Positions 1 through 58,571 of a DNA stretch of 58,571 nucleotides are shown here, one piece after another (positions within the stretch are counted from its first letter, which is position 1; each line of letters starts with the position of its first letter). The DNA lies in NCBI GenBank assembly GCA_025966365.1, contig JAICWV010000004.1, positions 1-58,571 on the forward strand, read 5' to 3'. The DNA comes from Chloroflexota bacterium (GTDB lineage Bacteria > Chloroflexota > UBA5177). Below the pieces are notes generated by a model. The model worked only from the letters and a program-made list of their open reading frames with translations. It searched no databases and was not told the origin of the DNA. The position numbers and the translations under genes are program-made.

Positions 1-2205
1 GGTAAGCGGATCGTCAGCTTGGAACGGCGGCCGACCGGTCACCATCTGGTACAAGATTGCGCCGGCCGCGTAGAGGTCGGTGCGGCTGTCCACCTTATCG
101 CCGTGCACCTGCTCGGGGGACATGTACAGGGGCGTGCCGAGTGTCATCCCGGTGGACGTCAGGCTGGTATCGTTACTTCGCCGCGCCAGCCGCGCGATTC
201 CGAAGTCAGTTACCTTGACCTGATCCCCATCCAGCACCATGACATTGGCCGGCTTCACGTCGCGATGGACGATACCGTGGTCATGGGCGGCCTCGAGTCC
301 CGCAAGAATCTGGAGGCCCATATTTTTGGCACGACCGAGGGGGAGCGGGCCGCCGCGCAGAAGGTCTGCCAGGGAGCGTCCTTCCAGCAGCTCCATGACG
401 ATATAGCTCGCCTGTTCCTCGATGAAGGTTCCGCGAACTCGAACGATATTGGCGTGGCTCAACCCGGCGAGAAGCGCTCCCTCCTGCTGGAAACGAAGGA
501 GCGCTCGCGGATCGAGATCGGTGCGGGAAAACATCAGTTTGAGCGCGACGCGCTCGCCGGTGCGCTCATCAATTGCCTCGAATACGCGGCCCATGCCGCC
601 GGCCCCAACCTGTGCCACCAGGCGGTAACGGCCGCCGAGTGCCCGGACCAGCTTACGGGCGAACAGCGGATTGCCGCGGGTGCGCCGGTACGCGAACTCC
701 GAGAAATCGATCGGTACCTGCCCGCCCTCCACCAGCGAGCCGATTAACCTGGCCGTATCTTCCGGGCCAAGCCGTCCCAGGAACACCCGCTCCACCACGC
801 CGTCGCGCACCATATCGCGGGTGGTCTGACTCACCGGGCGGTCCCGGCCGAGCTCGTCGTCTCGGCAGCACGAGAGCAGGAAGACGGGATAGCCTCGCGT
901 CTCATGGGCCAGATATTTCAAGAGGTCGAGACTGCCGTCATCCGTCCACTGTAGGTCGTCGATCAGAATCGCCAGCGGTCTCTCGCGAGCGACGTGTGTG
1001 AGGAAGGCGGCGCACTCACGGAAGAGGGCGTATTGATCGTCGGATTCCTCGATGACAGGGCTGAGGAGCGGGCGGTCCTGGGACGGTAGGAAGAGCCGAA
1101 GCTCCGGCCACCGCTTCGCGACGTCGTCCCGAGCGGCGGGAGGCGCCGCCACATATACCTGGGAGAGAACATCCAGGAACACCGCGAACGGGACCGCCTG
1201 CTCACGGCTGTAACACCGTGCCGCCGCCAGCAGGAAGCCGCGGCCGCGCAAATGGAGCCCAACTTCTTCGGCGAACCGAGACTTCCCGATCCCCGCCTCG
1301 CCGGACACCATCACGTACCGGCCGCTGCCGCTCTCCACCGCGTCCGCGACGAGCAACACCCGCTCCAGGGCTTCATCCCTACCGACCAGTGCATCCGCGG
1401 GGTCCATGCCGAGAAAACCTCCGGAGGGAGCGGAGATGTCACCTTCCTGTACATCCAGCTGGGATCGTATCGTCTCCACGAGCGCCTGCGTTTCTGCGGC
1501 AGGCTGCGCGTCCAGCTCGTGTGCCAGGCGGGCGCGGAAAACCTCGTAGCGCTTGAGCGCTTCGGGTGGCCTGCCCTGCCGTGCGGTCGCGATCATGAGA
1601 CCGCGCAGCGCTTCCTCGTCGAAGGGGTCCACATCCAGCATTCGCCCGAACCAGACGGCCGCGTCCTCATGACGGCCCCTCAATCTGTAGGTTGTCGCCA
1701 GCTGCAAACAGGCCTCGCGCCAGATTCGCGTCGCTCGCTCGGTGAAAGGCACCGCCCAGTCGTCGTACCTGTTTTCGACGAAGGGCTCACCCCGAACCAT
1801 GGCAAGAGCCGCTTCCAGCCGCCTGGGGTCGCCGTGCGCGGAGGAGACCGAGGCTTCCATCTCTTCCAGGTCCAGGACCCACCCGTAGGCAGGATTCAAT
1901 GCGACCCAGCCATTGCGCGAGAGGACTGGAGACGGATCGCCTCCCAGAGTCAGGCGGAGGCGATGAACCAGTATGCGGAGGTTGCCCGATGCCGTGTCCG
2001 GATCGGCCTCCGGCCAGATCAAGTCGATCAGGTCGTCCCGACGTCGCTGCCGGTCCTGGGTTACCATGAGCAGCTTGAACAGTGTCTGGACGCGATGCTG
2101 CCAGTCGCCAGCGCCCAGCGGCTCCGAGTCGCGTTCCACTTCGAAGGGACCGAGCACTCTGGCTCGGTAGAGCGGCGCGTTTACCGGGGCATCCCTTCCC
2201 ACCAC
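1..2205 (-). CDS. SARP/BTAD regulator fused to AAA-type ATPase and Ser/Thr protein kinase (partial)
   Basis: 735 residues are visible and the C-terminus runs off the left edge. In order: an OmpR-like winged helix (about residues 8-95, with DDLIDLIWPEADPDTA), a BTAD all-helical region (about 95-235), a STAND-like ATPase (Walker A GEAGIGKS near residue 300, Walker B ending IDDLQW), and a protein kinase from about residue 525 (VGAGGMGRVFEA, VALKLM, HRDVKPANV near 645, DFG, SPEQ). The kinase therefore has all core catalytic motifs. Start is GTG at 2205, with a GGAGG upstream; GTG 2202 is an alternative. SARP proteins normally activate transcription; kinase fusions usually put the kinase first, whereas here it is last. 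Function is inferred as a signal-responsive regulator; ligand and target genes are unknown. A PP2C phosphatase lies at 17237-18079. Confidence 0.88.
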   Translation of the reverse strand, partial: MVGRDAPVNAPLYRARVLGPFEVERDSEPLGAGDWQHRVQTLFKLLMVTQDRQRRRDDLIDLIWPEADPDTASGNLRILVHRLRLTLGGDPSPVLSRNGWVALNPAYGWVLDLEEMEASVSSAHGDPRRLEAALAMVRGEPFVENRYDDWAVPFTERATRIWREACLQLATTYRLRGRHEDAAVWFGRMLDVDPFDEEALRGLMIATARQGRPPEALKRYEVFRARLAHELDAQPAAETQALVETIRSQLDVQEGDISAPSGGFLGMDPADALVGRDEALERVLLVADAVESGSGRYVMVSGEAGIGKSRFAEEVGLHLRGRGFLLAAARCYSREQAVPFAVFLDVLSQVYVAAPPAARDDVAKRWPELRLFLPSQDRPLLSPVIEESDDQYALFRECAAFLTHVARERPLAILIDDLQWTDDGSLDLLKYLAHETRGYPVFLLSCCRDDELGRDRPVSQTTRDMVRDGVVERVFLGRLGPEDTARLIGSLVEGGQVPIDFSEFAYRRTRGNPLFARKLVRALGGRYRLVAQVGAGGMGRVFEAIDERTGERVALKLMFSRTDLDPRALLRFQQEGALLAGLSHANIVRVRGTFIEEQASYIVMELLEGRSLADLLRGGPLPLGRAKNMGLQILAGLEAAHDHGIVHRDVKPANVMVLDGDQVKVTDFGIARLARRSNDTSLTSTGMTLGTPLYMSPEQVHGDKVDSRTDLYAAGAILYQMVTGRPPFQADDPLT

Positions 2206-2366
2206 GAGGGCCAACCTCCGTCCGGATCAGCCGTATTCCGGTGGCAGGAATTATAACGGAATCTTCGCGTCGTGTCGAGCATCTGGAGCCACAGATAGTC
2301 ACGGCAGCACCGTATGGCCGCCGCGTTACATCGCCGTTACAGGTCGCCGAACGTCGCCCGCGAGTC

Positions 2367-2993
2367 CTACTTCGACTCGTGGATGGTGACGGACTTGATG
2401 CTCGGCTCCTGGCCGGGAGCGGGCTCCGACACCTCGTTACTGGCCGGGTTCTGCACCACGGGCGTGTCCGCGATCTTGTAGACCGTGTCCATGCCGCTTG
2501 TCACTCTTCCAAAAATGGTGTAAATCGGCTGAAGGTGATAGCCCTGCCTGGACGCGATGATGAAGAACTGGCTGCCGTTGGTGTTTGGGCCGGAGTTGGC
2601 CATCGCCACTGTCCCGGAGGCGTAGGGAAGCGTGACCTTCTCATCGTGGAAGGTGTACCCCGGACCCCCGAATCCGGTCCCGGTCGGATCGCCCGTCTGC
2701 ACCATGAAGTTCTTGATGATGCGGTGGAAGATGACTCCCTTATAGAAGTCGTGCTGGGCAAGGAAGATAAAGTTGTTCACGGCCAGAGGCGCAAGCTTGG
2801 GCAGCAGGGTGATGGTGAAGGCGCCGTCGGAGGTCTCGACGGTGGCCTTGTAGGTGGCGCCTTTATTGATGGTCATCTTCGGGGGATGCGTCCAGGTTGG
2901 ATAGGCGGTCGCGGAAGGCTTTTCGCTTCCCGAGGCAGAGGCGCCGCAACCTGCAAGGAAGAGAGCTACGGCGAGAAGGGCACAAAGGCGCAC
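2367..2993 (-). CDS. Cyclophilin-type peptidyl-prolyl isomerase, lipoprotein
   Basis: 208 aa. The N-terminus MRLCALLAVALFLAGCG is a lipoprotein signal with a LAGC lipobox, so the protein should be anchored outside the cytoplasmic membrane. The cyclophilin core shows FHRIIKNFMVQTGDPTG and GSQFFI, which hold the catalytic Arg/Phe/Gln positions of the family. It should catalyse cis-trans isomerisation of Xaa-Pro bonds in exported proteins. Start is chosen as GTG at 2993 because GGAG sits 8 nt upstream; a GTG at 2999 is only 2 nt from the same site. It is divergent from the HD-domain gene and follows nothing in an obvious operon. Confidence in family is high. Confidence 0.92.
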   Translation of the reverse strand: MRLCALLAVALFLAGCGASASGSEKPSATAYPTWTHPPKMTINKGATYKATVETSDGAFTITLLPKLAPLAVNNFIFLAQHDFYKGVIFHRIIKNFMVQTGDPTGTGFGGPGYTFHDEKVTLPYASGTVAMANSGPNTNGSQFFIIASRQGYHLQPIYTIFGRVTSGMDTVYKIADTPVVQNPASNEVSEPAPGQEPSIKSVTIHESK

Positions 2994-3032
2994 AGACACA
3001 ACTCCGTCAGGTCCTGGATACGGGAACGTAGG

Positions 3033-3060
3033 AGTGTAGCACGCCAAATCGCCGCCCCAA
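3033..3060 (-). promoter_or_regulatory. Putative sigma-70-type promoter for the cyclophilin gene
   Basis: On the minus strand, TTGGGG (3055-3060) and TACACT (3033-3038) are separated by 16 nt and lie about 40 nt upstream of the GTG start. The match is moderate, and no experimental support is implied. Confidence 0.35.
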
Positions 3061-3078
3061 GCCACTACCATGTGACAT

Positions 3079-3852
3079 ATGGACACGGGTAAAAATGCCG
3101 AGCCGAAGCCGCAAATCGGTCAGATTGTCGACTCGCTGAATGCACAACTTCCCGACATTGCGTCTGACGTCATTCGGCGGCATCTCGACCCCGCCGATCC
3201 GGCGACTCGCGACTTCTTGCTGCATCCGGATGCCCGGGAGCAACACCAGACTCGCTGGCATCAATGGGGAATTATCACCCACACCCGTGTCTTCTTGCGG
3301 CATTTCGGCACCGATATACCAGGATATCTCAGAGAGTGGGACCTGTGGGACGCCGTCAACGACGTTCTGAGTGAGACCATTGACGGCGTGACTCGCTGGG
3401 ACCTGTTGCGCATTGGCATCCTCCTCCACGACATCGGAAAGTTTGGGGCCCGCTTTCACGGCGGTACCCGGTTCCATTTCACCGGGCACGAAGATGTATC
3501 GGGTCGGATAATCCGAGAGGAGCTGCAGCTGGAGGATTACGGCCTGACGGTCGCGCAGGCCGAGTACGCGGCCACCGTCGCCGAGGATCACTTTGTTCTG
3601 GGTCAGATGCGGCGTAGAGCTCGAGACCTGGGCGGTTACAACGAGGGATTCGCTCACTCGCCTGAATTTCGGATCATCGCCGGCCGCATCAAGCACGAGC
3701 ACCCCGCCGACTTCGTCGAAATCGGCGTTCTGTTTCTGGGCGACTCACTTGCCAAAGCTGACCCGCAAACCGGACCGCCCGATGCCGTGAGCCAGTACGC
3801 CATCAACATCGAGATCGCGCACTCCTATCTCGAGGTGGTACTGCCGGGATGA
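3079..3852 (+). CDS. HD-domain metal-dependent phosphohydrolase
   Basis: 257 aa, soluble. HD-superfamily ligands appear in order: an early His in IITHTRVF, the HD pair in LLHDIGKFGARFHGG, a later His in FTGHED, and a C-terminal Asp in FLGDSLAKAD. These are the residues that bind the metal in HD phosphohydrolases. The substrate cannot be told from sequence; nucleotides are a common substrate for this fold. Start ATG at 3079 has a poor Shine-Dalgarno, but no better in-frame start is seen. It lies 54 nt ahead of the sugar operon at 3907 and might be read with it. Confidence 0.82.
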   Translation: MDTGKNAEPKPQIGQIVDSLNAQLPDIASDVIRRHLDPADPATRDFLLHPDAREQHQTRWHQWGIITHTRVFLRHFGTDIPGYLREWDLWDAVNDVLSETIDGVTRWDLLRIGILLHDIGKFGARFHGGTRFHFTGHEDVSGRIIREELQLEDYGLTVAQAEYAATVAEDHFVLGQMRRRARDLGGYNEGFAHSPEFRIIAGRIKHEHPADFVEIGVLFLGDSLAKADPQTGPPDAVSQYAINIEIAHSYLEVVLPG

Positions 3853-3906
3853 GGCGGGGTACGTGCCTATAATCGAAGTGGGCCGCCGGGGCGGACGTCT
3901 CCTTTC

Positions 3907-6018
3907 ATGCTGATCGGCGCGGTTGCACTTAAAGAAGATGACTTGCAGTTCGTCACTAACGCCGCGGGCGATATTCTCCCGGGCGATAGTGCCGGATTTG
4001 GGCTGTACTACCGGGATACTCGATTCCTCAGCACGTTCGACCTGGCAGTCGCCGGACAGAAACCGCTCACGGTGTCGCACAACGCGAGCAAACACTACAT
4101 CGCGACGTTTCAGTACATCAATCCCCGCATGGGGATGGGCGACATTATTGTGCCGCAGCAATCCATCAGTATTCGTCGCAGCCGCTTTGTCACATCCCAG
4201 GGACTCTACGAACGGATCGGGTTGCTGAACTGCAATCATTTTCCCGTCGTGATCGGTGTGAGCCTGACGCTGGATGCAGACTTCCGTGATATTTTCGCGG
4301 TTCGCGGCTTCAAGTCCCAGCCGGCCGCGGAATCGATCGGGACGGATTGGGACGGTTCACGTCTTGAGTTCAGTTATTGCGGGCGTGACAGCGTGATGCG
4401 GCGGACCCACATCTCGTTCAGCCGGCCACCGGATGAGGTGGAGGGCTCGACCGCCACTTTTCAGATGCGGCTTGAGCCGCAACGAGTGGCCTCGGTGGTA
4501 GTGCGGGTGCAACCGCACGTGGGTGATGAATTCGAGCCGATGGACGACGATTTCGATCGCACCCTCGATCGGCTGGCCGCGTCATATCGCGACTGGGAGA
4601 CATCGTCTACCCAGATCGATACCGACAACGAGTTGTTCAATCGCGATCTCCTTCGTGCCAGCCGCAATGACGTACGGACGCTCCTGGAGCGAACCGACTG
4701 GGGTCTGGTGCCCGACGCCGGAATCCCATGGTATGCGGTGCCGTTTGGGCGGGATGCCATCATCACCGCGCTTCAGACGCTGTCCTACAACCCGGCCATT
4801 GCCGAAGGCACGCTGAGGTTTCTGGCCGCGCACCAGGGAACAGTGGTAGATCCGTTCAAGGAAGAGGAGCCGGGCAAGATCATGCACGAGCTCCGCAGGG
4901 GCGAGCTGGCCAATCTGGGCGAGATCCCGCACACGCCGTACTACGGCACGGTGGACGGCACACCGCTGTTTGTGGTGCTGTTCGTGGAAGCGATGGCCTG
5001 GATCCAATCGGAGGCGCTGTATCAGGACATTCTGCCTGCGGCGATGCGCGCGCTGGAGTGGGTGGACACCTACGGCGATATCGACGGAGACGGCTATGTA
5101 GAGTATGAGGCGCACCGGCCCGGCGGCGTGTACAACCACGGGTGGAAGGACAGCGCGGACTCGGTTCAATACGAGGATGGTTCCAGCGCGGTGCAGCCGA
5201 TCGCGCTGGTTGAGGTTCAGGGCTACGTGTATGCGGCCAAGATGGGCATGGCATCGCTCTTACGCCGCCACGGTGATGGAGCGCGGGCGGAGCGACTGGA
5301 GCGAGAAGCTGCAGTCCTGCGCGAGCGGTTCAACCGGGACTTCTGGATGCCGGATCAGGAATTCTTCTGCCTGGCTCTCGACGGAGAGAAACGGCAGGTC
5401 CGCTCGGTGACGTCCAATGCCGGCCACTGCCTGTGGTCGGGCATCTGCGATCCGGCCAAAGCCGATTCGGTGGCCGAGCGACTCATGGCGCCCGACATGT
5501 TTTCCGGCTGGGGGATCCGGACCCTCTCCGCCGACTCACCCAATTACAACCCCATGAGCTACCACAACGGCTCGGTCTGGCCGCACGACAACGCCATCAT
5601 TGCTCTCGGTCTGCGCCGTGCCGGCCACGGTGACAAGGCAGCGCGGCTGGTGCAGGCAATGTGCGAGGCGGGGTTCCGCTTTTCCGACGCGCGCTTGCCG
5701 GAGCTGTTCTGCGGCTTCTCGCGTGATCAGCGCTTCAATTCCAGTCCGGCGGCGTATGTTGTTTCGTGCAGTCCTCAGGCCTGGGCGGCCGGCGCTCTCT
5801 TTATGTTTCTGGAAAGCCTGCTGGACCTACGCCCGAACGCCGGGTCGCGGTCCCTGGTTCTGACCCCGGTCCTTCCGCCGATGTTTGCCCGGGTGACTCT
5901 CCGCAATCTCCGCATTGGGCCTCACCGCTTTGACGTCTCCGTCAGCCGAGAGGGAGAGATCGTGCGAACGGAGGTCGCGGAGCAGGGCGCTGAGTCCTCG
6001 CTCCCTGCCACTGCGTGA
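3907..6018 (+). CDS. Amylo-alpha-1,6-glucosidase / glycogen-debranching-type glycosidase
   Basis: 703 aa, cytoplasmic (no signal peptide). Residues about 10-200 match the N-terminal 'GDE_N_bis' domain (GDSAGFGLYYRDTRF). Residues about 255-690 form an (alpha/alpha)6 catalytic domain with PWYAVPFGRDAIITALQTL, MHELRRGELANLGEIPHTPY, HGWKDSADSVQYEDGS and SYHNGSVWPHDNAII. Members of this family are annotated as glycogen debranching enzymes, but few have been assayed. In this position, beside a GT4 and a GpgS-type enzyme, a role on glycogen or on a glucosylglycerate-type oligosaccharide is equally possible (inference). It overlaps the next gene by 4 nt, which indicates translational coupling. Confidence 0.88.
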   Translation: MLIGAVALKEDDLQFVTNAAGDILPGDSAGFGLYYRDTRFLSTFDLAVAGQKPLTVSHNASKHYIATFQYINPRMGMGDIIVPQQSISIRRSRFVTSQGLYERIGLLNCNHFPVVIGVSLTLDADFRDIFAVRGFKSQPAAESIGTDWDGSRLEFSYCGRDSVMRRTHISFSRPPDEVEGSTATFQMRLEPQRVASVVVRVQPHVGDEFEPMDDDFDRTLDRLAASYRDWETSSTQIDTDNELFNRDLLRASRNDVRTLLERTDWGLVPDAGIPWYAVPFGRDAIITALQTLSYNPAIAEGTLRFLAAHQGTVVDPFKEEEPGKIMHELRRGELANLGEIPHTPYYGTVDGTPLFVVLFVEAMAWIQSEALYQDILPAAMRALEWVDTYGDIDGDGYVEYEAHRPGGVYNHGWKDSADSVQYEDGSSAVQPIALVEVQGYVYAAKMGMASLLRRHGDGARAERLEREAAVLRERFNRDFWMPDQEFFCLALDGEKRQVRSVTSNAGHCLWSGICDPAKADSVAERLMAPDMFSGWGIRTLSADSPNYNPMSYHNGSVWPHDNAIIALGLRRAGHGDKAARLVQAMCEAGFRFSDARLPELFCGFSRDQRFNSSPAAYVVSCSPQAWAAGALFMFLESLLDLRPNAGSRSLVLTPVLPPMFARVTLRNLRIGPHRFDVSVSREGEIVRTEVAEQGAESSLPATA

Positions 6019-7256
6019 CGCGCCTCCTGGTCGTGCATTACACGCCACCGGGCGTGGTTGGGGGCGTGGAGAGCATCATCCACGAGCATGCCCGCATCCT
6101 GACCGAGCGCGGGTACGAGGTGGATGTCGTCGCCGGTCGGGAGGCCGGCCCCGGTATCTCCGCTCACGTACTGCCCGATGTGAACGTTGCCGGCGAGCAG
6201 GCGCGGCGGGTAGACGCCGCGCTGTCAGCCGGCGTCGTAAGTCCCGGATTCTGGTCGCTTCGCGACCGTATCACGGCGGACCTGGCACCCCTTGCCGCCG
6301 GCACCGATGTCCTGATCGTCCACAACGCCTATACCCTCCACTTCAATCTGCCGCTCACCGCCGCGCTGTGGAACATCGCGCGGACACGGGCTCCCGGCAG
6401 CACGATCGCCTGGTGCCATGACCTTTCCTGGGTCAATCCGTTGTACATGCCTCGCATGCGCGCCGGGTTCCCCTGGAGCCTTCTGCGGCTTCCTGCCCCC
6501 AATGTCGTCTATGTCGTCATCTCAGAGGAGCGCCGGCGAGAGCTTGAGGCGCTGTGGGGCGCGAACGGGACCTCCATTGCCGTTATCCCGAACGGGATCG
6601 ACCCTGCTCGGTTCCTGCGGCTTTCGCCCGAAATTCAGGCGGTGGTAGAGCGGTACCGATTGTATGAGCGCGATGCGGTCCTTCTCCTCCCTGTTCGGAT
6701 CACCCGGCGGAAGAATCTGGAGGCCGGGATCAAGGCTATCCGCGCGCTGGTGGAGCAAGGACGCGATCCGGTCTTCCTGGTTTCCGGACCGCAGGCGCCG
6801 CACCACCCGGGGCTCTCCGATACGTACCTGGAGGAGCTTCTCTCGCTGGCCGGCGAGCTCGGGGTGGAGGACCGTATTGTCTTTCTTGCCCGTGACCTGG
6901 GTCGAACGCTGGAAACAGACGAGATCAATCAGCTGTACTCGGTGTGCGACGCGCTGCTCTTTCCCAGCGCCCAGGAGGGATTCGGGCTCCCCATCCTGGA
7001 GGCAGGTCTGGCACGCGTGCCTGCGATTGTCTCGGACATTCCCGTCTTCGGCGAGGTGGGCGATGCCGACGTCTGGCAGTTCGACCCGGCCGCGGCGGCT
7101 GATACAATTGCGTCGGTTATCGTGGAAGCGCTGAGCGGACGGCCCTCGCGGCTGTACCGCCGAGTCCTCACCCGATACCGCTGGGATGCGATTGTGGACA
7201 CTGATCTACTTCCCCTGCTTGATGCAGGTGCTTGGCGCACCCCGAACCCGGCCTGA
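6015..7256 (+). CDS. GT4 family glycosyltransferase
   Basis: 413 aa with a GT-B fold. The N-terminal domain begins MTRLLVVHYTPPGVVGGVES with the usual Gly-rich acceptor-site loop. The C-terminal nucleotide-sugar domain contains PNGIDPARF and the family E-x7-E element in EGFGLPILEAG. It should transfer a hexose from a nucleotide sugar with retention of configuration; donor and acceptor are not predictable. The start is GTG, overlapping the debranching-type gene stop by 4 nt. Its place between a glycosidase and a GpgS fusion suggests a storage- or compatible-solute-glycan role (inference). Confidence 0.88.
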   Translation: MTRLLVVHYTPPGVVGGVESIIHEHARILTERGYEVDVVAGREAGPGISAHVLPDVNVAGEQARRVDAALSAGVVSPGFWSLRDRITADLAPLAAGTDVLIVHNAYTLHFNLPLTAALWNIARTRAPGSTIAWCHDLSWVNPLYMPRMRAGFPWSLLRLPAPNVVYVVISEERRRELEALWGANGTSIAVIPNGIDPARFLRLSPEIQAVVERYRLYERDAVLLLPVRITRRKNLEAGIKAIRALVEQGRDPVFLVSGPQAPHHPGLSDTYLEELLSLAGELGVEDRIVFLARDLGRTLETDEINQLYSVCDALLFPSAQEGFGLPILEAGLARVPAIVSDIPVFGEVGDADVWQFDPAAAADTIASVIVEALSGRPSRLYRRVLTRYRWDAIVDTDLLPLLDAGAWRTPNPA

Positions 7257-7289
7257 CACCCGAAGGGGTTCCCCATCTCCGACACACCC

Positions 7290-9134
7290 ATGAACGTCCT
7301 GGTTCCCGCGACCAGCGTGACCTCCTCGCCCGCACTTCTGGAAATCGCCGATGCTCTGGTAGCTGAATACAGAGGCACAGGCACGCTGCTCAGTGTGGTG
7401 GAGGTGCCGGAAGAGCGATCGCTGAGCGAGGGTGCCCTTGTCGTTCGGCGGCGGCGTGGGTTGCTGCGCAAGCTCAAGCAGTTTCCCCGCGCTCGTGAGT
7501 TTCAGGCCGAGGTTGTCACGGCGCACTCGCTCGAGTCGGGCATACGTCTCGGCGTGGAGGAAGCGTCAGCCGACTTGATGCTGCTGAACTGGCGGGTGTC
7601 GCGCTCGGCGACCGGTGGGAGGACGCTGGAGCGGCTGACGGGAGACCCACCGTGCGACATCGCCGCGGTCAAGGCGGGGCGAAACAGCGAGATCCGGAAG
7701 GTTCTCGTCCCCGCCCGCGGGGGACCGCACGCGCAACTGGCCCTACGTGTGGCGGAGGCTGTTGCGCGCCAGCACGGAGCGGTGCTCACGCTCTTGCATA
7801 TTTCCCGGCCTGGCTGGAGCGAGCAGCGGCGCCAGGTGGAGCGAGACTTTTTTAGCGCGGTGCGAAGCGGTGTTCGCTACGAGAACGTGGAAGAGCTGGA
7901 CATCGAGGCGGACTCGGTGGACCCGGTGCTGGTCGAGCAAGGTGCGGCCCATGACGTCATCGTGATGGGCGCCGCTGCCCGGGACGAGCGCAGCTCGTAT
8001 CTTTTTGGCGTCATCCCGGAAACGGTGGCGCGGCGCCTGGACGCGACCGTGGTGGTCGCCAAGACCAAGGAGCCGGTGACGTCCGGAACCTTCGGACTGG
8101 TAACTCAGCCGCTCGTGGCTCCGGAGCATCGCAATATCTCCGAGCTGGTCGATCGCTGGTTCGCGCAGAACACCTTCCATAGCCATGAGTTCCGCAACAT
8201 CCGTTTCCTCCTTGAGCTGAAGGAGCGGCAGGGAAAGTCAATCAGCCTGGCACTGCCTACTCTGAACGAAGAAAAGACGGTGGGCAAGATCATCTCCACG
8301 CTGCAGCGCAACCTCATGGAGCGCTATCCGCTGCTTGACGAGCTGATCGTCATCGACAGCAACTCCGAGGATGCCACCGTACAGATCGCAGAATCGCTGG
8401 GCGTGCCTGTCTTCAAGCACCCGGAAATCCTCCCGCAACACGGGTCGTTCAGGGGAAAAGGTGAGGCTCTGTGGAAGAGCCTGTATGTGACGCGCGGCGA
8501 CATCGTGGTCTGGATCGACTCGGACATTTCCGGGCTGCACCCGAAGTTTGTCTACGGGCTTGTCGGGCCCTTGCTGTCCGACCGCGATGTTGGGTTTGTC
8601 AAAGGGTTCTACCGCCGGCCATTGAACCTGGGAGGCCAACTCATGACGACAGGCGGAGGGCGCGTGACCGAGCTTACGGCCCGGCCTCTCATCAACCTGT
8701 TCTTTCCCGAGCTCTCCGGGCTGGTGCAGCCGCTGGCCGGAGAGATGGCGGGGCGCCGAGAGGTCCTGGAAAACATCCCGTTTTTCACCGGGTACGGGGT
8801 GGAGACAGGGCTGCTCATCGACATTCTGGAGCGGTTCGGCCTCGGCAGCATCGCTCAGGCCGATCTCGAGACCCGCGTTCACCGCAACCAGTCGCTCCTG
8901 TCTCTAAGCAAAATGGCATTCGCCATCATCCAGGTGGTCATCGAGCGGCTGGGTGAGCGGGATCGCATTGCGCTACTGGACGAGATGAACACGAGCATGA
9001 AGCTGATCCACTACTCGCCCACGGAGCTCTTTCTGGAAGTGAAAGAGATCCGCGAAAACGAGCGGCCGCCCATGGCGACCATCTCCGAGTACCAGCACCG
9101 CTTCGCTCGCAGGGTAGCGACACCCGCGGGCTGA
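7290..9134 (+). CDS. gpgS: Tandem universal stress protein domains fused to glucosyl-3-phosphoglycerate synthase
   Basis: 614 aa. Residues about 1-130 and 135-260 are two UspA-like domains; the second keeps the VIVMGAAARDE loop. Residues about 300-590 are a GT81 GpgS-like transferase: LPTLNEEKTVGKI, DSNSEDAT, GKGEALWKSL, the metal-binding WIDSDI near 411, FVKGFYRRPL, TGGGRVTELTARPL, GYGVETGLLIDI and THRN-like VHRNQ. GpgS enzymes transfer glucose from NDP-glucose to 3-phosphoglycerate, giving glucosyl-3-phosphoglycerate, the precursor of glucosylglycerate and mycobacterial methylglucose polysaccharides. No GpgP phosphatase is nearby. GAAGGGG precedes the ATG. The USP fusion is unusual: it could add nucleotide sensing (inference). 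It ends 4 nt from the convergent ferredoxin gene. Confidence 0.88.
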   Translation: MNVLVPATSVTSSPALLEIADALVAEYRGTGTLLSVVEVPEERSLSEGALVVRRRRGLLRKLKQFPRAREFQAEVVTAHSLESGIRLGVEEASADLMLLNWRVSRSATGGRTLERLTGDPPCDIAAVKAGRNSEIRKVLVPARGGPHAQLALRVAEAVARQHGAVLTLLHISRPGWSEQRRQVERDFFSAVRSGVRYENVEELDIEADSVDPVLVEQGAAHDVIVMGAAARDERSSYLFGVIPETVARRLDATVVVAKTKEPVTSGTFGLVTQPLVAPEHRNISELVDRWFAQNTFHSHEFRNIRFLLELKERQGKSISLALPTLNEEKTVGKIISTLQRNLMERYPLLDELIVIDSNSEDATVQIAESLGVPVFKHPEILPQHGSFRGKGEALWKSLYVTRGDIVVWIDSDISGLHPKFVYGLVGPLLSDRDVGFVKGFYRRPLNLGGQLMTTGGGRVTELTARPLINLFFPELSGLVQPLAGEMAGRREVLENIPFFTGYGVETGLLIDILERFGLGSIAQADLETRVHRNQSLLSLSKMAFAIIQVVIERLGERDRIALLDEMNTSMKLIHYSPTELFLEVKEIRENERPPMATISEYQHRFARRVATPAG

Positions 9135-9138
9135 GCGG

Positions 9139-9462
9139 TCAGTCGCCGTCCGGGCCGAATCTGCTCGGGGCCGGCGCAGGAACTTTGACGTCCGCAGGAC
9201 CCGTCACATAGGTCTGGCAGGCTTGCCGCAGGCGTCCGGCCTCGCGCCCCAGGCGCTCGCGCTCGGTAGCCGAGACCGGGGACAGATACTCCTGGCCCTC
9301 GACCACTTCGATGCGGCAAGAGGTGCAGAAGCCGTGGCCGCCGCAGATGTGCCGGTGCTCGATTCCGGCGGCGAGGATCGCGTCCAGGAGCCGGGCGCCT
9401 GCCCGGGTGGTGATCTCCGTCTCCCCGTAGTGAAAGGTGATCTCTCGATCTCGGTCAGACAT
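9139..9462 (-). CDS. Plant-type [2Fe-2S] ferredoxin
   Basis: 107 aa. Cys40, Cys46, Cys49 and Cys82 form the C-x5-C-x2-C...C pattern (ICGGHGFCTSC ... RQACQ) of plant-type or adrenodoxin-like 2Fe-2S ferredoxins. It is probably a soluble electron carrier; the partner is unknown. ATG 9462 (MSDRDREITF) is chosen because the earlier in-frame ATG would add an unconserved tail inside cca. It overlaps the cca stop by 8 nt, so it is likely translated from the same message. Confidence 0.9.
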   Translation of the reverse strand: MSDRDREITFHYGETEITTRAGARLLDAILAAGIEHRHICGGHGFCTSCRIEVVEGQEYLSPVSATERERLGREAGRLRQACQTYVTGPADVKVPAPAPSRFGPDGD

Positions 9463-10852
9463 CACGCGCGACCAGTGCGTCCGCGATCCGCCAGGCGCGC
9501 TCCCGGTCATCGGGACTTAGCTCGCCGTCGATCACCGCGTTCTCCAGCGCTGACTTGATCTTGCCGATCCAGGGCCCAGGCTGCCGCTGGTAGCGAGACA
9601 TGAGGTCGTTACCGGTGAGAGGGCTTCGCATGCGCGTGATCTCCTCGTTCTGGTTCCTCTGAATGCGTGCTTCCAGCTCATCAAACTTTGGCGCATTGTG
9701 GGCCGGTTCGCCAAGGGTATGACCGGCAGCATCCGCCCGCGCCAGCATGATCGCCTCCGCCGTCCGTGTGCCCAGGCGCAGCATGAGCCTCCGTACGGCT
9801 CCGTCGGTCCAATCCGCGGTGTAGGAGTGGAGCTGCATATGGGTTTCGACCAGGAGCACCACCGCGTCGATGACGTCGCCGCTGTAGCGGAGGTCGGACA
9901 GGATCTGGCGCGCCATTCCCGCCCCAACCTCCTCATGGTGGAAGAAGCGGGGACGTCCGCTGGGCTCGTGCGTTCTCGTGGCCGGTTTGGCGATGTCATG
10001 CAGGACGGCTGCCCAGCGCAGCGCCAGGGTCGGAGGGACAGCGTCTACGACTTGAAGGGTGTGATCCCAGAGGGAAAGGGGGTGCCGCGGCCCGTGATCC
10101 GTCATCTGCGTCAGGGGTATAAGTCCCGGAACCGAGGCCGGCAGGAGGCCCGATTCCCGCAGCAGCGTCAGGGCGCGAGACGGCCGCGAGCCCTCCAGCA
10201 TTCGTGTGTACTCGTCCCGGATACGCTCGCGGGAGACCGAGGAGAGCGCTCCCGCCGTCTCGGCTATGGCTCGCCAGGTCTCGGCCTCGATGGTGAACCC
10301 GAGGCGAGCCGCAAATCGCACCCCCCGGAGCAGCCGGAGCGGGTCTTCCTGGAAGCGCTCGAACGGATCTCCGACTGCTCGCAGGATGCCGGCCGAGAGG
10401 TCAGCCTCTCCTCCCAGCGGGTCCAGAAGGGTCCCATCCCGGGGATTTCGCGCCATGGCGTTGATGGTGAAATCACGGCGGGAGAGGTCCTGAAGCAGGG
10501 TCGTGCCGAACTCCACGTCCGGCTTGCGCGAGCCCGGCTCATACATCTCTTTGCTGCGATAGGTCGTGATCTCCGCCACCCGATCGCCGATACGTACCCC
10601 AATGGTGCCGTACTTCTCGCCCACGCGATAGGGGCTGCCCAGCCCCAGCCGCTCGGCGATCTCGACCGTCGTGCGTGGACGGGCGGACGTGGCGAAATCC
10701 AGATCGAGGTCTTGCTCTCCCAGCAACGCGTCGCGTATGGCCCCGCCCACCAGAAAGAGCTCTTCGCCCGCGTCGGCGAAGGCCCGAGCGAGTGTTTCGA
10801 CGATGGCAGCGCGGTCCGAGGAAGGTGGGAGGGTAGGGTTGGAGTTAGCCAT
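9455..10852 (-). CDS. cca: CCA tRNA nucleotidyltransferase / poly(A) polymerase family with HD domain
   Basis: About 465 aa. The nucleotidyltransferase core has FLVGGAIRDALLGEQDLDLDF, with the GG and DxD signatures that bind NTP and metal, followed by NAMARNPRDG and the RNA-binding helices. The C-terminal half carries an HD domain (RWAAVLHDIAKP). It adds or repairs the 3' CCA end of tRNA, although closely related poly(A) polymerases look alike. Start ATG 10852 (MANSNPTL) follows GAGGG; an ATG at 10939 would add a tail across the promoter. It is divergent from nrdR with an NrdR-box-like palindrome between. Confidence 0.9.
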   Translation of the reverse strand: MANSNPTLPPSSDRAAIVETLARAFADAGEELFLVGGAIRDALLGEQDLDLDFATSARPRTTVEIAERLGLGSPYRVGEKYGTIGVRIGDRVAEITTYRSKEMYEPGSRKPDVEFGTTLLQDLSRRDFTINAMARNPRDGTLLDPLGGEADLSAGILRAVGDPFERFQEDPLRLLRGVRFAARLGFTIEAETWRAIAETAGALSSVSRERIRDEYTRMLEGSRPSRALTLLRESGLLPASVPGLIPLTQMTDHGPRHPLSLWDHTLQVVDAVPPTLALRWAAVLHDIAKPATRTHEPSGRPRFFHHEEVGAGMARQILSDLRYSGDVIDAVVLLVETHMQLHSYTADWTDGAVRRLMLRLGTRTAEAIMLARADAAGHTLGEPAHNAPKFDELEARIQRNQNEEITRMRSPLTGNDLMSRYQRQPGPWIGKIKSALENAVIDGELSPDDRERAWRIADALVARDV

Positions 10853-10887
10853 GGTGATGCGCGTCCCTCTTTGACGCAGGTTTGGTG

Positions 10888-10903
10888 CCACTATATCTAG
10901 TGC
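10888..10903. promoter_or_regulatory. NrdR-box-like operator
   Basis: CCACTATATCTAGTGC matches the consensus ACACWATATATWGTGT at 13 of 16 positions by eye. It overlaps the minus-strand TATAGT (10890-10895), which with CTGGCA 17 nt upstream forms the likely cca promoter. It is 60 nt upstream of nrdR itself. A second copy about one to three helical turns away, usual for NrdR sites, is not clear; ACCGTATAATCGTG is at best half a site. Confidence 0.55.
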
Positions 10904-10924
10904 CCCGGCGCATGCCAGATACCG

Positions 10925-10930
10925 TATAAT
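10925..10930 (+). promoter_or_regulatory. -10 element of the nrdR operon
   Basis: A perfect TATAAT lies 33 nt upstream of the nrdR ATG. No convincing -35 is seen at 16-18 nt, so activation or an extended contact may be needed. Confidence 0.45.
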
Positions 10931-10963
10931 CGTGCGCATTTACATAATGCCGGAAGGACGAGG

Positions 10964-11434
10964 ATGAGGTGCCCTTTCTGCGGGTATAAGGACTCGCGTG
11001 TCGTCGATTCGAGAGATATCGAGAGCGGAGAGAGCATTCGACGGCGGCGAGAGTGTCCTGAGTGCGGGCAGCGCTTTAGCACCTACGAGCGCGTGGCGTT
11101 GAGCCTGCAAGTCGCCAAGCGCGACGGGCGGCGTGAAGAATTCGACCGGCAGAAGCTGATCAACAGCATCTGGAAGGCATGTGAGAAGCGCGATCTCTCG
11201 GTGGATACGGTTGAGAGCATAGCCCGCACCATCGAGCACAAGATACATCGAATGGGTACCTCCGAAGTCCCCAGCACCGTCATCGGTGAATACGTGATGG
11301 ATTCGCTACGGGACATCGACGAAGTGGCTTATATACGGTTCGCCAGCGTGTACAAGTCTTTCGCCGACCTGGACGAGATGCGGGCCGAGATGGAGCGTCT
11401 TGCGGCCCGCCCGGTTTCCGAGCCGCTTCAGTAA
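10964..11434 (+). CDS. nrdR: Transcriptional repressor NrdR
   Basis: 156 aa, the usual length. The N-terminal zinc ribbon uses Cys3, Cys6, Cys31 and Cys34 (MRCPFCGY ... CPECGQRF), followed by an ATP-cone from about residue 48 (LQVAKRDGRREEFDRQKL). NrdR senses ATP/dATP and represses ribonucleotide reductase genes. GAAGGACGAGG precedes the ATG. It is the first gene of a run reaching hisS, and a NrdR-box-like palindrome lies upstream, suggesting autoregulation or control of cca. Confidence 0.96.
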   Translation: MRCPFCGYKDSRVVDSRDIESGESIRRRRECPECGQRFSTYERVALSLQVAKRDGRREEFDRQKLINSIWKACEKRDLSVDTVESIARTIEHKIHRMGTSEVPSTVIGEYVMDSLRDIDEVAYIRFASVYKSFADLDEMRAEMERLAARPVSEPLQ

Positions 11435-11443
11435 CATACAGAC

Positions 11444-12229
11444 GTGCCCCTTTCGCCCTTCCGATTTTCGTCCCCGTCCGTGGTCTCCCATATGGTCACG
11501 GGCCGCCATGGCGGGGTCAGCTCCGGCGCCTACGCCACCCTTAATCTGGGATACGCTACCGCCGATGAAGAAGGGCGCGTTGCCGCCAACCGAGACATCG
11601 TTCGCGATGCCATGGACATCGATCCAGAGCAGTTGATGGTTGCCTGGCTCACCCACGGCACCGAGGTGGCGGTCTTCCGGCAGGACAATCCGGCTGGGTG
11701 GCCGGACCGGCACGAGGCGGTGCGGCCGGCCTCGGCTCGAACCGCCCGCGCCTTCAGGGCCGATGCGGCGATCAGCGACGTGCCGGGACTGCGCTTCCTG
11801 CTGACCTTTGCCGACTGCGTGCCGCTGCTCTTCGTGGATCCCGTTCGCGAGGTATGTGGTGCCGCGCATGCCGGCTGGCGAGGTACGGCGGCAGGCATGG
11901 CCTCGGTGGTGGTGTCGGCGCTGCGGCGCGAGTTTGGCTCCCGGCCGGAGGACATCCATGCCGCGATCGGTCCCTCGATCGGCCCCTGCTGCTACGAGGT
12001 CGGTGAGGACGTACCGGCGAGCTTTCACCGCCACGGTCTCGCACCTGTCATGCAGGGGAAACGTCTGGACCTGTGGGAGAGTACTGTGCGCCAGCTCGAC
12101 CGGGCGGGGGTGAAGACGATCGAGGTTGCCGGTCTGTGCACGCGCTGCAATACCGACAGGTTTTTTTCGCATCGCGGTGAGGGCGGGGTGACCGGTCGGT
12201 TTGCTCTGGTGGCAGGTCTGAAGGCATGA
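11444..12229 (+). CDS. pgeF: Peptidoglycan editing factor PgeF (laccase-domain, YfiH family)
   Basis: 261 aa. The metal or catalytic triad of the family is visible: His71 in LTHGTEV, Cys125 in FADCVPLL, and His142 in AHAGWRGT. The C-terminal CTRCNTDRFFSHRGEG is also conserved. Homologues remove wrongly built UDP-MurNAc-L-Ser, and the same fold shows purine nucleoside phosphorylase or polyphenol oxidase activity in vitro. Start is GTG 9 nt after the nrdR stop. It overlaps yggS by 4 nt, the common pgeF-yggS pairing. Confidence 0.92.
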   Translation: MPLSPFRFSSPSVVSHMVTGRHGGVSSGAYATLNLGYATADEEGRVAANRDIVRDAMDIDPEQLMVAWLTHGTEVAVFRQDNPAGWPDRHEAVRPASARTARAFRADAAISDVPGLRFLLTFADCVPLLFVDPVREVCGAAHAGWRGTAAGMASVVVSALRREFGSRPEDIHAAIGPSIGPCCYEVGEDVPASFHRHGLAPVMQGKRLDLWESTVRQLDRAGVKTIEVAGLCTRCNTDRFFSHRGEGGVTGRFALVAGLKA

Positions 12230-12927
12230 GTATCGCCGAGAATCTGACGCGCGTGCGTGCCAGGATCGAAGCGGCCGAGGCCGGTCGGGGAGGTAGCGGC
12301 GGCGTGACCCTGGTGGCGGTTAGCAAGACTGTCTGCCCGGAGCGTATTGCCGAAGCGTTCGAGGCCGGGCAGCGCGTCTTTGGGGAGAATCGCGTGCAGG
12401 AGGCAGTGCCCAAGATCGCCCGCCTCTCACCGCAGATGCCGGGAGCGGAGTGGCACCTTATCGGTCACTTGCAGAGCAACAAGGCGCGCGCCGCCGCCGA
12501 ATCCTTCTCGGTTATCGAGTCAATCGACTCGACGGCGCTGGCACGTCGGCTAGACGTCATGGCAGCAGCAGCAGGGCGGACACTGCCGGTGCTGATCGAG
12601 ATCAATGTGGCGGGTGAGGACAGTAAGCATGGCTTCTCACCGTCCGATTTCCGTTCCTCGGTGGAGGCCCTGTTGATGCTGGACCATCTCGAGATGCGGG
12701 GTCTCATGACCGTGGCGCCACTGACGTCTGATCCGCGGGAACTACGGCCGGTTTTCCGTCAGCTACGAGAACTCCGGAACTGGGCGAGAGACTCGTTCCC
12801 CGGAACCGGCTTTCGCGAGCTTTCCATGGGGATGAGTGGGGACTTTGAGGTGGCCATTCAAGAGGGTTCTACAATGGTCCGGATTGGACGGGCCATTTTT
12901 GGTGAGCGGCCCATGGTGACGCAGTGA
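12226..12927 (+). CDS. yggS: YggS/PROSC family PLP homeostasis protein
   Basis: 233 aa. A single PLP-binding TIM barrel with no C-terminal racemase domain. The PLP lysine is Lys34 in LVAVSKTV; GENRVQEA and the phosphate-binding LSMGMSGDFEVA region near the C-terminus are typical. It regulates pyridoxal phosphate supply and has no known catalytic reaction. It overlaps both neighbours by 4 nt (ATGA and GTGA). Confidence 0.95.
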   Translation: MSIAENLTRVRARIEAAEAGRGGSGGVTLVAVSKTVCPERIAEAFEAGQRVFGENRVQEAVPKIARLSPQMPGAEWHLIGHLQSNKARAAAESFSVIESIDSTALARRLDVMAAAAGRTLPVLIEINVAGEDSKHGFSPSDFRSSVEALLMLDHLEMRGLMTVAPLTSDPRELRPVFRQLRELRNWARDSFPGTGFRELSMGMSGDFEVAIQEGSTMVRIGRAIFGERPMVTQ

Positions 12928-13196
12928 TTTTCTACGTTTTTGCAAATTTCATCAGTATTCTGGCTACCACGTTGACGTTCGCGATCATCATCCGCGCCCT
13001 GATGAGCTGGTTTGCTCCCACCGGGGCGGGGGCCGCGTCGCGCTTCCTCCTGGACATCACGGAGCCCGTTCTGGCACCCATCCGGCGCGTTCTCCCGCCG
13101 GTTGGCGGCTGGGATTTTTCGCCGATTCTCGCCATCGTCGTGATCCAGGTTGTCAGCCAGCTTTTGGTGCAGTCGCTCCTCCACACGGGTGCCTGA
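12924..13196 (+). CDS. YggT family integral membrane protein
   Basis: 90 aa with two predicted transmembrane segments (about 1-25 and 60-84) and the conserved PTGAGAASRFLLDITEPVLA stretch followed by PIRRVLPP. YggT proteins are linked to osmotic or cell-division functions, but no mechanism is established. Starts at GTG overlapping yggS by 4 nt and overlaps the following DUF167 gene by 8 nt. Confidence 0.9.
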   Translation: MIFYVFANFISILATTLTFAIIIRALMSWFAPTGAGAASRFLLDITEPVLAPIRRVLPPVGGWDFSPILAIVVIQVVSQLLVQSLLHTGA

Positions 13197-13467
13197 TACC
13201 CGTCTCCACCTCGTGGTTGTGCCCGGGGCCCCGGCCAATACTGTATCCCGGGGTGATGATGAGACATATCGGGTTCGGGTGGCCGCACCTGCCAGAGACG
13301 GCAAGGCGAATCGAGAGCTGATTCGCTACCTGGCCGAGGTGCTCGACGTCCCCAAGTCCGCGCTATCACTCATGCGCGGAGAGGCAAGCCGCCGCAAAGT
13401 GGTAGTAGTGTCCAGTCTGGATTCGGCGGAGACGGCTCGAAGACTGGACGCGGCAGCGTCAGGCTAG
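13189..13467 (+). CDS. DUF167 (YggU) family protein
   Basis: 92 aa. Family signature APARDGKANRELIRYLAE, followed by the Arg-rich LMRGEASRRKVV element. Its biochemical role is not known. GTG 13189 (VPDTRLHLVV) is chosen because it gives the normal length and overlaps yggT by 8 nt; a start at 13150 would sit inside yggT. It ends 8 nt before hisS. Confidence 0.88.
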   Translation: MPDTRLHLVVVPGAPANTVSRGDDETYRVRVAAPARDGKANRELIRYLAEVLDVPKSALSLMRGEASRRKVVVVSSLDSAETARRLDAAASG

Positions 13468-13475
13468 ACTGGTCC

Positions 13476-14738
13476 ATGGCTCGATTCAGTACACCGCGAG
13501 GGACACACGACATTTTGCCGGCCGACTGGCCGTTCTGGCGCTTCGTGGCCGGCCACGCTGAGCAGGCAGCGCAGCTATTTGGCTATCAGCGGATTGAAAC
13601 GCCCATTCTGGGTCCCACGGAGCTTTTCCTTCGCACCAGTGGTGAGGGATCGGACATCGTGGACAAGGAGATGTACACGTTCGAGGACCGCGGGGGCGAC
13701 AGCCTCGCCCTGCGTCCTGAAGGAACCGCACCCGCTGTCCGCGCCTACCTCGAGCACGGGATGGCGCGGCTATCGCAGCCGGTCAAGCTGTTTTACATCG
13801 AGCCCATGTTTCGCTACGACCGGCCGGCGCGGGGGCGCTTCCGCGAGCACCATCAGTTCGGCTGTGAGGCGATCGGCTCCGAGGATCCGTACGTGGACGT
13901 GGAGATCATCGCCCTCCTGGCCCAGCTATACCGCCGCGTCGGTCTGCGAGACATCTCCCTGCACATCAACAGCATCGGCTGCCGGGAGTGCCGGCCCCAC
14001 TACGTGGAGGAGTTGGTGCGCCACCTGGAGGCGAATCGGGAGGATCTGGCGGAGCGTGACCTGGAGCGCTTGCAGACGAATCCCCTGCGCGTCCTGGACA
14101 GCAAAGAGCAGCAATCGCAGGCCGTCATCGAAGAGGCTCCGAGCATCCTGGACTGGCTCTGCGAGGACTGCCGGGAGCACTGGAAACGAGTTCAGCACGG
14201 ACTCACACTGATCGATCAGCCCTTTGTGGTCGACCCTCGCCTCGTGCGCGGCCTGGACTACTACACGCGGACTGCCTTCGAGTTCCTGGCTGATACCGAC
14301 GGCTCTTGGCTCGCCGTTGGCGCAGGAGGGCGGTACGACGGACTGGCGGAGGCGATCGGTGGTCCCCCTGTGCCTGGTATCGGATTTGGAATGGGTGTGG
14401 AGCGGGTGGTTGCCATGGTCAAGGACAGCGGGGCGGAGATCCCGCAACAGATGGCGCCTGATGTGTTCGTTGCCCACATGGGCGACGATGCCGCCGACCG
14501 GGCCCTGGTGGATGTCATGCGGCTTCGGGACCGCGACATCCCGGCAGTGATGGCGTTCGGGCAGCGCAGTCTCAAGACACAGATGAAGCAAGCAAACGCC
14601 CTCGGCGCACGGAATGCCGCCATTCTCGGAGAGGACGAGATCGCCGGGGGGACAGTAACTGTTCGGTCGCTGACGACTGGCGAGCAGCGGTCAGTGCCCG
14701 AGCACGATCTCGTTCAGGATATTGCCGCCGAGAACTGA
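13476..14738 (+). CDS. hisS: Histidyl-tRNA synthetase
   Basis: 420 aa, normal for a bacterial class II HisRS. Motif 1 region begins GTHDILPADWPFW; motif 2 is FRYDRPARGRFREHHQFGCE; the histidine-A loop is LVRGLDYYTRTAFEF; motif 3 is GIGFGMGVERVVAM. The C-terminal anticodon-binding domain starts near residue 325. It charges tRNA-His. The gene ends 5 nt from the convergent L,D-transpeptidase gene, leaving no room for a terminator. Confidence 0.97.
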   Translation: MARFSTPRGTHDILPADWPFWRFVAGHAEQAAQLFGYQRIETPILGPTELFLRTSGEGSDIVDKEMYTFEDRGGDSLALRPEGTAPAVRAYLEHGMARLSQPVKLFYIEPMFRYDRPARGRFREHHQFGCEAIGSEDPYVDVEIIALLAQLYRRVGLRDISLHINSIGCRECRPHYVEELVRHLEANREDLAERDLERLQTNPLRVLDSKEQQSQAVIEEAPSILDWLCEDCREHWKRVQHGLTLIDQPFVVDPRLVRGLDYYTRTAFEFLADTDGSWLAVGAGGRYDGLAEAIGGPPVPGIGFGMGVERVVAMVKDSGAEIPQQMAPDVFVAHMGDDAADRALVDVMRLRDRDIPAVMAFGQRSLKTQMKQANALGARNAAILGEDEIAGGTVTVRSLTTGEQRSVPEHDLVQDIAAEN

Positions 14739-14743
14739 CGGAC

Positions 14744-16246
14744 TCAGTTAACGACGAGGACCCTGGTTCCCATCGGCGTCCAGTTCCAGAGATAGGTCAT
14801 AGCCGCCGGTGGAATGTTCACGCAGCCATGCGAGCCACCGTAATTGGTGCCCGGCTGACCGGGACCGTTAGTTCCGGGGCCGAACGCGGAGCGCCACGGG
14901 GCATCGTGCAGGAAATAGCCGCCGTCGCGGAAGAGCATGGCGTAGCTCATCCAGGACGGCGCATAGTAGTACGGCGACCCAACCGGCCAGGGAGAGATCA
15001 TCTCGTAGGGGTGATATTTGGCCATCACGCTGTAGGTGCCCACGGGCGTGGGCAAGGACGGGTTGCCGGTGGTGACATAGGTCTTGAGGTCAAGGTGCGT
15101 CCCGTTGTACGCATAGAGCGTCTGCTGCGAAAGGACGACGAGGATCTCCTTGCCGCCGTTCGGGTACAGGCGAATGCCGTCCGGACCCAGGGTGGGCGGA
15201 ATCGGATTGAGCCGGATACCGCCGACATTGACATGCGTGAGGTTGTGCGCGTGATCGACCGCGGTCGCCGCGAAAAAGTAGTAGCCGCGCGGCAGCGGGC
15301 TTTTGCCACGCTTCCCGAGCCAGGTGACTGTGACGTCGTGGTTGGGTTGAACCGACTTGAAGTGAAACGTCTGCACCGGGGTCTTGGTGCCCACCCGGTA
15401 CATCTTCAGGCGAACTTGAGCGGGCTCGCTCACCGTGAACTTGAAGCTGGTCGGACCGTCATAGGGATCGAAAGTGGACGGAGGAGTGAGCCAGATGATG
15501 CGCGCCGGCTTGCGATCCAGCTGCATGCGGAAGAAGCCGTTCGCACTCCAGTTACCGGCGTGGTCCTGGGCGCGGACGACCAGGTACCACACCCCATCCG
15601 CCATGTTGGAGAGGCGAGCGCCGGTCGCTGTCGAGATCTTTCCGGCCTTGATGCCATGGGGTTTCCCTCGCTGCAGCGCGTAGGTGTAACCGGCTATTCC
15701 CGAAGCACTGTCGGTGCTGCTCCATCCCACCGTGATGACACGGTTGTGGTACCAGCCGTTGCTTTTCGGATTCGATGGGGAGGTGACGATGGGTTTAGCC
15801 GGTGAGGTCAGATCAGCGCCGAAATCGGTGCCGGACGGTGAAAAGGACACCCACGGGCTGGTATTTCCGGCGTCGTCCGCCACGCGTGCCTGCCAGTGAT
15901 AGGCAGTGCCGTCGCGGAGGTCCGGAACCGGAACCACGGCGCTGCCGGTGGCGGACACCGATGTGCCCTGGGCCGTCACGGTGTTGGTAAAGGCGGTTCC
16001 CACCGGCTCGACCTCGACCTGGGGAGTGACGGCTCCCGCGGATACCGTAACCTGCATGTGCAGATCGATCTTGGTGGACGCAATCCAGGAGCCGGCAGCG
16101 AGTGCGTCGGCGCCGCCTGACTGTGTCATCGAGAGGGCGGTAGGGACGGCAAGCGTGGGAGCGGGGGCGCCCACGGCGGGCCGAGGAAGCGCGACTGAGA
16201 CCAGAGCAACAATCAGAAGCGAGAGAATAATACTCGGACGCCGCAC
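14744..16246 (-). CDS. Secreted L,D-transpeptidase (YkuD) with N-terminal Ig-like repeats
   Basis: 500 aa. A signal peptide covers about residues 1-26. Then come fibronectin/Ig-like beta domains to about residue 345 (GYTYALQRGKPHG, WYLVVRAQDHAGNWS). The YkuD catalytic domain fills the C-terminal 145 residues, with FLHDAPWR and YGGSHGCVNIPPAAM, the nucleophile Cys near 475. It should cross-link peptidoglycan (3-3 bonds) or attach proteins to it, outside the membrane. Start GTG 16246 follows GGAGGGG. A TATACT on the minus strand (16280-16285) may be its -10. Confidence 0.9.
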   Translation of the reverse strand: MRRPSIILSLLIVALVSVALPRPAVGAPAPTLAVPTALSMTQSGGADALAAGSWIASTKIDLHMQVTVSAGAVTPQVEVEPVGTAFTNTVTAQGTSVSATGSAVVPVPDLRDGTAYHWQARVADDAGNTSPWVSFSPSGTDFGADLTSPAKPIVTSPSNPKSNGWYHNRVITVGWSSTDSASGIAGYTYALQRGKPHGIKAGKISTATGARLSNMADGVWYLVVRAQDHAGNWSANGFFRMQLDRKPARIIWLTPPSTFDPYDGPTSFKFTVSEPAQVRLKMYRVGTKTPVQTFHFKSVQPNHDVTVTWLGKRGKSPLPRGYYFFAATAVDHAHNLTHVNVGGIRLNPIPPTLGPDGIRLYPNGGKEILVVLSQQTLYAYNGTHLDLKTYVTTGNPSLPTPVGTYSVMAKYHPYEMISPWPVGSPYYYAPSWMSYAMLFRDGGYFLHDAPWRSAFGPGTNGPGQPGTNYGGSHGCVNIPPAAMTYLWNWTPMGTRVLVVN

Positions 16247-16314
16247 AGACCCCTCCGAATAGGCACATGAAGTGGCATTAGTATACAGATGAACCGCGGG
16301 CCCGCGCGGAGCAC

Positions 16315-17094
16315 TTAAGGGCGGGCCCCTTCCGTCCTCAGCTGATCCAGAAACCGAACGCTTCGCGGTCCTTTCTCCAGCCGGTATTCTATGTACTCTT
16401 GCAGCCGGGCCTCGACCTCCTGGCCGACTTCAAGAGGAAGCTCGGGCAACTGAAGGATTGCGGCCTCGTTCGTCTGGAGATTGCGCAGCACCTTGAGAGC
16501 CTGCACGGAAATAGGCCCCGCTGCCCGATCTTCCGAGGCGCACAACGGGCAGAGCACGCCGCCCATCTTTGGGCTGAAACGGTTGGATACCGGCTCGATC
16601 GCCGTATCGCAGCTTAAACAGCGATGCAGCTGGGGGCGATAGCCCATCAGCCCGAGCAGCTGCACCTCGAACGACCGGATGGACAGCGCCGGATCCTCCG
16701 CTGTTGAGATGCGTCGAAGCGTGGCCACCGTGGTTGCGTAGACCGGGTAGTTTGCCATCTGCTCCACGGTGAAGGCGTCCACCAATTCCGCCACGTAGTG
16801 GGCATACGAGAGACGCACCAGGTCGATGCGCATCGGCGCGAAACTCTCGATGGTTTCAGCCTGGGTGATGATATCGAGCTGGCGGCCGCGCGCGACCAGG
16901 AGATTGCTTCTGGTGAAGAGGTCCAGGTGGCCGGCTTTCCGGCTCTTCGTCCGCCGCACTCCCTTGGCGATAGCTCGGAGCTTCCCAAGTTGCGGGGTAT
17001 ACAGCGTGAGGATGCGGTCCGCCTCACCAAAGTCATACCCCTTGAGCACGATTCCTTCGGTTCGGTAAACGCGGGGAGAGTTACTGTTTGTCAA
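16315..17094 (-). CDS. recO: DNA repair protein RecO
   Basis: About 259 aa. The N-terminal OB fold begins VYRTEGIVLKGYDFGEADRI; the C-terminal half has a four-Cys zinc site (CLSCDTAI and CPLCASED). RecO loads RecA on SSB-coated DNA in the RecFOR pathway. Start is uncertain. TTG 17094 gives the usual family N-terminus, but its Shine-Dalgarno is weak. ATG 17136 adds 14 residues, yet lies next to a likely -10 (TATTAT). Divergent from the PP2C gene. Confidence 0.93.
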   Translation of the reverse strand: MTNSNSPRVYRTEGIVLKGYDFGEADRILTLYTPQLGKLRAIAKGVRRTKSRKAGHLDLFTRSNLLVARGRQLDIITQAETIESFAPMRIDLVRLSYAHYVAELVDAFTVEQMANYPVYATTVATLRRISTAEDPALSIRSFEVQLLGLMGYRPQLHRCLSCDTAIEPVSNRFSPKMGGVLCPLCASEDRAAGPISVQALKVLRNLQTNEAAILQLPELPLEVGQEVEARLQEYIEYRLEKGPRSVRFLDQLRTEGARP

Positions 17095-17236
17095 GGCTTT
17101 TCTTGGCTTGATGAAGGCAAAAATGTCGCCCCTCATAATACCATATCGGCGTACCGCGAATCGGCCGATATCCGCCGTTCCCGGGTAGTTCCGGTCGAGT
17201 GGCACAATGAGCGAGCGTGCAGTGGAGAGGAGAACG

Positions 17237-18079
17237 GTGACCGACGTGGATGTTGCCTGTCGAACCGACATCGGCAACCACCATCGAGTGAATCAGGATG
17301 CAGGGGGTGCCTGGGCCTTCGCCCGGGCGGATGGCGAGGGAGCTGCCCTGCTGGTGGTCGCTGACGGAGTCAGCGCCGGCCGGCACAGCGAGGAGGCCAG
17401 CCGGCTGGCCGTAACGATCCTCCGTGACCGGCTGGCTCCGGTGCTGGAGGCGCCCGCGATCGATCTGCACGAGTCCCGTGGATCGCTGGTACGAGCGATC
17501 GAGGCGGCAAACGCGCTGATTGCTCAACGGCCGCACACTGAGGTGACGAGCGCCGATTCGACCACGGTTGTGGCCGCCGCCCTCCTGGGCGGCTCGTTGG
17601 TCGGCGCCTGGGTGGGCGACAGCAGGATCTATCTGGTGCGACGGGACAGTGCCACGCGGTTGACGACCGACCATAGCTGGGCGGAAGGAGTTGTCAGCCG
17701 GGGGCTGATGACCGTCGATCAGGCCGCTGCCGATTCCAGGGCGCATGTCATCATGCGCTGGTTGGGTCCCCCGCAGGACCGAGATGTGGGGATCGAAACA
17801 TTCGAGACTGCCGTTGTCGATGGCGACCTGGTTCTCTGTTGCACCGACGGCCTGTACATGTACTTCGCGCCTCCATACGGCTCGGAGGACGAGATAGCGC
17901 ACGTGCTCTCCCAGGAAGCCGAACTCGGACGCGCGCTCGAAACCCTCGTCGAGATCGCCCTTCGCAGGGGCGGCTACGACAATATCACCGTGGCCGCTTT
18001 ACGCGTTTCTGGCGCCACATCCTCCGACCGCATCACCGATGAAGTTCCCATTGTCGATCCCGGAGCACCGTTTGAGTGA
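17237..18079 (+). CDS. PP2C-type Ser/Thr protein phosphatase
   Basis: 280 aa, soluble, single domain. PP2C motifs: CRTDIGNHHRVNQDAGG, LLVVADGVSAGRHSEEAS (metal-binding Asp), WVGDSRIYLVR, and CTDGLYMYF, with GGYDNITVAAL at the end. It should dephosphorylate phospho-Ser/Thr proteins with Mn2+ or Mg2+. Starts at GTG 17237 because GAGG lies 6 nt upstream; ATG 17207 lacks a site. The only kinase seen here is the fusion at the left edge. Convergent with the DehI gene (32-nt gap holding a short GC hairpin). Confidence 0.92.
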   Translation: MTDVDVACRTDIGNHHRVNQDAGGAWAFARADGEGAALLVVADGVSAGRHSEEASRLAVTILRDRLAPVLEAPAIDLHESRGSLVRAIEAANALIAQRPHTEVTSADSTTVVAAALLGGSLVGAWVGDSRIYLVRRDSATRLTTDHSWAEGVVSRGLMTVDQAAADSRAHVIMRWLGPPQDRDVGIETFETAVVDGDLVLCCTDGLYMYFAPPYGSEDEIAHVLSQEAELGRALETLVEIALRRGGYDNITVAALRVSGATSSDRITDEVPIVDPGAPFE

Positions 18080-18111
18080 CCCGTGCCGTACGGGCACGTA
18101 TCGGATTCCCT

Positions 18112-18951
18112 CTACATTTCCGGCGGTGGGAAGGGTGAGGTGCCGTTGGAGCCGGAGAGAATTGAGAGGTTCAGGAGTGTTTGACGGCCGGCACGGTCAT
18201 ACCGCTGCAGAACACCCTGAACCGCGTCGATCTCGCCTTCACTGAGACCGGCATGTCGAAGGACATGGGTGCTGATGTCCATTCGGTACGGCAAGGCAGT
18301 AATGGCTTGCTCGATCGTTGCCGAGATCACACGCTGGAGACGCCGGTACTCAAGATCCTGCGTCAGCGCTTTCAGCGCCTTCCCGCCCGGCGCCAGAGAA
18401 TCCGGGGCCGACGCCAGAAGCGCGTATTCCGGCGAGAGATGCCCGTTCCCTGCCGCCTTCATGTCTTCCAGGAGAGACCGCTGTTCCTCGGAGAGGGTCT
18501 CGGTAGCCTGTTGGGGTGCGACCGCCTCTGGGGGTACGCCTGGCGGAACCTGGCGCTTGTCCTCGGGCCCGAGCGCGCGTAACTGTGGCTGCTGGCCATT
18601 GGTCGCGGAGCGGAGGGCAGCCGCGCTCAGCAGCTCCTTGGGGGCGGCGTACCAGAGCGTGGACAATGCCGGCGCCAGCGAGGTTCCCGGGAGCTGCGGA
18701 TGGGGGAAGCGAGAGGTGAGGTTGGCGGCTGTGCGGCGAAGGATATCGCTGTGTCGCTCAAAGAACACGGTTTGCGCGTTCGGCTTGAGGGCGAGCCAGG
18801 CGAGCTGAAAGTAGTTCGGGTAAACGGCCAGCGACCGCATGAGGTCGGGAACATAGGGAAGACGCAGCGTCTGTTTGATGTCGTCGTACGTGGCCTTGAT
18901 CTTGCCTTCTGCCTGCGTCTCGGACACTTCCGCCGGCGCCTCATGCATCAT
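18112..18951 (-). CDS. DehI-like (group I haloacid dehalogenase) family protein
   Basis: 279 aa. Each half carries family-like stretches: ATYDDIKQTLRLPYVPD followed by MRSLAVYPNYFQLAW near the N-terminus, and EGEIDAVQGVLQRYDRAGRQ near the C-terminus. These resemble DehI (pfam 'DehI'), a pseudo-dimeric enzyme that removes halogen from 2-haloacids. Many homologues lack demonstrated dehalogenase activity, so substrate is open. Starts at ATG 18951 (MMHEAPAEV); ATG 18948 is an alternative. Not obviously in an operon. Confidence 0.72.
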   Translation of the reverse strand: MMHEAPAEVSETQAEGKIKATYDDIKQTLRLPYVPDLMRSLAVYPNYFQLAWLALKPNAQTVFFERHSDILRRTAANLTSRFPHPQLPGTSLAPALSTLWYAAPKELLSAAALRSATNGQQPQLRALGPEDKRQVPPGVPPEAVAPQQATETLSEEQRSLLEDMKAAGNGHLSPEYALLASAPDSLAPGGKALKALTQDLEYRRLQRVISATIEQAITALPYRMDISTHVLRHAGLSEGEIDAVQGVLQRYDRAGRQTLLNLSILSGSNGTSPFPPPEM

Positions 18952-19002
18952 TCATCTCCAGCATGGAATGATCGCCTCAGTGTATAGGCACAAAGCCGCC
19001 GT

Positions 19003-19425
19003 TCACGCCTGCAGCCAGGCGTCGTGGGTGTTCTGGACCAGCTCGATCAGGACTCCTCCGCTTCCTCGCGGATGGACGAAGGCGATCAGGCCGTGCACTC
19101 CGCGGCGGGGCTGGTGATCGATCAGGGGCACGCCGTCCTTTGAAAGCGCCTCCAGCTCGGCACGAACGTCATCCACGGCGATTCCGATGTGATGCAGTGA
19201 CTCGCCGTGGCGATCCAGAAACCGGGCTACGCCGCTGTCGGCATCCAACGGGCGAATAAGCTCCAATTGGGTGTCGCCCACGGGTAGGAACGCGATCTCG
19301 ACCCGCTGGTCACGAATCTCTGTCCGGATGTTCGGCTCCAGCCCCCAGATGCGTCCGTATCGCGCCAGGGCATCGTCCATATCGGCGACGACGATCGCGG
19401 TGTGGTCAACGCGTAGCAGGTTCAT
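19003..19425 (-). CDS. VOC-family protein, methylmalonyl-CoA epimerase-like
   Basis: 140 aa. Two beta-alpha-beta-beta-beta modules. Metal ligands of methylmalonyl-CoA epimerase can be placed: His in RVDHTAIVV, Glu in TQLELIRP, His in LHHIGIAVDD, Glu in VLIELVQN; FVHPRGSGGVLIEL is close to the epimerase signature. It would convert (S)- to (R)-methylmalonyl-CoA. No mutase is in the window, so glyoxalase or another VOC reaction is possible. Its ATG overlaps the upstream gene stop by 4 nt. Confidence 0.82.
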   Translation of the reverse strand: MNLLRVDHTAIVVADMDDALARYGRIWGLEPNIRTEIRDQRVEIAFLPVGDTQLELIRPLDADSGVARFLDRHGESLHHIGIAVDDVRAELEALSKDGVPLIDHQPRRGVHGLIAFVHPRGSGGVLIELVQNTHDAWLQA

Positions 19426-20531
19426 GGCAGATCGTCCAGGTCGCGGCGCACCAGTTCGGCGAAGCCCGCTTCGATGGAGGATTCTGCTCCGTGATTCTCG
19501 GATGCAATACCGCCGCTGATCCCGTCGCGGCACATACCGGTGGACGGATCGTATAGGGCCGCGCCGGCGTCGTTGCGGCCGTAATACCAGTCCGAGCCCA
19601 ACACGGCGAGATCGCGATAGCTCGTGACACCGGTGGCCCTATACAGAGACGTGAGTCCCTGAACGATGGGTGTGACCATGTAGGCGCAGATGCCATCCTT
19701 TCCGCGTTCCGGAAACCCTCGCCAGAACATGGCTCGAACATCCGGCTCCACAAGGTTTTCGACGGTGTGAAGGCTCGGAATGAGGAGGCGCGGCTCGTCC
19801 AGAACCATGGCTGCCTCGGCCACCGCATGCAGTTGGTGATAGCCCCACAGCTCGACATGTGTCTGTCTGGGTAAATCGCGGAAGTAGGGCGGATCGCCGG
19901 CGACGATCCGGCCGACTCGCTCCCGGATGGACGCACGAAGCTCATCGGACGGTATGGCCCGGTACAGCTCCATGTCGGCCAGGGCCAGTACCGCGTTCAT
20001 TTTGTTGTCGATGGTGGGCGCCAGCACGCATCGCTCAAAACTCTCGCGGTAGGCCCGGTCGCCGGTGAGCCGGAAGGCCGTTGCGAGCGCCCACTTTGCT
20101 CTCGCTGACCAGGCATATCCGCCCTTGACCGATGTGGGGCCGCTGGCGTTGCGCACGCCGGTCCCGTTGCGGATGAAGTTGGCAAAATCTCCATCCGGGT
20201 ACTGCATGTACTCGACGAAGGTGAGCCAGCGTCTGGCCAGGCCCAGCGCCTTGCGGCTGCGCGAGCGCTCGTAAATCTTCAGAGCCAAAAGGGCAGCACG
20301 CGCGGTATCGTCCACGCAGGCGATGCCCTCGTAGCCGGTGTCGGCGGCAATGACGGCGTGGAGCGTGCCCGGCCTCTCTGGGTTGGGCTCGGCGTAGGTG
20401 AGGATGGCGCTGATGAGGTTGCCGTCGCGCTCGAAATCGTATGTCAGGGACTCGAGATAGCCGAGGAGCCCGTACTCTCGATCGACGGCACGCGGCTCGC
20501 TGACTTCAATGTCCAGGACGAAGAGAACCAC
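19422..20531 (-). CDS. (alpha/alpha)6 six-hairpin glycosidase-like protein
   Basis: 369 aa, no signal peptide. The helical repeat pattern, with acidic and aromatic motifs (CVDDTARAALLALKIYE, YPDGDFANFI, KGGYAWSARAKWALATA, SENHGAESSIEAGFA), fits six-hairpin glycosidase-like proteins. I do not recognise a named family. Catalytic residues cannot be assigned. Start GTG 20531 is very close to an AGGGGAG, so a slightly later start is possible. It is divergent from a GT2 glycosyltransferase, which fits a role in glycan metabolism (inference). Confidence 0.7.
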   Translation of the reverse strand: MVLFVLDIEVSEPRAVDREYGLLGYLESLTYDFERDGNLISAILTYAEPNPERPGTLHAVIAADTGYEGIACVDDTARAALLALKIYERSRSRKALGLARRWLTFVEYMQYPDGDFANFIRNGTGVRNASGPTSVKGGYAWSARAKWALATAFRLTGDRAYRESFERCVLAPTIDNKMNAVLALADMELYRAIPSDELRASIRERVGRIVAGDPPYFRDLPRQTHVELWGYHQLHAVAEAAMVLDEPRLLIPSLHTVENLVEPDVRAMFWRGFPERGKDGICAYMVTPIVQGLTSLYRATGVTSYRDLAVLGSDWYYGRNDAGAALYDPSTGMCRDGISGGIASENHGAESSIEAGFAELVRRDLDDLP

Positions 20532-20609
20532 CTCCCCTTGACCTTACCGGCGCTGCCATGTCCGTGGCAAGAAGCGTGCCCCGGTGACAATCGCACTGCA
20601 TTACCCCAC

Positions 20610-20638
20610 TTGCTGCCTGCCCGCTTCCACGCTACAAT
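20610..20638 (+). promoter_or_regulatory. Promoter of the GT2-methyltransferase operon
   Basis: TTGCTG (20610-20615) and TACAAT (20633-20638) have the ideal 17-nt spacing. Transcription would begin near 20645, so the hairpin at 20658-20690 lies inside the leader. Confidence 0.6.
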
Positions 20639-20657
20639 TGGCAGGCTTTTTGGGCTT

Positions 20658-20690
20658 CGCCGCGCAACCCGATTGCGTGGCGGATTTTTT
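20658..20690 (+). terminator. Intrinsic terminator-like hairpin in the GT2 leader
   Basis: A 10-bp stem (20658-20667 with 20673-20682, one G-U pair, loop CCCGA) is followed by GA and six T residues (20685-20690). This has the form of a Rho-independent terminator reading rightward. It sits about 20 nt after the predicted transcription start and 7 nt before the Shine-Dalgarno of the next gene, so it looks like an attenuator, not an end-of-operon terminator. Confidence 0.6.
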
Positions 20691-20704
20691 GTCGGGCAGG
20701 AGTG

Positions 20705-21955
20705 ATGGAACAGGATATGAGCTTGCCGCTGGGCACTTCTCAGGGGGGTGCGCGGCAGGGGTCGGCGACGGTTCAGGACCCGGAAGGACAGGAGATTGTG
20801 ATCTCCGTGGTCATGCCGTGTCTGAACGAAGAGGAGACAATCGGCGCGTGCGTGGAGAAGGCGCTGGAGGGCATCCGGCGCAGCGGACTGCCTGGAGAAG
20901 TAATCGTCTCGGACAATGGATCGACCGACCGCTCGGTGGAAATAGCGTCGGAACTGGGCGCGCGCGTTATTCACCAGCCCAAGAAGGGGTACGGAAACGC
21001 GTACCGGGCCGGGTTTGACGCCGCCCGCGGCAAGTACATTGTCATGGGCGACTCTGACAATACCTATGACTTCACCGAGATTCCGGCGTTCGTGGAGAAG
21101 CTGCGTGAGGGCAATGAGTATGTCCTCGGCTCGCGCTTTGCCGGCACGATTCTGCCCGGCGCCATGCCCTGGGCCAATCGACACATCGGAAACCCCATCC
21201 TCACCGGCTTGCTCAACTTCCTGTTTGGTCTCAAGAGCTCGGATGCCCATTCCGGGTTCCGTGCCTTTACCAAAGATGCCTACCGGCGCATGCGGCTGCA
21301 GACCACCGGGATGGAGTTCGCCAGCGAGTTGGTGATCAATGCCGCCCGGGCCAAGCTCAAAGTTGCAGAAGTTCCCATCATTTATTACCCGCGCGGCGGA
21401 GAGTCGAAGCTCAATCGGGTCCGGGATGCCTGGCGCCACGTCCGGTTCATGCTGCTCTACAGCCCCGACCATCTCTTCCTGGTCCCCGGCTTTCTGGCGT
21501 TCGTCATCGGTATTGCCGGGATGCTGTTCCTGCTGCCCGGACAACAGATCGTGAGCGGACACCTCTTCGACTATCACTTCATGTTTGTGTTCAGTCTCCT
21601 CACCATCATCGGTTTCCAGGTGTTGATGACCGGCTTTTTCGCCAAGGCGTATGCATTTACTCATCGTTTCGCGCCAGACGACCGCCTGATCCAGACGTTT
21701 TATCGATACTTCAACCTCGAAGAGTGGCTCCTGGCGGGCTTCCTGATCTTCGCCGTCGGTCTGGTTATCGATGCCGCCATTCTCTGGGACTGGATCCAGA
21801 GTGGGTATGGACACTTGTTTGCCGTGCGTCCTGCACTGCTTGCCCTCACCCTGATGGTGGTGGGACTGCAGCTGGTGTTCTCGTCGTTCTTGCTCAGCAT
21901 CCTGAACATCAATCGGGAAGGCAAGACCGGCACTCCCGACGTCGTCGAGCAGTAG
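20705..21955 (+). CDS. GT2 polyprenyl-phosphate sugar transferase-like membrane protein
   Basis: About 416 aa. The N-terminal GT-A domain (about 30-250) has VVMPCLNEEETIG, SDNGSTDRS, and the DxD-containing MGDSDNTYDF; SGFRAFTKDAYRRM and GGESKLNRVRDAWRH are typical of dolichyl/polyprenyl-phosphate mannose or glucose synthases. Four transmembrane segments follow (about 255-410). It likely loads a hexose onto a lipid phosphate for later transfer outside. AGGAG is only 2 nt from ATG 20705; ATG 20717 is an alternative. Followed 3 nt later by a methyltransferase. Confidence 0.88.
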   Translation: MEQDMSLPLGTSQGGARQGSATVQDPEGQEIVISVVMPCLNEEETIGACVEKALEGIRRSGLPGEVIVSDNGSTDRSVEIASELGARVIHQPKKGYGNAYRAGFDAARGKYIVMGDSDNTYDFTEIPAFVEKLREGNEYVLGSRFAGTILPGAMPWANRHIGNPILTGLLNFLFGLKSSDAHSGFRAFTKDAYRRMRLQTTGMEFASELVINAARAKLKVAEVPIIYYPRGGESKLNRVRDAWRHVRFMLLYSPDHLFLVPGFLAFVIGIAGMLFLLPGQQIVSGHLFDYHFMFVFSLLTIIGFQVLMTGFFAKAYAFTHRFAPDDRLIQTFYRYFNLEEWLLAGFLIFAVGLVIDAAILWDWIQSGYGHLFAVRPALLALTLMVVGLQLVFSSFLLSILNINREGKTGTPDVVEQ

Positions 21956-21958
21956 AGC

Positions 21959-22684
21959 GTGGCAGAAGCAAGTTTGCCGGCCGGCTCGATCGAGCTCCAT
22001 ATCCAGAGCATGCTGGCCAAGCATGCGGCCAATTACAACCGCTGGATTTACGACCAGATTGCGCCGTACATTGGCCGGCGCATCCTGGATGTGGGCTGTG
22101 CGATCGGCAACATCACGCAGTTCTATGCAGACCGCGACCTGATCGTGGGGCTGGACGTTGTGCCAGAGGAGCTGGCCGTGGCGCGAGAGCGCTTCGCCCA
22201 TCAGAATTTCGAGGCATACCACCTGGACGTCAGTGCTCCGGCGCTGCTCGAGTTTCGGGACCGTGAGCTGGACACCGCCGTTTGCCTGAATGTTCTCGAG
22301 CACGTGGAGGATGATGTCCATGCCCTGCGTAACATGCGAGACACGCTTCGGCCAGGATCACACATTTGCCTGCTCGTTCCCTGCAACAAATGGCTGTACG
22401 GGCCCATGGACGCAGTTGACCATCATTTCCGCCGCTATACCAAGGCGGAGCTGAATGCCAAGCTGGCGGAGGCAGACCTCACCGTCGTCAACCAGCACTA
22501 TTTCAATCTGCTCGGCATCGCCGCCTGGTTCGTCACCAACAGAATCTTCAGGCGCTCGCTGGCCGCTCCCGCTCAGTACAGCCTCTATGATTCGCTGGTC
22601 CCGATTCTGGGTGCGATCGAGCGCGTCATTCCCCCGCCCAACGGCCTCTCCATCGTCACCATCTGCAAGACTCCCGAGGAATAA
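21959..22684 (+). CDS. Class I SAM-dependent methyltransferase
   Basis: 241 aa. A Rossmann methyltransferase fold: motif I is RILDVGCAIGNITQFY, motif II acidic LIVGLDVVPEE, motif IV AVCLNVLEHVEDD, then LVPCNKWLYGPMDAVDHHFR, common in ubiE/SAM-MT families that act on glycolipids. It probably methylates a small molecule or glycan; substrate unknown. Starts GTG 3 nt after the GT2 gene, so the two are likely co-transcribed. Its stop abuts the convergent stop of the VWA gene. Confidence 0.87.
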   Translation: MAEASLPAGSIELHIQSMLAKHAANYNRWIYDQIAPYIGRRILDVGCAIGNITQFYADRDLIVGLDVVPEELAVARERFAHQNFEAYHLDVSAPALLEFRDRELDTAVCLNVLEHVEDDVHALRNMRDTLRPGSHICLLVPCNKWLYGPMDAVDHHFRRYTKAELNAKLAEADLTVVNQHYFNLLGIAAWFVTNRIFRRSLAAPAQYSLYDSLVPILGAIERVIPPPNGLSIVTICKTPEE

Positions 22685-25261
22685 TCACGCCGCGCGCCGG
22701 AGGGGCAGGATCGCGTCGCGCAGGCGCCGTAGATCCCGGCTCGTGACCACCAATCGGCGGATGGCGATGTCCACTGGAAACAGGAGTGCGGCGAGGAGCC
22801 AGAGGGCGAGCCTGAGAGACTGCTGGTCGTAGACGGCCGGGACGTCATTGTTCCAGGCATCGGCCGGGGCACTCAGCACCGACCCGCCCCCGGCCCTGGC
22901 CAGGGCTCGCAGAAAGCGCGTGTCGGTGCCCGTGGCGGCGTACTCCGCCGGGTACGACACGTCGAGCCCACCCGCCCCGGTGAGGGTGTGTCCCGCGCCG
23001 CGAGCGACAACATGGATGAAGTATGGCCCTTCGCGGCTGGAGGAAAACGTGGCTGTGAAGTGTCCGGGAGTCGCCTCTTGCAGGGAGACCGTCTGATGGC
23101 CGCCCCCCGGGCTCCCGACGTGAGCGACGATGGCCGGCCTGCTCCCCAGTCGGCTGGGCGCCGTCACCGACACGGTTCCGATTGCGCCTCGCGCCGAGGA
23201 AGATACGTAGAGCGCGTGCTGCGAAACCGAGGGGAGAGTCGAGCGGACCAGCCCGGCCCAAAAGTGCTGCGTCGCGTGTGAGGTGAGCCACGAGCGCGTC
23301 CACAGACCGGCGGCGTCGCTCGTCCAGGCGACGGTGCGACCGAGGCCGAATTGCCAGGTCGCCAGGACGGGATCGGTCTTGGGGCTCACCAGCATCATCT
23401 CGGCGCGCGTCTTTGGAGTAGTTGCAACGTAACCGGTGAGTAGCGGCAGCCGCTTCCCGAGCAGGCCGGAGACGGGAGCCAGCGCGCGGGGGACAAAGGT
23501 GCTGTGGACCACGCCGGAGCGTGCGACCGTCTGCGCTTCGTGGAGGAATATCTTGGGAACATTGGTCACATCGTCGGCCTGGTAGTATCGTCCTCCGCCA
23601 TTCCGCGCGATGGTCCGGAGCGTGTTCACGTCACGCTGTCCTCCTTCGTTCGTTCCCACCGTGGAGATAGTGATGCCTCGCCGGCGGATTTCCCGCGCCA
23701 GCCCGGCGTACTTCTGGTCGTATGCGTCTCCGTCGCCGAGGAGAATGATGTGCTTCAGCCGGGTGCCTGCCCGTTGCAGGGCATCTGCCGCTGCCTGCAG
23801 ATAGGGGCTGTAGGTGTTGGGGTCCCCGGGCGTGATGCTGTCGATCGCCTGGTCGATTCCCGACTTATCCCGTGCCGGACGGAGAGTGATTACCCAGCCG
23901 GAAGGGGTTGCGCCGCCGGCATCATTGACCGCGATCTTGTCCTGCTCGCCGAGCAGCTGGAGCACGCCCTTCGCGGCCGCTTTGGAGATATTGATCGGGA
24001 GGGGCGATTCCAGGCTTTCAATGATGAGAGCAACACTGACGGTGGGAAGATCCTTCCGTTGCGGGATGTTCATATGGACGGGAAGGATTCGATCGAGCGG
24101 AGTATTGCCATAGCCTCCGAGTCCGAACGATCGCTGTCCCCCGATCACCACCAACCCGTGGCCGAGGTCGCGCGTGTAGGGGATGAGCTGTGACAGAAAA
24201 GCTCCTCCCAGCTCGTCGGCGGAGGTGTCGACGATTACGGTGGAGGCGTAGCGCTGGAGCCAGTTGAGCGATGCCACAGACTGCGACGGCGTTCGCAGGT
24301 CCGTCGCAAGCCCCGACTTCCGCAGGTCGGAGACGACGTTGGCTGCCTCGCCCGGACGTGCCGCCAGCACGAGAACTCGAGGTGGGCCTCCCACGATCGT
24401 GAACCCCGATCCGACATTGTTTTGTGGCTGAGAGTCGACGTCGGGAACGATGTGAACGGTGAACGAATGGAACCCGGCCTTGAGCGGCTTCTGCGGAATC
24501 GAGATGGACGTCCTGCCCGGGCGCAGCCGCACGCTCCGCGTCCCGATGAGGACGGCGTCGCGCTCGAGGTCGAGCCTGGCGCCTGTCAGTTCGTTGGACT
24601 GAACCTGAACCGTGACGGAGAATCGCTCGCCCTGTCCCACGCTCTGCGGGAGAGACACGCCATTGACGCGTACGTCCGGGCCGCCGCGGACTCTCTGGGG
24701 CACCACGTCTAGGCGCATGCCGCGCGAGGAGAGGATGCCCGCGGCCAGCAAGGCGTTACCGTCGGTTTGCCTGCCGTCCGACAGGAGCACCACGCGGCGG
24801 CGATAGCCGGGTGGAATCACGGCGCCGGCCAGCTCCAGGCCGCTCTCGAGATTGGTAGCGTCGCTCTGCACCGTCGTCTGGAACTGCCCGAACCCGGAGA
24901 GCGGGAGCGGTGGTTGCTCGACGGACGCATTTCCGCCGACCGTGACAACTCCCACGAGCCCATCTTTGGGACGGGCCATGGAGGACTGGTTGATGAACGA
25001 CTGCATTTGCGAACGATCACGATTGTCGCTGGCGGACAGATCGGCGACGTAGATCACGGCGGCGCGTCCCTGCGCGATGCGCAAGGAGAGCCCGGCCAGG
25101 CCAAGAATGACGAGCGCCACGCTGAGGAGACGGATACCGAGGGCAGCGCGGCGGCGGGTCTCGGGGATGTGAAGGTCAGCATTGCGCCAGAGAAAATAGA
25201 TGACTATGCCGATCGGAATGATCAGAAGCAGCGCGGGGGGAGAAGCCAGCTGTGGCGACAT
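22685..25261 (-). CDS. Membrane VWA / glutamine-amidotransferase-like protein of the MoxR cluster
   Basis: 858 aa. Two N-terminal membrane segments (about 8-25 and 42-60). A first VWA-like domain includes VIYVADLSASDNRD (about 65-180). A beta domain and a class I amidotransferase-like region follow, with HGLVVIGGQRSFGLGGY near 375. A second VWA-like segment holds IILLGDGDAYDQKY, and a transmembrane segment (LWLLAALLFPVDIAI) is near the end. This layout matches large proteins that follow BatA/VWA genes in MoxR operons. Their role in envelope complex assembly is inferred. Last gene of a six-gene unit; ends against the methyltransferase stop. Confidence 0.82.
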   Translation of the reverse strand: MSPQLASPPALLLIIPIGIVIYFLWRNADLHIPETRRRAALGIRLLSVALVILGLAGLSLRIAQGRAAVIYVADLSASDNRDRSQMQSFINQSSMARPKDGLVGVVTVGGNASVEQPPLPLSGFGQFQTTVQSDATNLESGLELAGAVIPPGYRRRVVLLSDGRQTDGNALLAAGILSSRGMRLDVVPQRVRGGPDVRVNGVSLPQSVGQGERFSVTVQVQSNELTGARLDLERDAVLIGTRSVRLRPGRTSISIPQKPLKAGFHSFTVHIVPDVDSQPQNNVGSGFTIVGGPPRVLVLAARPGEAANVVSDLRKSGLATDLRTPSQSVASLNWLQRYASTVIVDTSADELGGAFLSQLIPYTRDLGHGLVVIGGQRSFGLGGYGNTPLDRILPVHMNIPQRKDLPTVSVALIIESLESPLPINISKAAAKGVLQLLGEQDKIAVNDAGGATPSGWVITLRPARDKSGIDQAIDSITPGDPNTYSPYLQAAADALQRAGTRLKHIILLGDGDAYDQKYAGLAREIRRRGITISTVGTNEGGQRDVNTLRTIARNGGGRYYQADDVTNVPKIFLHEAQTVARSGVVHSTFVPRALAPVSGLLGKRLPLLTGYVATTPKTRAEMMLVSPKTDPVLATWQFGLGRTVAWTSDAAGLWTRSWLTSHATQHFWAGLVRSTLPSVSQHALYVSSSARGAIGTVSVTAPSRLGSRPAIVAHVGSPGGGHQTVSLQEATPGHFTATFSSSREGPYFIHVVARGAGHTLTGAGGLDVSYPAEYAATGTDTRFLRALARAGGGSVLSAPADAWNNDVPAVYDQQSLRLALWLLAALLFPVDIAIRRLVVTSRDLRRLRDAILPLRRAA

Positions 25262-27088
25262 CTAGCTCCTCATTCCGACCCACCACTCCGCCCCAAGGAG
25301 AAACAGGACCAGCAGACCAGCTATCCAGCTGACGTCGGCCGGCACGGTTACCCGTCCTGACGATGCAGAAGTGCCGCCAACCGGGCGCGAGATGGATGGC
25401 GCAGGGGAATCAGATCTGGCCGGGGGAAATGAATTGACAGCCACGAGGACCGCCGACGTTCCCCCGGGCTGCGGCCGGGCAGCATAGATTCCCGGGACCG
25501 TCGTGTTTGTGTACGGGGGAAATGGGGCGCGGAGAGTATCGGTCGTGCCGTCGGGGCGGGTGATGAGAAGCGTGCCGGCGCCGGGCGAGGGAAACACGGG
25601 AAGGGCATCGCCGCTGGCGATGGAGGTGGTGCCGAGGGTAATACCGGGGGCCAGATACTGAACGAGAGCGTGCACAAAAAGGGGGAAACTGATGCGCAGC
25701 GGCCAGTCGGAATCATCCAGGCGGAAGCCGATAACGGCTTCACGGTCCGGACCGTGCGCGCCGACCAGCACGGCCGGGGCGCCACCGGCGCGAAGGATGG
25801 GCCGCAGCCAGGCCGCGGAGCGGATCTCACGCGTTTCGGCTACATGCGCCTCGGCAAGTCCGGCATAGCGCGTCAACGCACGTGGGGCGCCGGACACCGT
25901 TGTGAGCGGCCCTCCCGGAAGCTCCCTTCCGATCCGTACGCCGGGAGCCGACCCGCCCGGCGGGTCGATGAGCGCAATTGACGTGGATGGTCGGAGGGGC
26001 GGGACCACGCCGTCGAACATGATCACGTCAACCGGGGAGTGCGAGACGGCCGAGTACCCGGCGGGCGTCACAACCTGAAGGGCAATGGACGGGTCCAGAG
26101 CCAGCGCGGTCTCCAGGTAGTAGTCGGACTGCGTGACCAGCAGAACCCGCCGCTGGACGGGCTCGGGGATCACGGCCCAGGCGGTCTTGTCCTCCGGCAT
26201 GTGGTCATGCAGGCTGAGCCGTGCTTCCAACCTCCGAATGCCGGACGGAAGGCGATCCCAGGTGAGACTGACGGTGGAGCGAGCAGCGACGGTGATGGGC
26301 CGCACGTCCACGAGCCGGCCATCGCCGTATAGATTCAGGTCGCTGGAAGCGGAGCGCGCACCGAGGTTTTCGACGCGCACCAGCGCGTGAGCGAATGTTC
26401 CCGCGTTGGCGGAAAATCCGACGATCCCCAGATCGCGCCGGATCGAGCCGAACCGAATGACCGTGACCGGGAAAGGGAGGTGGAGCGACGCGGGCTTGAG
26501 CCCGCTGCTCCGGTCAGTGAGGACCACGGCCTGCGTCTGCTGCCCGGGACGAGCCAGTGAGGCGGCCAGACTGAGAGCGGCGGAGACGTTCACGCTGCCG
26601 GCGCCCGGGTGGAGGCGGTCGATAGCGTCGCCAATCGCCCCGGCATCGGTGCTCTGAGCGATGGCAAGCGAGGGCTGCTTGCCCATCCCGATGACACTTA
26701 CAGCGCTGGTCGCGGCCATCTGGGAGGCGATAGACCGCGCCCGGGCCTGTGCCTGAGCAAAGCGAGTGGGTGCGGCATCGGTCGCTTGCATCGAGTACGA
26801 CTGATCGAGAATCAAGACGGCGTCGCCCGCGAATTCCTGGCTGTGACTCACGGCCGGCTCTGCCAACGCCAGCGCGAGCGCCGCCAGCGTGAGGAGCTGG
26901 ACCGCCAGCAGCAGTGACGGGCGAAGCCGCTGCCACGGAGCGTTGGCGCGCATGTCCTCGACGATGCCTCGCCACAGCAGGGTACTGGAGATCGGCCGCT
27001 CGGGCCGCCTGAGCCGGAGGACGTATAGAGCGACGATCGGAGCCGCCAGAACCAGGACGGCAAGTGCGGCCGGCCGAAGCAGAGTCAT
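25262..27088 (-). CDS. BatA-like membrane protein with VWA domain
   Basis: 608 aa. The N-terminus has two transmembrane helices and the BatA signature PERPISSTLLWRGIVEDM. A VWA domain starts with AVLILDQSYSMQATDA, whose DxSxS metal site is intact. A beta-rich region and a C-terminal transmembrane helix (WIAGLLVLFLLGAEWWVG) follow. In known MoxR operons such proteins are targets of the MoxR ATPase. It starts 4 nt inside the DUF58 gene and ends immediately before the next VWA gene, so the set is translationally linked. Confidence 0.86.
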   Translation of the reverse strand: MTLLRPAALAVLVLAAPIVALYVLRLRRPERPISSTLLWRGIVEDMRANAPWQRLRPSLLLAVQLLTLAALALALAEPAVSHSQEFAGDAVLILDQSYSMQATDAAPTRFAQAQARARSIASQMAATSAVSVIGMGKQPSLAIAQSTDAGAIGDAIDRLHPGAGSVNVSAALSLAASLARPGQQTQAVVLTDRSSGLKPASLHLPFPVTVIRFGSIRRDLGIVGFSANAGTFAHALVRVENLGARSASSDLNLYGDGRLVDVRPITVAARSTVSLTWDRLPSGIRRLEARLSLHDHMPEDKTAWAVIPEPVQRRVLLVTQSDYYLETALALDPSIALQVVTPAGYSAVSHSPVDVIMFDGVVPPLRPSTSIALIDPPGGSAPGVRIGRELPGGPLTTVSGAPRALTRYAGLAEAHVAETREIRSAAWLRPILRAGGAPAVLVGAHGPDREAVIGFRLDDSDWPLRISFPLFVHALVQYLAPGITLGTTSIASGDALPVFPSPGAGTLLITRPDGTTDTLRAPFPPYTNTTVPGIYAARPQPGGTSAVLVAVNSFPPARSDSPAPSISRPVGGTSASSGRVTVPADVSWIAGLLVLFLLGAEWWVGMRS

Positions 27089-27957
27089 TGCACCACTCCG
27101 GCGGTGAGGAGAGCGGGGAGCAGCTCAAGGTCCAGCGCGGCATCGCTGGAGAAGCGGAGGAATGAGATACCGGCTCGACGGCAGATGGACTGCAGCTCCT
27201 CCGTATGCGCGGTGAGATTGGCACGATAGCGGCGGATCGAGCGCGAGGCGACGGTCACGTCGAGGGTGTTGTCGTTCTCCACATCGATTAGCTGCCAGTC
27301 ACCGGAAAAGTCCGGATCGAGCTCATCCGGCGCCAGCACCTGGATGGCGGCAACCCTGTCGCCCCTGGCAGCAAGGGCCTGCAGTCCGCGCCGCATATCG
27401 GTCTCGGAGAGAAAGTCGGACACAACGATGACAGTGCCTGGCCCCGGCGCACGAAATGCCCCGAGCGCGGCAAAGTCGGTCGGCCCTCCCGGACGCGACA
27501 GGATCTGCTCGATGCAGTCCCACAGGAGCCGGAGCGAGCGAATTCCTGCCTGGGGTGGGACCACGCGATCTATGTGTCCCGACCACCCGGCGAGCGTTAC
27601 CCGGTCGTGGCTTCTCAATCCGACGTAGACGAGCGCGGCCGCGATTCGGGCGGCGGTATGGGACTTGAGCGGCCGGCCGGCGTGCATGGACCGGGAACGG
27701 TCCAGCAGTAAGGAGAGATTCCCCATCTCTTCGCCGGCATGCAGCCGCAGGAAGAGCTGGTCGAGCCGGGCATACGCATTCCAGTCCACGCGGCGCAGAT
27801 CGTCGCCCTCCACATAGTTCCGAAAATCGGCAAACTCCGGCGAGGAGCCGTGGTGCACCGACCGGCGCGGACCCGGGGCCGACCCTGCGACCTGCCATCG
27901 GCCGCTCAACGTGACCCGCTCGAGCTTGCGCAGGAGATCAGGTTCAAGGTCGGGCAC
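27085..27957 (-). CDS. DUF58 domain protein
   Basis: 290 aa. The DUF58 core reads FRNYVEGDDLRRVDWNAYAR, then LSLLLDRSRSMHAG, a VWA-like D-x-S-x-S metal site. No transmembrane segment is evident. DUF58 proteins are always close to MoxR ATPases and are thought to link the ATPase to membrane VWA partners; the biochemical activity is not settled. It overlaps the BatA-like gene by 4 nt and lies 14 nt downstream of moxR. Confidence 0.92.
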   Translation of the reverse strand: MPDLEPDLLRKLERVTLSGRWQVAGSAPGPRRSVHHGSSPEFADFRNYVEGDDLRRVDWNAYARLDQLFLRLHAGEEMGNLSLLLDRSRSMHAGRPLKSHTAARIAAALVYVGLRSHDRVTLAGWSGHIDRVVPPQAGIRSLRLLWDCIEQILSRPGGPTDFAALGAFRAPGPGTVIVVSDFLSETDMRRGLQALAARGDRVAAIQVLAPDELDPDFSGDWQLIDVENDNTLDVTVASRSIRRYRANLTAHTEELQSICRRAGISFLRFSSDAALDLELLPALLTAGVVQ

Positions 27958-27971
27958 GGCCGCGTCCTTTG

Positions 27972-28948
<977 letters not shown>

Positions 28949-28952
<4 letters not shown>

Positions 28953-30499
28953 GGGTGCGTCAGTACCACGAAATAGCGCCGTACATAGCTCCGGATTGCC
29001 GGCGGGAGGGATGCCCGGCTCACCGCTTCATCCGCGGTCCGCGCGTAGCTAGCCACGACGTGCTGGTATCTCGCGGCCCCCTGGCGCTGGACCTGGCCGC
29101 TCGGACCCTCTTGAACGTTGTAGGTTCCCTTGCCGAGCTTGCCCTGCAGATAGACCACACCGAACCGTCTCGGCTTGCCGTTGCCGGCAGCATCGTGTTG
29201 CTGGCCGAGACTATAGCCGCCGGAGTCGCTCGGCTGTCCGCTCTCAGCCAGGTTTCGCTTGCCGTTGAGGGCCGAGGCGGGCCCATTGCGGCTGATGACG
29301 CGTCTATTGCCGGCACTTTTGCGGCCTGGCGCCGCAGAATTGGGCCGCTCGTGGCTGTACTTTGTCTTCTCGTTACCAAGAGAAGCGCCCGAAAGCTTTC
29401 CGTTCCGGGAGGGCGTGAGATTGTACTTGGCGGCTTCGAGGCTCTTTTGCGTCTTTGCCAACCCGCTCCGCGCCTTCCGTGACGTCGAGCCGGACCGAAG
29501 TCGGTGTGCGGCCTTTTGCAGCGCGGATTGTGCTCGCTGCTTGTCGCCGTGCCCGAGGGCGCTGGCTGCCTTGTGGAGAAGCGAGCGAGTGCGAGCGTCG
29601 CGGGTCGCATTGGCAGCTTTGAGGAGATCTCGTGCCATGCGGGCTTTCTGACTGCTTTTGGCGCGGTTGAGATGTTTGGCAATGGTGGAGAGCGCTCTGG
29701 CCGCCCGCAAATTGGCGGCGCCGCGGTGCTCAGGGATGTAGTGGCTCAGGGTACGTGCCAGCGTCGAGGCCGATGATCGGTCCACGGGCTTGAGCGTGGC
29801 AGCGATCTGGGCGAGCTGTTGCTGCGCGAGAGAGATTGCGCGCAGCGCCTGGGCCTTGGTGCGGACCCGGCGCAGCTGACGGCGCAGGCGAGCCAGGACG
29901 TGCCGGGCCTGCCGCATCGCTCTGGCATTGCTTCGCGGCAGCGTACGCGTCATGGCCGGAATCTGTTCGGAGGCCAGGTGCCGAATACGGGCCAGCTCGG
30001 CCGCGCTTGCGGGTGAAGCGTGTGATGTGGGCGGCGTTGGAGCGGCAAACAGCGCGCAGGCGACCGCCACTGCAAGGATTGCCGCAACCAGTTCACGCGG
30101 GACGATCCAGGGACCGGCGCCGGAGCGGAGCTGCCTGCCCGCGATCGCTTCGGCTGTCTGACGCCGCTGCAACACGACCATCGGCTCGCTTGAGGTCCGG
30201 AACTCGAGGGCGGTGGTGAGTCGATCGTGGAGTCCGAAGTACGCATCCGCACGGCGAGCAGCGGCCGCGAGGCTGGGACGGAGCACGACGGCAAGCATGG
30301 CGGTGATGACAGGCGCAGCAGCGAAAATCAGGATCGGGGCCGCGGGAGTCACGCCATGTGTCCTGAGGGCGGCAAGGACGATTGCCGCGGCCAGCGCTCC
30401 TGCGCCCGCACCCACCACCGTCCAGCGAGCCAGCCGCCGCACCGTCATCGCGCGGCGTAGCGGTGCCAGTGCGTGAGCTACATCAAAGCCATCCGTCAT
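28949..30499 (-). CDS. Membrane protein with basic helical central region, MoxR cluster
   Basis: 516 aa. Three predicted transmembrane helices (about 24-44, 55-75, 130-155) lead to a long Ala/Arg/Lys-rich helical region (about 170-360), a low-complexity Ser/Asn/Gly-rich stretch, and a short conserved-looking end LPPAIRSYVRRYFVVLTHP. That end is common in proteins encoded next to MoxR. No enzymatic motif is seen. It starts 4 nt inside the upstream gene, and overlaps moxR by 4 nt. I infer a membrane scaffold or substrate of the MoxR complex. Confidence 0.75.
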
Positions 30500-32940
30500 T
30501 GACGCCTACCCGTTACCTCTAACTGCAGATCCTGGTGCGCGTCCAGAATGCTGAGGTCACCGCCTCCTCGCGCGACCAATTGCACCACGAACGATCCGTC
30601 CGGAGACACGAATCGGCCGGGACGCGAGAGATCGGCCGCTCCATTACGAAACGCCAGGTGGGTCCACCCGCCTGCGTGCCAATCATACGCACTTACGGCG
30701 TTGCCGGGCACGCCCTGGTACCCGCTCGCCGAGGGATCGGAACCGCCCGCATACAGGTGCAAGCGCAAGCTCGATACATGCATGCGTTGGGGAATCGAGA
30801 ACGCAAAGGATGCCGACCCGCCGGGCCCAAAGGAAATCGGCTGTGCGGTCACACCGCAGCACTCGTAGGGAGCGGTGGCCGGTTGAACGCTGAGCATCTC
30901 TGCCCCCAGGGTGCCGGCCCGGATACGGAGGGGCCCGGAGGGAATGGAGAGTGCTGAGATCGGCTCTACCAGCAACGCCAGGTCACGTTGCTGCACTCGT
31001 GAGCCATTGACAGTCAAGGGTGCAATCGACGCGTCAGTCCAGGCTGCCAGCGTCACTTCCCCCAATACGCTCATGAGATTGGTCTCCGGCAGCGTGTCCA
31101 CGGCATCGCGGATACGGTCGGAGATGGTGCGCTCCTCCGGCATATCGGAGGGAGTACCGAAAGGCGATACAGCTGGAATTCCGTTTCCAACGTTGAGCGG
31201 GCGGCCGTATATACGCGTCAACATGGGGACGTAATCGCGTTCCTGGGGATCCGCCGACGGCACCAGGGAGACTGCGATCGAGGTATGCGCCGCGATATCT
31301 CGAAGCCGGGTGAAGGACCGCCCGGCTATGAGGACCGGCTCACGGAGCGTGAGCGCAGTGTCGTTGTGAATAGTGCCCACGATGGTTCCCGTCCGGCTGA
31401 GCCGCAGGCGGGTGGTGACCCGGCCCGGCACGGCGACGGTGGTACGCAGAGCAACGGCTCGCACGGCCCATAAACCCACCTGGCCCAGATTCATTTCGGT
31501 GGTGGCGCCCTCAGATACGGTAGTGCCACCGTCCCAGTAGGGCCCCGGGTAGAGGGCGGAGAGGTTCGTCGCGAGCGCCGGATAGGGGTAGTCGATCCGG
31601 TACCTGCCTGCAAGCGGCGCAACCAGCCCGGCATAGACGGTCGCGGGGTAAGCCGGACCGTGAGCGTCGAGCCGCACAAACGAGAGCGTGTTCACGATGG
31701 CTCGGGATCGGGCGAACGCCGGGGTGACCTCGATCAGACTTCCCGCGGACAGCAGAACGGCCAGCGGAATGACCACCGGTGCGAACCCCGGACGGACGCG
31801 CCGTGTGATGACCACCGTGGCCCCGATGATAAGGAGCGCGCCGAGCAGCAGCAGAAGCAGGCCCAGCACGAGCGAGAGGGCCGGTGAGGGAATATTCGCG
31901 AGCTCCGCTCCCAGCGCCATCGGCTGTGACCCCGGAAAGAGGTAGGATGTGCTCCGATCTGCGGGGTCGAGCGGGAGCCGCCGCTCGCTCTGAGGCGTGG
32001 CATTGGCCAGCAGTGAGGACGTGAATTCTCCGACCCCGCTCCAGCCGGCAAGCGGTGCCAGGGATGGGTCGAAGGCCAGGTAGTCGACCAGCCCGTTGCC
32101 CACTGTCTCCTTAACGATCAACGCTTGCGTTCCCGCCGCGAGCAGCACGACACCCCGCGGCGCGGAAACGGCGGTTACTCCAAGCTTTCCTGTCGGCGCA
32201 TCGTGCATGCCCAGAAATCGCGGCACAGGCATCCGGTGAATCGCCCGGAGACCGGATGGAGTGCCCGGAAGGAGGTCTCGTGGCAAGCCTCCCAGCGTGG
32301 CCTGCCAGTCGGGGCCGCCGACCAGCAGCAGCGATCCACCGTTCTGGACGTACGACCGGAGTCCGGCGATCTGCGCCGAGTCGAGCCTGGATGTGTCCAC
32401 GTTGGTAAAGACCAGAGCGTCCAGTTCGGCAAGCGCCTCCGGTGCGGTCGGGAAATTTGTGGGGGAGAGCGTTACCACATGCGCTCTGGGTGACGTTGCC
32501 GCGCGCCTCAGCCAGGACACTGCGCCGGGATCATCGGTGAGGGTGCCCACCAGCAAGTCCTCATCGGGAATGGCCTGGGGATAGGCGAGCGCCTCTCCGA
32601 GTGAATGCCCGCCCGCGCGATAGGCGATGGTGACAGAGTTTCCGACGCCGACGGCGGGAACATAGAGGGTGACCTCCTTGGTTGTCCCTGGATAGAGGTC
32701 CACCGGCTGCGTGTAGGTTTCGGACGCCTCGGTATTGCCGCGCACCACCACCTCTCCGGTCAGTACGGTGTTGCCGGTATCGGTGACTCGCGCCACAACA
32801 GGGACCCACTGCGGCCCGTTGCGGTACTGGTTGCTGAACCCGACCGATGCCTGGACTCGGACCGGAGAGGATGCAGCGGCAGCATGAGGCGCCGCCAACA
32901 GACAGAGACCCATGATGAAGGGCGCGACGCGTCTACGCAC
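30496..32940 (-). CDS. Exported membrane protein with amidotransferase-like domain, first gene of the MoxR operon
   Basis: 814 aa. A signal peptide (MRRRVAPFIMGLCLLAAPHA) is followed by a beta domain, then an amidotransferase-like Rossmann segment (ALVFTNVDTSRLDSAQIAGL, LLLVGGPDW) at about 170-320, without an obvious catalytic Cys. Two transmembrane helices near 390-450 are followed by a long beta-rich C-terminus. GTG 32940 is chosen because GGAGGAG lies 7 nt upstream and the signal peptide starts there; an earlier ATG at 33234 would run through a 14-bp inverted repeat. It overlaps the next gene by 4 nt. Confidence 0.8.
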   Translation of the reverse strand: MRRRVAPFIMGLCLLAAPHAAAASSPVRVQASVGFSNQYRNGPQWVPVVARVTDTGNTVLTGEVVVRGNTEASETYTQPVDLYPGTTKEVTLYVPAVGVGNSVTIAYRAGGHSLGEALAYPQAIPDEDLLVGTLTDDPGAVSWLRRAATSPRAHVVTLSPTNFPTAPEALAELDALVFTNVDTSRLDSAQIAGLRSYVQNGGSLLLVGGPDWQATLGGLPRDLLPGTPSGLRAIHRMPVPRFLGMHDAPTGKLGVTAVSAPRGVVLLAAGTQALIVKETVGNGLVDYLAFDPSLAPLAGWSGVGEFTSSLLANATPQSERRLPLDPADRSTSYLFPGSQPMALGAELANIPSPALSLVLGLLLLLLGALLIIGATVVITRRVRPGFAPVVIPLAVLLSAGSLIEVTPAFARSRAIVNTLSFVRLDAHGPAYPATVYAGLVAPLAGRYRIDYPYPALATNLSALYPGPYWDGGTTVSEGATTEMNLGQVGLWAVRAVALRTTVAVPGRVTTRLRLSRTGTIVGTIHNDTALTLREPVLIAGRSFTRLRDIAAHTSIAVSLVPSADPQERDYVPMLTRIYGRPLNVGNGIPAVSPFGTPSDMPEERTISDRIRDAVDTLPETNLMSVLGEVTLAAWTDASIAPLTVNGSRVQQRDLALLVEPISALSIPSGPLRIRAGTLGAEMLSVQPATAPYECCGVTAQPISFGPGGSASFAFSIPQRMHVSSLRLHLYAGGSDPSASGYQGVPGNAVSAYDWHAGGWTHLAFRNGAADLSRPGRFVSPDGSFVVQLVARGGGDLSILDAHQDLQLEVTGRRQ

Positions 32941-33147
32941 GTGGCTCTCCTCCAGTCCTTCTATCAGTTCAACGTGTGCGGGGGCGCGTCTGCAACCGAA
33001 TAGCCTCTTACGAAACTCCAATGACCGGCTAAGAAAAGGGAAATGTGGGGTCCGTACCATGAGAGTGAGAGTAGTTGCTACCCCTGAGAGCGCAAGAGAT
33101 CCCCGGGAGCGGGGATCTCTTGCGTTTGAAGTCCGGTAGAGTGGGTC
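32941..33147. other. Intergenic region between the MoxR operon and a small membrane-protein gene
   Basis: This 207-nt stretch is divergent: the MoxR operon goes left, the small gene goes right. Besides the perfect inverted repeat at 33091-33124, I see no clear promoter pair or reading frame with a family match. Confidence 0.6.
33091..33124. repeat. Perfect 14-bp inverted repeat
   Basis: CGCAAGAGATCCCC (33091-33104) and its exact reverse complement (33111-33124) flank the 6-nt loop GGGAGC. The right side is followed by only three T, so it is a poor intrinsic terminator rightward, and worse leftward. It lies 23 nt before the GTG of the small membrane protein, so it may be a leader hairpin, a dyad operator, or a relic. 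Confidence 0.75.
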
Positions 33148-33327
33148 GTGGACGACGAGACAGTTGAGGAAGGCACCGACACAGGCGTTCCGCCGGGAAT
33201 CGCACCGACGCGCTTCACATTCTTCCGGGGCCACCGAGAGCCGCTCTGGGTCATCGGCCTCATTATCACCCTACCGTTGATTGCGGTGGTTGTCATCGCC
33301 ATTGCCCGCTTGCTCCTGCATCTCTGA
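33148..33327 (+). CDS. Small single-span membrane protein
   Basis: 59 aa. An acidic start (MDDETVEEGTDTG), then RFTFFRGHREPLW, and one clear transmembrane helix (VIGLIITLPLIAVVVIAIA) close to the C-terminus. GTG start with only a weak purine run (GTAGAGTGG) upstream. The coding evidence is the hydrophobic helix, the charged N-terminus, and the tight fit: it ends 6 nt before the convergent DUF2079 gene. No family recognised; function unknown. Confidence 0.6.
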   Translation: MDDETVEEGTDTGVPPGIAPTRFTFFRGHREPLWVIGLIITLPLIAVVVIAIARLLLHL

Positions 33328-33333
33328 CCGCAA

Positions 33334-35337
33334 CTACACGCCGACGTCCAGGGTCCCAATTTTCAACAAGAATCCTGAGGATCCCCAGAGCGAGGCACAG
33401 CTATACGGCGGTGTAGAGATCATGTGTTCGACCTGGGGGGCCGGTTCGAGCGCGAGGTAGAAGCGTTCGGTTCCGGGTGAATCCGCGAAAGTTTCGATCG
33501 GCTGTAGCCGCACCGCGTAGGTGCGGCCGGGCTTCCAGCGGGAGGTCGGCATCCAATCAAGACCCAGTACATTGCCCTGGCAGTCGATACTATTGCCCAG
33601 CTGCTTGAAAATCACGGGCTGAAAGTTTTCGGTCAGACGGTGGGTAGCGCGCAGATAGATCGTGTATGCCATTGACGGCACCCGATGGTTGGTCATATCG
33701 GTCCTCGACGCACGGTAGCCCTCAATTTCCACTCCACGCTCCGATGCGGCCAGACGGTGTTCGATCGCGGAGGGGTCCGCCGTCATATATGAGTAAAACG
33801 CCGGAGGGATACGCTTTGACCGACTTCCGTGTTGAAGTAGGATGAGGCCGTCTCGCGCGGCGCGGACTCCCCAGCCGGGCCGATACAGGTAGCTCATCGC
33901 CGCGTCATGCAGCTCGAAGCTGGGCAACGGGTAGGTCGGAGCCTGGGCGTCCAGCAAGATGGAGCCGGCGTGAGGAGTTGGCGGGCTGGGTGGTCCGCCC
34001 GTATCGGTAAACAGGTACAGGTACCGTCGGTCGGCCAGGTGAGGATCGAGCTGATCCTGGGTGGACACAGGAACACCGGAGGGAATCAAGCGCACGAACC
34101 GGCTCTGGACCCGCTGGTGCGGGCCGATTGTGGGAAACGAAAAGCGCGGACCGAGTGGTGTAAATCCGTCGTCGTACTGGGCGGCCAGGGCGGCGACCAC
34201 GATGTAGACCCCAACCAACGAGGCAGCCGTTCTGGCGTTCACTCTCTGTCGCAGCCGGTGGAGCAGGAACCGTGCTCCCAGAACGGCGGCGATCATACTC
34301 ACAGCGACGAGCTCGGCCGAGTTGTCGCCCAGGGCGGAGTACATGGAAGCGGACTGGCTGGCCGCAATGAGCACGAAGGCGGGGGCGGCAATCAGCAGTG
34401 CCGGCGGGGCGAGTACGGCCAGAAACCCGGTCGGGAGCAGCAGGTGGAGCGCGAATCCTAATCTGGCCCAGGTGAAAATGACCCCCGTAATGGTGCCCGG
34501 ATGGTGCAGGGCGGTGGAGATAGCGGCATGGATCCCGTGTCCGAGATAGCCGTAGCGGCTGTGAAGGTAGGACACCGTTCCCGGCGACCGGTAATGCTTC
34601 TCGATCACCAGCGCTGCCAGCACTGACCATCCCACGCCGACAACCGCCAGCGAGAACCCGACCAGGCGATCCCGGTGTACCAGCGCCACGTACAGCGCCA
34701 ACATCGCCACCGTGAGGCCGATCTGCTCCTTGGTGCCCATCGCCGCCAGGCAACACAGGACGAAAGGCAGGTAGCGGCGGCGCCAGGCGAACCAGAAGGC
34801 CCAGAGCAGGAGCGGCGTGGCCAGCGAGACCGGATGAAACTCATACAGGTTGAGCGCCTCCAGCGATGGGTGTAGGAAATAGGCCGCGGCGAAGGCCACG
34901 CCCAGCCACGGGCGTCCGAGAGCATCTCTGGCCAGCAGGTAGATCGCCGCCCCACCGGAGGCAACCGAGAGCGTCTGCAGAATCAGAAGCGATTCCGGAT
35001 GCGCGTAAATGAGAGAGACGAGCGCGATGACCGGGAAGAGCGCTTCGACATGGAAGGACAGTCGCGTCCTGGTCCCCCAGGCTTCGATACCGTACGGAAG
35101 TCGCATGTTGGTGAAGGAAAACGGCTGGCCGTGGATGGTGTTCCAGGTCGCCTGCGCCATATTCCCCATGTCCAGCGCGTGCATCCGAAACGACCAGTAC
35201 TCCATGAGGCTGTATGCGCCGATGAACAGAACGTAGCTCAGCGTTAGGGCGCCCAGAGCGAGGAGGGGGGCTGCCGACGTCGGGCGCACGTCAGAAACCG
35301 GGGTTTCCGGGTGGCCGTCAACGACGGGATGCGACAT
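33334..35337 (-). CDS. DUF2079 polytopic membrane protein
   Basis: 667 aa. About ten transmembrane helices in the first 430 residues, with DUF2079 features: EYWSFRMHALDMGNMAQATWN near the start and NLYEFHPVSLATPLLLWAFW. The C-terminal 230 residues look extracellular and beta-rich. DUF2079 resembles GT-C-type enzymes but has no proven activity. ATG 35337 (MSHPVVDGHP) begins 11 nt after the stop of the upstream lipoprotein gene, so the two are likely one operon. Confidence 0.85.
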   Translation of the reverse strand: MSHPVVDGHPETPVSDVRPTSAAPLLALGALTLSYVLFIGAYSLMEYWSFRMHALDMGNMAQATWNTIHGQPFSFTNMRLPYGIEAWGTRTRLSFHVEALFPVIALVSLIYAHPESLLILQTLSVASGGAAIYLLARDALGRPWLGVAFAAAYFLHPSLEALNLYEFHPVSLATPLLLWAFWFAWRRRYLPFVLCCLAAMGTKEQIGLTVAMLALYVALVHRDRLVGFSLAVVGVGWSVLAALVIEKHYRSPGTVSYLHSRYGYLGHGIHAAISTALHHPGTITGVIFTWARLGFALHLLLPTGFLAVLAPPALLIAAPAFVLIAASQSASMYSALGDNSAELVAVSMIAAVLGARFLLHRLRQRVNARTAASLVGVYIVVAALAAQYDDGFTPLGPRFSFPTIGPHQRVQSRFVRLIPSGVPVSTQDQLDPHLADRRYLYLFTDTGGPPSPPTPHAGSILLDAQAPTYPLPSFELHDAAMSYLYRPGWGVRAARDGLILLQHGSRSKRIPPAFYSYMTADPSAIEHRLAASERGVEIEGYRASRTDMTNHRVPSMAYTIYLRATHRLTENFQPVIFKQLGNSIDCQGNVLGLDWMPTSRWKPGRTYAVRLQPIETFADSPGTERFYLALEPAPQVEHMISTPPYSCASLWGSSGFLLKIGTLDVGV

Positions 35338-35348
35338 GCCGGGTACTG

Positions 35349-36041
35349 CTACGAGGAAGCCCGCTGGATGCGGCGGTCGACGATCTGCGCCAGATGCAAG
35401 ACGTCGGCATCGGCGAAGGTCCCGGTCACGCCCACGACCTGGACATAGGCCCGATAGCGGCCACGCTGAAAGATCAGCGCATAGTCGATCAGGTTTGCCG
35501 GCTGCCGGCCCCCGCGGAATGTGATGGCGCGGCGGACGTCGCCGAGATCGGGAGCGTTGATCGACTGGATACCCCGGGGGGCCGGCTTCGAACCCAAGAG
35601 CTGACTCACGACCCGCTGCATGTCCCAACGTGCCCCGGCCGGAGAATGCCACGCGGCCACGACATCGTCGATTTGCAGGATGCCGTTCGCCTGCTGCCTG
35701 CTGAACTGGGTTTCATATGAGCTAATGCGCCCGCGGCGCCGGAGGGCTGCGGTGCTGAGGTGGTAGGTGGCGGCGACCTGTGCATTGGAGTGGGAGGCGG
35801 CGACGGTCTCGATAAAGGACCCTCCCACATCGCTAAGGGTCAGCGTCAGGTCGGACGGCGCGCTGGCCGCCGGCCGCGGGGTGGGAAGCGCAAATGACGG
35901 CGCTGGACTTGCCCGGGCGGGCGTGACCGGAGCGGAGGTGGCCGTGACCACAACGGTACGCGTGGCGACCGGGTCGCAGCCGGCCAGGGTCAGAGCGGCC
36001 AGCAGGAGCAGGGCAACGGAGATGGCATGCATGCGTGCCAT
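35349..36041 (-). CDS. Lipoprotein of unknown function
   Basis: 230 aa. Signal MARMHAISVALLLLAALTLAGC with lipobox Cys22, then a Ser/Pro/Ala-rich linker (about 30-65) and a compact alpha/beta region (LSDVGGSFIETVAAS, SYETQFSRQQANG, FQRGRYRAYVQVVG). I do not recognise a family; the domain resembles substrate- or cell-wall-associated lipoproteins of Gram-positive-like bacteria. ATG 36041 or 36032 may be used. First gene of a pair with DUF2079, divergent from the glycosidase-like gene. Confidence 0.7.
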   Translation of the reverse strand: MARMHAISVALLLLAALTLAGCDPVATRTVVVTATSAPVTPARASPAPSFALPTPRPAASAPSDLTLTLSDVGGSFIETVAASHSNAQVAATYHLSTAALRRRGRISSYETQFSRQQANGILQIDDVVAAWHSPAGARWDMQRVVSQLLGSKPAPRGIQSINAPDLGDVRRAITFRGGRQPANLIDYALIFQRGRYRAYVQVVGVTGTFADADVLHLAQIVDRRIQRASS

Positions 36042-36117
36042 TATGCCGGTCCGGTTGAAGTACGGACGAGTCCTCTGGTAGCCTGACAACGACCAGCCGC
36101 GGGGAAGAGGGAGCCTT

Positions 36118-38433
36118 ATTTCGCGACATCCAGTATGGCGCGTGCTGGCGATACTCGCCGGACTCGCCACGCTAGCCACGGTATCACTGCAGGGCACGCA
36201 GGCCGGGACTGCGACACCGCTGCCGGCGGTTACCAATGCAGACGGACGGCTGGGGCTCTGCGATGTGCTCCCCGGCACCGCTCCCTCCGGCGTCTCCTGG
36301 GCCCAACTGGCATCGGCCGCGGGCGCGAGCGTCAATCGCTGGGAGTTCCGGTGGGACCGGGTGGAATCTCAACGCGGCTCCTGGGATTTCAGCGCTGACG
36401 ATGCGGCCGTGGCCGCGTCTCTCGGCGCCGGTCTGGAAGTTCAAGGGATCCTGATCGGTACACCCGGGTGGGCAGCGGCGCATGGGCAGAAACCGGGCAA
36501 CGGCGTGCCCAGGGGGCTGTACCTGGCGCCTTCGGACACACACAATCTCTGGGCTGAATACGTGCGTGCCATGGTGACGCACTATCGAGGACAGGTCAGA
36601 CTCTGGGAGATCTGGAATGAGCCGGATCTTGCCTTCTTCTGGAGCGGGACTCCGGCAGATTACCTCCGCCTCATGACGGTGGCCGACCAGGTGATCGAGA
36701 CGGTAGATCCCGGCGCCACCGTGCTGATGGGCGGCATGGTCGATCCGGGGCTGAGCTTCGTCCGCAACCTGCTGTCCGGCGTCCACGGGGATGCCCCCTT
36801 CAACGCGGCCGCCTGGCACGCCTACGGACCGGCCCGGTCGGTCTATACAAACGTGGGCAACCTGCGATCCCTGCTTGCCCAGCACGGCCTGGGATCGCTG
36901 CCGATCTGGGTCAACGAGGCTGGTTTCCCGGCCTCGAATCCAAACGGAGAGCAAAGGCAGGCCGCGTTCGTGCTGCAGACGGTCGCTTATGCCTTCGCGG
37001 CCGGCGCTGCCAGAGTGCTGATCTACCGGGCCAGCGATGACGTTCTTCCCAAAACCTATGGACTGGTTGCCGCCTCCGGAGTGCCGCGCATGGGCTATGT
37101 CGCCTTTCAAGTCGCCGCGAGCCAGCTCGCGCACGTGCAGGCGATGACTTATCTGGCCGGCGCCAACGTGGAGCGGTTCACATTTTACGAGGGCAATCGG
37201 CTGGTAACCATGCTCTGGAACCGTGGCGCGGCCGATACCCGCGTGCAGCTGACTGCTTCGGGACCCACGGCCCAGGTCACCGACTGGCAGGGCAACCTGC
37301 AGACGGTCAATGCAGCAGGGGGCGCGGTCCAGCTGACGCTCCCCGGCGCGTCCTATAACACCGGCGTCGATGCCGCGAACTCGGTGGTGGGGGGCCCGCC
37401 TGCGCTGGTGGTGCAGGACAACACCACCCCGCCCGGTCTGTCCCTGGCCGGCTATGTTTCCCCGGTCAGAGGACACAACCGCCGTCTGGCTCTGTTGAAT
37501 CATGGCACCGCGCCGCTAACGGTCCGCGTGAACGCCGCCTCCAACCCGCGGATGCACCAGGTGCTGACGATTCAGCCCGGTGCCCTGCAAACGGTCGATC
37601 TCGATCTCTTCGCCGGACCGAGCTACGCCGGCGCCTATACGCTTAGCTCGTCTGCTCCTCTGGTCGGCGCCGCCGGCTCGTCGCAGGTGTCTGTTCCCGC
37701 CAGCACCGCCGCCCGCGCGTGGTTCGTCGCCGCCGCCGACGGTTCCGTGTCTATCACCAACCCCGGAGCCGCGGCGGTCAAGGTTGCCGTCGCCAGCTAT
37801 AGCGGGACCAAACAGAAGTTTTCGGGCTCCGTCGTCGTTACGGCCGGAAAGACGCTGGTGTGGAAGCCTCCGGCCAAACTCTCATCCGTGTTCAGGGCGC
37901 CCGCCCCGATCGTTGTCACCGGGTCAGGAGCCGCGGCCGGGCTGAACCCGTCCTGGTATGCGGTCCAGCCGCCCGCGAGTCACGTCTCGTTGTTCAATCC
38001 GCAGAAGTCTTCCGCCAACGTCGATGTCCGGTTTGTGGGCTCGGATACGGTCACCGGCCAACAATTGCACCTCTCCCCGCACCGGACGTACTCGCTCAAC
38101 ACCCACGATGCCACAGCGCTCGTTATATCCGCCGACCGGAAGATCGCGGCAGGGTATCGTACGGCCGCGGGGACGGCCCAGATCGCCTCGCAGCCGGGCA
38201 CCGACTCCGTCATCGCCTCCACAGGCCCCCAGACCCACGTGGCCCTCTTCAATCCTTCCACCACCCCGGCGCACGTGGCTTACACCGTCCTTGCGCGCGG
38301 CTCGTCCACGGCGAAGTCCCTGGTCGTCGCGCCGGGAAGCGTCGCCACCCTCCAGGCCCGAACCTCGGCTGACGCGCCGCGTGGCGTGGTGATCCAGAGC
38401 GACGTGCCGGTGGTCGCTCAGCCCGCGGGGTGA
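36118..38433 (+). CDS. Secreted clan-A glycosidase-like protein (GH39-like), probable ATT start
   Basis: 771 aa from ATT 36118. AGAGGGAG ends 4 nt before this codon, and it gives a normal signal peptide (SRHPVWRVLAILAGLATLA). The first ordinary start, GTG 36142, is 28 nt from the ribosome site and removes the basic residues. A TIM-barrel region (about 40-340) has WEIWNEPD, with acid/base Glu168, and IWVNEAGF, nucleophile Glu267, as in GH5/GH39 clan A. Residues 380-770 are repeated beta domains (LFNPSTTPAHV, SITNPGAAAVKV). Substrate unknown; bound to or released from the cell surface. One nucleotide separates it from the PIG-V gene. Confidence 0.8.
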   Translation: MSRHPVWRVLAILAGLATLATVSLQGTQAGTATPLPAVTNADGRLGLCDVLPGTAPSGVSWAQLASAAGASVNRWEFRWDRVESQRGSWDFSADDAAVAASLGAGLEVQGILIGTPGWAAAHGQKPGNGVPRGLYLAPSDTHNLWAEYVRAMVTHYRGQVRLWEIWNEPDLAFFWSGTPADYLRLMTVADQVIETVDPGATVLMGGMVDPGLSFVRNLLSGVHGDAPFNAAAWHAYGPARSVYTNVGNLRSLLAQHGLGSLPIWVNEAGFPASNPNGEQRQAAFVLQTVAYAFAAGAARVLIYRASDDVLPKTYGLVAASGVPRMGYVAFQVAASQLAHVQAMTYLAGANVERFTFYEGNRLVTMLWNRGAADTRVQLTASGPTAQVTDWQGNLQTVNAAGGAVQLTLPGASYNTGVDAANSVVGGPPALVVQDNTTPPGLSLAGYVSPVRGHNRRLALLNHGTAPLTVRVNAASNPRMHQVLTIQPGALQTVDLDLFAGPSYAGAYTLSSSAPLVGAAGSSQVSVPASTAARAWFVAAADGSVSITNPGAAAVKVAVASYSGTKQKFSGSVVVTAGKTLVWKPPAKLSSVFRAPAPIVVTGSGAAAGLNPSWYAVQPPASHVSLFNPQKSSANVDVRFVGSDTVTGQQLHLSPHRTYSLNTHDATALVISADRKIAAGYRTAAGTAQIASQPGTDSVIASTGPQTHVALFNPSTTPAHVAYTVLARGSSTAKSLVVAPGSVATLQARTSADAPRGVVIQSDVPVVAQPAG

Positions 38434-38434
38434 G

Positions 38435-39658
38435 ATGAGTCTAGCTCCGATTCGGACTGCGCATCCGTCTCCGCTGGAAGGGGCGAAGCGTCCGTCACTT
38501 CGCGCCATTCTGCGGGATCGCGCCGTGCGGGAGCCGACGATCGTGTTTCTCCTCACCCGGCTCCTGTTCGTCCTCCTCACCTACTTCGGCGTGATCCTGT
38601 TCCGCAGCGCGCTGCACGCAGCCCAGCCGTCGTTCACTCACGCGCTGATCCCGGCCTGGGACCAGTGGGACACGCGCTGGTATATCGACATCGCCAATCG
38701 CGGTTACGACTGGACCAAGGCGGCGGGAACCTCACCGACAGCCTTTTTTCCGCTCTATCCCATGCTCATCCACGCCGTCATGGCGGTCACCCATCGCTCC
38801 GGCATTACCGCCGCCCTGCTGATCTCCAACGCCGCCTTTCTGGGTGCCCTCCTGTACCTCTGGCGTCTGGTCCGATGGGAGCTGAACCCGGCCGTGGCCC
38901 GCCGGACCATTCTCTGTCTCTCCGTCTTTCCCACGGCTCTCTTCTTTTTTGCCGGGTATACCGAGTCGCTTTTCCTGTTCCTGACCGTTGCCGCGTTTTT
39001 CCACATGCGCCGTCGCGACTGGATCCTGGCCGGCATCTTCGCCGGGCTGGCCTCAGCCACGCGGGTAACCGGAGTCCTCCTGCTGGTGCCCTTTGCGTAT
39101 GAGTACGCCCGTGACCGCAACTTTTCCCTCAGGTACCTGGATCGCGGCGTCATCGGACTGGTGCTGGCACCGCTGGGCCTGCTGGCGTTCATGCTGTACC
39201 TTGGCCGGGCGGTGGGAGATCCGCTGGCCTTCACTCACTCGCAGGTGGCGTGGCAGAAGGTTTTCACTCTTCAGATCTGGTCCGGCTTCCTGGAGAGTTT
39301 CCGCCAGCTACTGATCTTGCCCCACGCCTCCTTTATGGAGGCCCACAACGTCATCGAGGTGGCACTGGGCGGTCTGGCGCTGATCTGCTCGTTTTTTGCC
39401 GCGCGGCGCCTTCCCGCCGCTTACGGGCTCTACCTGCTGGCCTTCTGGCTGGTGACGCTGACCAGTCCTGCTATCGAGGGCGGATATCAGGTGCCGCTCA
39501 TTTCGCTTTCTCGCTATATTCTCAGTCTCTTCCCCCTTTTCATCTGGGTGGGCATCAAGACGGAGTCGCGCACCCTCGAGGAGGGCTATCTGGTGCTGTC
39601 GGCCGGCATGCTGGCGCTGCTGACCGTGCAGTTCATCAACGGCGGCTGGGTCATTTAG
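38435..39658 (+). CDS. PIG-V-like GT-C mannosyltransferase
   Basis: 407 aa, about ten transmembrane helices. The first luminal/extracellular loop carries WDQWDTRWYIDIANRGYDW, the acidic PIG-V pattern that is expected to hold the catalytic Asp. FPLYPMLIHAV and ISLSRYILSLFPLF also fit the family. PIG-V uses polyprenyl-phosphate mannose in eukaryotes; in bacteria the acceptor is unknown. Being 1 nt after a secreted glycosidase-like gene suggests an envelope-glycan role. It overlaps the convergent dut gene by 8 nt. Confidence 0.83.
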   Translation: MSLAPIRTAHPSPLEGAKRPSLRAILRDRAVREPTIVFLLTRLLFVLLTYFGVILFRSALHAAQPSFTHALIPAWDQWDTRWYIDIANRGYDWTKAAGTSPTAFFPLYPMLIHAVMAVTHRSGITAALLISNAAFLGALLYLWRLVRWELNPAVARRTILCLSVFPTALFFFAGYTESLFLFLTVAAFFHMRRRDWILAGIFAGLASATRVTGVLLLVPFAYEYARDRNFSLRYLDRGVIGLVLAPLGLLAFMLYLGRAVGDPLAFTHSQVAWQKVFTLQIWSGFLESFRQLLILPHASFMEAHNVIEVALGGLALICSFFAARRLPAAYGLYLLAFWLVTLTSPAIEGGYQVPLISLSRYILSLFPLFIWVGIKTESRTLEEGYLVLSAGMLALLTVQFINGGWVI

Positions 39659-40082
39659 AGCCGGTACTGCCGAATCCGCCGCGGGACGGCCCCGAAGTCG
39701 GTTGCTCATCCCATTCGACGCGCCCGACGGGCAGCAGCAGGCCCTGAGCGATTCGCTCCCCTCGCTCGACCGTCACCGGATCGCGGCCGATGTTATAGAC
39801 GAGGATCCCGATCTCATCGTCGGGACCGCAGTAGTCGCGGTCGATGATGCCGACGCCGTTGGGAATGATCAATCCCTTCGAGCTGGGGGTACTGCTGCGG
39901 AGGGCCACGACCAGCACGTAGCCGTCGGGTACGGCAATGATGGCGTTGGAAGGAATGGCGGCGATGGCGCCGGGCGCAACCTCAACCGTCTCCCGGCAGT
40001 AAAAATCAAAACCCGCCGCTCCCTCGGTCGCGTAGCGCGGTAGAGGAAGCGACGGGTCGACCCGGGTAATTGCTACCCGCAT
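39651..40082 (-). CDS. dut: dUTPase-family nucleotidohydrolase
   Basis: 143 aa, normal for a trimeric dUTPase. Family motifs: motif 1 region YATEGAAGFDFYC, RSSTPSSKGLIIPNGVGIID (motifs 2-3), then IGRDPVTVERGERIAQGLLL (motif 4), and GGFGSTG (motif 5). It should hydrolyse dUTP to dUMP and PPi, although dCTP deaminase-like relatives share the fold. ATG 40082 follows 4 nt after the stop of the membrane-anchored gene, so it is co-transcribed with it. Confidence 0.93.
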   Translation of the reverse strand: MRVAITRVDPSLPLPRYATEGAAGFDFYCRETVEVAPGAIAAIPSNAIIAVPDGYVLVVALRSSTPSSKGLIIPNGVGIIDRDYCGPDDEIGILVYNIGRDPVTVERGERIAQGLLLPVGRVEWDEQPTSGPSRGGFGSTGSK

Positions 40083-40086
40083 TCGA

Positions 40087-40764
40087 TCAGAGCGGCGGGT
40101 TGAACTGGTTGTAGTTAAATTTCTTCGGCGGAACGAATGGAGGCCCAACCTCGATCTCGACGTCGGTATGGGCGTGAAGCTTGATCTTCCGAGGATCGCC
40201 GGTGTATGGCTTCTCGTCGACAAAGACCTTCATAGACTCGCCGGGCTTGACGCTGGCCGAGGCGACCTGCGTGCGGCTGAGCGGCTTGCCCCAGATATCG
40301 AAGAAGTTGCCCAGCTCTGGAATGATCTTGTGCGGTGACTCGATGTGAATCACGCCGTACGACGGGCTGTGGGTGTGAGTCCAGGTCAGGCAATCGTGGT
40401 TCAGGTCATACCCGATGTTCGGAGACACCGGGATGCTCTTGCCATGGTCGAGGATAGTGAGGTGCGCGTGAACGTGATAAAAGCCGGGCGAAATCATCTC
40501 GTTGTACGAGCACTTGACCGGCCCGTAGGCGACACCGGCGACCGGCGTGAATTCCGCCTCCGCAGTGGCGGTGGCGGAAACCTGGCCGCTGGATTCAGCT
40601 CGCCCCTGGGTCAGCAGGAGCACGCCGACGACGGCGATGACTACGGCTGCCATGACGACGCCGGCAATGAGAGCCGTGCGTGAGGTATTCGTGGTGTGCT
40701 TTTGCGCGCGTTCGGCGTCGCGGCGCTGCCGCTGGCGGCGTGCCTGCCGGCTTTCGCGTCCCAT
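40087..40764 (-). CDS. Membrane-anchored protein of unknown function
   Basis: 225 aa. A highly basic N-terminus (RQARRQRQRRDAERAQKH) and one transmembrane helix (LIAGVVMAAVVIAVVGVLLL, about 32-52) precede an extracytoplasmic beta domain rich in His (YHVHAHLTI, DHGKSIPVS, CLTWTHTHS, KLHAHTDVEIEVG). The His pattern could bind a metal, but this is only suggestive. No named family recognised. AAGGGAG precedes the ATG, and the gene heads an operon with dut. Confidence 0.75.
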   Translation of the reverse strand: MGRESRQARRQRQRRDAERAQKHTTNTSRTALIAGVVMAAVVIAVVGVLLLTQGRAESSGQVSATATAEAEFTPVAGVAYGPVKCSYNEMISPGFYHVHAHLTILDHGKSIPVSPNIGYDLNHDCLTWTHTHSPSYGVIHIESPHKIIPELGNFFDIWGKPLSRTQVASASVKPGESMKVFVDEKPYTGDPRKIKLHAHTDVEIEVGPPFVPPKKFNYNQFNPPL

Positions 40765-40789
40765 TCAGTAACTCCCTTGGCAATCATGA

Positions 40790-40855
40790 GCGGGCCCCCA
40801 GGCGGGAGCCCGCATCCGCATGACTATACCCTGGTATGACCTGTTTATGCCAGGG
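40790..40855 (-). promoter_or_regulatory. Promoter, leader hairpin and dyad upstream of the membrane-anchored/dut operon
   Basis: On the minus strand TATAGT (40823-40828) can serve as -10. Just upstream are inverted arms CCCTGGTAT (40829-40837) and ATGCCAGGG (40847-40855), matching at 8 of 9 positions around a 9-nt spacer, typical of a dimeric regulator site. Downstream, GCGGGC and GCCCGC (40790-40795, 40808-40813) form a leader hairpin. No -35 consensus is clear. Confidence 0.5.
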
Positions 40856-40922
40856 GTAAGAGGAACGAGGTTCGTGCGTCGTCACGCCAACTTCATTGAC
40901 ATAAGTATGAAGGCAGGGGGCG

Positions 40923-42401
40923 TTAGAGGCCGGTGACCGGCAACGTTCTCACGTGGCCGGAGTCGAGATCGATGGTGCGGATGGCGTGGTTGTTGGTGTC
41001 GGCGACGTAGATGATGCCGCCGTTGATGTCGAGACCTCCGGGCTGATTGAATCGCGCGTTCTGAGGAGGGCCGTCGAGAAGGCCGGTCTGTCCGCTTCCG
41101 GCCAGGGTCGAGACCTGCGCAGCGCTCAGATCGATGTGGCGGATGCGATTGTTGTAGGTGTCGGCGACGTAGGCGGAGCTTGAATCGACGGACACGCCCT
41201 GATCGTGCTGGAAGAGGGCTGCGGCGGTAGGGCCGTCCACCTCCCCCCAGACGAAGAGCCCCTGTCCGACCACGGAGCCAACGTCATCTCGTTCCAGGTC
41301 AGCTCGACGAATGGCTTGGGTTTCGGCGCAGGCAATGTAGAGCCCACTGCTGGAGGCGGCGATCCCCATGGGCTGCGCCAGCCAGGCGCTCTGCCGCGTG
41401 CCATCGCGTAGCCCCTCGTGCCCGGTTCCTGCCCACACACCGGCGGTGCCCTCATCGGGATTGAACGCCCAGACCTGGTGTGTCCCGGCCATGGCAATGT
41501 ACAGGGTCCCGTTCACCAGCATGAGATCCCAGGGGGAGGACAGCGACGTCTCCCGCGCCGGCCCGAAACGGACCAGGCGCCGGAGCTGCTCTCCGGTTCC
41601 GGCAACAGTTCGGACAGTCTCCGTCGCAAGATCCACTGCTCGGATGGCGTGGTTCTCCGAGTCGGCGACATAGAGGATGTTCCGGTCGCTGTCGAGGGCC
41701 ATCCCCTGCGGGCCACGGAAGGTGGAACTCTGCCAGTCTCCGTCGTCCAGGCCCTCGTCGCCGCTTCCCACGACCGCCGACACCGCGCCCTCAGCATCGC
41801 CAATCAGAATTCGGTTGTGACCGGAATCGGCGATAAAGAGCCGGTCCGCCGTTGCCAGCACTTTTCCGGGAAAGGAGAGCCCCGAGGGAGGGCGCGTTTC
41901 CAGCGTTACCTGCACATCGAGTGGCGTGCGATCGAGCAGCCCGTTCGGCTCCAGCTCCGCGATGAGCCCGTCCATGGCCGAGGCCAGTGCCTCATATGGC
42001 GCCTCCCCCGCATGCCGGCCGATGACATAGCCGTCGGGAGAGATGAAGATGAGCGTCGGCCAGGCGTTGACCGCGTAGCTGTCCCACACCTGCATGTCCG
42101 GGTCATTCAGGACCGGGTGCCGGATTCGGTTGCGGTTCACCGCGGCCCGGACGCCCTCGACGTCGCGCTCCGCCGTGTATTTCGGGGAATGGACGCCGAT
42201 CACCACCACCTCGGTCTGATATCGCTCTTCCAGCTTCCCCAACTGGGGAAGTTCATGCAGACAGTTGATTCAGCCGTAGGTCCAGAAGTCGAGGACGACG
42301 ATCTTACCCCGGAGCTGAGCCAGAGTGAGGGGTGGGCAATTGACCCAGGTCTGATCCGCGGGGAAGTCGGGAGCGCGAACGGGACCGGCGTACGGGTTCA
42401 T
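40923..42401 (-). CDS. NHLRC2-like thioredoxin/NHL-repeat protein, probable selenoprotein (in-frame TGA at 42270-42272)
   Basis: 492 aa if TGA is read as selenocysteine. Residues about 10-145 are a thioredoxin-like domain whose redox site reads [10 protein letters not shown]44-INC47-LHELPQL; homologues carry a C-x-x-C here, so U44 replaces the first Cys. Residues 150-492 are NHL repeats ([59 protein letters not shown]) forming a beta-propeller. The frame stays open for 448 codons after TGA with full family similarity, so this is not decay. A hairpin 18 nt after TGA fits a bacterial SECIS. ATG 42401 lies 7 nt after the HTH gene stop. Cytoplasmic; the thiol substrate is unknown. Confidence 0.85.
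42234..42251 (-). promoter_or_regulatory. SECIS-like hairpin after the in-frame TGA
   Basis: Minus strand: CTTCCCC-AGTT-GGGGAAG, a 7-bp perfect stem whose 4-nt loop contains GU (or an 8-bp stem closing on GT). It starts 18 nt after the TGA, so the loop is about 25 nt from the codon, in the range used by bacterial SelB. GTCTG, 7 to 11 nt after the TGA, can pair with CAGAC further down to give a lower stem. Its SelB recognition is inferred. Confidence 0.6.
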
Positions 42402-42408
42402 GGGACGC

Positions 42409-42654
42409 TCAATGCTCCTGGGCCCAGGTATCGGCGGGTGGGATCTCGTCGCCACCGTCGTCCCGGGGCACCGGTGTCACGTCGAGGAGGGCGTCGATCT
42501 CCTCTCGGCGGTAGAGGCGCTGCCTCCGGATGCCCTGGCGGTAGCTGGTGATGAGCCCGCGATTGACGTAGGAGTACAGCGTGGCGGGCTTGACGCCCAG
42601 AGCCGCGCAAGCTTCTTCAGCCGTGTAGTACTCGGCGCCACCTATGACCACCAC
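42409..42654 (-). CDS. Small HTH (excisionase/MerR-type) DNA-binding protein
   Basis: 81 aa. The helix-turn-helix is [20 protein letters not shown], continuing [11 protein letters not shown] and [15 protein letters not shown]. This is the same motif that is fused to the N-terminus of some citrate synthases, but here it is a separate gene transcribed away from citrate synthase. GTG 42654 lies 9-11 nt after GGAGG; GTG 42666 touches that site. It ends 7 nt before the ATG of the selenoprotein gene, so the two are likely one operon. Confidence 0.8.
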
Positions 42655-42750
42655 TGCAGTCCGCACCTCCGCTCTGTCTCATGCTACGGTCATCGGCACC
42701 GGCACTCAAACTCCATGGAGGCCTGTAGATAACCATCGAGTTTCATTGCC

Positions 42751-42756
42751 TATAAT
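42751..42756 (+). promoter_or_regulatory. -10 element of the citrate synthase gene
   Basis: TATAAT lies 49 nt upstream of the ATG; no -35 is clear. The same 100 bp contains three related stretches (CAAACTCCATGG, GAGTTTCATTG, CAAGTTCCATGG) that could be operator half-sites for the divergent HTH protein. The repeat similarity is modest. Confidence 0.45.
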
Positions 42757-42805
42757 CAAGTTCCATGGCAAGATTGAATTGAGGGTCAGGGACAAGGAGC
42801 GAACG

Positions 42806-43939
42806 ATGTCAGTTTCCGCGACGCAGGGATTGGAAGAGGTGGTAGCCGCCGACACGGCCATCTCGTGGATCGACGGTCGGGCCGGGGAGCTGCGCTACCG
42901 CGGCTACCCCATTGGCGAGTTGGCGGAATCCTCCAGCTTCGAGGCGGTAGCGTATCTGCTCTGGAACGGCGACCTGCCCGGCGCTCAGGAGCTGCGCGCG
43001 CTCCGCGAAGAATTGCGAGCCCGGCGCATGGACCGTGTGAACGTCCTCGAGCTGGTTGCGTCGGTCCCGCTATCCGGACACCCGCTCGACGTTATCCGAT
43101 ACGCCGTGTCCAGAGATTCGCTCAGCAATCCGCTGGCGTGGGACAACGGCCCTGAGGCCAATCGTCGCAAGGCGGTGGACATGGCCGCCTGGTTTCCGCT
43201 GGCGGTCGCGGCATATCACCGCCGCCGGGCCGAGCTGGACCCGATCACCCCACGTCCCGACCTCGATACCGCCGGCAACTTCCTGTACATGCTGTATGGC
43301 CAGGTGGCCTCGCCCGAGTCGACGAGGACACTGGATACCGCGCTCATCCTGCACGCGGATCACGAGCTGAACGCCTCCACCTTTGCCGCCCGGGTAACCA
43401 TCGCCACCCAGTCGAACCTCCATGCCGCCATCGCCTCGGCACTGGGCACGCTCACGGGGCCGCGCCACGGCGGCGCCAGCGAGCGCGTCATCACCATGCT
43501 CGAAGAGATCGGAACCGCGGAGAATGTCGGGCCGTGGGTGCGGGAGCGTCTTGCGCGCCGGGAACGGATCATGGGCTTCGGCCACCGCGTCTACCGAACG
43601 GTCGATCCCCGGTCCCGGCACCTTCGGGCGATGGCGGAAACCGTTCTGACCGGCTCGGAGCAGGAGGCGTGGATCGCGATCCTGGATGAGCTGGCCCGCG
43701 TCATGGCGCGCGACAAAGATCTCTATCCTAACGTCGATCTCTACGCCGCCGTGGTGAATCGAGCGCTCGGCATTGACCCCGACTTCTATACCTCGATCTT
43801 CGCCATCAGCCGCATTGTCGGCTGGACTGCACACGCGATCGAGCAGCTCAGCGGCCGCATGATCCGGCCGACAGCCAGGTACACAGGGCCCGGGCTGCGG
43901 CACGTGCTTGAGTACCGCGGTAACCGGACTGCGGGCTGA
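42806..43939 (+). CDS. Citrate synthase (type II/methylcitrate-like, dimeric)
   Basis: 377 aa. Family motifs: IDGRAGELRYRGYPIGELAE at the start, LILHADHELNASTFAARVT (catalytic His), GFGHRVYRTVDPRSRHLR (His plus Arg), and a later Asp in GIDPDFYTSIFAISRI. It condenses acetyl-CoA with oxaloacetate; 2-methylcitrate synthase activity cannot be excluded. ATG 42806 follows AAGGAG by 6 nt. No N-terminal HTH is fused, but one is encoded divergently next to it. Confidence 0.93.
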   Translation: MSVSATQGLEEVVAADTAISWIDGRAGELRYRGYPIGELAESSSFEAVAYLLWNGDLPGAQELRALREELRARRMDRVNVLELVASVPLSGHPLDVIRYAVSRDSLSNPLAWDNGPEANRRKAVDMAAWFPLAVAAYHRRRAELDPITPRPDLDTAGNFLYMLYGQVASPESTRTLDTALILHADHELNASTFAARVTIATQSNLHAAIASALGTLTGPRHGGASERVITMLEEIGTAENVGPWVRERLARRERIMGFGHRVYRTVDPRSRHLRAMAETVLTGSEQEAWIAILDELARVMARDKDLYPNVDLYAAVVNRALGIDPDFYTSIFAISRIVGWTAHAIEQLSGRMIRPTARYTGPGLRHVLEYRGNRTAG

Positions 43940-43983
43940 AGCCCTCGGCTACGCTCTTTCCCCGCTCCGTCCTGTACGACCGA

Positions 43984-44005
43984 GCGGGAAATAGCCCGCC
44001 CTTTT
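43984..44005 (+). terminator. Possible weak intrinsic terminator after citrate synthase
   Basis: GCGGG-AAATAG-CCCGC is followed by CC and TTTT. The 5-bp stem is short, so this is a candidate only. It lies in the 80-nt convergent gap. Confidence 0.4.
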
Positions 44006-44019
44006 CCCGGGCGCGCCGT

Positions 44020-45027
44020 TCAACGGCTAACAGTGGCCTTGCAGGTGAAGGTGTTGGTGGCGCCGAACTGGTACTTATAGGGCTCGTCACCGGAGAGGAA
44101 ATCGAAGACGCCGGCCTTCTCTTCGATGGCATCCTGCATGGAGAGGGCGACGGCGGCGATGCCGGGGCTGTGGGCCGAGTGCGCCGGGTCGTAACCAGAG
44201 TTGTAGAGGAGATAGCGATCCCGATAGAGGAAGGACATCGTCGCCGCGATATCCTGGCCCTCGCGGCTGAAAACGTTGAGCCGCAGGTACCCGAGCTCCA
44301 GCATCGCTTCAGACAGCGAGCGAAAGTAGTCACGCATTGCCTGGGTCATGAATCGCTGCTTCTCGCGCGCGCTCGCTTCGTGCAGCTGGAAGAAGATGGG
44401 CAGGTCGCGGTCGAGGTCGGCCACGGTCTCAACACGCCGCCAATTCCACTCCGCGCCTTCCTGCGCACGCCGAAGCTTGCGGCGAATCTCGTGCCTCTGC
44501 TTCTTGGACAGCATCTGCAGATAGCCGTCCCAGCTGCTACACAGGAGAGCCACCGGACACACGTCGTCCTGGCCGGCTTCGAATTGCGTGCCCGAGGCAA
44601 CATCTTCGAGTGCGTCCAGGAGCGGCGAGCCGGAGGGCACGTGACGCAGCGACAGGGCGTCCCACCGCACCTCGCGCAGGGCGCCCTCCCAGAGTGACCG
44701 CAGGACTTCGCGCGCCTGTCCCTTGAGTGCCAGGCCGTCCATGTAGTCCATCACGTTCCAGTCGCCGGAAAGGGTCAGGATTCTCTTGCCGTCCTGCACC
44801 TCTATCTGCAGGGGCAGCAGCCCGGTAAGCTCGCCGTCGGCATTGCGCGACGAGACCAGGTATGCCTCGCTGGAGGCGAAGTGTTGTCGCCAGACGCGAT
44901 GCCAGATGGATGTGAGGAAGAGCCGATTGTCGTAGCTCTGAGCGAGGAGGCTGTCCCACTCGGGCGCCACCCGGTCAAATTCGGTGTCGTCTCGTACCTC
45001 GACCGGCACGTCGGTCGCGCAAGTCAT
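44020..45027 (-). CDS. FemAB/CelD-like GNAT acyltransferase
   Basis: 335 aa, soluble. Two GNAT-like lobes: N-terminal TEFDRVAPEWDSLLAQS, C-terminal SKKQRHEIRRKLRRAQEGA and YLLYNSGYDPAHSAHSPGIA, the latter typical of BioF2/CelD (Acetyltransf_6) proteins that transfer acyl groups to polysaccharide or peptidoglycan precursors. Substrate not determinable. ATG 45027 follows GGAG by 5 nt; the ATG at 45042 lacks a site. Confidence 0.83.
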   Translation of the reverse strand: MTCATDVPVEVRDDTEFDRVAPEWDSLLAQSYDNRLFLTSIWHRVWRQHFASSEAYLVSSRNADGELTGLLPLQIEVQDGKRILTLSGDWNVMDYMDGLALKGQAREVLRSLWEGALREVRWDALSLRHVPSGSPLLDALEDVASGTQFEAGQDDVCPVALLCSSWDGYLQMLSKKQRHEIRRKLRRAQEGAEWNWRRVETVADLDRDLPIFFQLHEASAREKQRFMTQAMRDYFRSLSEAMLELGYLRLNVFSREGQDIAATMSFLYRDRYLLYNSGYDPAHSAHSPGIAAVALSMQDAIEEKAGVFDFLSGDEPYKYQFGATNTFTCKATVSR

Positions 45028-45126
45028 CGCCACTCCTTTCATCCCGCTTCATCCTACCCGACGCCCGTGCATGGCATGGTCCGTGCTGCGTGGCGAGCAG
45101 ACTCGACACCGAGGAGGATGGAGCGC

Positions 45127-45396
45127 ATGATCAACCAGCGGACCGAGGGACTCACAGTGCGAACGGCGGTGGGTGGAGAGCCCGAGGCCACCTGGACCGA
45201 TGCCGGCGGCCAGCTCTGGCAAACCGACGAGATCTTGAGCCAGTGGCCGCAGGAAAGGCTCAATGCTCCGGCCGGCTGGGCTGAGGGAGCGATGGGCATG
45301 CCGGCGGTCACCAGCGAGGGCAAGACCGTCCTCACCATGCTGCCTCCCACCGGCCAGGAAATTCCCGACGTCCCGGTTGTCGAGCCGGATCGCTAG
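45127..45396 (+). CDS. Small hypothetical protein
   Basis: 89 aa, acidic, no transmembrane segment. Recognisable pieces are only the Trp-rich TWTDAGGQLWQTDEILSQWP and VTSEGKTVLTMLPPTGQEIP. No family recognised. The start is chosen as ATG 45127, 9 nt after GAGGAGG; ATG 45118 touches that site. Divergent from the acetyltransferase gene. Confidence 0.55.
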   Translation: MINQRTEGLTVRTAVGGEPEATWTDAGGQLWQTDEILSQWPQERLNAPAGWAEGAMGMPAVTSEGKTVLTMLPPTGQEIPDVPVVEPDR

Positions 45397-45439
45397 GCTT
45401 CTCGTTTCAACATGGTCACAGGACTATGATGGGTTGACG

Positions 45440-45742
45440 ATGACCGCTAACTTCTGGGTGCTGATCGCTGCCTTTTTCGTCATCAAGCTGGCGCTGTTTG
45501 GCCCGCTGCTGTACTTTGTGTTTCGCGATGAGATCGAGACATATCTCAGGAACAGGAAAACGAAGTCCTCGGTGCCGCGGTGCGTGTACTGCCAGTCGGT
45601 CTGGACAACGGCGGTGGGCGAGGGTGAGCCGCGCTGGGACGGCGAGGAGTTGGTGATGACCACAACCTACGAGTGCCAGCACTGTCACCTGCCGTTCTGG
45701 CATGTCGAGCGCGTGCCGATGGTGACGCCGTCGAAGCGCTAG
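45440..45742 (+). CDS. Membrane protein with a zinc-ribbon-like tail
   Basis: 100 aa. A transmembrane helix (FWVLIAAFFVIKLALFGPLLYF) is followed by a charged linker and a CVYC ... CQHC pair (residues about 50-84), which would form a zinc ribbon on the cytoplasmic side. No known family. Start ATG 45440 has only a weak upstream site (GGGTTGACG). Seven nucleotides separate it from the next small gene. Confidence 0.65.
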   Translation: MTANFWVLIAAFFVIKLALFGPLLYFVFRDEIETYLRNRKTKSSVPRCVYCQSVWTTAVGEGEPRWDGEELVMTTTYECQHCHLPFWHVERVPMVTPSKR

Positions 45743-45749
45743 TCTGCTG

Positions 45750-45914
45750 ATGGACGACGAGCAGCGCTCCAACCGTGAGAAAAAAGTAGAGGGACGTGCC
45801 AGGCGGCACCGGTACAAGCAGGGGACGCGCGCGTATCTGCACGCCATGACCAATAGCGTGGCGCGCCGTCTCGACAGGGCCCGCGCTAAAGCCGACGATA
45901 CCGAGAAAAAGTAG
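45750..45914 (+). CDS. Very small basic protein
   Basis: 54 aa (MDDEQRSNREKKVEG ... ADDTEKK), strongly basic and predicted helical, with no hydrophobic segment. It might bind nucleic acid, but no motif supports that. It ends 94 nt before uvrA and may be read with the membrane zinc-ribbon gene. Confidence 0.5.
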   Translation: MDDEQRSNREKKVEGRARRHRYKQGTRAYLHAMTNSVARRLDRARAKADDTEKK

Positions 45915-45933
45915 CACAAACGTCCTCAAATTC

Positions 45934-45942
45934 TGATACAAT
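45934..45942 (+). promoter_or_regulatory. Extended -10 promoter of uvrA
   Basis: TGATACAAT has the extended -10 form (TG-n-TACAAT) and lies 61 nt before the first candidate start. No -35 and no LexA-box-like dyad is evident near it, so SOS control is not supported by this stretch. Confidence 0.45.
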
Positions 45943-46008
45943 TGGACTTGTCCGTCCTCCCCATCTCCCGGGCATAGCCTGCATTTCTTCCGGGGAGACG
46001 CCTTGCCT

Positions 46009-48903
46009 ATGACACGCGAAACAATTCACATTCAGGGTGCCCGCGAGCACAACCTGAAGAACGTTGATCTGGTGATTCCGCGGAATCAACTGGTCGTGTT
46101 CTCCGGGATCTCGGGATCTGGTAAGTCCAGCCTGGCGTTCGACACCATCTTCGCCGAGGGACAGCGGCGCTACGTCGAGTCGCTTTCCGCCTATGCCCGG
46201 CAGTTCCTGGGCCAGATGGACAAGCCCGATGTCGATTACATCGACGGGCTATCGCCCGCCATCAGTATCGACCAGAAAAGCGCCAGCCATAACCCACGAT
46301 CGACGGTTGGCACCGTCACTGAAATCTACGATTACCTGCGCCTGCTCTATGCGCGCGCCGGGCATCCTCACTGCCCGAAGTGTGGCCGCGAAATCGCGCG
46401 GCAGACCGTGGAGCAGATCGTGGACGAAGTCCTATTCATGCCGCCTGGAACGCGGGTCGTGATCATGGGACCGGTGGTACGCGGCCGCAAAGGGGAATAT
46501 CGTCACATCTTCGAGGACGCCCGCCGCGCTGGATATGTGCGAGTCCGTGTGGACGGGGAGATCCGCGACCTCTCCGAGGACATCACTCTGGACAAATACA
46601 AGCAGCACTCGATCGAGATTGTGGTTGACCGTATGGTCATTCCCGGTGCTGATGCCGATCCGGCGGCCTTGCACAGCGACCGGTCGCGCATGGCGGATTC
46701 GATCGAGAACGCGCTCAAGTTGGGTGAGGGAATGGTCATGGTGCAGGAGATGGGTGGTGAGGAGCGGCTGTTCTCCGAGCACTTTGCCTGTGTCCATTGC
46801 GGCGTCTCCCTGCCCGAGATAGAGCCACGAACGTTTTCCTTCAACAGCCCGCACGGCGCCTGCCCGGTCTGCACCGGGCTCGGAACCCGCATGGAACTGG
46901 ACCCTGATCTGGTCATCCCCAACAAGCACCTCAGCCTGGCGGAGGGGGCGGTTCAGCCGTGGGCACGGGCCGGCACCTCCAGCCCCTATTACATGTCCCT
47001 GCTGGAGGGCGTCGCCTCGCACTACGGGTTCGATGTCAGGACGCCGGTCGAGCAGCTTTCTCCCGAGCACGTGCACGCCATCCTTCACGGCAGCGGCGGC
47101 GACACCGTCACGGTGAAGCGCGGGCGTCACACCATGCACATTCACTTCGAGGGGGTTCTCCCCAACCTGGCGCGGCGGCACCGGGAGACGGAGAGCGACT
47201 TCATGCGCAACGAGATCGAGCAGTACATGACCTCGGTCCCCTGTCCGACCTGTCATGGGGCTCGCTTGAAGCCGGAGAGCCTGGCGGTGACGGTGGGTGG
47301 ACGTTCGATCGTAGCGGTCACGTCCATGTCGATTCGCAAGGCGGCGCGCTACTTCGCGGCCATCGTCGGTGACGCATCCCTGGAGGAGGGAGAAGTTGAT
47401 CTCTCGGAGCGGGAGCGGATCATCGGCCGGCAGATCATCAAAGAAATTCGGGCCCGGCTGCAGTTTCTGCTGGACGTCGGACTGGACTACCTCACGCTGG
47501 ATCGAACCGCGGCCACCCTGGCCGGCGGCGAAGCCCAGCGGATCCGGCTGGCCACGCAAATTGGGTCTGGCCTGATGGGCGTGCTCTATATCCTGGACGA
47601 GCCGAGCATCGGCTTGCACCAGCGCGACAACGCCCGGCTCATTCAGACCCTGCTCCATCTCCGCGATATCGGCAACACCCTGATCGTGGTCGAGCATGAC
47701 GAGGACACCATCCGGGCCTCCGATTATGTGGTGGATATCGGTCCGGGAGCGGGAGAGCACGGCGGCCACGTGGTGGCCGAGGGGACGCTGGAGCAGATTC
47801 TGCGCTCGCCGGACTCGGTGACGGGACAGTTTCTGAGCGGCAAGCGCCAGATCCGCGTCCCACCGCGGCGCCGGACCGGAAACGGCCAGGAGGTCGTGGT
47901 CCGTGGCGCGCGCGAGAACAATCTCAAGGATATTGACGTATCCTTCCCGCTGGGGAAATTCGTGGCGGTGACCGGCGTGTCCGGCTCCGGCAAGAGCACC
48001 CTGGTCAACGAGATCCTGCACAAGAGCGTGGCGCAGCGGCTGCACCGCACCCGCGAGCGTGCCGGGCTGCACAGCGATGTCGAAGGACTGGATCATCTGG
48101 ATAAAGTCATCAACATTGATCAGTCGCCCATCGGACGTACGCCGCGCTCGAACCCAGCGACCTATACAGGCGCCTTTACCCCCATCCGGGAGATGTTCGC
48201 GTTGGTGCCGGAAGCCAAGATCCGTGGGTACAAGGCGGGAAGATTCTCGTTCAACGTCAAGGGCGGCCGCTGTGAGGCCTGCAAGGGAGAGGGCATCATT
48301 CAGATCGAGATGCACTTTCTCCCCGACGTCTACGTCCCATGCGAGATCTGCAAGGGCAAGCGGTACAACCGCGAAGCGCTGGAGATCAAGTTCAAGGGCA
48401 AGACTATCAGCGACGTGCTGGACATGACGGTGGATGAGGCGGTCGAGACATTCGAGAACATGCCGTCCATCGCCAACAAGCTTCGCACCCTTCGCGATGT
48501 CGGCCTGGGGTACATCAAGCTGGGCCAGCCGGCCACGACCCTCTCGGGTGGAGAGGCGCAGCGGATCAAGCTGGCGACCGAGCTGAGCAAGCGGGCCACG
48601 GGCAAGACGCTCTACATCCTGGACGAGCCGACCACCGGCCTCCATTTCGCCGACGTGGAAAAGCTTCTCCTGGTTCTCAACCGCCTGGTGGATGCCGGGA
48701 ACACGGTGGTCGTGATCGAGCACAACCTGGACGTGATCAAGACCGCCGACTGGCTGATCGACCTGGGCCCGGAGGGAGGCGACGCTGGAGGCATGCTGGT
48801 CGCGGAGGGAACGCCCGAGGAGATCGCAGCCCGGCCGTCCTCGTATACCGGGGAGTTCCTGCGACCGATTCTCGGGCTCGATCGCCGCGCCCTGGCGGGC
48901 TAA
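46009..48903 (+). CDS. uvrA: Excinuclease ABC subunit A
   Basis: 964 aa, full length. N-terminal Walker [17 protein letters not shown]; zinc module CPKCGREI and [19 protein letters not shown]; signature [19 protein letters not shown] with [14 protein letters not shown]. The second ATPase has [12 protein letters not shown], a second zinc site ([18 protein letters not shown]), and [15 protein letters not shown]. UvrA finds bulky DNA lesions and loads UvrB. ATG 46009 is 11 nt after GGGGAG; a TTG at 46003 is 5 nt from it and may be the real start. It overlaps the convergent ybbR gene by 4 nt. Confidence 0.97.
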
Positions 48904-50192
48904 CTGGTCGAGCGGAGCTGCACCGTCACCGTCCGCGGATAGGCTGCCTCGACCTGGAGCCCCTTCCGCGTGGATTTCACGATGGGGTGAAGCTGATAGA
49001 CGCCCGGTCCGTAACCGCTTAGATCCACGGTCGCGACCGTGGAGCGGGCTACGTTGTGCAGGGTGTTGGCCGGACCGGAGACGGTTACCAGGACCCGCGC
49101 TGGAATGGTGTGCATGACGAGTCCGGGGGTAACGTTCCTCGGCTGGATTCCGATTTCAACCGACGTGCTGGACTGGATCGGCGCGATGCGCACCTTGACG
49201 GTGACCGAACCTGTCCGGGATGTGACGCCGTGAGGCAGGTTGATCTTGACCGTCTTCTTGAAGCTGCCGCCGCCACGGTGGTTGACGGAGATGGCGCTGG
49301 TTCGCACTGACGAGATCTTTCGCAAGGCCGCAGGCGAGCCACTGGCAGCTATCTCCGCCGGATTGACCTGGACCCCAGCGACGCCGAACCCCTGCTTGGG
49401 AAGTCCACTGAAGTTGACCAGGACAGGGAGCGTCCGGTAGCTGGAGAACGGCTGGACCGAGGCGGTCACATGGGCCTCGCTGGGCTGCAGCGTCAGTTGT
49501 CCCGTGACCTCGCTGCCCGTGCTATTGACCGGATTCAGCCTGTATACCCCGGAAACCGTGGACTTGAGCCCGGCCAGGTAGATATATGCCGCCACCTGTG
49601 TAACCTGTGCCACCAGGTTGGAGGGGCCGGAGACCGTGACGCTTTTCGGCCTGAAAGAGATGCTGGACCCGTATCCGGAGGGCGGGTGCGTCATGACTTC
49701 GACCTTGATGGGCACGCGCCGTGTCTCCTTCCGCACCAGCGTGACCGGAATGGTCGACGGGTGCTTGCTCACCACGTCTATTCCGGGATCCGCCACGACC
49801 TGCACCGGCACTTGATGCGAGCCTGGCTTCAGCCCCGTAAGATCCACGAAGGCATGGAAGCTGGCCGGGACGACGGGCGTATTTGGATCTGTCCGCCGGA
49901 TGCGCAGATAGACGACTCCCAGGCTGTCGTTGGTAATGGCCAGGCCCTGTGGCAGCGTGGACAGGTTGATGGGCAACGGTTGGGGGTAGTCCTGGACCAG
50001 GCGAGGGTTCTCGCGGTTACTGATGTAGAGCCAGAGGGCCATGGCGAGAACCAGCGATAGCAGCAGACGAAGCAGTGACTCTCGAGACCAGATCCAGCGG
50101 AACTGCTGACCCGCGCTGACGGCGGTGGTGCCGAAGGTTCTGGCCCGGGGAAAGATGCTGCGCCCGTTGCCGTTTCGGGCTCGTTCTGCCAC
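48900..50192 (-). CDS. YbbR-domain protein (CdaR-like), membrane anchored
   Basis: 430 aa. One N-terminal transmembrane helix ([17 protein letters not shown], about 42-58) then four YbbR-like beta modules; each begins with patterns such as [17 protein letters not shown] or [13 protein letters not shown]. YbbR proteins bind CdaA and modulate c-di-AMP production. Start GTG 50192 touches the cdaA stop codon, so translation is coupled. A regulator of CdaA is the likely role. Confidence 0.9.
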
Positions 50193-51029
50193 CTAGGCGC
50201 TCGCTTCCCACGGGCGCGGCTGCCCGGTGGAGGTCTGTAGATGGGTGTGGTAAAACGCATCCAGGAATCGCGCCAGCCGCTCCATGGGAATCCTCTCCGT
50301 CAGGTGGCCGGCGCGTGCCAGGGAAATGATGCCGGTCTCCTCGGACACCACAACACAGGCCGCGTCGGTCTGCTCCGTGATGCCGATGGCCGCCTGGTGA
50401 CGTGTTCCATGACCGAGCGCGGCGGGGTTGTCGGAGAGAGGCAGCACGCAGCCCGCCGCCACTAGCCGATCTCCCCGCACGATGACGGCACCGTCGTGGA
50501 GTGGAGAGTGAGGGAAGAAGATGGAGACCAGGAGGTCGCTGGTGACTTCGCCGTCGACGCGTGTCCCGCTGCGGACAAAATCTTCCAGGCCGGTGTTGCC
50601 CTCCAGCACGATGAGCGCTCCGTACTGGCGCTCCGCCAGGCGGACGACGGCGTCGATCAATTCATCGGCGCTGGACGGCTGCAGCGGCGTGGATAGGGTG
50701 GCCAGCGGCCGGTTGATCAGCGCGCTGGTACGGCCCACCTGCTCCAGGGCCCGCCGCAATTCCGGTTGAAAGATGATGGGGAGCGCGACCAGAAGGACCA
50801 GCGGCGAGTTGCTGAGGAGCCAGTCCACCATGGTGAGGTGAAAGGTGGCGGCGGCCAGGGAGAAAAAGATGAACAGCAGGATGATGCCCCGGAGCACCTG
50901 ATCCGCGCGTGTCCCGCGCACCAGCATGAGGATTCCGTAAAACAGCAGGGTAACGATGCCGATGTCGAGGGCGCTGGACGGCGTGAAGCGTGAAAACGCA
51001 GAGACGATTTGCGAGATAAGATCTGCCAC
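50193..51029 (-). CDS. cdaA: Diadenylate cyclase CdaA
   Basis: 278 aa. Three N-terminal transmembrane helices (LDIGIVTLLFYGILMLV, IILLFIFFSLAAATF, SPLVLLVALPIIF) and a C-terminal DAC domain with FFPHSPLHDGAVIVRGDRL (DGA motif) and LGHGTRHQAAIGITEQTDA (RHxAA motif). It joins two ATP to c-di-AMP. GTG 51029 is chosen since GGGAG lies 6 nt upstream; ATG 51056 adds nine residues. Operon: cdaA-ybbR; glmM is not adjacent here. Confidence 0.94.
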   Translation of the reverse strand: MADLISQIVSAFSRFTPSSALDIGIVTLLFYGILMLVRGTRADQVLRGIILLFIFFSLAAATFHLTMVDWLLSNSPLVLLVALPIIFQPELRRALEQVGRTSALINRPLATLSTPLQPSSADELIDAVVRLAERQYGALIVLEGNTGLEDFVRSGTRVDGEVTSDLLVSIFFPHSPLHDGAVIVRGDRLVAAGCVLPLSDNPAALGHGTRHQAAIGITEQTDAACVVVSEETGIISLARAGHLTERIPMERLARFLDAFYHTHLQTSTGQPRPWEASA

Positions 51030-51091
51030 CGGAGGCTCCCTGAGAATAGCGGCCATCCCGGTCGCTGCACGCCGAAGTATACCAGTGTCAA

Positions 51092-51772
51092 ATGGCAGAA
51101 TATGGCGTCGTGAAAACAATTACGGCGATCGAAACGCAGCGCCGCGACCCCGAGCGCGTGAACGTGTACCTCGACGGGGAGTTTGCTTTCGGATTCAGCG
51201 CGCTGGTCGCAGCCGGCCGCGGACTGGTCGAAGGACGGACCCTCACTCCAGAGGAGATCGAGTCGCTCCGCTCCGAGGACGATGTGGAGAAAGCATTCAA
51301 TGCCGCGCTGAACTTTCTCTCGTTTCGGCCCCGGAGCCGGCGCGAAATTGAGAATTACTTTCGGCGCCGCAAGCTGGAGCCGGACGTCGGGGCTGCCGTG
51401 GTTGAGCGGCTGGAGCGCATCGGTGTGCTTGACGATCGCGAGTTCGCGCGCTACTGGGTGGAGAACCGACAGACCTTCCGCCCCCGCGGAACGCGGGCGC
51501 TGAAGGCAGAGCTTCGGCAGAAGGGCATCGAGTCGGAGATCATCGACGACACCCTGGCGGATCTGGGCGACGAGGAGGAGACGGCCTACCGGGCCGGCAT
51601 GAAGAAGGCGCGGTCGTACAGCACCGCGGACGAGCGCGAGTTCTTCCGCAAGATGCTGGGATTCCTGCAACGCCGCGGCTTCCCGTTCGGACCGGCGGCG
51701 TCCGCATCGCGGCGCATCTTCCAGGAGCTCACGTCGACCGAGCCGGAGACGGACCTCCCTGCGAGCGACTAG
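51092..51772 (+). CDS. recX: Regulatory protein RecX
   Basis: 226 aa, RecX size range. It has tandem three-helix repeats (LNFLSFRPRSRREIENYFRR, RLERIGVLDDREFARYWVEN, AELRQKGIESEIIDDTLADL). RecX inhibits RecA filaments. recA is not in the window. Start ATG 51092; TTG/GTG codons nearby are less fitting. Its TAG lies inside the palindrome CTAG that also ends the ABC ATPase gene (4-nt overlap). Confidence 0.92.
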   Translation: MAEYGVVKTITAIETQRRDPERVNVYLDGEFAFGFSALVAAGRGLVEGRTLTPEEIESLRSEDDVEKAFNAALNFLSFRPRSRREIENYFRRRKLEPDVGAAVVERLERIGVLDDREFARYWVENRQTFRPRGTRALKAELRQKGIESEIIDDTLADLGDEEETAYRAGMKKARSYSTADEREFFRKMLGFLQRRGFPFGPAASASRRIFQELTSTEPETDLPASD

Positions 51773-52857
51773 CCGGCCGGCGCCACGCGCTCGCCGGCTG
51801 CGTCGAACCAGCGCAGCTTGTCTTGCTGCGGCCGGATTGAGATCGGCATATTGGGGCGGGCGGGAAAATCGTTGCGTGTGAGCAGCTTGAGCTGCTGGCG
51901 TCCCACGCTGACGGTGAGAAGCAGGTCGGCGCCAAGCGGCTCGACAACCTCTATGCGGGCAGGCATGGTGCTGGGCTCCTGCTGGTCCCAGACGTCGATA
52001 CTCTCGGCCCGGATCCCCACCGTCACGTCACCCCCTGCCAGATCGCGCACCGCGTCCGGCGCGTCGAGTGGCTGACCGCCGAGATCGACAGTGGTGTGGC
52101 CGTTGGCGCTGACGACGGTCGCATCGAGGAAGTTCATGGGAGGCATCCCGATAAAGCCGCCGACAAAGGTCGTCGCGGGCATGTCGTAGACGTCCATGGG
52201 TGCTCCGACCTGAATGATGCTCCCGCTCCGCATGACCGCGATGCGATCTCCCAGACTCAACGCTTCGACCTGATCGTGGGTGACATAGATGGTCGTGGTA
52301 TTGAGCTCCGCGACCAGCTTCTTCAGCTCGGCCCGGAACTGGAGCCGCAACAGTGCATCGAGATTGGAGAGCGGCTCGTCCATGAGCAGCACGGCGGGCT
52401 GCATGACGATGGCACGAGCCACGGCGACGCGCTGCCGCTGGCCGCCGGAAAGCTGGGAGGGGTAGCGCTGGAGGAAGTCACCCAGCTGGACCAACTCGGC
52501 GGCATGGTGGACCCGTTGCTGGATCTCCGACCTGGACACGTGCTGCATGCGGAGACCAAAGCCGATGTTCTGGAACACGCTCATGTGCGGGAAGATAGCG
52601 TAGCTCTGGAAGACCATGGCGATCTGGCGCTTGCGCGGCGGCAGGTCGGTGACGTCAGTGCCGCCGATCGCGATGCGGCCGGAGTCGGGGCGCTCCAGTC
52701 CTGCCAGCAGGCGCAGCAGCGTGGTCTTCCCGCATCCGCTCGGTCCCAGCAGCACCATGAACTCACCGTCTCGCACCGTCAGATCCACGTCACGAACGGC
52801 AGGCTCCTGGCCCCGCGCGTAGGTCTTGCGAATCTGTTGAATCTGAATGTCTGCCAC
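51769..52857 (-). CDS. Sugar ABC transporter ATP-binding protein (UgpC/MsmK-like)
   Basis: 362 aa. Walker A LLGPSGCGKTTLLRLLAG, signature LSGGQRQRVAVARA, Walker B VLLMDEPLSNLD, then the C-terminal regulatory OB domain (TVGIRAESIDVW) that marks MalK/UgpC-type subunits. It powers the importer encoded upstream. GTG 52857 is preferred, with GAGG 5 nt before it; a longer reading (to 53718) would run antiparallel to nothing but through the permease gene in another frame. It is the last gene of a four-gene operon. Confidence 0.94.
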   Translation of the reverse strand: MADIQIQQIRKTYARGQEPAVRDVDLTVRDGEFMVLLGPSGCGKTTLLRLLAGLERPDSGRIAIGGTDVTDLPPRKRQIAMVFQSYAIFPHMSVFQNIGFGLRMQHVSRSEIQQRVHHAAELVQLGDFLQRYPSQLSGGQRQRVAVARAIVMQPAVLLMDEPLSNLDALLRLQFRAELKKLVAELNTTTIYVTHDQVEALSLGDRIAVMRSGSIIQVGAPMDVYDMPATTFVGGFIGMPPMNFLDATVVSANGHTTVDLGGQPLDAPDAVRDLAGGDVTVGIRAESIDVWDQQEPSTMPARIEVVEPLGADLLLTVSVGRQQLKLLTRNDFPARPNMPISIRPQQDKLRWFDAAGERVAPAG

Positions 52858-52868
52858 GGCGACCTCGA

Positions 52869-53681
52869 TTATTTGGTGACCTGTCCCCAACCGGCGACAA
52901 GGTAGCGGCGAATGAAGAAGATAAAGACCATGGACGGCACGATCAGTATGACGGCCGCGGCAAAGCTGAACTGGAGCGGCGCGATATTCAGGCTGGTCAG
53001 CACCAGCGCCGGAAGGGTGTGATTCTGCAGGGTGAGGATCGAGGCGGCAAAGACTTCGTTCCAGGACCCGACAAAGGTGAAGAGCGCCGCTGCCGCCAGG
53101 CCCGGGAGCGCCATGGGGAGGGAGATGCGGAAGAAGGCGCCGATGCGGGTGCATCCGAGTGTGGTGGCCGCCTCCTCGAGGTCGACGGGAACCCCGTAGA
53201 AGACGGCGGCAGTGATCAGGATAGTCACGGGAAGGCCCATGGCGGTGTGCACCAGTCCGACACCGGGGGCCGTGTCGTACAGGTTCCACGAGAGGAAGGT
53301 CACGGCCAGAGGAATGGAGAGGATGATGACCGGGAAGGACCGGGTGGCCAGCACGATGAGTTGAAGCACGTTCTTGCCGGGAAACGTGTAGCGGGCGATG
53401 GCATACCCCGCGGGTGCTCCCAGGATCAGCGAGACGGCGACAGCGATAATCCCGACCTCGACGCTCATCTTGAAGGCCTCCGGGACGCCCTGATAGTGAA
53501 GGAAGAAGGAGAGCGTGTCGAAGGATAGGTTCTGGGGAACCAGCGGCTTGGGGAAATCGTAGACGGAGTTCTGCGGGCCGATGGACGCCGCGAAGATGAA
53601 GTAGACCGGAATGAGAAGGAAGAGCGTGATCAGGAGGGCTGCGGCGTAGAGGAGTGCCAGGCGAAGGCCGTGCCGGCTCAT
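52869..53681 (-). CDS. Sugar ABC transporter permease (MalG-like)
   Basis: 270 aa, six transmembrane helices. The EAA loop reads VDLEEAATTLGCTRIGAFFR, typical of carbohydrate transporters (CUT1 second permease). It forms the membrane channel with the other permease. ATG 53681 overlaps the first permease gene by 4 nt (ATGA); the ATPase gene follows 11 nt after its stop. Confidence 0.94.
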   Translation of the reverse strand: MSRHGLRLALLYAAALLITLFLLIPVYFIFAASIGPQNSVYDFPKPLVPQNLSFDTLSFFLHYQGVPEAFKMSVEVGIIAVAVSLILGAPAGYAIARYTFPGKNVLQLIVLATRSFPVIILSIPLAVTFLSWNLYDTAPGVGLVHTAMGLPVTILITAAVFYGVPVDLEEAATTLGCTRIGAFFRISLPMALPGLAAAALFTFVGSWNEVFAASILTLQNHTLPALVLTSLNIAPLQFSFAAAVILIVPSMVFIFFIRRYLVAGWGQVTK

Positions 53682-54616
53682 CGCGTCGCTCCGGCGATCT
53701 CCGCTTTGTTGCGGACAACCGTCAGGTAGAAGGCGGTAGTCAGCACGGAGAGAACCAGGATGACGATGGAATAGGCAGCCGCGATGTTCGGGTTCTGGTA
53801 GCTGTGATACCAGTTGTACGCCTGGGCGCCCAGGACCGGCAGATTGCTCCCCACCAGCGCCAGGATGACGGCGAATACCTGGATGGCGAAGATGGTGCGG
53901 AGAATCAGGGCCACGCGAATGCTGGGCTTGAGCAGGGGCAGCGTGATGCGCCAGAGACGCTGCCAGAACGTGGCGCCAAAGACGTCTGCCGCCTCTCCGA
54001 ACTCCCTGGGTATACCCTGCAGCCCGCCGAGAAGGATAAGCATGACGAGCGATGTCGATCGCCAGATCTCGGCCACGACACACACGGCGAAGAGGGAGAA
54101 AGTGTTCTGATAGCTGAGGAACTGATAGCCGTATTGGGACAGGCCAAGATCGTGCAGGATCGAGTTGAAGTAGCCGTTCTGGGTGTAGATCGACAGCCAG
54201 ACGATCCCGGCGGCGAGATCGGATATCGCCAGCGGAATGGTCCAGACGTACAGGAAGAATTGCTGGCCTCGTAGCCCGGTGTTGATGATCAGTGCCATCG
54301 AAAATGCGAGGCAGAACTCCAGCGGAATAATGCTAACCATGAAGATGAGCGTGTTCTTGACCGACGGCCAGAACGTGTACTCATGGGTCATCTGATAGAA
54401 GTTGTAGCTGGTGAGGGTGTTGTTCGGGCCCTCGAAGGCGAGATGAATGGCCTGGATCGCGGGCCAGACGACGAACACGCTCAGGAAGAAGACCGACGGT
54501 GCCAGCAACAGGTACGGGGCGACCGCTTCGACCCGGGGACGTCGGCGAGAGGGAACCGAGGGGGAGGAGGTTACCTCCTCCCCCCAGGCTCCGGCTGTCT
54601 CTACCCGACTGGACAC
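53678..54616 (-). CDS. Sugar ABC transporter permease (MalF-like)
   Basis: 312 aa, six transmembrane helices starting near residue 33 (YLLLAPSVFFLSVFVVW). EAA loop: IPREFGEAADVFGATFWQRL. Start GTG 54616 overlaps the binding-protein gene by 16 nt. The first 30 codons carry an 11-bp perfect hairpin in mRNA (54560-54584), which is likely both a stability element and a brake on expression. Confidence 0.93.
   Translation of the reverse strand: MSSRVETAGAWGEEVTSSPSVPSRRRPRVEAVAPYLLLAPSVFFLSVFVVWPAIQAIHLAFEGPNNTLTSYNFYQMTHEYTFWPSVKNTLIFMVSIIPLEFCLAFSMALIINTGLRGQQFFLYVWTIPLAISDLAAGIVWLSIYTQNGYFNSILHDLGLSQYGYQFLSYQNTFSLFAVCVVAEIWRSTSLVMLILLGGLQGIPREFGEAADVFGATFWQRLWRITLPLLKPSIRVALILRTIFAIQVFAVILALVGSNLPVLGAQAYNWYHSYQNPNIAAAYSIVILVLSVLTTAFYLTVVRNKAEIAGATR
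54560..54584 (-). repeat. Strong hairpin at the binding-protein/permease junction
   Basis: GGGGGAGGAGG (54560-54570) and its exact complement (54574-54584) leave a 3-nt loop. It begins 17 nt after the binding-protein stop codon and lies inside codons about 11-19 of the permease gene. No U-tract, so it is not a normal terminator. Confidence 0.8.
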
Positions 54617-55911
54617 GGGCCCTTACTCGGCTTGTCCGGGTACCAGCATTTTGCTCCGGCTTGCTGAACCAGGCCCGCCATGATGGAGCCCTCGTCGTTG
54701 AGCACGGACTGGATCGGCTGATTCTGGATCAGTATTCGGTTCCAGGTGTCCAGGTACACCTTGTTGAAGGCGGCGTTCTGCGCGCCCAGGCCCACCGGCA
54801 CCAGCGCCGGAATGCTGCCCTTCGCATTCTGCTGCGCCTTGACCGCCAGCGACTCGGTCCAGGTCCCCGTGTCCAGGGTAGCGGGAATAGGAGCCCTGGT
54901 GGCCGGGAAAAAGGCGAGGCGTTTGAGGATGTTGATCTCCTGGGTGTTCTGGGTCAGGTAGTCGATCACTTTTTCAGCGGCGGCCTTATTTGCTGCTCCC
55001 TTGGGGATCGCGAGACCACCCAGGACGACCATGTAGCCCAAACCCCTTGGTCCTCGCGGCGCAGGCACCAGCACCATATCGTTGGCGTCCTGGCTGGCGG
55101 CGTTGATGAGGCGAGCCACGTGGTCCCAGGCGATCCAGACCTCGCCTGAGAGCAGCGGATCCTGCATGAAGGAGTAGCTGGTGGACTGCGGGTTGGTCAC
55201 CGCCCACAGCTTCTTCATCATCTGCCAGGCTTTGACGGCGCTCTTGGACTTGAAGGTCCGAACCACACCTTTGGTGTAGGAGGGGTACAGATATCCCTGC
55301 ATGAAGCGGTGAATCAGCCCGGCGACCGGGAAGCCGATCATGGCCCGGCCCGTCTTCTTCTTGATGTTCTGTCCCCAGGCCACCAACTGGTCGTAGGTGA
55401 GCTTATTGACCTTGGCGCCCTTGGGCAGGTAGGGCAGGGCTCTGCGATTGACCCCGAGGACGTAGGTGGCCGTGATCCAGGGGATGAAGTAGTGCTTGTT
55501 CTTGGACCCGAGCTTCGACAGGTTGATGAAGCTCTGCGGGAATCCCCGCTTCTTGAGCTTGTTCATCAGCGGGGTAAGGTCCTGGAGCATGCCGTCGGCG
55601 GCAAGCGGCTCGAAGTCGCTCTGCAGGCCGGCAAGCACGTTGAACTGGACCTTATTGGACTTGACCTGGGACTCCACCTGCGTGAAGTAGGTCGAACTGT
55701 CGGCCGCAGGTACAAAGCTGACCGAGGCCGGCGAGTTCGCGAGGATAACGTTCCTGAACGTGGTGGCCTCGTCCACGGGCGTGAACTGGGTTGAGTAGAT
55801 GGTCACTGCCGTATCGGCGCCGGCCGGAGTGGCGTCGCGCGGGATGGACGCCAACAGCAGAGCCACCACGCCGATCACGATAGCAACGCGGGAAAGCCAG
55901 AGCTTGGTCAC
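54601..55911 (-). CDS. Extracellular solute-binding protein, family 1
   Basis: 436 aa. Signal peptide MTKLWLSRVAIVIGVVALLLA, no lipobox, so it is probably secreted or remains surface bound by another means. The mature part is a type B/D binding fold (VTIYSTQFTPVDEATTFRNV, PLLSGEVWIAWDHVARLINA, GGLAIPKGAANKAAAEKVID). It should capture a sugar or oligosaccharide for the permeases. GTG 55911 lies 6 nt after AAGGAG; the ATG 55917 touches that site. First gene of the importer operon. Confidence 0.9.
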   Translation of the reverse strand: MTKLWLSRVAIVIGVVALLLASIPRDATPAGADTAVTIYSTQFTPVDEATTFRNVILANSPASVSFVPAADSSTYFTQVESQVKSNKVQFNVLAGLQSDFEPLAADGMLQDLTPLMNKLKKRGFPQSFINLSKLGSKNKHYFIPWITATYVLGVNRRALPYLPKGAKVNKLTYDQLVAWGQNIKKKTGRAMIGFPVAGLIHRFMQGYLYPSYTKGVVRTFKSKSAVKAWQMMKKLWAVTNPQSTSYSFMQDPLLSGEVWIAWDHVARLINAASQDANDMVLVPAPRGPRGLGYMVVLGGLAIPKGAANKAAAEKVIDYLTQNTQEINILKRLAFFPATRAPIPATLDTGTWTESLAVKAQQNAKGSIPALVPVGLGAQNAAFNKVYLDTWNRILIQNQPIQSVLNDEGSIMAGLVQQAGAKCWYPDKPSKGPCPVG

Positions 55912-56623
55912 TGACATCTCCTTCCAGGGATTGAAAGTTGCCACGATCCCCTGGCCAGCGTCTGCCCAGTGACGCTGGTTGCGGGCCACTCTCTACGGGA
56001 TGGCTGCACGCCGACCTGGGTTTCCCAGCGCGTCCTCTGCTTCTCCTCCTTGGGCCGGTATCGACCCAGATCCTCGCGTCCATTCCCTGAAGATCAATGC
56101 ACATCGTACAGCGAGTACCGCGACCGGTCAAGCGGGTGCGGGCCTCGTTTTTGCAGTAGGGGCGATGTACACTCGCTGGCCTGAGATGTAGGGGCGAGGT
56201 GCAATCGCCCGCTGTGCCACAGCACAGCTTCCGGTGCCCGCCACGCAGGGATGACGTTCTCGGGAACTGGCGGGCCCTTCCGGGTTCGCCCCATTGCGAC
56301 TTTCGGGGTGCCCACCGCAGGGGGTCGAACCCCGAAAGCCACGGCGAGTGGAATCGGGGGATCGGCCCCGACCACACCTGTGGCGCGAAGGCATACTCTG
56401 GAGATGCATGCACCGAAGCCGCTCTGTGGAGCGGCGGGCGATTGGAAATCGCCCCTACATTTCAGCGGAGTGCACATCGCCCGTACATCTCAGCCGATCG
56501 CAAATCGGCCCCTACATCTCAGCCGAGTGCACATCGTCCCTACATCTCAGCCGAGTGCAAATCGCCCCTACAGTTCTACTGCAAAAACGTGAGTCACGCC
56601 CGGTCAAAGGTTTTACGTAGGTG
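55912..56623. other. Non-coding region with an inverted-arm repeat element
   Basis: This 712-nt stretch shows no convincing gene. Reading frames across it are made by repeats. Its main content is the element at 56146-56589. The first 230 nt, upstream of the binding-protein gene, show no clear promoter. Confidence 0.7.
56146..56589. repeat. Inverted-arm element built from 27-29-bp units (MITE-like)
   Basis: Outer ends are exact complements over 14 bp: CGTTTTTGCAGTAG (56146-56159) and CTACTGCAAAAACG (56576-56589). The right arm has four head-to-tail units (56461-56488, 56489-56517, 56518-56545, 56546-56573) of consensus CTCAGCCGAGTGCAAATCGCC plus CCTACAT, preceded by a related 27-nt unit (56434-56460). 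The left arm has two inverted units; 56186-56212 matches the complement of 56434-56460 at 24 of 27 bases. The 221-bp centre has no gene; it contains a 10-bp inverted repeat, CTTTCGGGGT (56300-56309) with ACCCCGAAAG (56329-56338). Confidence 0.78.
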
Positions 56624-56983
56624 TCAATCCGGATCGTGTGCTATAGGTCTGACTTCCACCAACCCTCCGGCCGGCCAGCTCCGGGCCACCTCGACCGCTT
56701 CGTCAAGCCCCGGTACCTCGATGACGGCGTAGCTGCCGATGGCCTCCTTCGATTCCACGAACGGCCCGTCATTCACCACCGGCACCCGACTCTTGCCCGC
56801 TGGTCCCAGCACGACCGTCTTGGCGGTCGATTGTCCCTGCAGGCGTCTGCCCTCAACGATGCGGCCGGCCCGGGCGTGCTCGCCGAACCAGCGGCCAATA
56901 CGGGCGACCGCATCCTCCCGGTCGGATTCCGGCATCGACATCCACGCGTGCTCGTCGGCGGCAAACAAGAGAAGGTACTTCAT
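56624..56983 (-). CDS. YCII-related domain protein
   Basis: 119 aa. Begins MKYLLLFAADEHAWMSM, continues with a ferredoxin-like alpha/beta fold and DGPFVESKEAIGSYAVIEV, the YCII/DGPF signature containing the conserved Asp-Gly. Such proteins often accompany ECF sigma factors or act as small enzymes, but no general function is known. ATG 56983 has AGGAG 8 nt upstream; a GTG at 56992 has none. Confidence 0.88.
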   Translation of the reverse strand: MKYLLLFAADEHAWMSMPESDREDAVARIGRWFGEHARAGRIVEGRRLQGQSTAKTVVLGPAGKSRVPVVNDGPFVESKEAIGSYAVIEVPGLDEAVEVARSWPAGGLVEVRPIAHDPD

Positions 56984-57070
56984 GCGACTCACTCCTTTAT
57001 CGTCGGCCGTGACACCCAGAGATGACAGCCTCTACTTCAAGGACGAACAAGAGTCCCCGTCACGCGACAA

Positions 57071-58571
57071 TTAGTCGGAGCTCTGGCCGCTGTCGGCTGC
57101 ATATCCCGCGCGTGCCTGCAACCGGCCTCGGGCCCGGCTCCCACGCTTCTGTGCCCGTTCCTTCTCCTCGTCGGAGAGGACGCGACGCAGCACCTTGCCC
57201 GACGAAGACTTGGGAAGCTCGGTCCGAAACTCGACCGCTCGCGGCACTTTATGCCTGGCCAGCCGCTCGCGGGCAAAGCTCAACACCTCGTTCTTGGTCA
57301 GGTCCTCGCCTGGTCTGGCGACGATGAACGCCTTGGCCACCTCACCCCCAAAGGGGTGCGGCACGCCGACCACTGCCGCTTCCTTGATTTTGGGATGCTC
57401 GAAGAGCACTTCTTCAATCTCGCGGGGATAGACATTTTCACCCCCGGTGATAATCAGATCCTTGCTGCGATCCACGATGAACAGCAATCCCTCTCCGTCC
57501 ATGCGGGCGATGTCACCGGTCCGCAGCCAGCCCTGCTCCAGGACATCCGCAGTTTCGTCCTGCCGGTGCCAGTAGCCGGCCATGATCTGGGGCCCGCGTA
57601 CCAGCAGCTCACCCGCCTGACCCAGTGGAACCGGCTCCCCGGTCTCCGCGCTCACGATGGAGATATCGGTGTCGGCGACAGGGAGTCCGACACTTCCCGC
57701 CTCTCCGGCGCCGGTATACGGCTGTGCCGATACCAGTGGCGAGGCCTCCGACAGCCCATAACCCTCAAACAACCGTCCTCCGGTGAGCAGCTCGAACTCG
57801 CGCTTCACCTCGATGGGAAGCGGTGCGCCGCCGCACACGCAGTACTCGATCGAGGACACGTCGTAGATCTTGGATCGCTCGTCGTTAACAAAGGCGACAT
57901 ACAGGGTCGGGACGCCGGGAAACACGGTGGGACGATAGGTCCGTATGGCCTCGAATACAAGGCTTGGCGTCCAGTTGGGAATCAGGACCGTTCGCGCCGC
58001 CAGGATGAGTGCCGCGTTGAGAACCAGGGTCATGCCATAGACATGGAAGAGCGGGAGCACGGCAAGAATCGTCTCCTCGCCGTCTCGAAGCTGCGGAAAC
58101 CACTCGCGCATCTGGCGCGCATTTGCGAGCAAATTGGCATGCGTCAGCATGGCGGCTTTGGGGATCCCGGTCGTCCCGCCGGTGTATTGGAGCACGGCCA
58201 CATCCTCGGGGTCCGCGAGGTTGTCGGTCTGTCTGCCCTTGCCGCTCTGGAGAAAGTCGGGCATGCGCTGTACCTTCCCGCCATAGGGCACCGGTGCAGC
58301 AGGGGACGGTAGCTTTTTCAGCAGCCGTCCCAGCAGCCGTTTGTGGGGGGGCAGAAAGTCGCCGATGGAGCCCACCACCACGGTCTCCACTCCGCAGTCC
58401 TCCCAGACCCCCGCGATCCTGTCGTACAGTATGTCGAGCGTCACGATCGTCTTTGCCCCGGAATCCCTGATCAGGTACTCGATCTCTCGGGGGACCGAGA
58501 CAGGAGGAGCGGCGGCAACGGCCGCGCCGAGTTTCAGGGTGCCGAAGTACGCGATGGGAAAGTGCGGGGTA
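57071..58571 (-). CDS. fadD: Long-chain acyl-CoA ligase (partial)
   Basis: 500 residues seen; the N-terminus is beyond the right edge. Adenylate-forming motifs are all present: YTGGTTGIPKAAMLTHANL (P-loop), VFPGVPTLYVAF, GYGLSEASPLVS, GWLRTGDIARMDGEG, and GGENVYPREIEEVLFEHPKI. They activate fatty acids to acyl-CoA through acyl-AMP. Chain length preference cannot be read. It is 87 nt upstream of the YCII gene on the same strand. Confidence 0.93.
   Translation of the reverse strand, partial: TPHFPIAYFGTLKLGAAVAAAPPVSVPREIEYLIRDSGAKTIVTLDILYDRIAGVWEDCGVETVVVGSIGDFLPPHKRLLGRLLKKLPSPAAPVPYGGKVQRMPDFLQSGKGRQTDNLADPEDVAVLQYTGGTTGIPKAAMLTHANLLANARQMREWFPQLRDGEETILAVLPLFHVYGMTLVLNAALILAARTVLIPNWTPSLVFEAIRTYRPTVFPGVPTLYVAFVNDERSKIYDVSSIEYCVCGGAPLPIEVKREFELLTGGRLFEGYGLSEASPLVSAQPYTGAGEAGSVGLPVADTDISIVSAETGEPVPLGQAGELLVRGPQIMAGYWHRQDETADVLEQGWLRTGDIARMDGEGLLFIVDRSKDLIITGGENVYPREIEEVLFEHPKIKEAAVVGVPHPFGGEVAKAFIVARPGEDLTKNEVLSFARERLARHKVPRAVEFRTELPKSSSGKVLRRVLSDEEKERAQKRGSRARGRLQARAGYAADSGQSSD

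Follow-up and report, generated by a model that had tools for sequence, protein, structure and literature searches.

Tandem universal stress protein domains fused to a GT81 hexosyl-3-phosphoglycerate synthase are the usual form of this enzyme in Chloroflexota and may act as a built-in sensor

Products of glucosyl-3-phosphoglycerate synthase (GpgS) have established roles as compatible solutes or glucan primers. The solved GpgS and MpgS enzymes of family GT81 (including M. tuberculosis GpgS and R. xylanophilus MpgS, 3f1y) are single-domain proteins, and the donor-, metal- and acceptor-binding residues of the M. tuberculosis enzyme have been defined (see PMC2581804). Tandem-type universal stress proteins (USPs) such as TTHA0350 and Rv2623 carry two USP units per chain, and tandem USPs assemble as dimers of tandem dimers (see PMC3673472). 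The fused USP of KdpD, a protein under osmotic control, lacks the ATP motif, of which it retains only the first Gly, and binds c-di-AMP (see PMC8214093). In Halomonas elongata, the USP TeaD influences compatible-solute levels by modulating TeaABC, an ectoine transporter (see PMC9006882), and together these two proteins provide precedents for USP control of osmolyte or ion levels.

At the locus described here, within a window of 58,571 nucleotides from a Chloroflexota genome, a tandem USP stands ahead of a GT81 domain in a single protein, an arrangement that sets it apart from the solved GpgS and MpgS enzymes. The gene belongs to a cluster whose order (HD protein, GDE-type hydrolase, GT4, fusion) is the same in the window and in near relatives:

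3079..3852, + strand: HD-domain protein, first gene of the cluster, kept in the relatives L007-L009
3907..6018, + strand: hydrolase of the GDE_N_bis / amylo-alpha-1,6-glucosidase family, its end overlapping the GT4 start, kept in near relatives
6015..7256, + strand: GT4 glycosyltransferase, the conserved upstream partner, only weakly like mannosylglucosylglycerate synthase (cut-off 640, score 71 bits)
7290..9134, + strand: USP-USP-GT81 fusion gene, a single ORF from an ATG, 614 aa, 0 internal stops
7290..7682, + strand: USP domain 1 (aa 1-131), with invariant R56 and without the ATP motif (Pfam Usp, model, fold match)
7683..8075, + strand: USP domain 2 (aa 132-262), with near-invariant R143-G144-G145 and G227 and without the ATP motif (best Pfam Usp stretch 135-258)
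8079..8129, + strand: interdomain linker of low confidence (aa 264-280; pLDDT <50 in the AlphaFold model)
8148..9101, + strand: GT81 catalytic domain (aa 287-604), with DSD 410-412, K390, GRVT 457-460, Y502, E505 and H531 (NF010496, Foldseek, residue mapping)

The preliminary description of this DNA had read two UspA domains ahead of a GT81 domain in one protein, and Pfam, NCBIfam, AlphaFold and Foldseek analyses bear this out. Pfam matched Usp in two stretches of the 614-aa protein (51.2 bits, cut-off 24) together with Glycos_transf_2, and NCBIfam assigned residues 287-599 to the glucosyl-3-phosphoglycerate synthase family NF010496 (384.3 bits, cut-off 262). An AlphaFold model built with 23 homologues (pLDDT 85.5, pTM 0.80) comprises two alpha/beta USP units followed by a GT-A domain. 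In Foldseek comparisons its C-terminal part resembled GT81 enzymes (RxMpgS and MtGpgS, with a TM of 0.92 by target to 3kia), and the fold matches also included the tandem-type USPs TTHA0350 (with ATP) and Rv2623; by Pfam, model and fold match, the fusion belongs to the tandem-type USPs, with two USP folds per chain. The closest solved structures were all GT81 (3f1y, E 6e-76, then M. hassiacum and M. tuberculosis GpgS), whereas a sequence search of the PDB with the USP half by itself gave no convincing match. GC3 (0.71-0.80) and codon-position GC were uniform over all parts of the gene.

The GT domain shares fold, ~41% identity and all mapped residues with M. tuberculosis GpgS and R. xylanophilus MpgS. 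The mapped equivalents E327, S357, K390, D410, D412, R458, V459, T460, Y502, E505 and H531 were invariant across the 59 canonical fusions; 14 of the 15 mapped catalytic positions were conserved in 59/59, and N533 in 58/59. The GpgS hallmarks (DXD, Lys114, Glu232, His258 and the G-R-V-T acceptor loop) were all kept in the window protein and in 59/59 members of the family. Residue mapping therefore indicates a catalytically complete GT81 domain, and the earlier assignment to GT81 stands on the 384-bit match, the GT-A fold and a residue-for-residue match to the mapped M. tuberculosis active site. The donor loop, linked to mannose discrimination in its PLSGE form, reads PLSGE in mycobacterial GpgS and PLAGE in the window protein, with Ser at this position in 41 and Ala in 18 of the 59 canonical fusions. 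Because PLAGE is also the loop of R. xylanophilus MpgS, the sequence does not fix the donor as glucose or mannose; the GT81 assignment behind the glucosyl-3-phosphoglycerate synthesis proposed earlier holds, but the sugar transferred may be glucose or mannose.

The fusion is not an artefact of the assembly. The three nearest relatives (L007, L008 and L009; 62-66% identity) all carry it in the same operon as the window, in the same order on contig JAJPIP010000025.1 of L007, so that separate genes, which would have weakened the earlier proposal, were not found in close relatives. A join by misassembly or frameshift was ruled out by the presence of the fusion in independent assemblies and in every near relative. 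In a survey of 400 Chloroflexota genomes (GT81 match at E <= 1e-30; curated NF010496 cut-off 262), 118 had a GT81 match and 115 of these exceeded the cut-off, all in open frames of at least 480 aa. Since frame length proves nothing alone, individual loci were read: the best alignment segment reached the first USP in 28 of 30 fetched loci, and of the two others, L067 is truncated by a contig end and L087 has USP1 in the alignment. Thus, USP-USP-GT81 is the usual form of GT81 in Chloroflexota, present in nearly all carriers, and what had been implied to be an oddity of one genome is standard in the phylum. A triple fusion (GT4-USP-USP-GT81), to which frames of about 1000-1400 aa had pointed, was rejected, the surplus being out-of-frame reading of GC-rich DNA; frames of 900-1400 aa hold no additional fusion. 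In the OLB14 assembly (L029:5965-7762) the fusion frame is broken inside the GT part, a break absent from the other relatives read.

The statement that GpgS enzymes usually stand alone does apply to several other sampled lineages, though not to Chloroflexota. The phylum sample taken around L022, a Deltaproteobacterium, contained six GT81s, all stand-alone, and so were the nine above-cut-off GT81s around the Balneolaceae MAG L026 (Balneolota sample), with frames of only 269-337 aa. In the GT-domain tree, whose root is not settled, the USP-less L022 and L023 were nested within the fusion branch (100/99), which indicates loss of the USPs in this branch, probably following transfer. Spirochaetota contain both stand-alone and GT81-EIIA forms: L024 (947-2590) and L124-L130 carry a PTS EIIA type 2 domain C-terminal to GT81 in an apparent regulatory fusion (assigned by Pfam on L024 and suggested by an extension of equal length in L124-L130), and a GT4 resembling mannosylglucosylglycerate synthase adjoins the L124 GT81. 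Seven of seven Bacillota GT81s had ~175 additional N-terminal residues. The clostridial GT81s (L030, L031, L133-L139) bear a single diverged USP-like N-terminal domain with an R-G-G signature, and the profile of this region matched USP2 (prob 92-93%, E 6e-7 to 3e-7, R-G-G shared) but neither USP1 nor the GT control. This profile comparison is the sole line pointing to homology with USP2 and, in three of the eight sequences, a weak one; no USP appeared among the 50 best fold matches of the domain, where the model is poor (10-residue mean pLDDT ~26-83). Three further proteins (L131, L132 and L033) place ~190 aa after a GT81-like domain, a region that by eye resembles a HAD phosphatase in L131 and L132; these are perhaps bifunctional synthase-phosphatases.

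Genomic context points to compatible-solute metabolism. A GT4 gene lay immediately upstream at 46 of the 64 fusion loci; among the 34 loci that extend 700 bases or more in that direction, the count was 24. A histidine phosphatase, a family whose assignment is ambiguous, lay immediately downstream in 16 of 62; none adjoins the window gene, and candidates occur elsewhere in its genome. The upstream GT4 and occasional phosphatase fit synthesis of glucosylglycerate or mannosylglucosylglycerate, and the product is likely glucosylglycerate or a derivative, serving as a compatible solute or glucan primer. Several Anaerolineae loci also contain a GT4 that resembles mannosylglucosylglycerate synthase at 222 bits (below the cut-off of 640). 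Other neighbours included a GH13 phosphorylase with relatives among the sucrose/glucosylglycerol phosphorylases (L012 and L029) and a gene resembling glucosylglycerate hydrolase (L016).

The USP half is evolving rapidly (25-55% identity, against 61-78% for the GT domain), and only nine of its columns are at least 90% conserved, among them R56 (58/58 aligned proteins), R143, G144, G145 and G227. The ATP motif G-X2-G-X9-G-(S/T) was absent from both USPs of the window protein and found in 0/59 USP2 and 4/59 USP1 domains, unlike in TTHA0350 and Rv2623, which are also free of any joined enzyme. The motif's first Gly (G227) is retained in 59/59 and G240 in 53/59, but A230 takes the place of the second Gly and V241 that of the final Ser/Thr. 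ATP-binding USPs typically carry an acidic residue at beta-1; in USP2, Arg-Gly-Gly stands in its place, with R143-G-G lying in the beta1-alpha1 loop, the ligand position in other USPs. Like the KdpD USP, the fusion is a joined USP keeping the motif's first Gly, but reading of the alignment showed no conserved KdpD-type c-di-AMP motif (A/G/C)XSXSX2N(Y/F) in the beta1-alpha1 loop of USP1 or USP2. TeaD differs in being a separate ATP-binding protein with a transporter as its target. A transporter is also the effector in the amino-acid permease-USP-USP proteins L034-L036, whose tandem USP is 26-28% identical to aa 1-266 of the fusion and shares LSEG-x7-R (USP1) and GGP (USP2), though L034 has Ala rather than Arg preceding GG.

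Four further USP-USP-GT81 copies, L032 (5764-7938), L104, L105 and L106, have a decayed GT active site. DXD, GGGR and His are missing from them in varied combinations, and 1, 1, 2 and 8 of the 15 catalytic residues are left, against 8 or 9 of the 9 conserved USP columns. They occupy at least two distinct places on the tree; in two cases the genome also carries an intact copy (L107 for L104, L113 for L032), and no GT4 neighbour was detected beside any of the four. Since the USP signature outlasts the GT active site, the USP columns seem to be under selection independent of catalysis. The module thus appears to have a function of its own, which would most simply be ligand sensing with catalysis as the normal target, and the decayed copies may be pseudo-enzyme regulators.

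We propose, with a probability of roughly 60%, that the fusion is a compatible-solute hexosyl-3-phosphoglycerate synthase with a built-in, probably allosteric tandem USP sensor for a ligand other than ATP. The GT domain would transfer the glucose (or mannose) unit of a nucleotide sugar to 3-phosphoglycerate, a phosphatase (often the neighbouring histidine phosphatase) would free glucosylglycerate, and neighbouring GT4 enzymes could lengthen it to a compatible solute such as mannosylglucosylglycerate. The USP pair, probably folded as an internal dimer resembling TTHA0350 or Rv2623, might bind a small anion; the site would perhaps involve R143-G-G and G227 together with R56 of USP1, and the ligand would shift the pair relative to the GT domain, turning activity up or down in response to osmotic, nitrogen or energy state.

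Two observations count against a sensor: the fast evolution of the USP half would equally suit a structural or solubility role, and L022 and L023 keep the operon without USPs, making the module dispensable there. The USP pair could instead serve structure or oligomerisation, scaffolding a tetramer or stabilising the GT domain without ligand control, as the dimers of tandem dimers formed by other tandem USPs (PMC3673472), the weak overall conservation of the USP half and the existence of USP-less relatives would allow. We consider this rather unlikely, given that the invariant residues include the charged R56 and R143, that R143-G-G sits in the ligand-holding loop, and that these residues remain in the decayed copies, where a scaffold has little reason to outlast the active site. 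Channelling of product through recruitment of the operon's GT4 or phosphatase, with no ligand sensing, would explain why GT4 so often adjoins the fusion (46/64 loci), but we regard it as very improbable, since L022 and L023 retain both partners without USPs and the decayed copies hold the USP signature with no GT4 beside them.

The nucleotide- or stress-gated synthesis suggested in the preliminary description survives in part: a conserved fused module with its own invariant residues does suggest control, but ATP as the ligand has lost ground, and none of the evidence favours cAMP. Gating through the canonical motif is rejected by the motif counts, and a sensed ligand is probably not ATP in the canonical binding mode. 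ATP/ADP energy-state gating through a non-canonical site retains the conservation of G227 and G240 and the resemblance to ATP-bound TTHA0350 in its favour; with the motif missing from all 59 USP2 domains and from 55 of the 59 USP1 domains, A230 and V241 in place of key residues and Arg-Gly-Gly in the USP2 loop, we judge it improbable. A bolder version of the non-ATP sensor, offered tentatively and at well under even odds, is that tandem USPs with R56 and R143-G-G form a new ligand-sensing class whose signal (e.g. a cyclic dinucleotide or phosphorylated metabolite) would gate compatible-solute synthesis directly, the decayed paralogues being sensors or regulators that keep the reading part.

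No joint mention of GT81 with UspA, or of glucosyl-3-phosphoglycerate synthase with universal stress protein, was found in the open-licence literature, nor any description there of fused-sensor control of the GpgS step; the USP structure paper (PMC3673472) does not mention glycosyltransferases. What USPs bind is a long-standing open question for the family, and a phylum-wide fusion to a synthase gives a direct biochemical read-out of what a USP senses. Clostridia and Spirochaetota offer parallels, with USP-like and PTS EIIA fusions respectively, which suggests that domain-level control has repeatedly been imposed on this committed step.

Genes related to c-di-AMP were observed in some of these genomes. 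The window encodes a CdaA-type c-di-AMP synthase (DAC + CdaA_N; 50193-51119, - strand), the only DAC match in its genome. A c-di-AMP receptor gene (PF06153) lies shortly downstream of the fusion in two other loci (L012:7823-9776 and L029:7815-8150); in L012 it is preceded by a Na+/H+ exchanger, and the region upstream of the GT4 carries a ClC channel with TrkA_C.

Follow-up and report, generated by a model that had tools for sequence, protein, structure and literature searches.

Several families of Mutator-like transposases are described as giving target duplications of 8-9 bp, and several members of the ISKra4 group (p-MULT 4, Mutator-like DDE enzymes) as inserting 13-17 bp upstream of sigma-A promoters (PMC3942029). 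BrickBuilt of Porphyromonas gingivalis, a MITE (a DNA transposon without genes), has a tandem array of 23-nt units inside it; it is reported from 19 places in one strain, and its ends resemble those of an insertion sequence in the genome (PMC4596501). GTAG REP families and the BIMEs built from them are described with a GTAG tag, an 8-bp stem and a 3-nt loop, and their head-head dimers have outward GTAG ends (PMC3733652). Promoter targeting by ISKra4 elements, MITEs with internal tandem arrays and GTAG repeats are each already known from these three sources. No ISKra4-type MITE and no MITE with GTAG arrays was found in literature titles and the openings of abstracts, among which few subscription journals were covered.

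The element described here lies within a window of 58,571 nucleotides (the whole stretch of DNA that was analysed), from a Chloroflexota bacterium (GCA_025966365.1, contig JAICWV010000004.1). Its family has in common with ISKra4-group insertion sequences the 9-bp duplications and the insertion about 16 bp upstream of a -35 box (as given for the group in PMC3942029), as well as inverted ends of the GGGTG type, which were seen here in insertion sequences of Ktedonospora formicarum and of a phylum relative (G018). It differs from them in having no transposase gene, in measuring 171-524 bp rather than about 1.6-1.7 kb, and in carrying arrays of units inside. Like BrickBuilt, it is a MITE with a tandem array; BrickBuilt is described with IS5-type ends, a single array with a non-repetitive leader and tail, and duplications of variable length (PMC4596501), whereas in the host MITE a core is flanked by two arrays of hairpin units facing opposite ways, and the duplications are 9 bp long. 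The innermost units share with GTAG REPs the tag, the 8-bp stem and the 3-nt loop, and the GTAG ends face outward as in the head-head dimers. Judged from sequence, the element is very probably a MITE that depends for its movement on a DDE transposase of the ISKra4 group acting in trans.

The initial annotation had placed a 444-bp element at 56146-56589. The element is real, and both of those ends were set 12 bp too far in; comparison of ends across copies gave a true span of 56134-56601 (468 bp, ends GGGTGYRRCYCACGTTTTTGCAG). The outer 14-bp inverted match that had been reported, 56146-56159 with 56576-56589, is exact and forms the inner part of longer inverted ends. Units of 27-29 bp had been proposed for both arms, in opposite orientation; the orientation was borne out, and the spacing proved to be 32 bp on the left and 28-29 bp on the right. 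The parts of the element and its surroundings are as follows.

54601-55989, minus strand: flanking gene for an extracellular solute-binding protein (ORF bounds; an ATG start is likely at about 55918, by eye)
56103-56131, minus strand: promoter-like site TTGACC-17-TACGAT, external to the left end and directed at the solute-binding-protein gene (promoter scoring)
56125-56133, no strand: putative 9-bp target duplication, left copy, cggtcaagc, decayed (7/9 only after a one-base shift)
56134-56601, no strand: whole element, array-type MITE (end comparison across copies; homologous two-ended array copies L022, L023 and L030)
56134-56155, plus strand: left terminal inverted repeat, degenerate, GGGTGCGGGCCTCGTTTTTGCA, 18/22 to the closest family end (end comparison)
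56155-56208, plus strand: left arm (Q side), with two units TGTAGGGGCGA... at 32-bp spacing and GTAG facing outward (unit mapping)
56209-56433, no strand: core, edges GCTGTGCCACAGCACAGC (Q) and GCCGCTCTGTGGAGCGGC (P), approximate bounds (matched by other copies)
56300-56338, no strand: extra hairpin ctttcgggg...ccccgaaag, marking a long-core variant (by eye also in L011, L015 and L024)
56434-56572, minus strand: right arm (P side), with five inversely oriented units at 28-29-bp spacing and GTAG facing outward, approximate bounds (unit mapping)
56580-56601, minus strand: right terminal inverted repeat, GGGCGTGACTCACGTTTTTGCA, 21/22 to a family end (end comparison)
56601-56609, no strand: putative target duplication, right copy, cggtcaaag, whose first base coincides with the final base of the right end (flank comparison)
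56624-56992, minus strand: flanking YCII-related gene, whose stop is 22 bp from the element (ORF and annotation)

At 468 bp the element is short and without coding capacity, as had been noted: six ORFs scanned across the region gave no Pfam match at E 0.01. It folds far better than shuffled sequences (z = -8.7 as DNA and -8.1 as RNA), as any opposed arrays would be bound to do. When its flanks were compared with four other genomes of the host's taxonomic family, one (G004) matched over the YCII gene only, with the solute-binding-protein gene absent within roughly 1.5 kb on either side of that match, and another (G002) matched over 37 bp only; no empty site was seen among them.

In its own genome, the element had at least 137 matches (the best 40 of 92 first-look candidates were scored), so that the single copy which the initial annotation would have taken for a local satellite was not what was found; the best other copy there had E = 1.3e-130, far beyond chance. 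These matches were grouped into 40 loci, in which copies split over two contigs were counted twice. By our own count, 23 of these 40 loci extend to 45 bp or less from the end of a contig, and the family probably contributes to the fragmentation of the host assembly. The genome also holds small relatives of 171 bp (L050, L052 and L057) and of 227-268 bp (L051, L053, L055 and L080). All have the family ends, and those of 227-268 bp are also similar to parts of the array elements. These small relatives, which have a single hairpin or just one unit in each arm, are probably a simpler form.

Outside the host, the whole element was not found in 40 relatives (at most the best 16 candidates per genome were scored) or in plasmid and phage collections. 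The inner unit pattern, at up to 2 mismatches, occurred 83 times in the own genome and in 0 of 300 other genomes of the phylum; the end pattern, at the same tolerance, occurred in 0 of 200. No end pattern was found in a viral contig collection, and a genome contig collection gave nine stretches. In seven of the nine just one end is present, and these look like chance hits. The pattern scan also gave a stretch of a Chloroflexia MAG (L074) in which two ends lie 90 bp apart, and a stretch of K. formicarum (L079) that led to an insertion sequence. The single Rfam match was below threshold (21.2 against a gathering score of 42.5) and was taken as chance.

Terminal inverted repeats are common to the copies. 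The first end type, GGGTGTGACCCACGTTTTTGCAG, was found at 20 places in the own genome within 3 mismatches and the second, GGGTGCAGCCCAAGATGTTGCAGCGGGGAGGTTGG, at 10, with none for either in a reversed-pattern control. A looser pattern for both types gave 65 places and 19 in its reversed control, so weak ends need care and some of the ends used in the duplication and promoter tests may be chance.

Fourteen end pairs were identified in the fetched loci. In exact register, six of these two-ended copies had flanks that matched at 8-9 of 9 bases (L023, L050, L051, L055, L057 and L080); shifts of up to 2 bases brought this to 9/14 by adding L022, L052 and L053, compared with 0 of 182 mismatched pairs. 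A target-site duplication, which had been suggested as a check on the element, was thus present at the level of the family, while the window copy reached 7/9 with a one-base shift. The exact 9-bp duplication of L023, an array-type copy, indicates that the arrays travel with the element. No duplication was seen at four end pairs (L030, L054, L081 and L084), some of which may be false pairs.

Three loci had unusual arrangements. At L054 (2701-2982) two adjoining elements are separated by one base only, which has a type-B end on one side and a type-A end on the other. Array copies at L025 (3130-3175) and L040 (160-206) have about 34 bp in common outside the last unit and then diverge, perhaps marking a third end type. 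At L030 (2745-3208, also L088) the outside flanks are near-inverted copies of each other, by eye with 3 differences in about 52 bp, and each contains a promoter-like site.

The sequence TTGACA was first noticed beside several ends, and a simple -35/-10 score was then applied with a threshold (7.5) that was set after the flanks had been seen. Only ends with at least 64 bp of flank were included, 43 in all. A -35 box was found 13-17 bp outside 11 of the 43 ends, against 43 of 22,800 random stretches; in this range, a threshold of 8 left 8 ends and 10 random stretches, and a threshold of 9 left 5 and 1. At 14-20 bp, 13 of the 43 ends (on 12 elements) passed, against 75 of 22,800 random stretches, and shuffled flanks gave a mean of 0.40 and a maximum of 3. 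Other 7-bp distance ranges had 2, 1, 0, 0 and 0 passing ends. Four of the 13 passing ends belong to array-type copies (L015, L019, L030 and L041). The remaining 30 ends had no promoter-like site at 14-20 bp; as each element has two ends, about half of the ends are expected to lack one. Insertion 13-17 bp upstream of promoters, as in several ISKra4-group members, was therefore seen in the family and not in the window copy.

The window copy is the poorest fit to its family, with a degenerate left end, a shifted duplication and the wrong promoter distance. Its flanks at the corrected ends match at 4/9 bases in exact register and at 7/9 with a one-base register shift. Since 3 of 182 mismatched flank pairs did equally well when shifted in this way, the duplication is weak evidence for this copy taken alone. 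The promoter-like -35 box starts 2 bp from its left end, compared with the usual 15-17 bp.

Units were mapped in 54 regions using a loose cut-off, which gave 293 hits. Each arm consists of 1-8 head-to-tail units that by and large have GTAG outward around the core. At the second unit, steps are mostly of 28 bp in the P arm, beside GCCGCTCC...GAGCGGC, and mostly of 31-32 bp in the Q arm, beside GCTGTGCC...CACAGC. The inner unit reads GTAG-GGGCGATT-TGC-AATCGCCC, a GTAG tag next to a short palindrome. Among innermost units, the tag was intact in 54/60 and the stem in 54/60; among outer units the figures were 53/139 and 60/139, which are possibly understated since unit boundaries came from a fuzzy match. 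Across 164 units, pairing in the stem showed no excess over permutation at five of six pairs, the sixth being a gap artefact, and the stem was accordingly not found to be kept by compensatory changes. In L032 the core is inverted relative to the arms, which would be the product expected of recombination between opposed arms, unless the locus is misassembled.

The form of these units raises the question of a second enzyme. The genome has a RAYT-like gene (REP-associated tyrosine transposase; L026 5317-5844, minus strand; NF047646 E = 1e-18, 67.6 bits against a cut-off of 80; Pfam Y1_Tnp), with a pair of GTAGGGGC hairpins beside it whose stems (such as GGGCAACC...GGTTGCCC) are unlike those of the MITE units. 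A role for a RAYT is possible, based on this gene and on the GTAG form of the unit. We consider it unlikely, though worth setting out, that two enzymes act on the element, such that an ISKra4-type transposase would move the whole unit upstream of promoters and the RAYT would copy or rearrange the GTAG hairpins in the arms. If so, hairpin arrays of changing length would be built upstream of promoters across the genome.

It is rather less probable that the RAYT alone spreads the GTAG hairpin units as a REP/BIME-type element, with the outer inverted repeats incidental. The tag-plus-hairpin form of the inner unit is that described for GTAG REPs (PMC3733652), the hairpin pair lies alongside the RAYT-like gene, and paired units occur at L045 and L047, where no family end was seen. 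With such a mode of spread, the 9-bp duplications and the fixed promoter distance of whole elements would not be expected; in addition, the hairpins near the gene differ in their stems, the unit stems lack covariation beyond the gap artefact at one pair, and the tag is gone from most outer units. The REP-type half of the initial annotation is borne out in part, by the GTAG-plus-hairpin form of the unit; no link between the unit and the RAYT-like gene was seen. A single inner hairpin unit was also found in an IMG/VR viral contig (L136 3889-3911, minus strand), within an ORF and with no MITE ends seen alongside. This occurrence, which would suit spread by a RAYT, suggests that the inner unit can occur on its own.

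Returning to the ISKra4-type MITE as the preferred reading, relatives of its presumed mover were found in other genomes and, as a remnant, in the host. In K. formicarum, GGGTGTGATTCACATTTTTGC was found at 6 places, and the five copies that were fetched, each flanked by an exact 9-bp duplication (5/5), represent an insertion sequence of 1641 bp. One of its ends is identical to a MITE end at 20/22 bases and the other at 18/22. A -35 box lies at 16 bp in all five copies, on the side of the transposase 3' end, with four above the promoter threshold and one (L103) at 7.0. The transposase matched the ISKra4 model NF033572 best (E = 4.8e-56), at 190.7 bits, which is below the NCBI curated cut-off of 205, and the ISLre2 model next best (E = 4.8e-18). 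At L099 (207-1821, minus strand) its frame is divided between two overlapping ORFs (139 aa and 415 aa), which may reflect a programmed frameshift. The relative G018 has an ISKra4-like insertion sequence of 1702 bp with GGGTG ends, a 9-bp duplication (TGTTGGCGG) on both sides and a -35 box also at 16 bp; its end is identical to the MITE end at only 13/22 bases. Four ISKra4-like loci of another genome (G016) gave no acceptable paired ends at up to 7 mismatches.

No intact transposase with MITE ends was found in the own genome, where the single match was a fragment. This remnant (L085 3876-4926) has a C-terminal match to NF033572 (E = 2e-9) and lies beside IS3-family sequence where contig C34 ends. 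Its terminal sequence, on the matching side, is identical to the MITE ends at 17/22 bases; among 152,104 22-mers tested, three were as good, and all three were family ends, two of them from the window element. The search for a transposase with the same ends, which the initial annotation had proposed, thus gave an insertion sequence with near-identical ends in K. formicarum (20/22) and only a remnant in the host (17/22), and the likely type of the mobilising enzyme could be named from the ends as ISKra4-like.

That the ends derive instead from a different DDE family whose duplications are 8-9 bp long (ISLre2, IS256 or a novel family), their ISKra4-type likeness being coincidental, is very improbable. 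Duplications of this length are not confined to one Mutator-like family, ISLre2-type elements are described as likewise inserting upstream of promoters (PMC3942029), and the weaker match of the K. formicarum transposase to ISLre2 would agree with such an origin. Counting against it are the 20/22 end bases identical to those of the K. formicarum insertion sequence, the equal duplication length and promoter distance, and the own genome's ISKra4 remnant, whose end is similar.

A local satellite or tandem array, expanded in place and dispersed by recombination rather than transposition, is scarcely credible, for although arm length varies from 1 to 8 units and neighbouring units of the P arm resemble each other slightly more than do units of equal rank in different elements (identity 0.742 vs 0.685), those of the Q arm do not (0.713 vs 0.716), and the dispersed copies show conserved ends, a fixed promoter distance and 9-bp duplications, the last of which largely contradict it.

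With these alternatives weighed, the claim that the element is a mobile MITE stands: the family is multicopy and gene-less, has terminal inverted repeats together with 8-9 bp duplications as in the ISKra4 group, and shows 9-bp duplications at family level. An ISKra4-type transposase would recognise the outer ends GGGTG...CACGTTTTTGCAG and move the element, which would insert with a 9-bp duplication, preferably about 15-17 bp upstream of a promoter -35 box, where it should do little harm. The enzyme that moved these copies would be of this type, and it may since have been lost from the host or have gone unassembled. The innermost pair of GTAG-tagged hairpins is the conserved part, and the outer units look like copies of that pair that may have accumulated head-to-tail within each arm through slippage or unequal recombination; with regard to such local growth, the identities of same-rank and different-rank units lie close together. 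Movement is known from its footprints only; the enzyme and the growth of the arrays are what we infer.

The family unites DDE-type MITEs and GTAG hairpin repeats, which are usually treated apart, and it presents a graded series of forms within one genome, from a single hairpin through one unit per arm to arrays. It appears to keep the promoter-upstream targeting of its parent group, and strongly folding repeats would thereby be placed directly before promoters of one genome.
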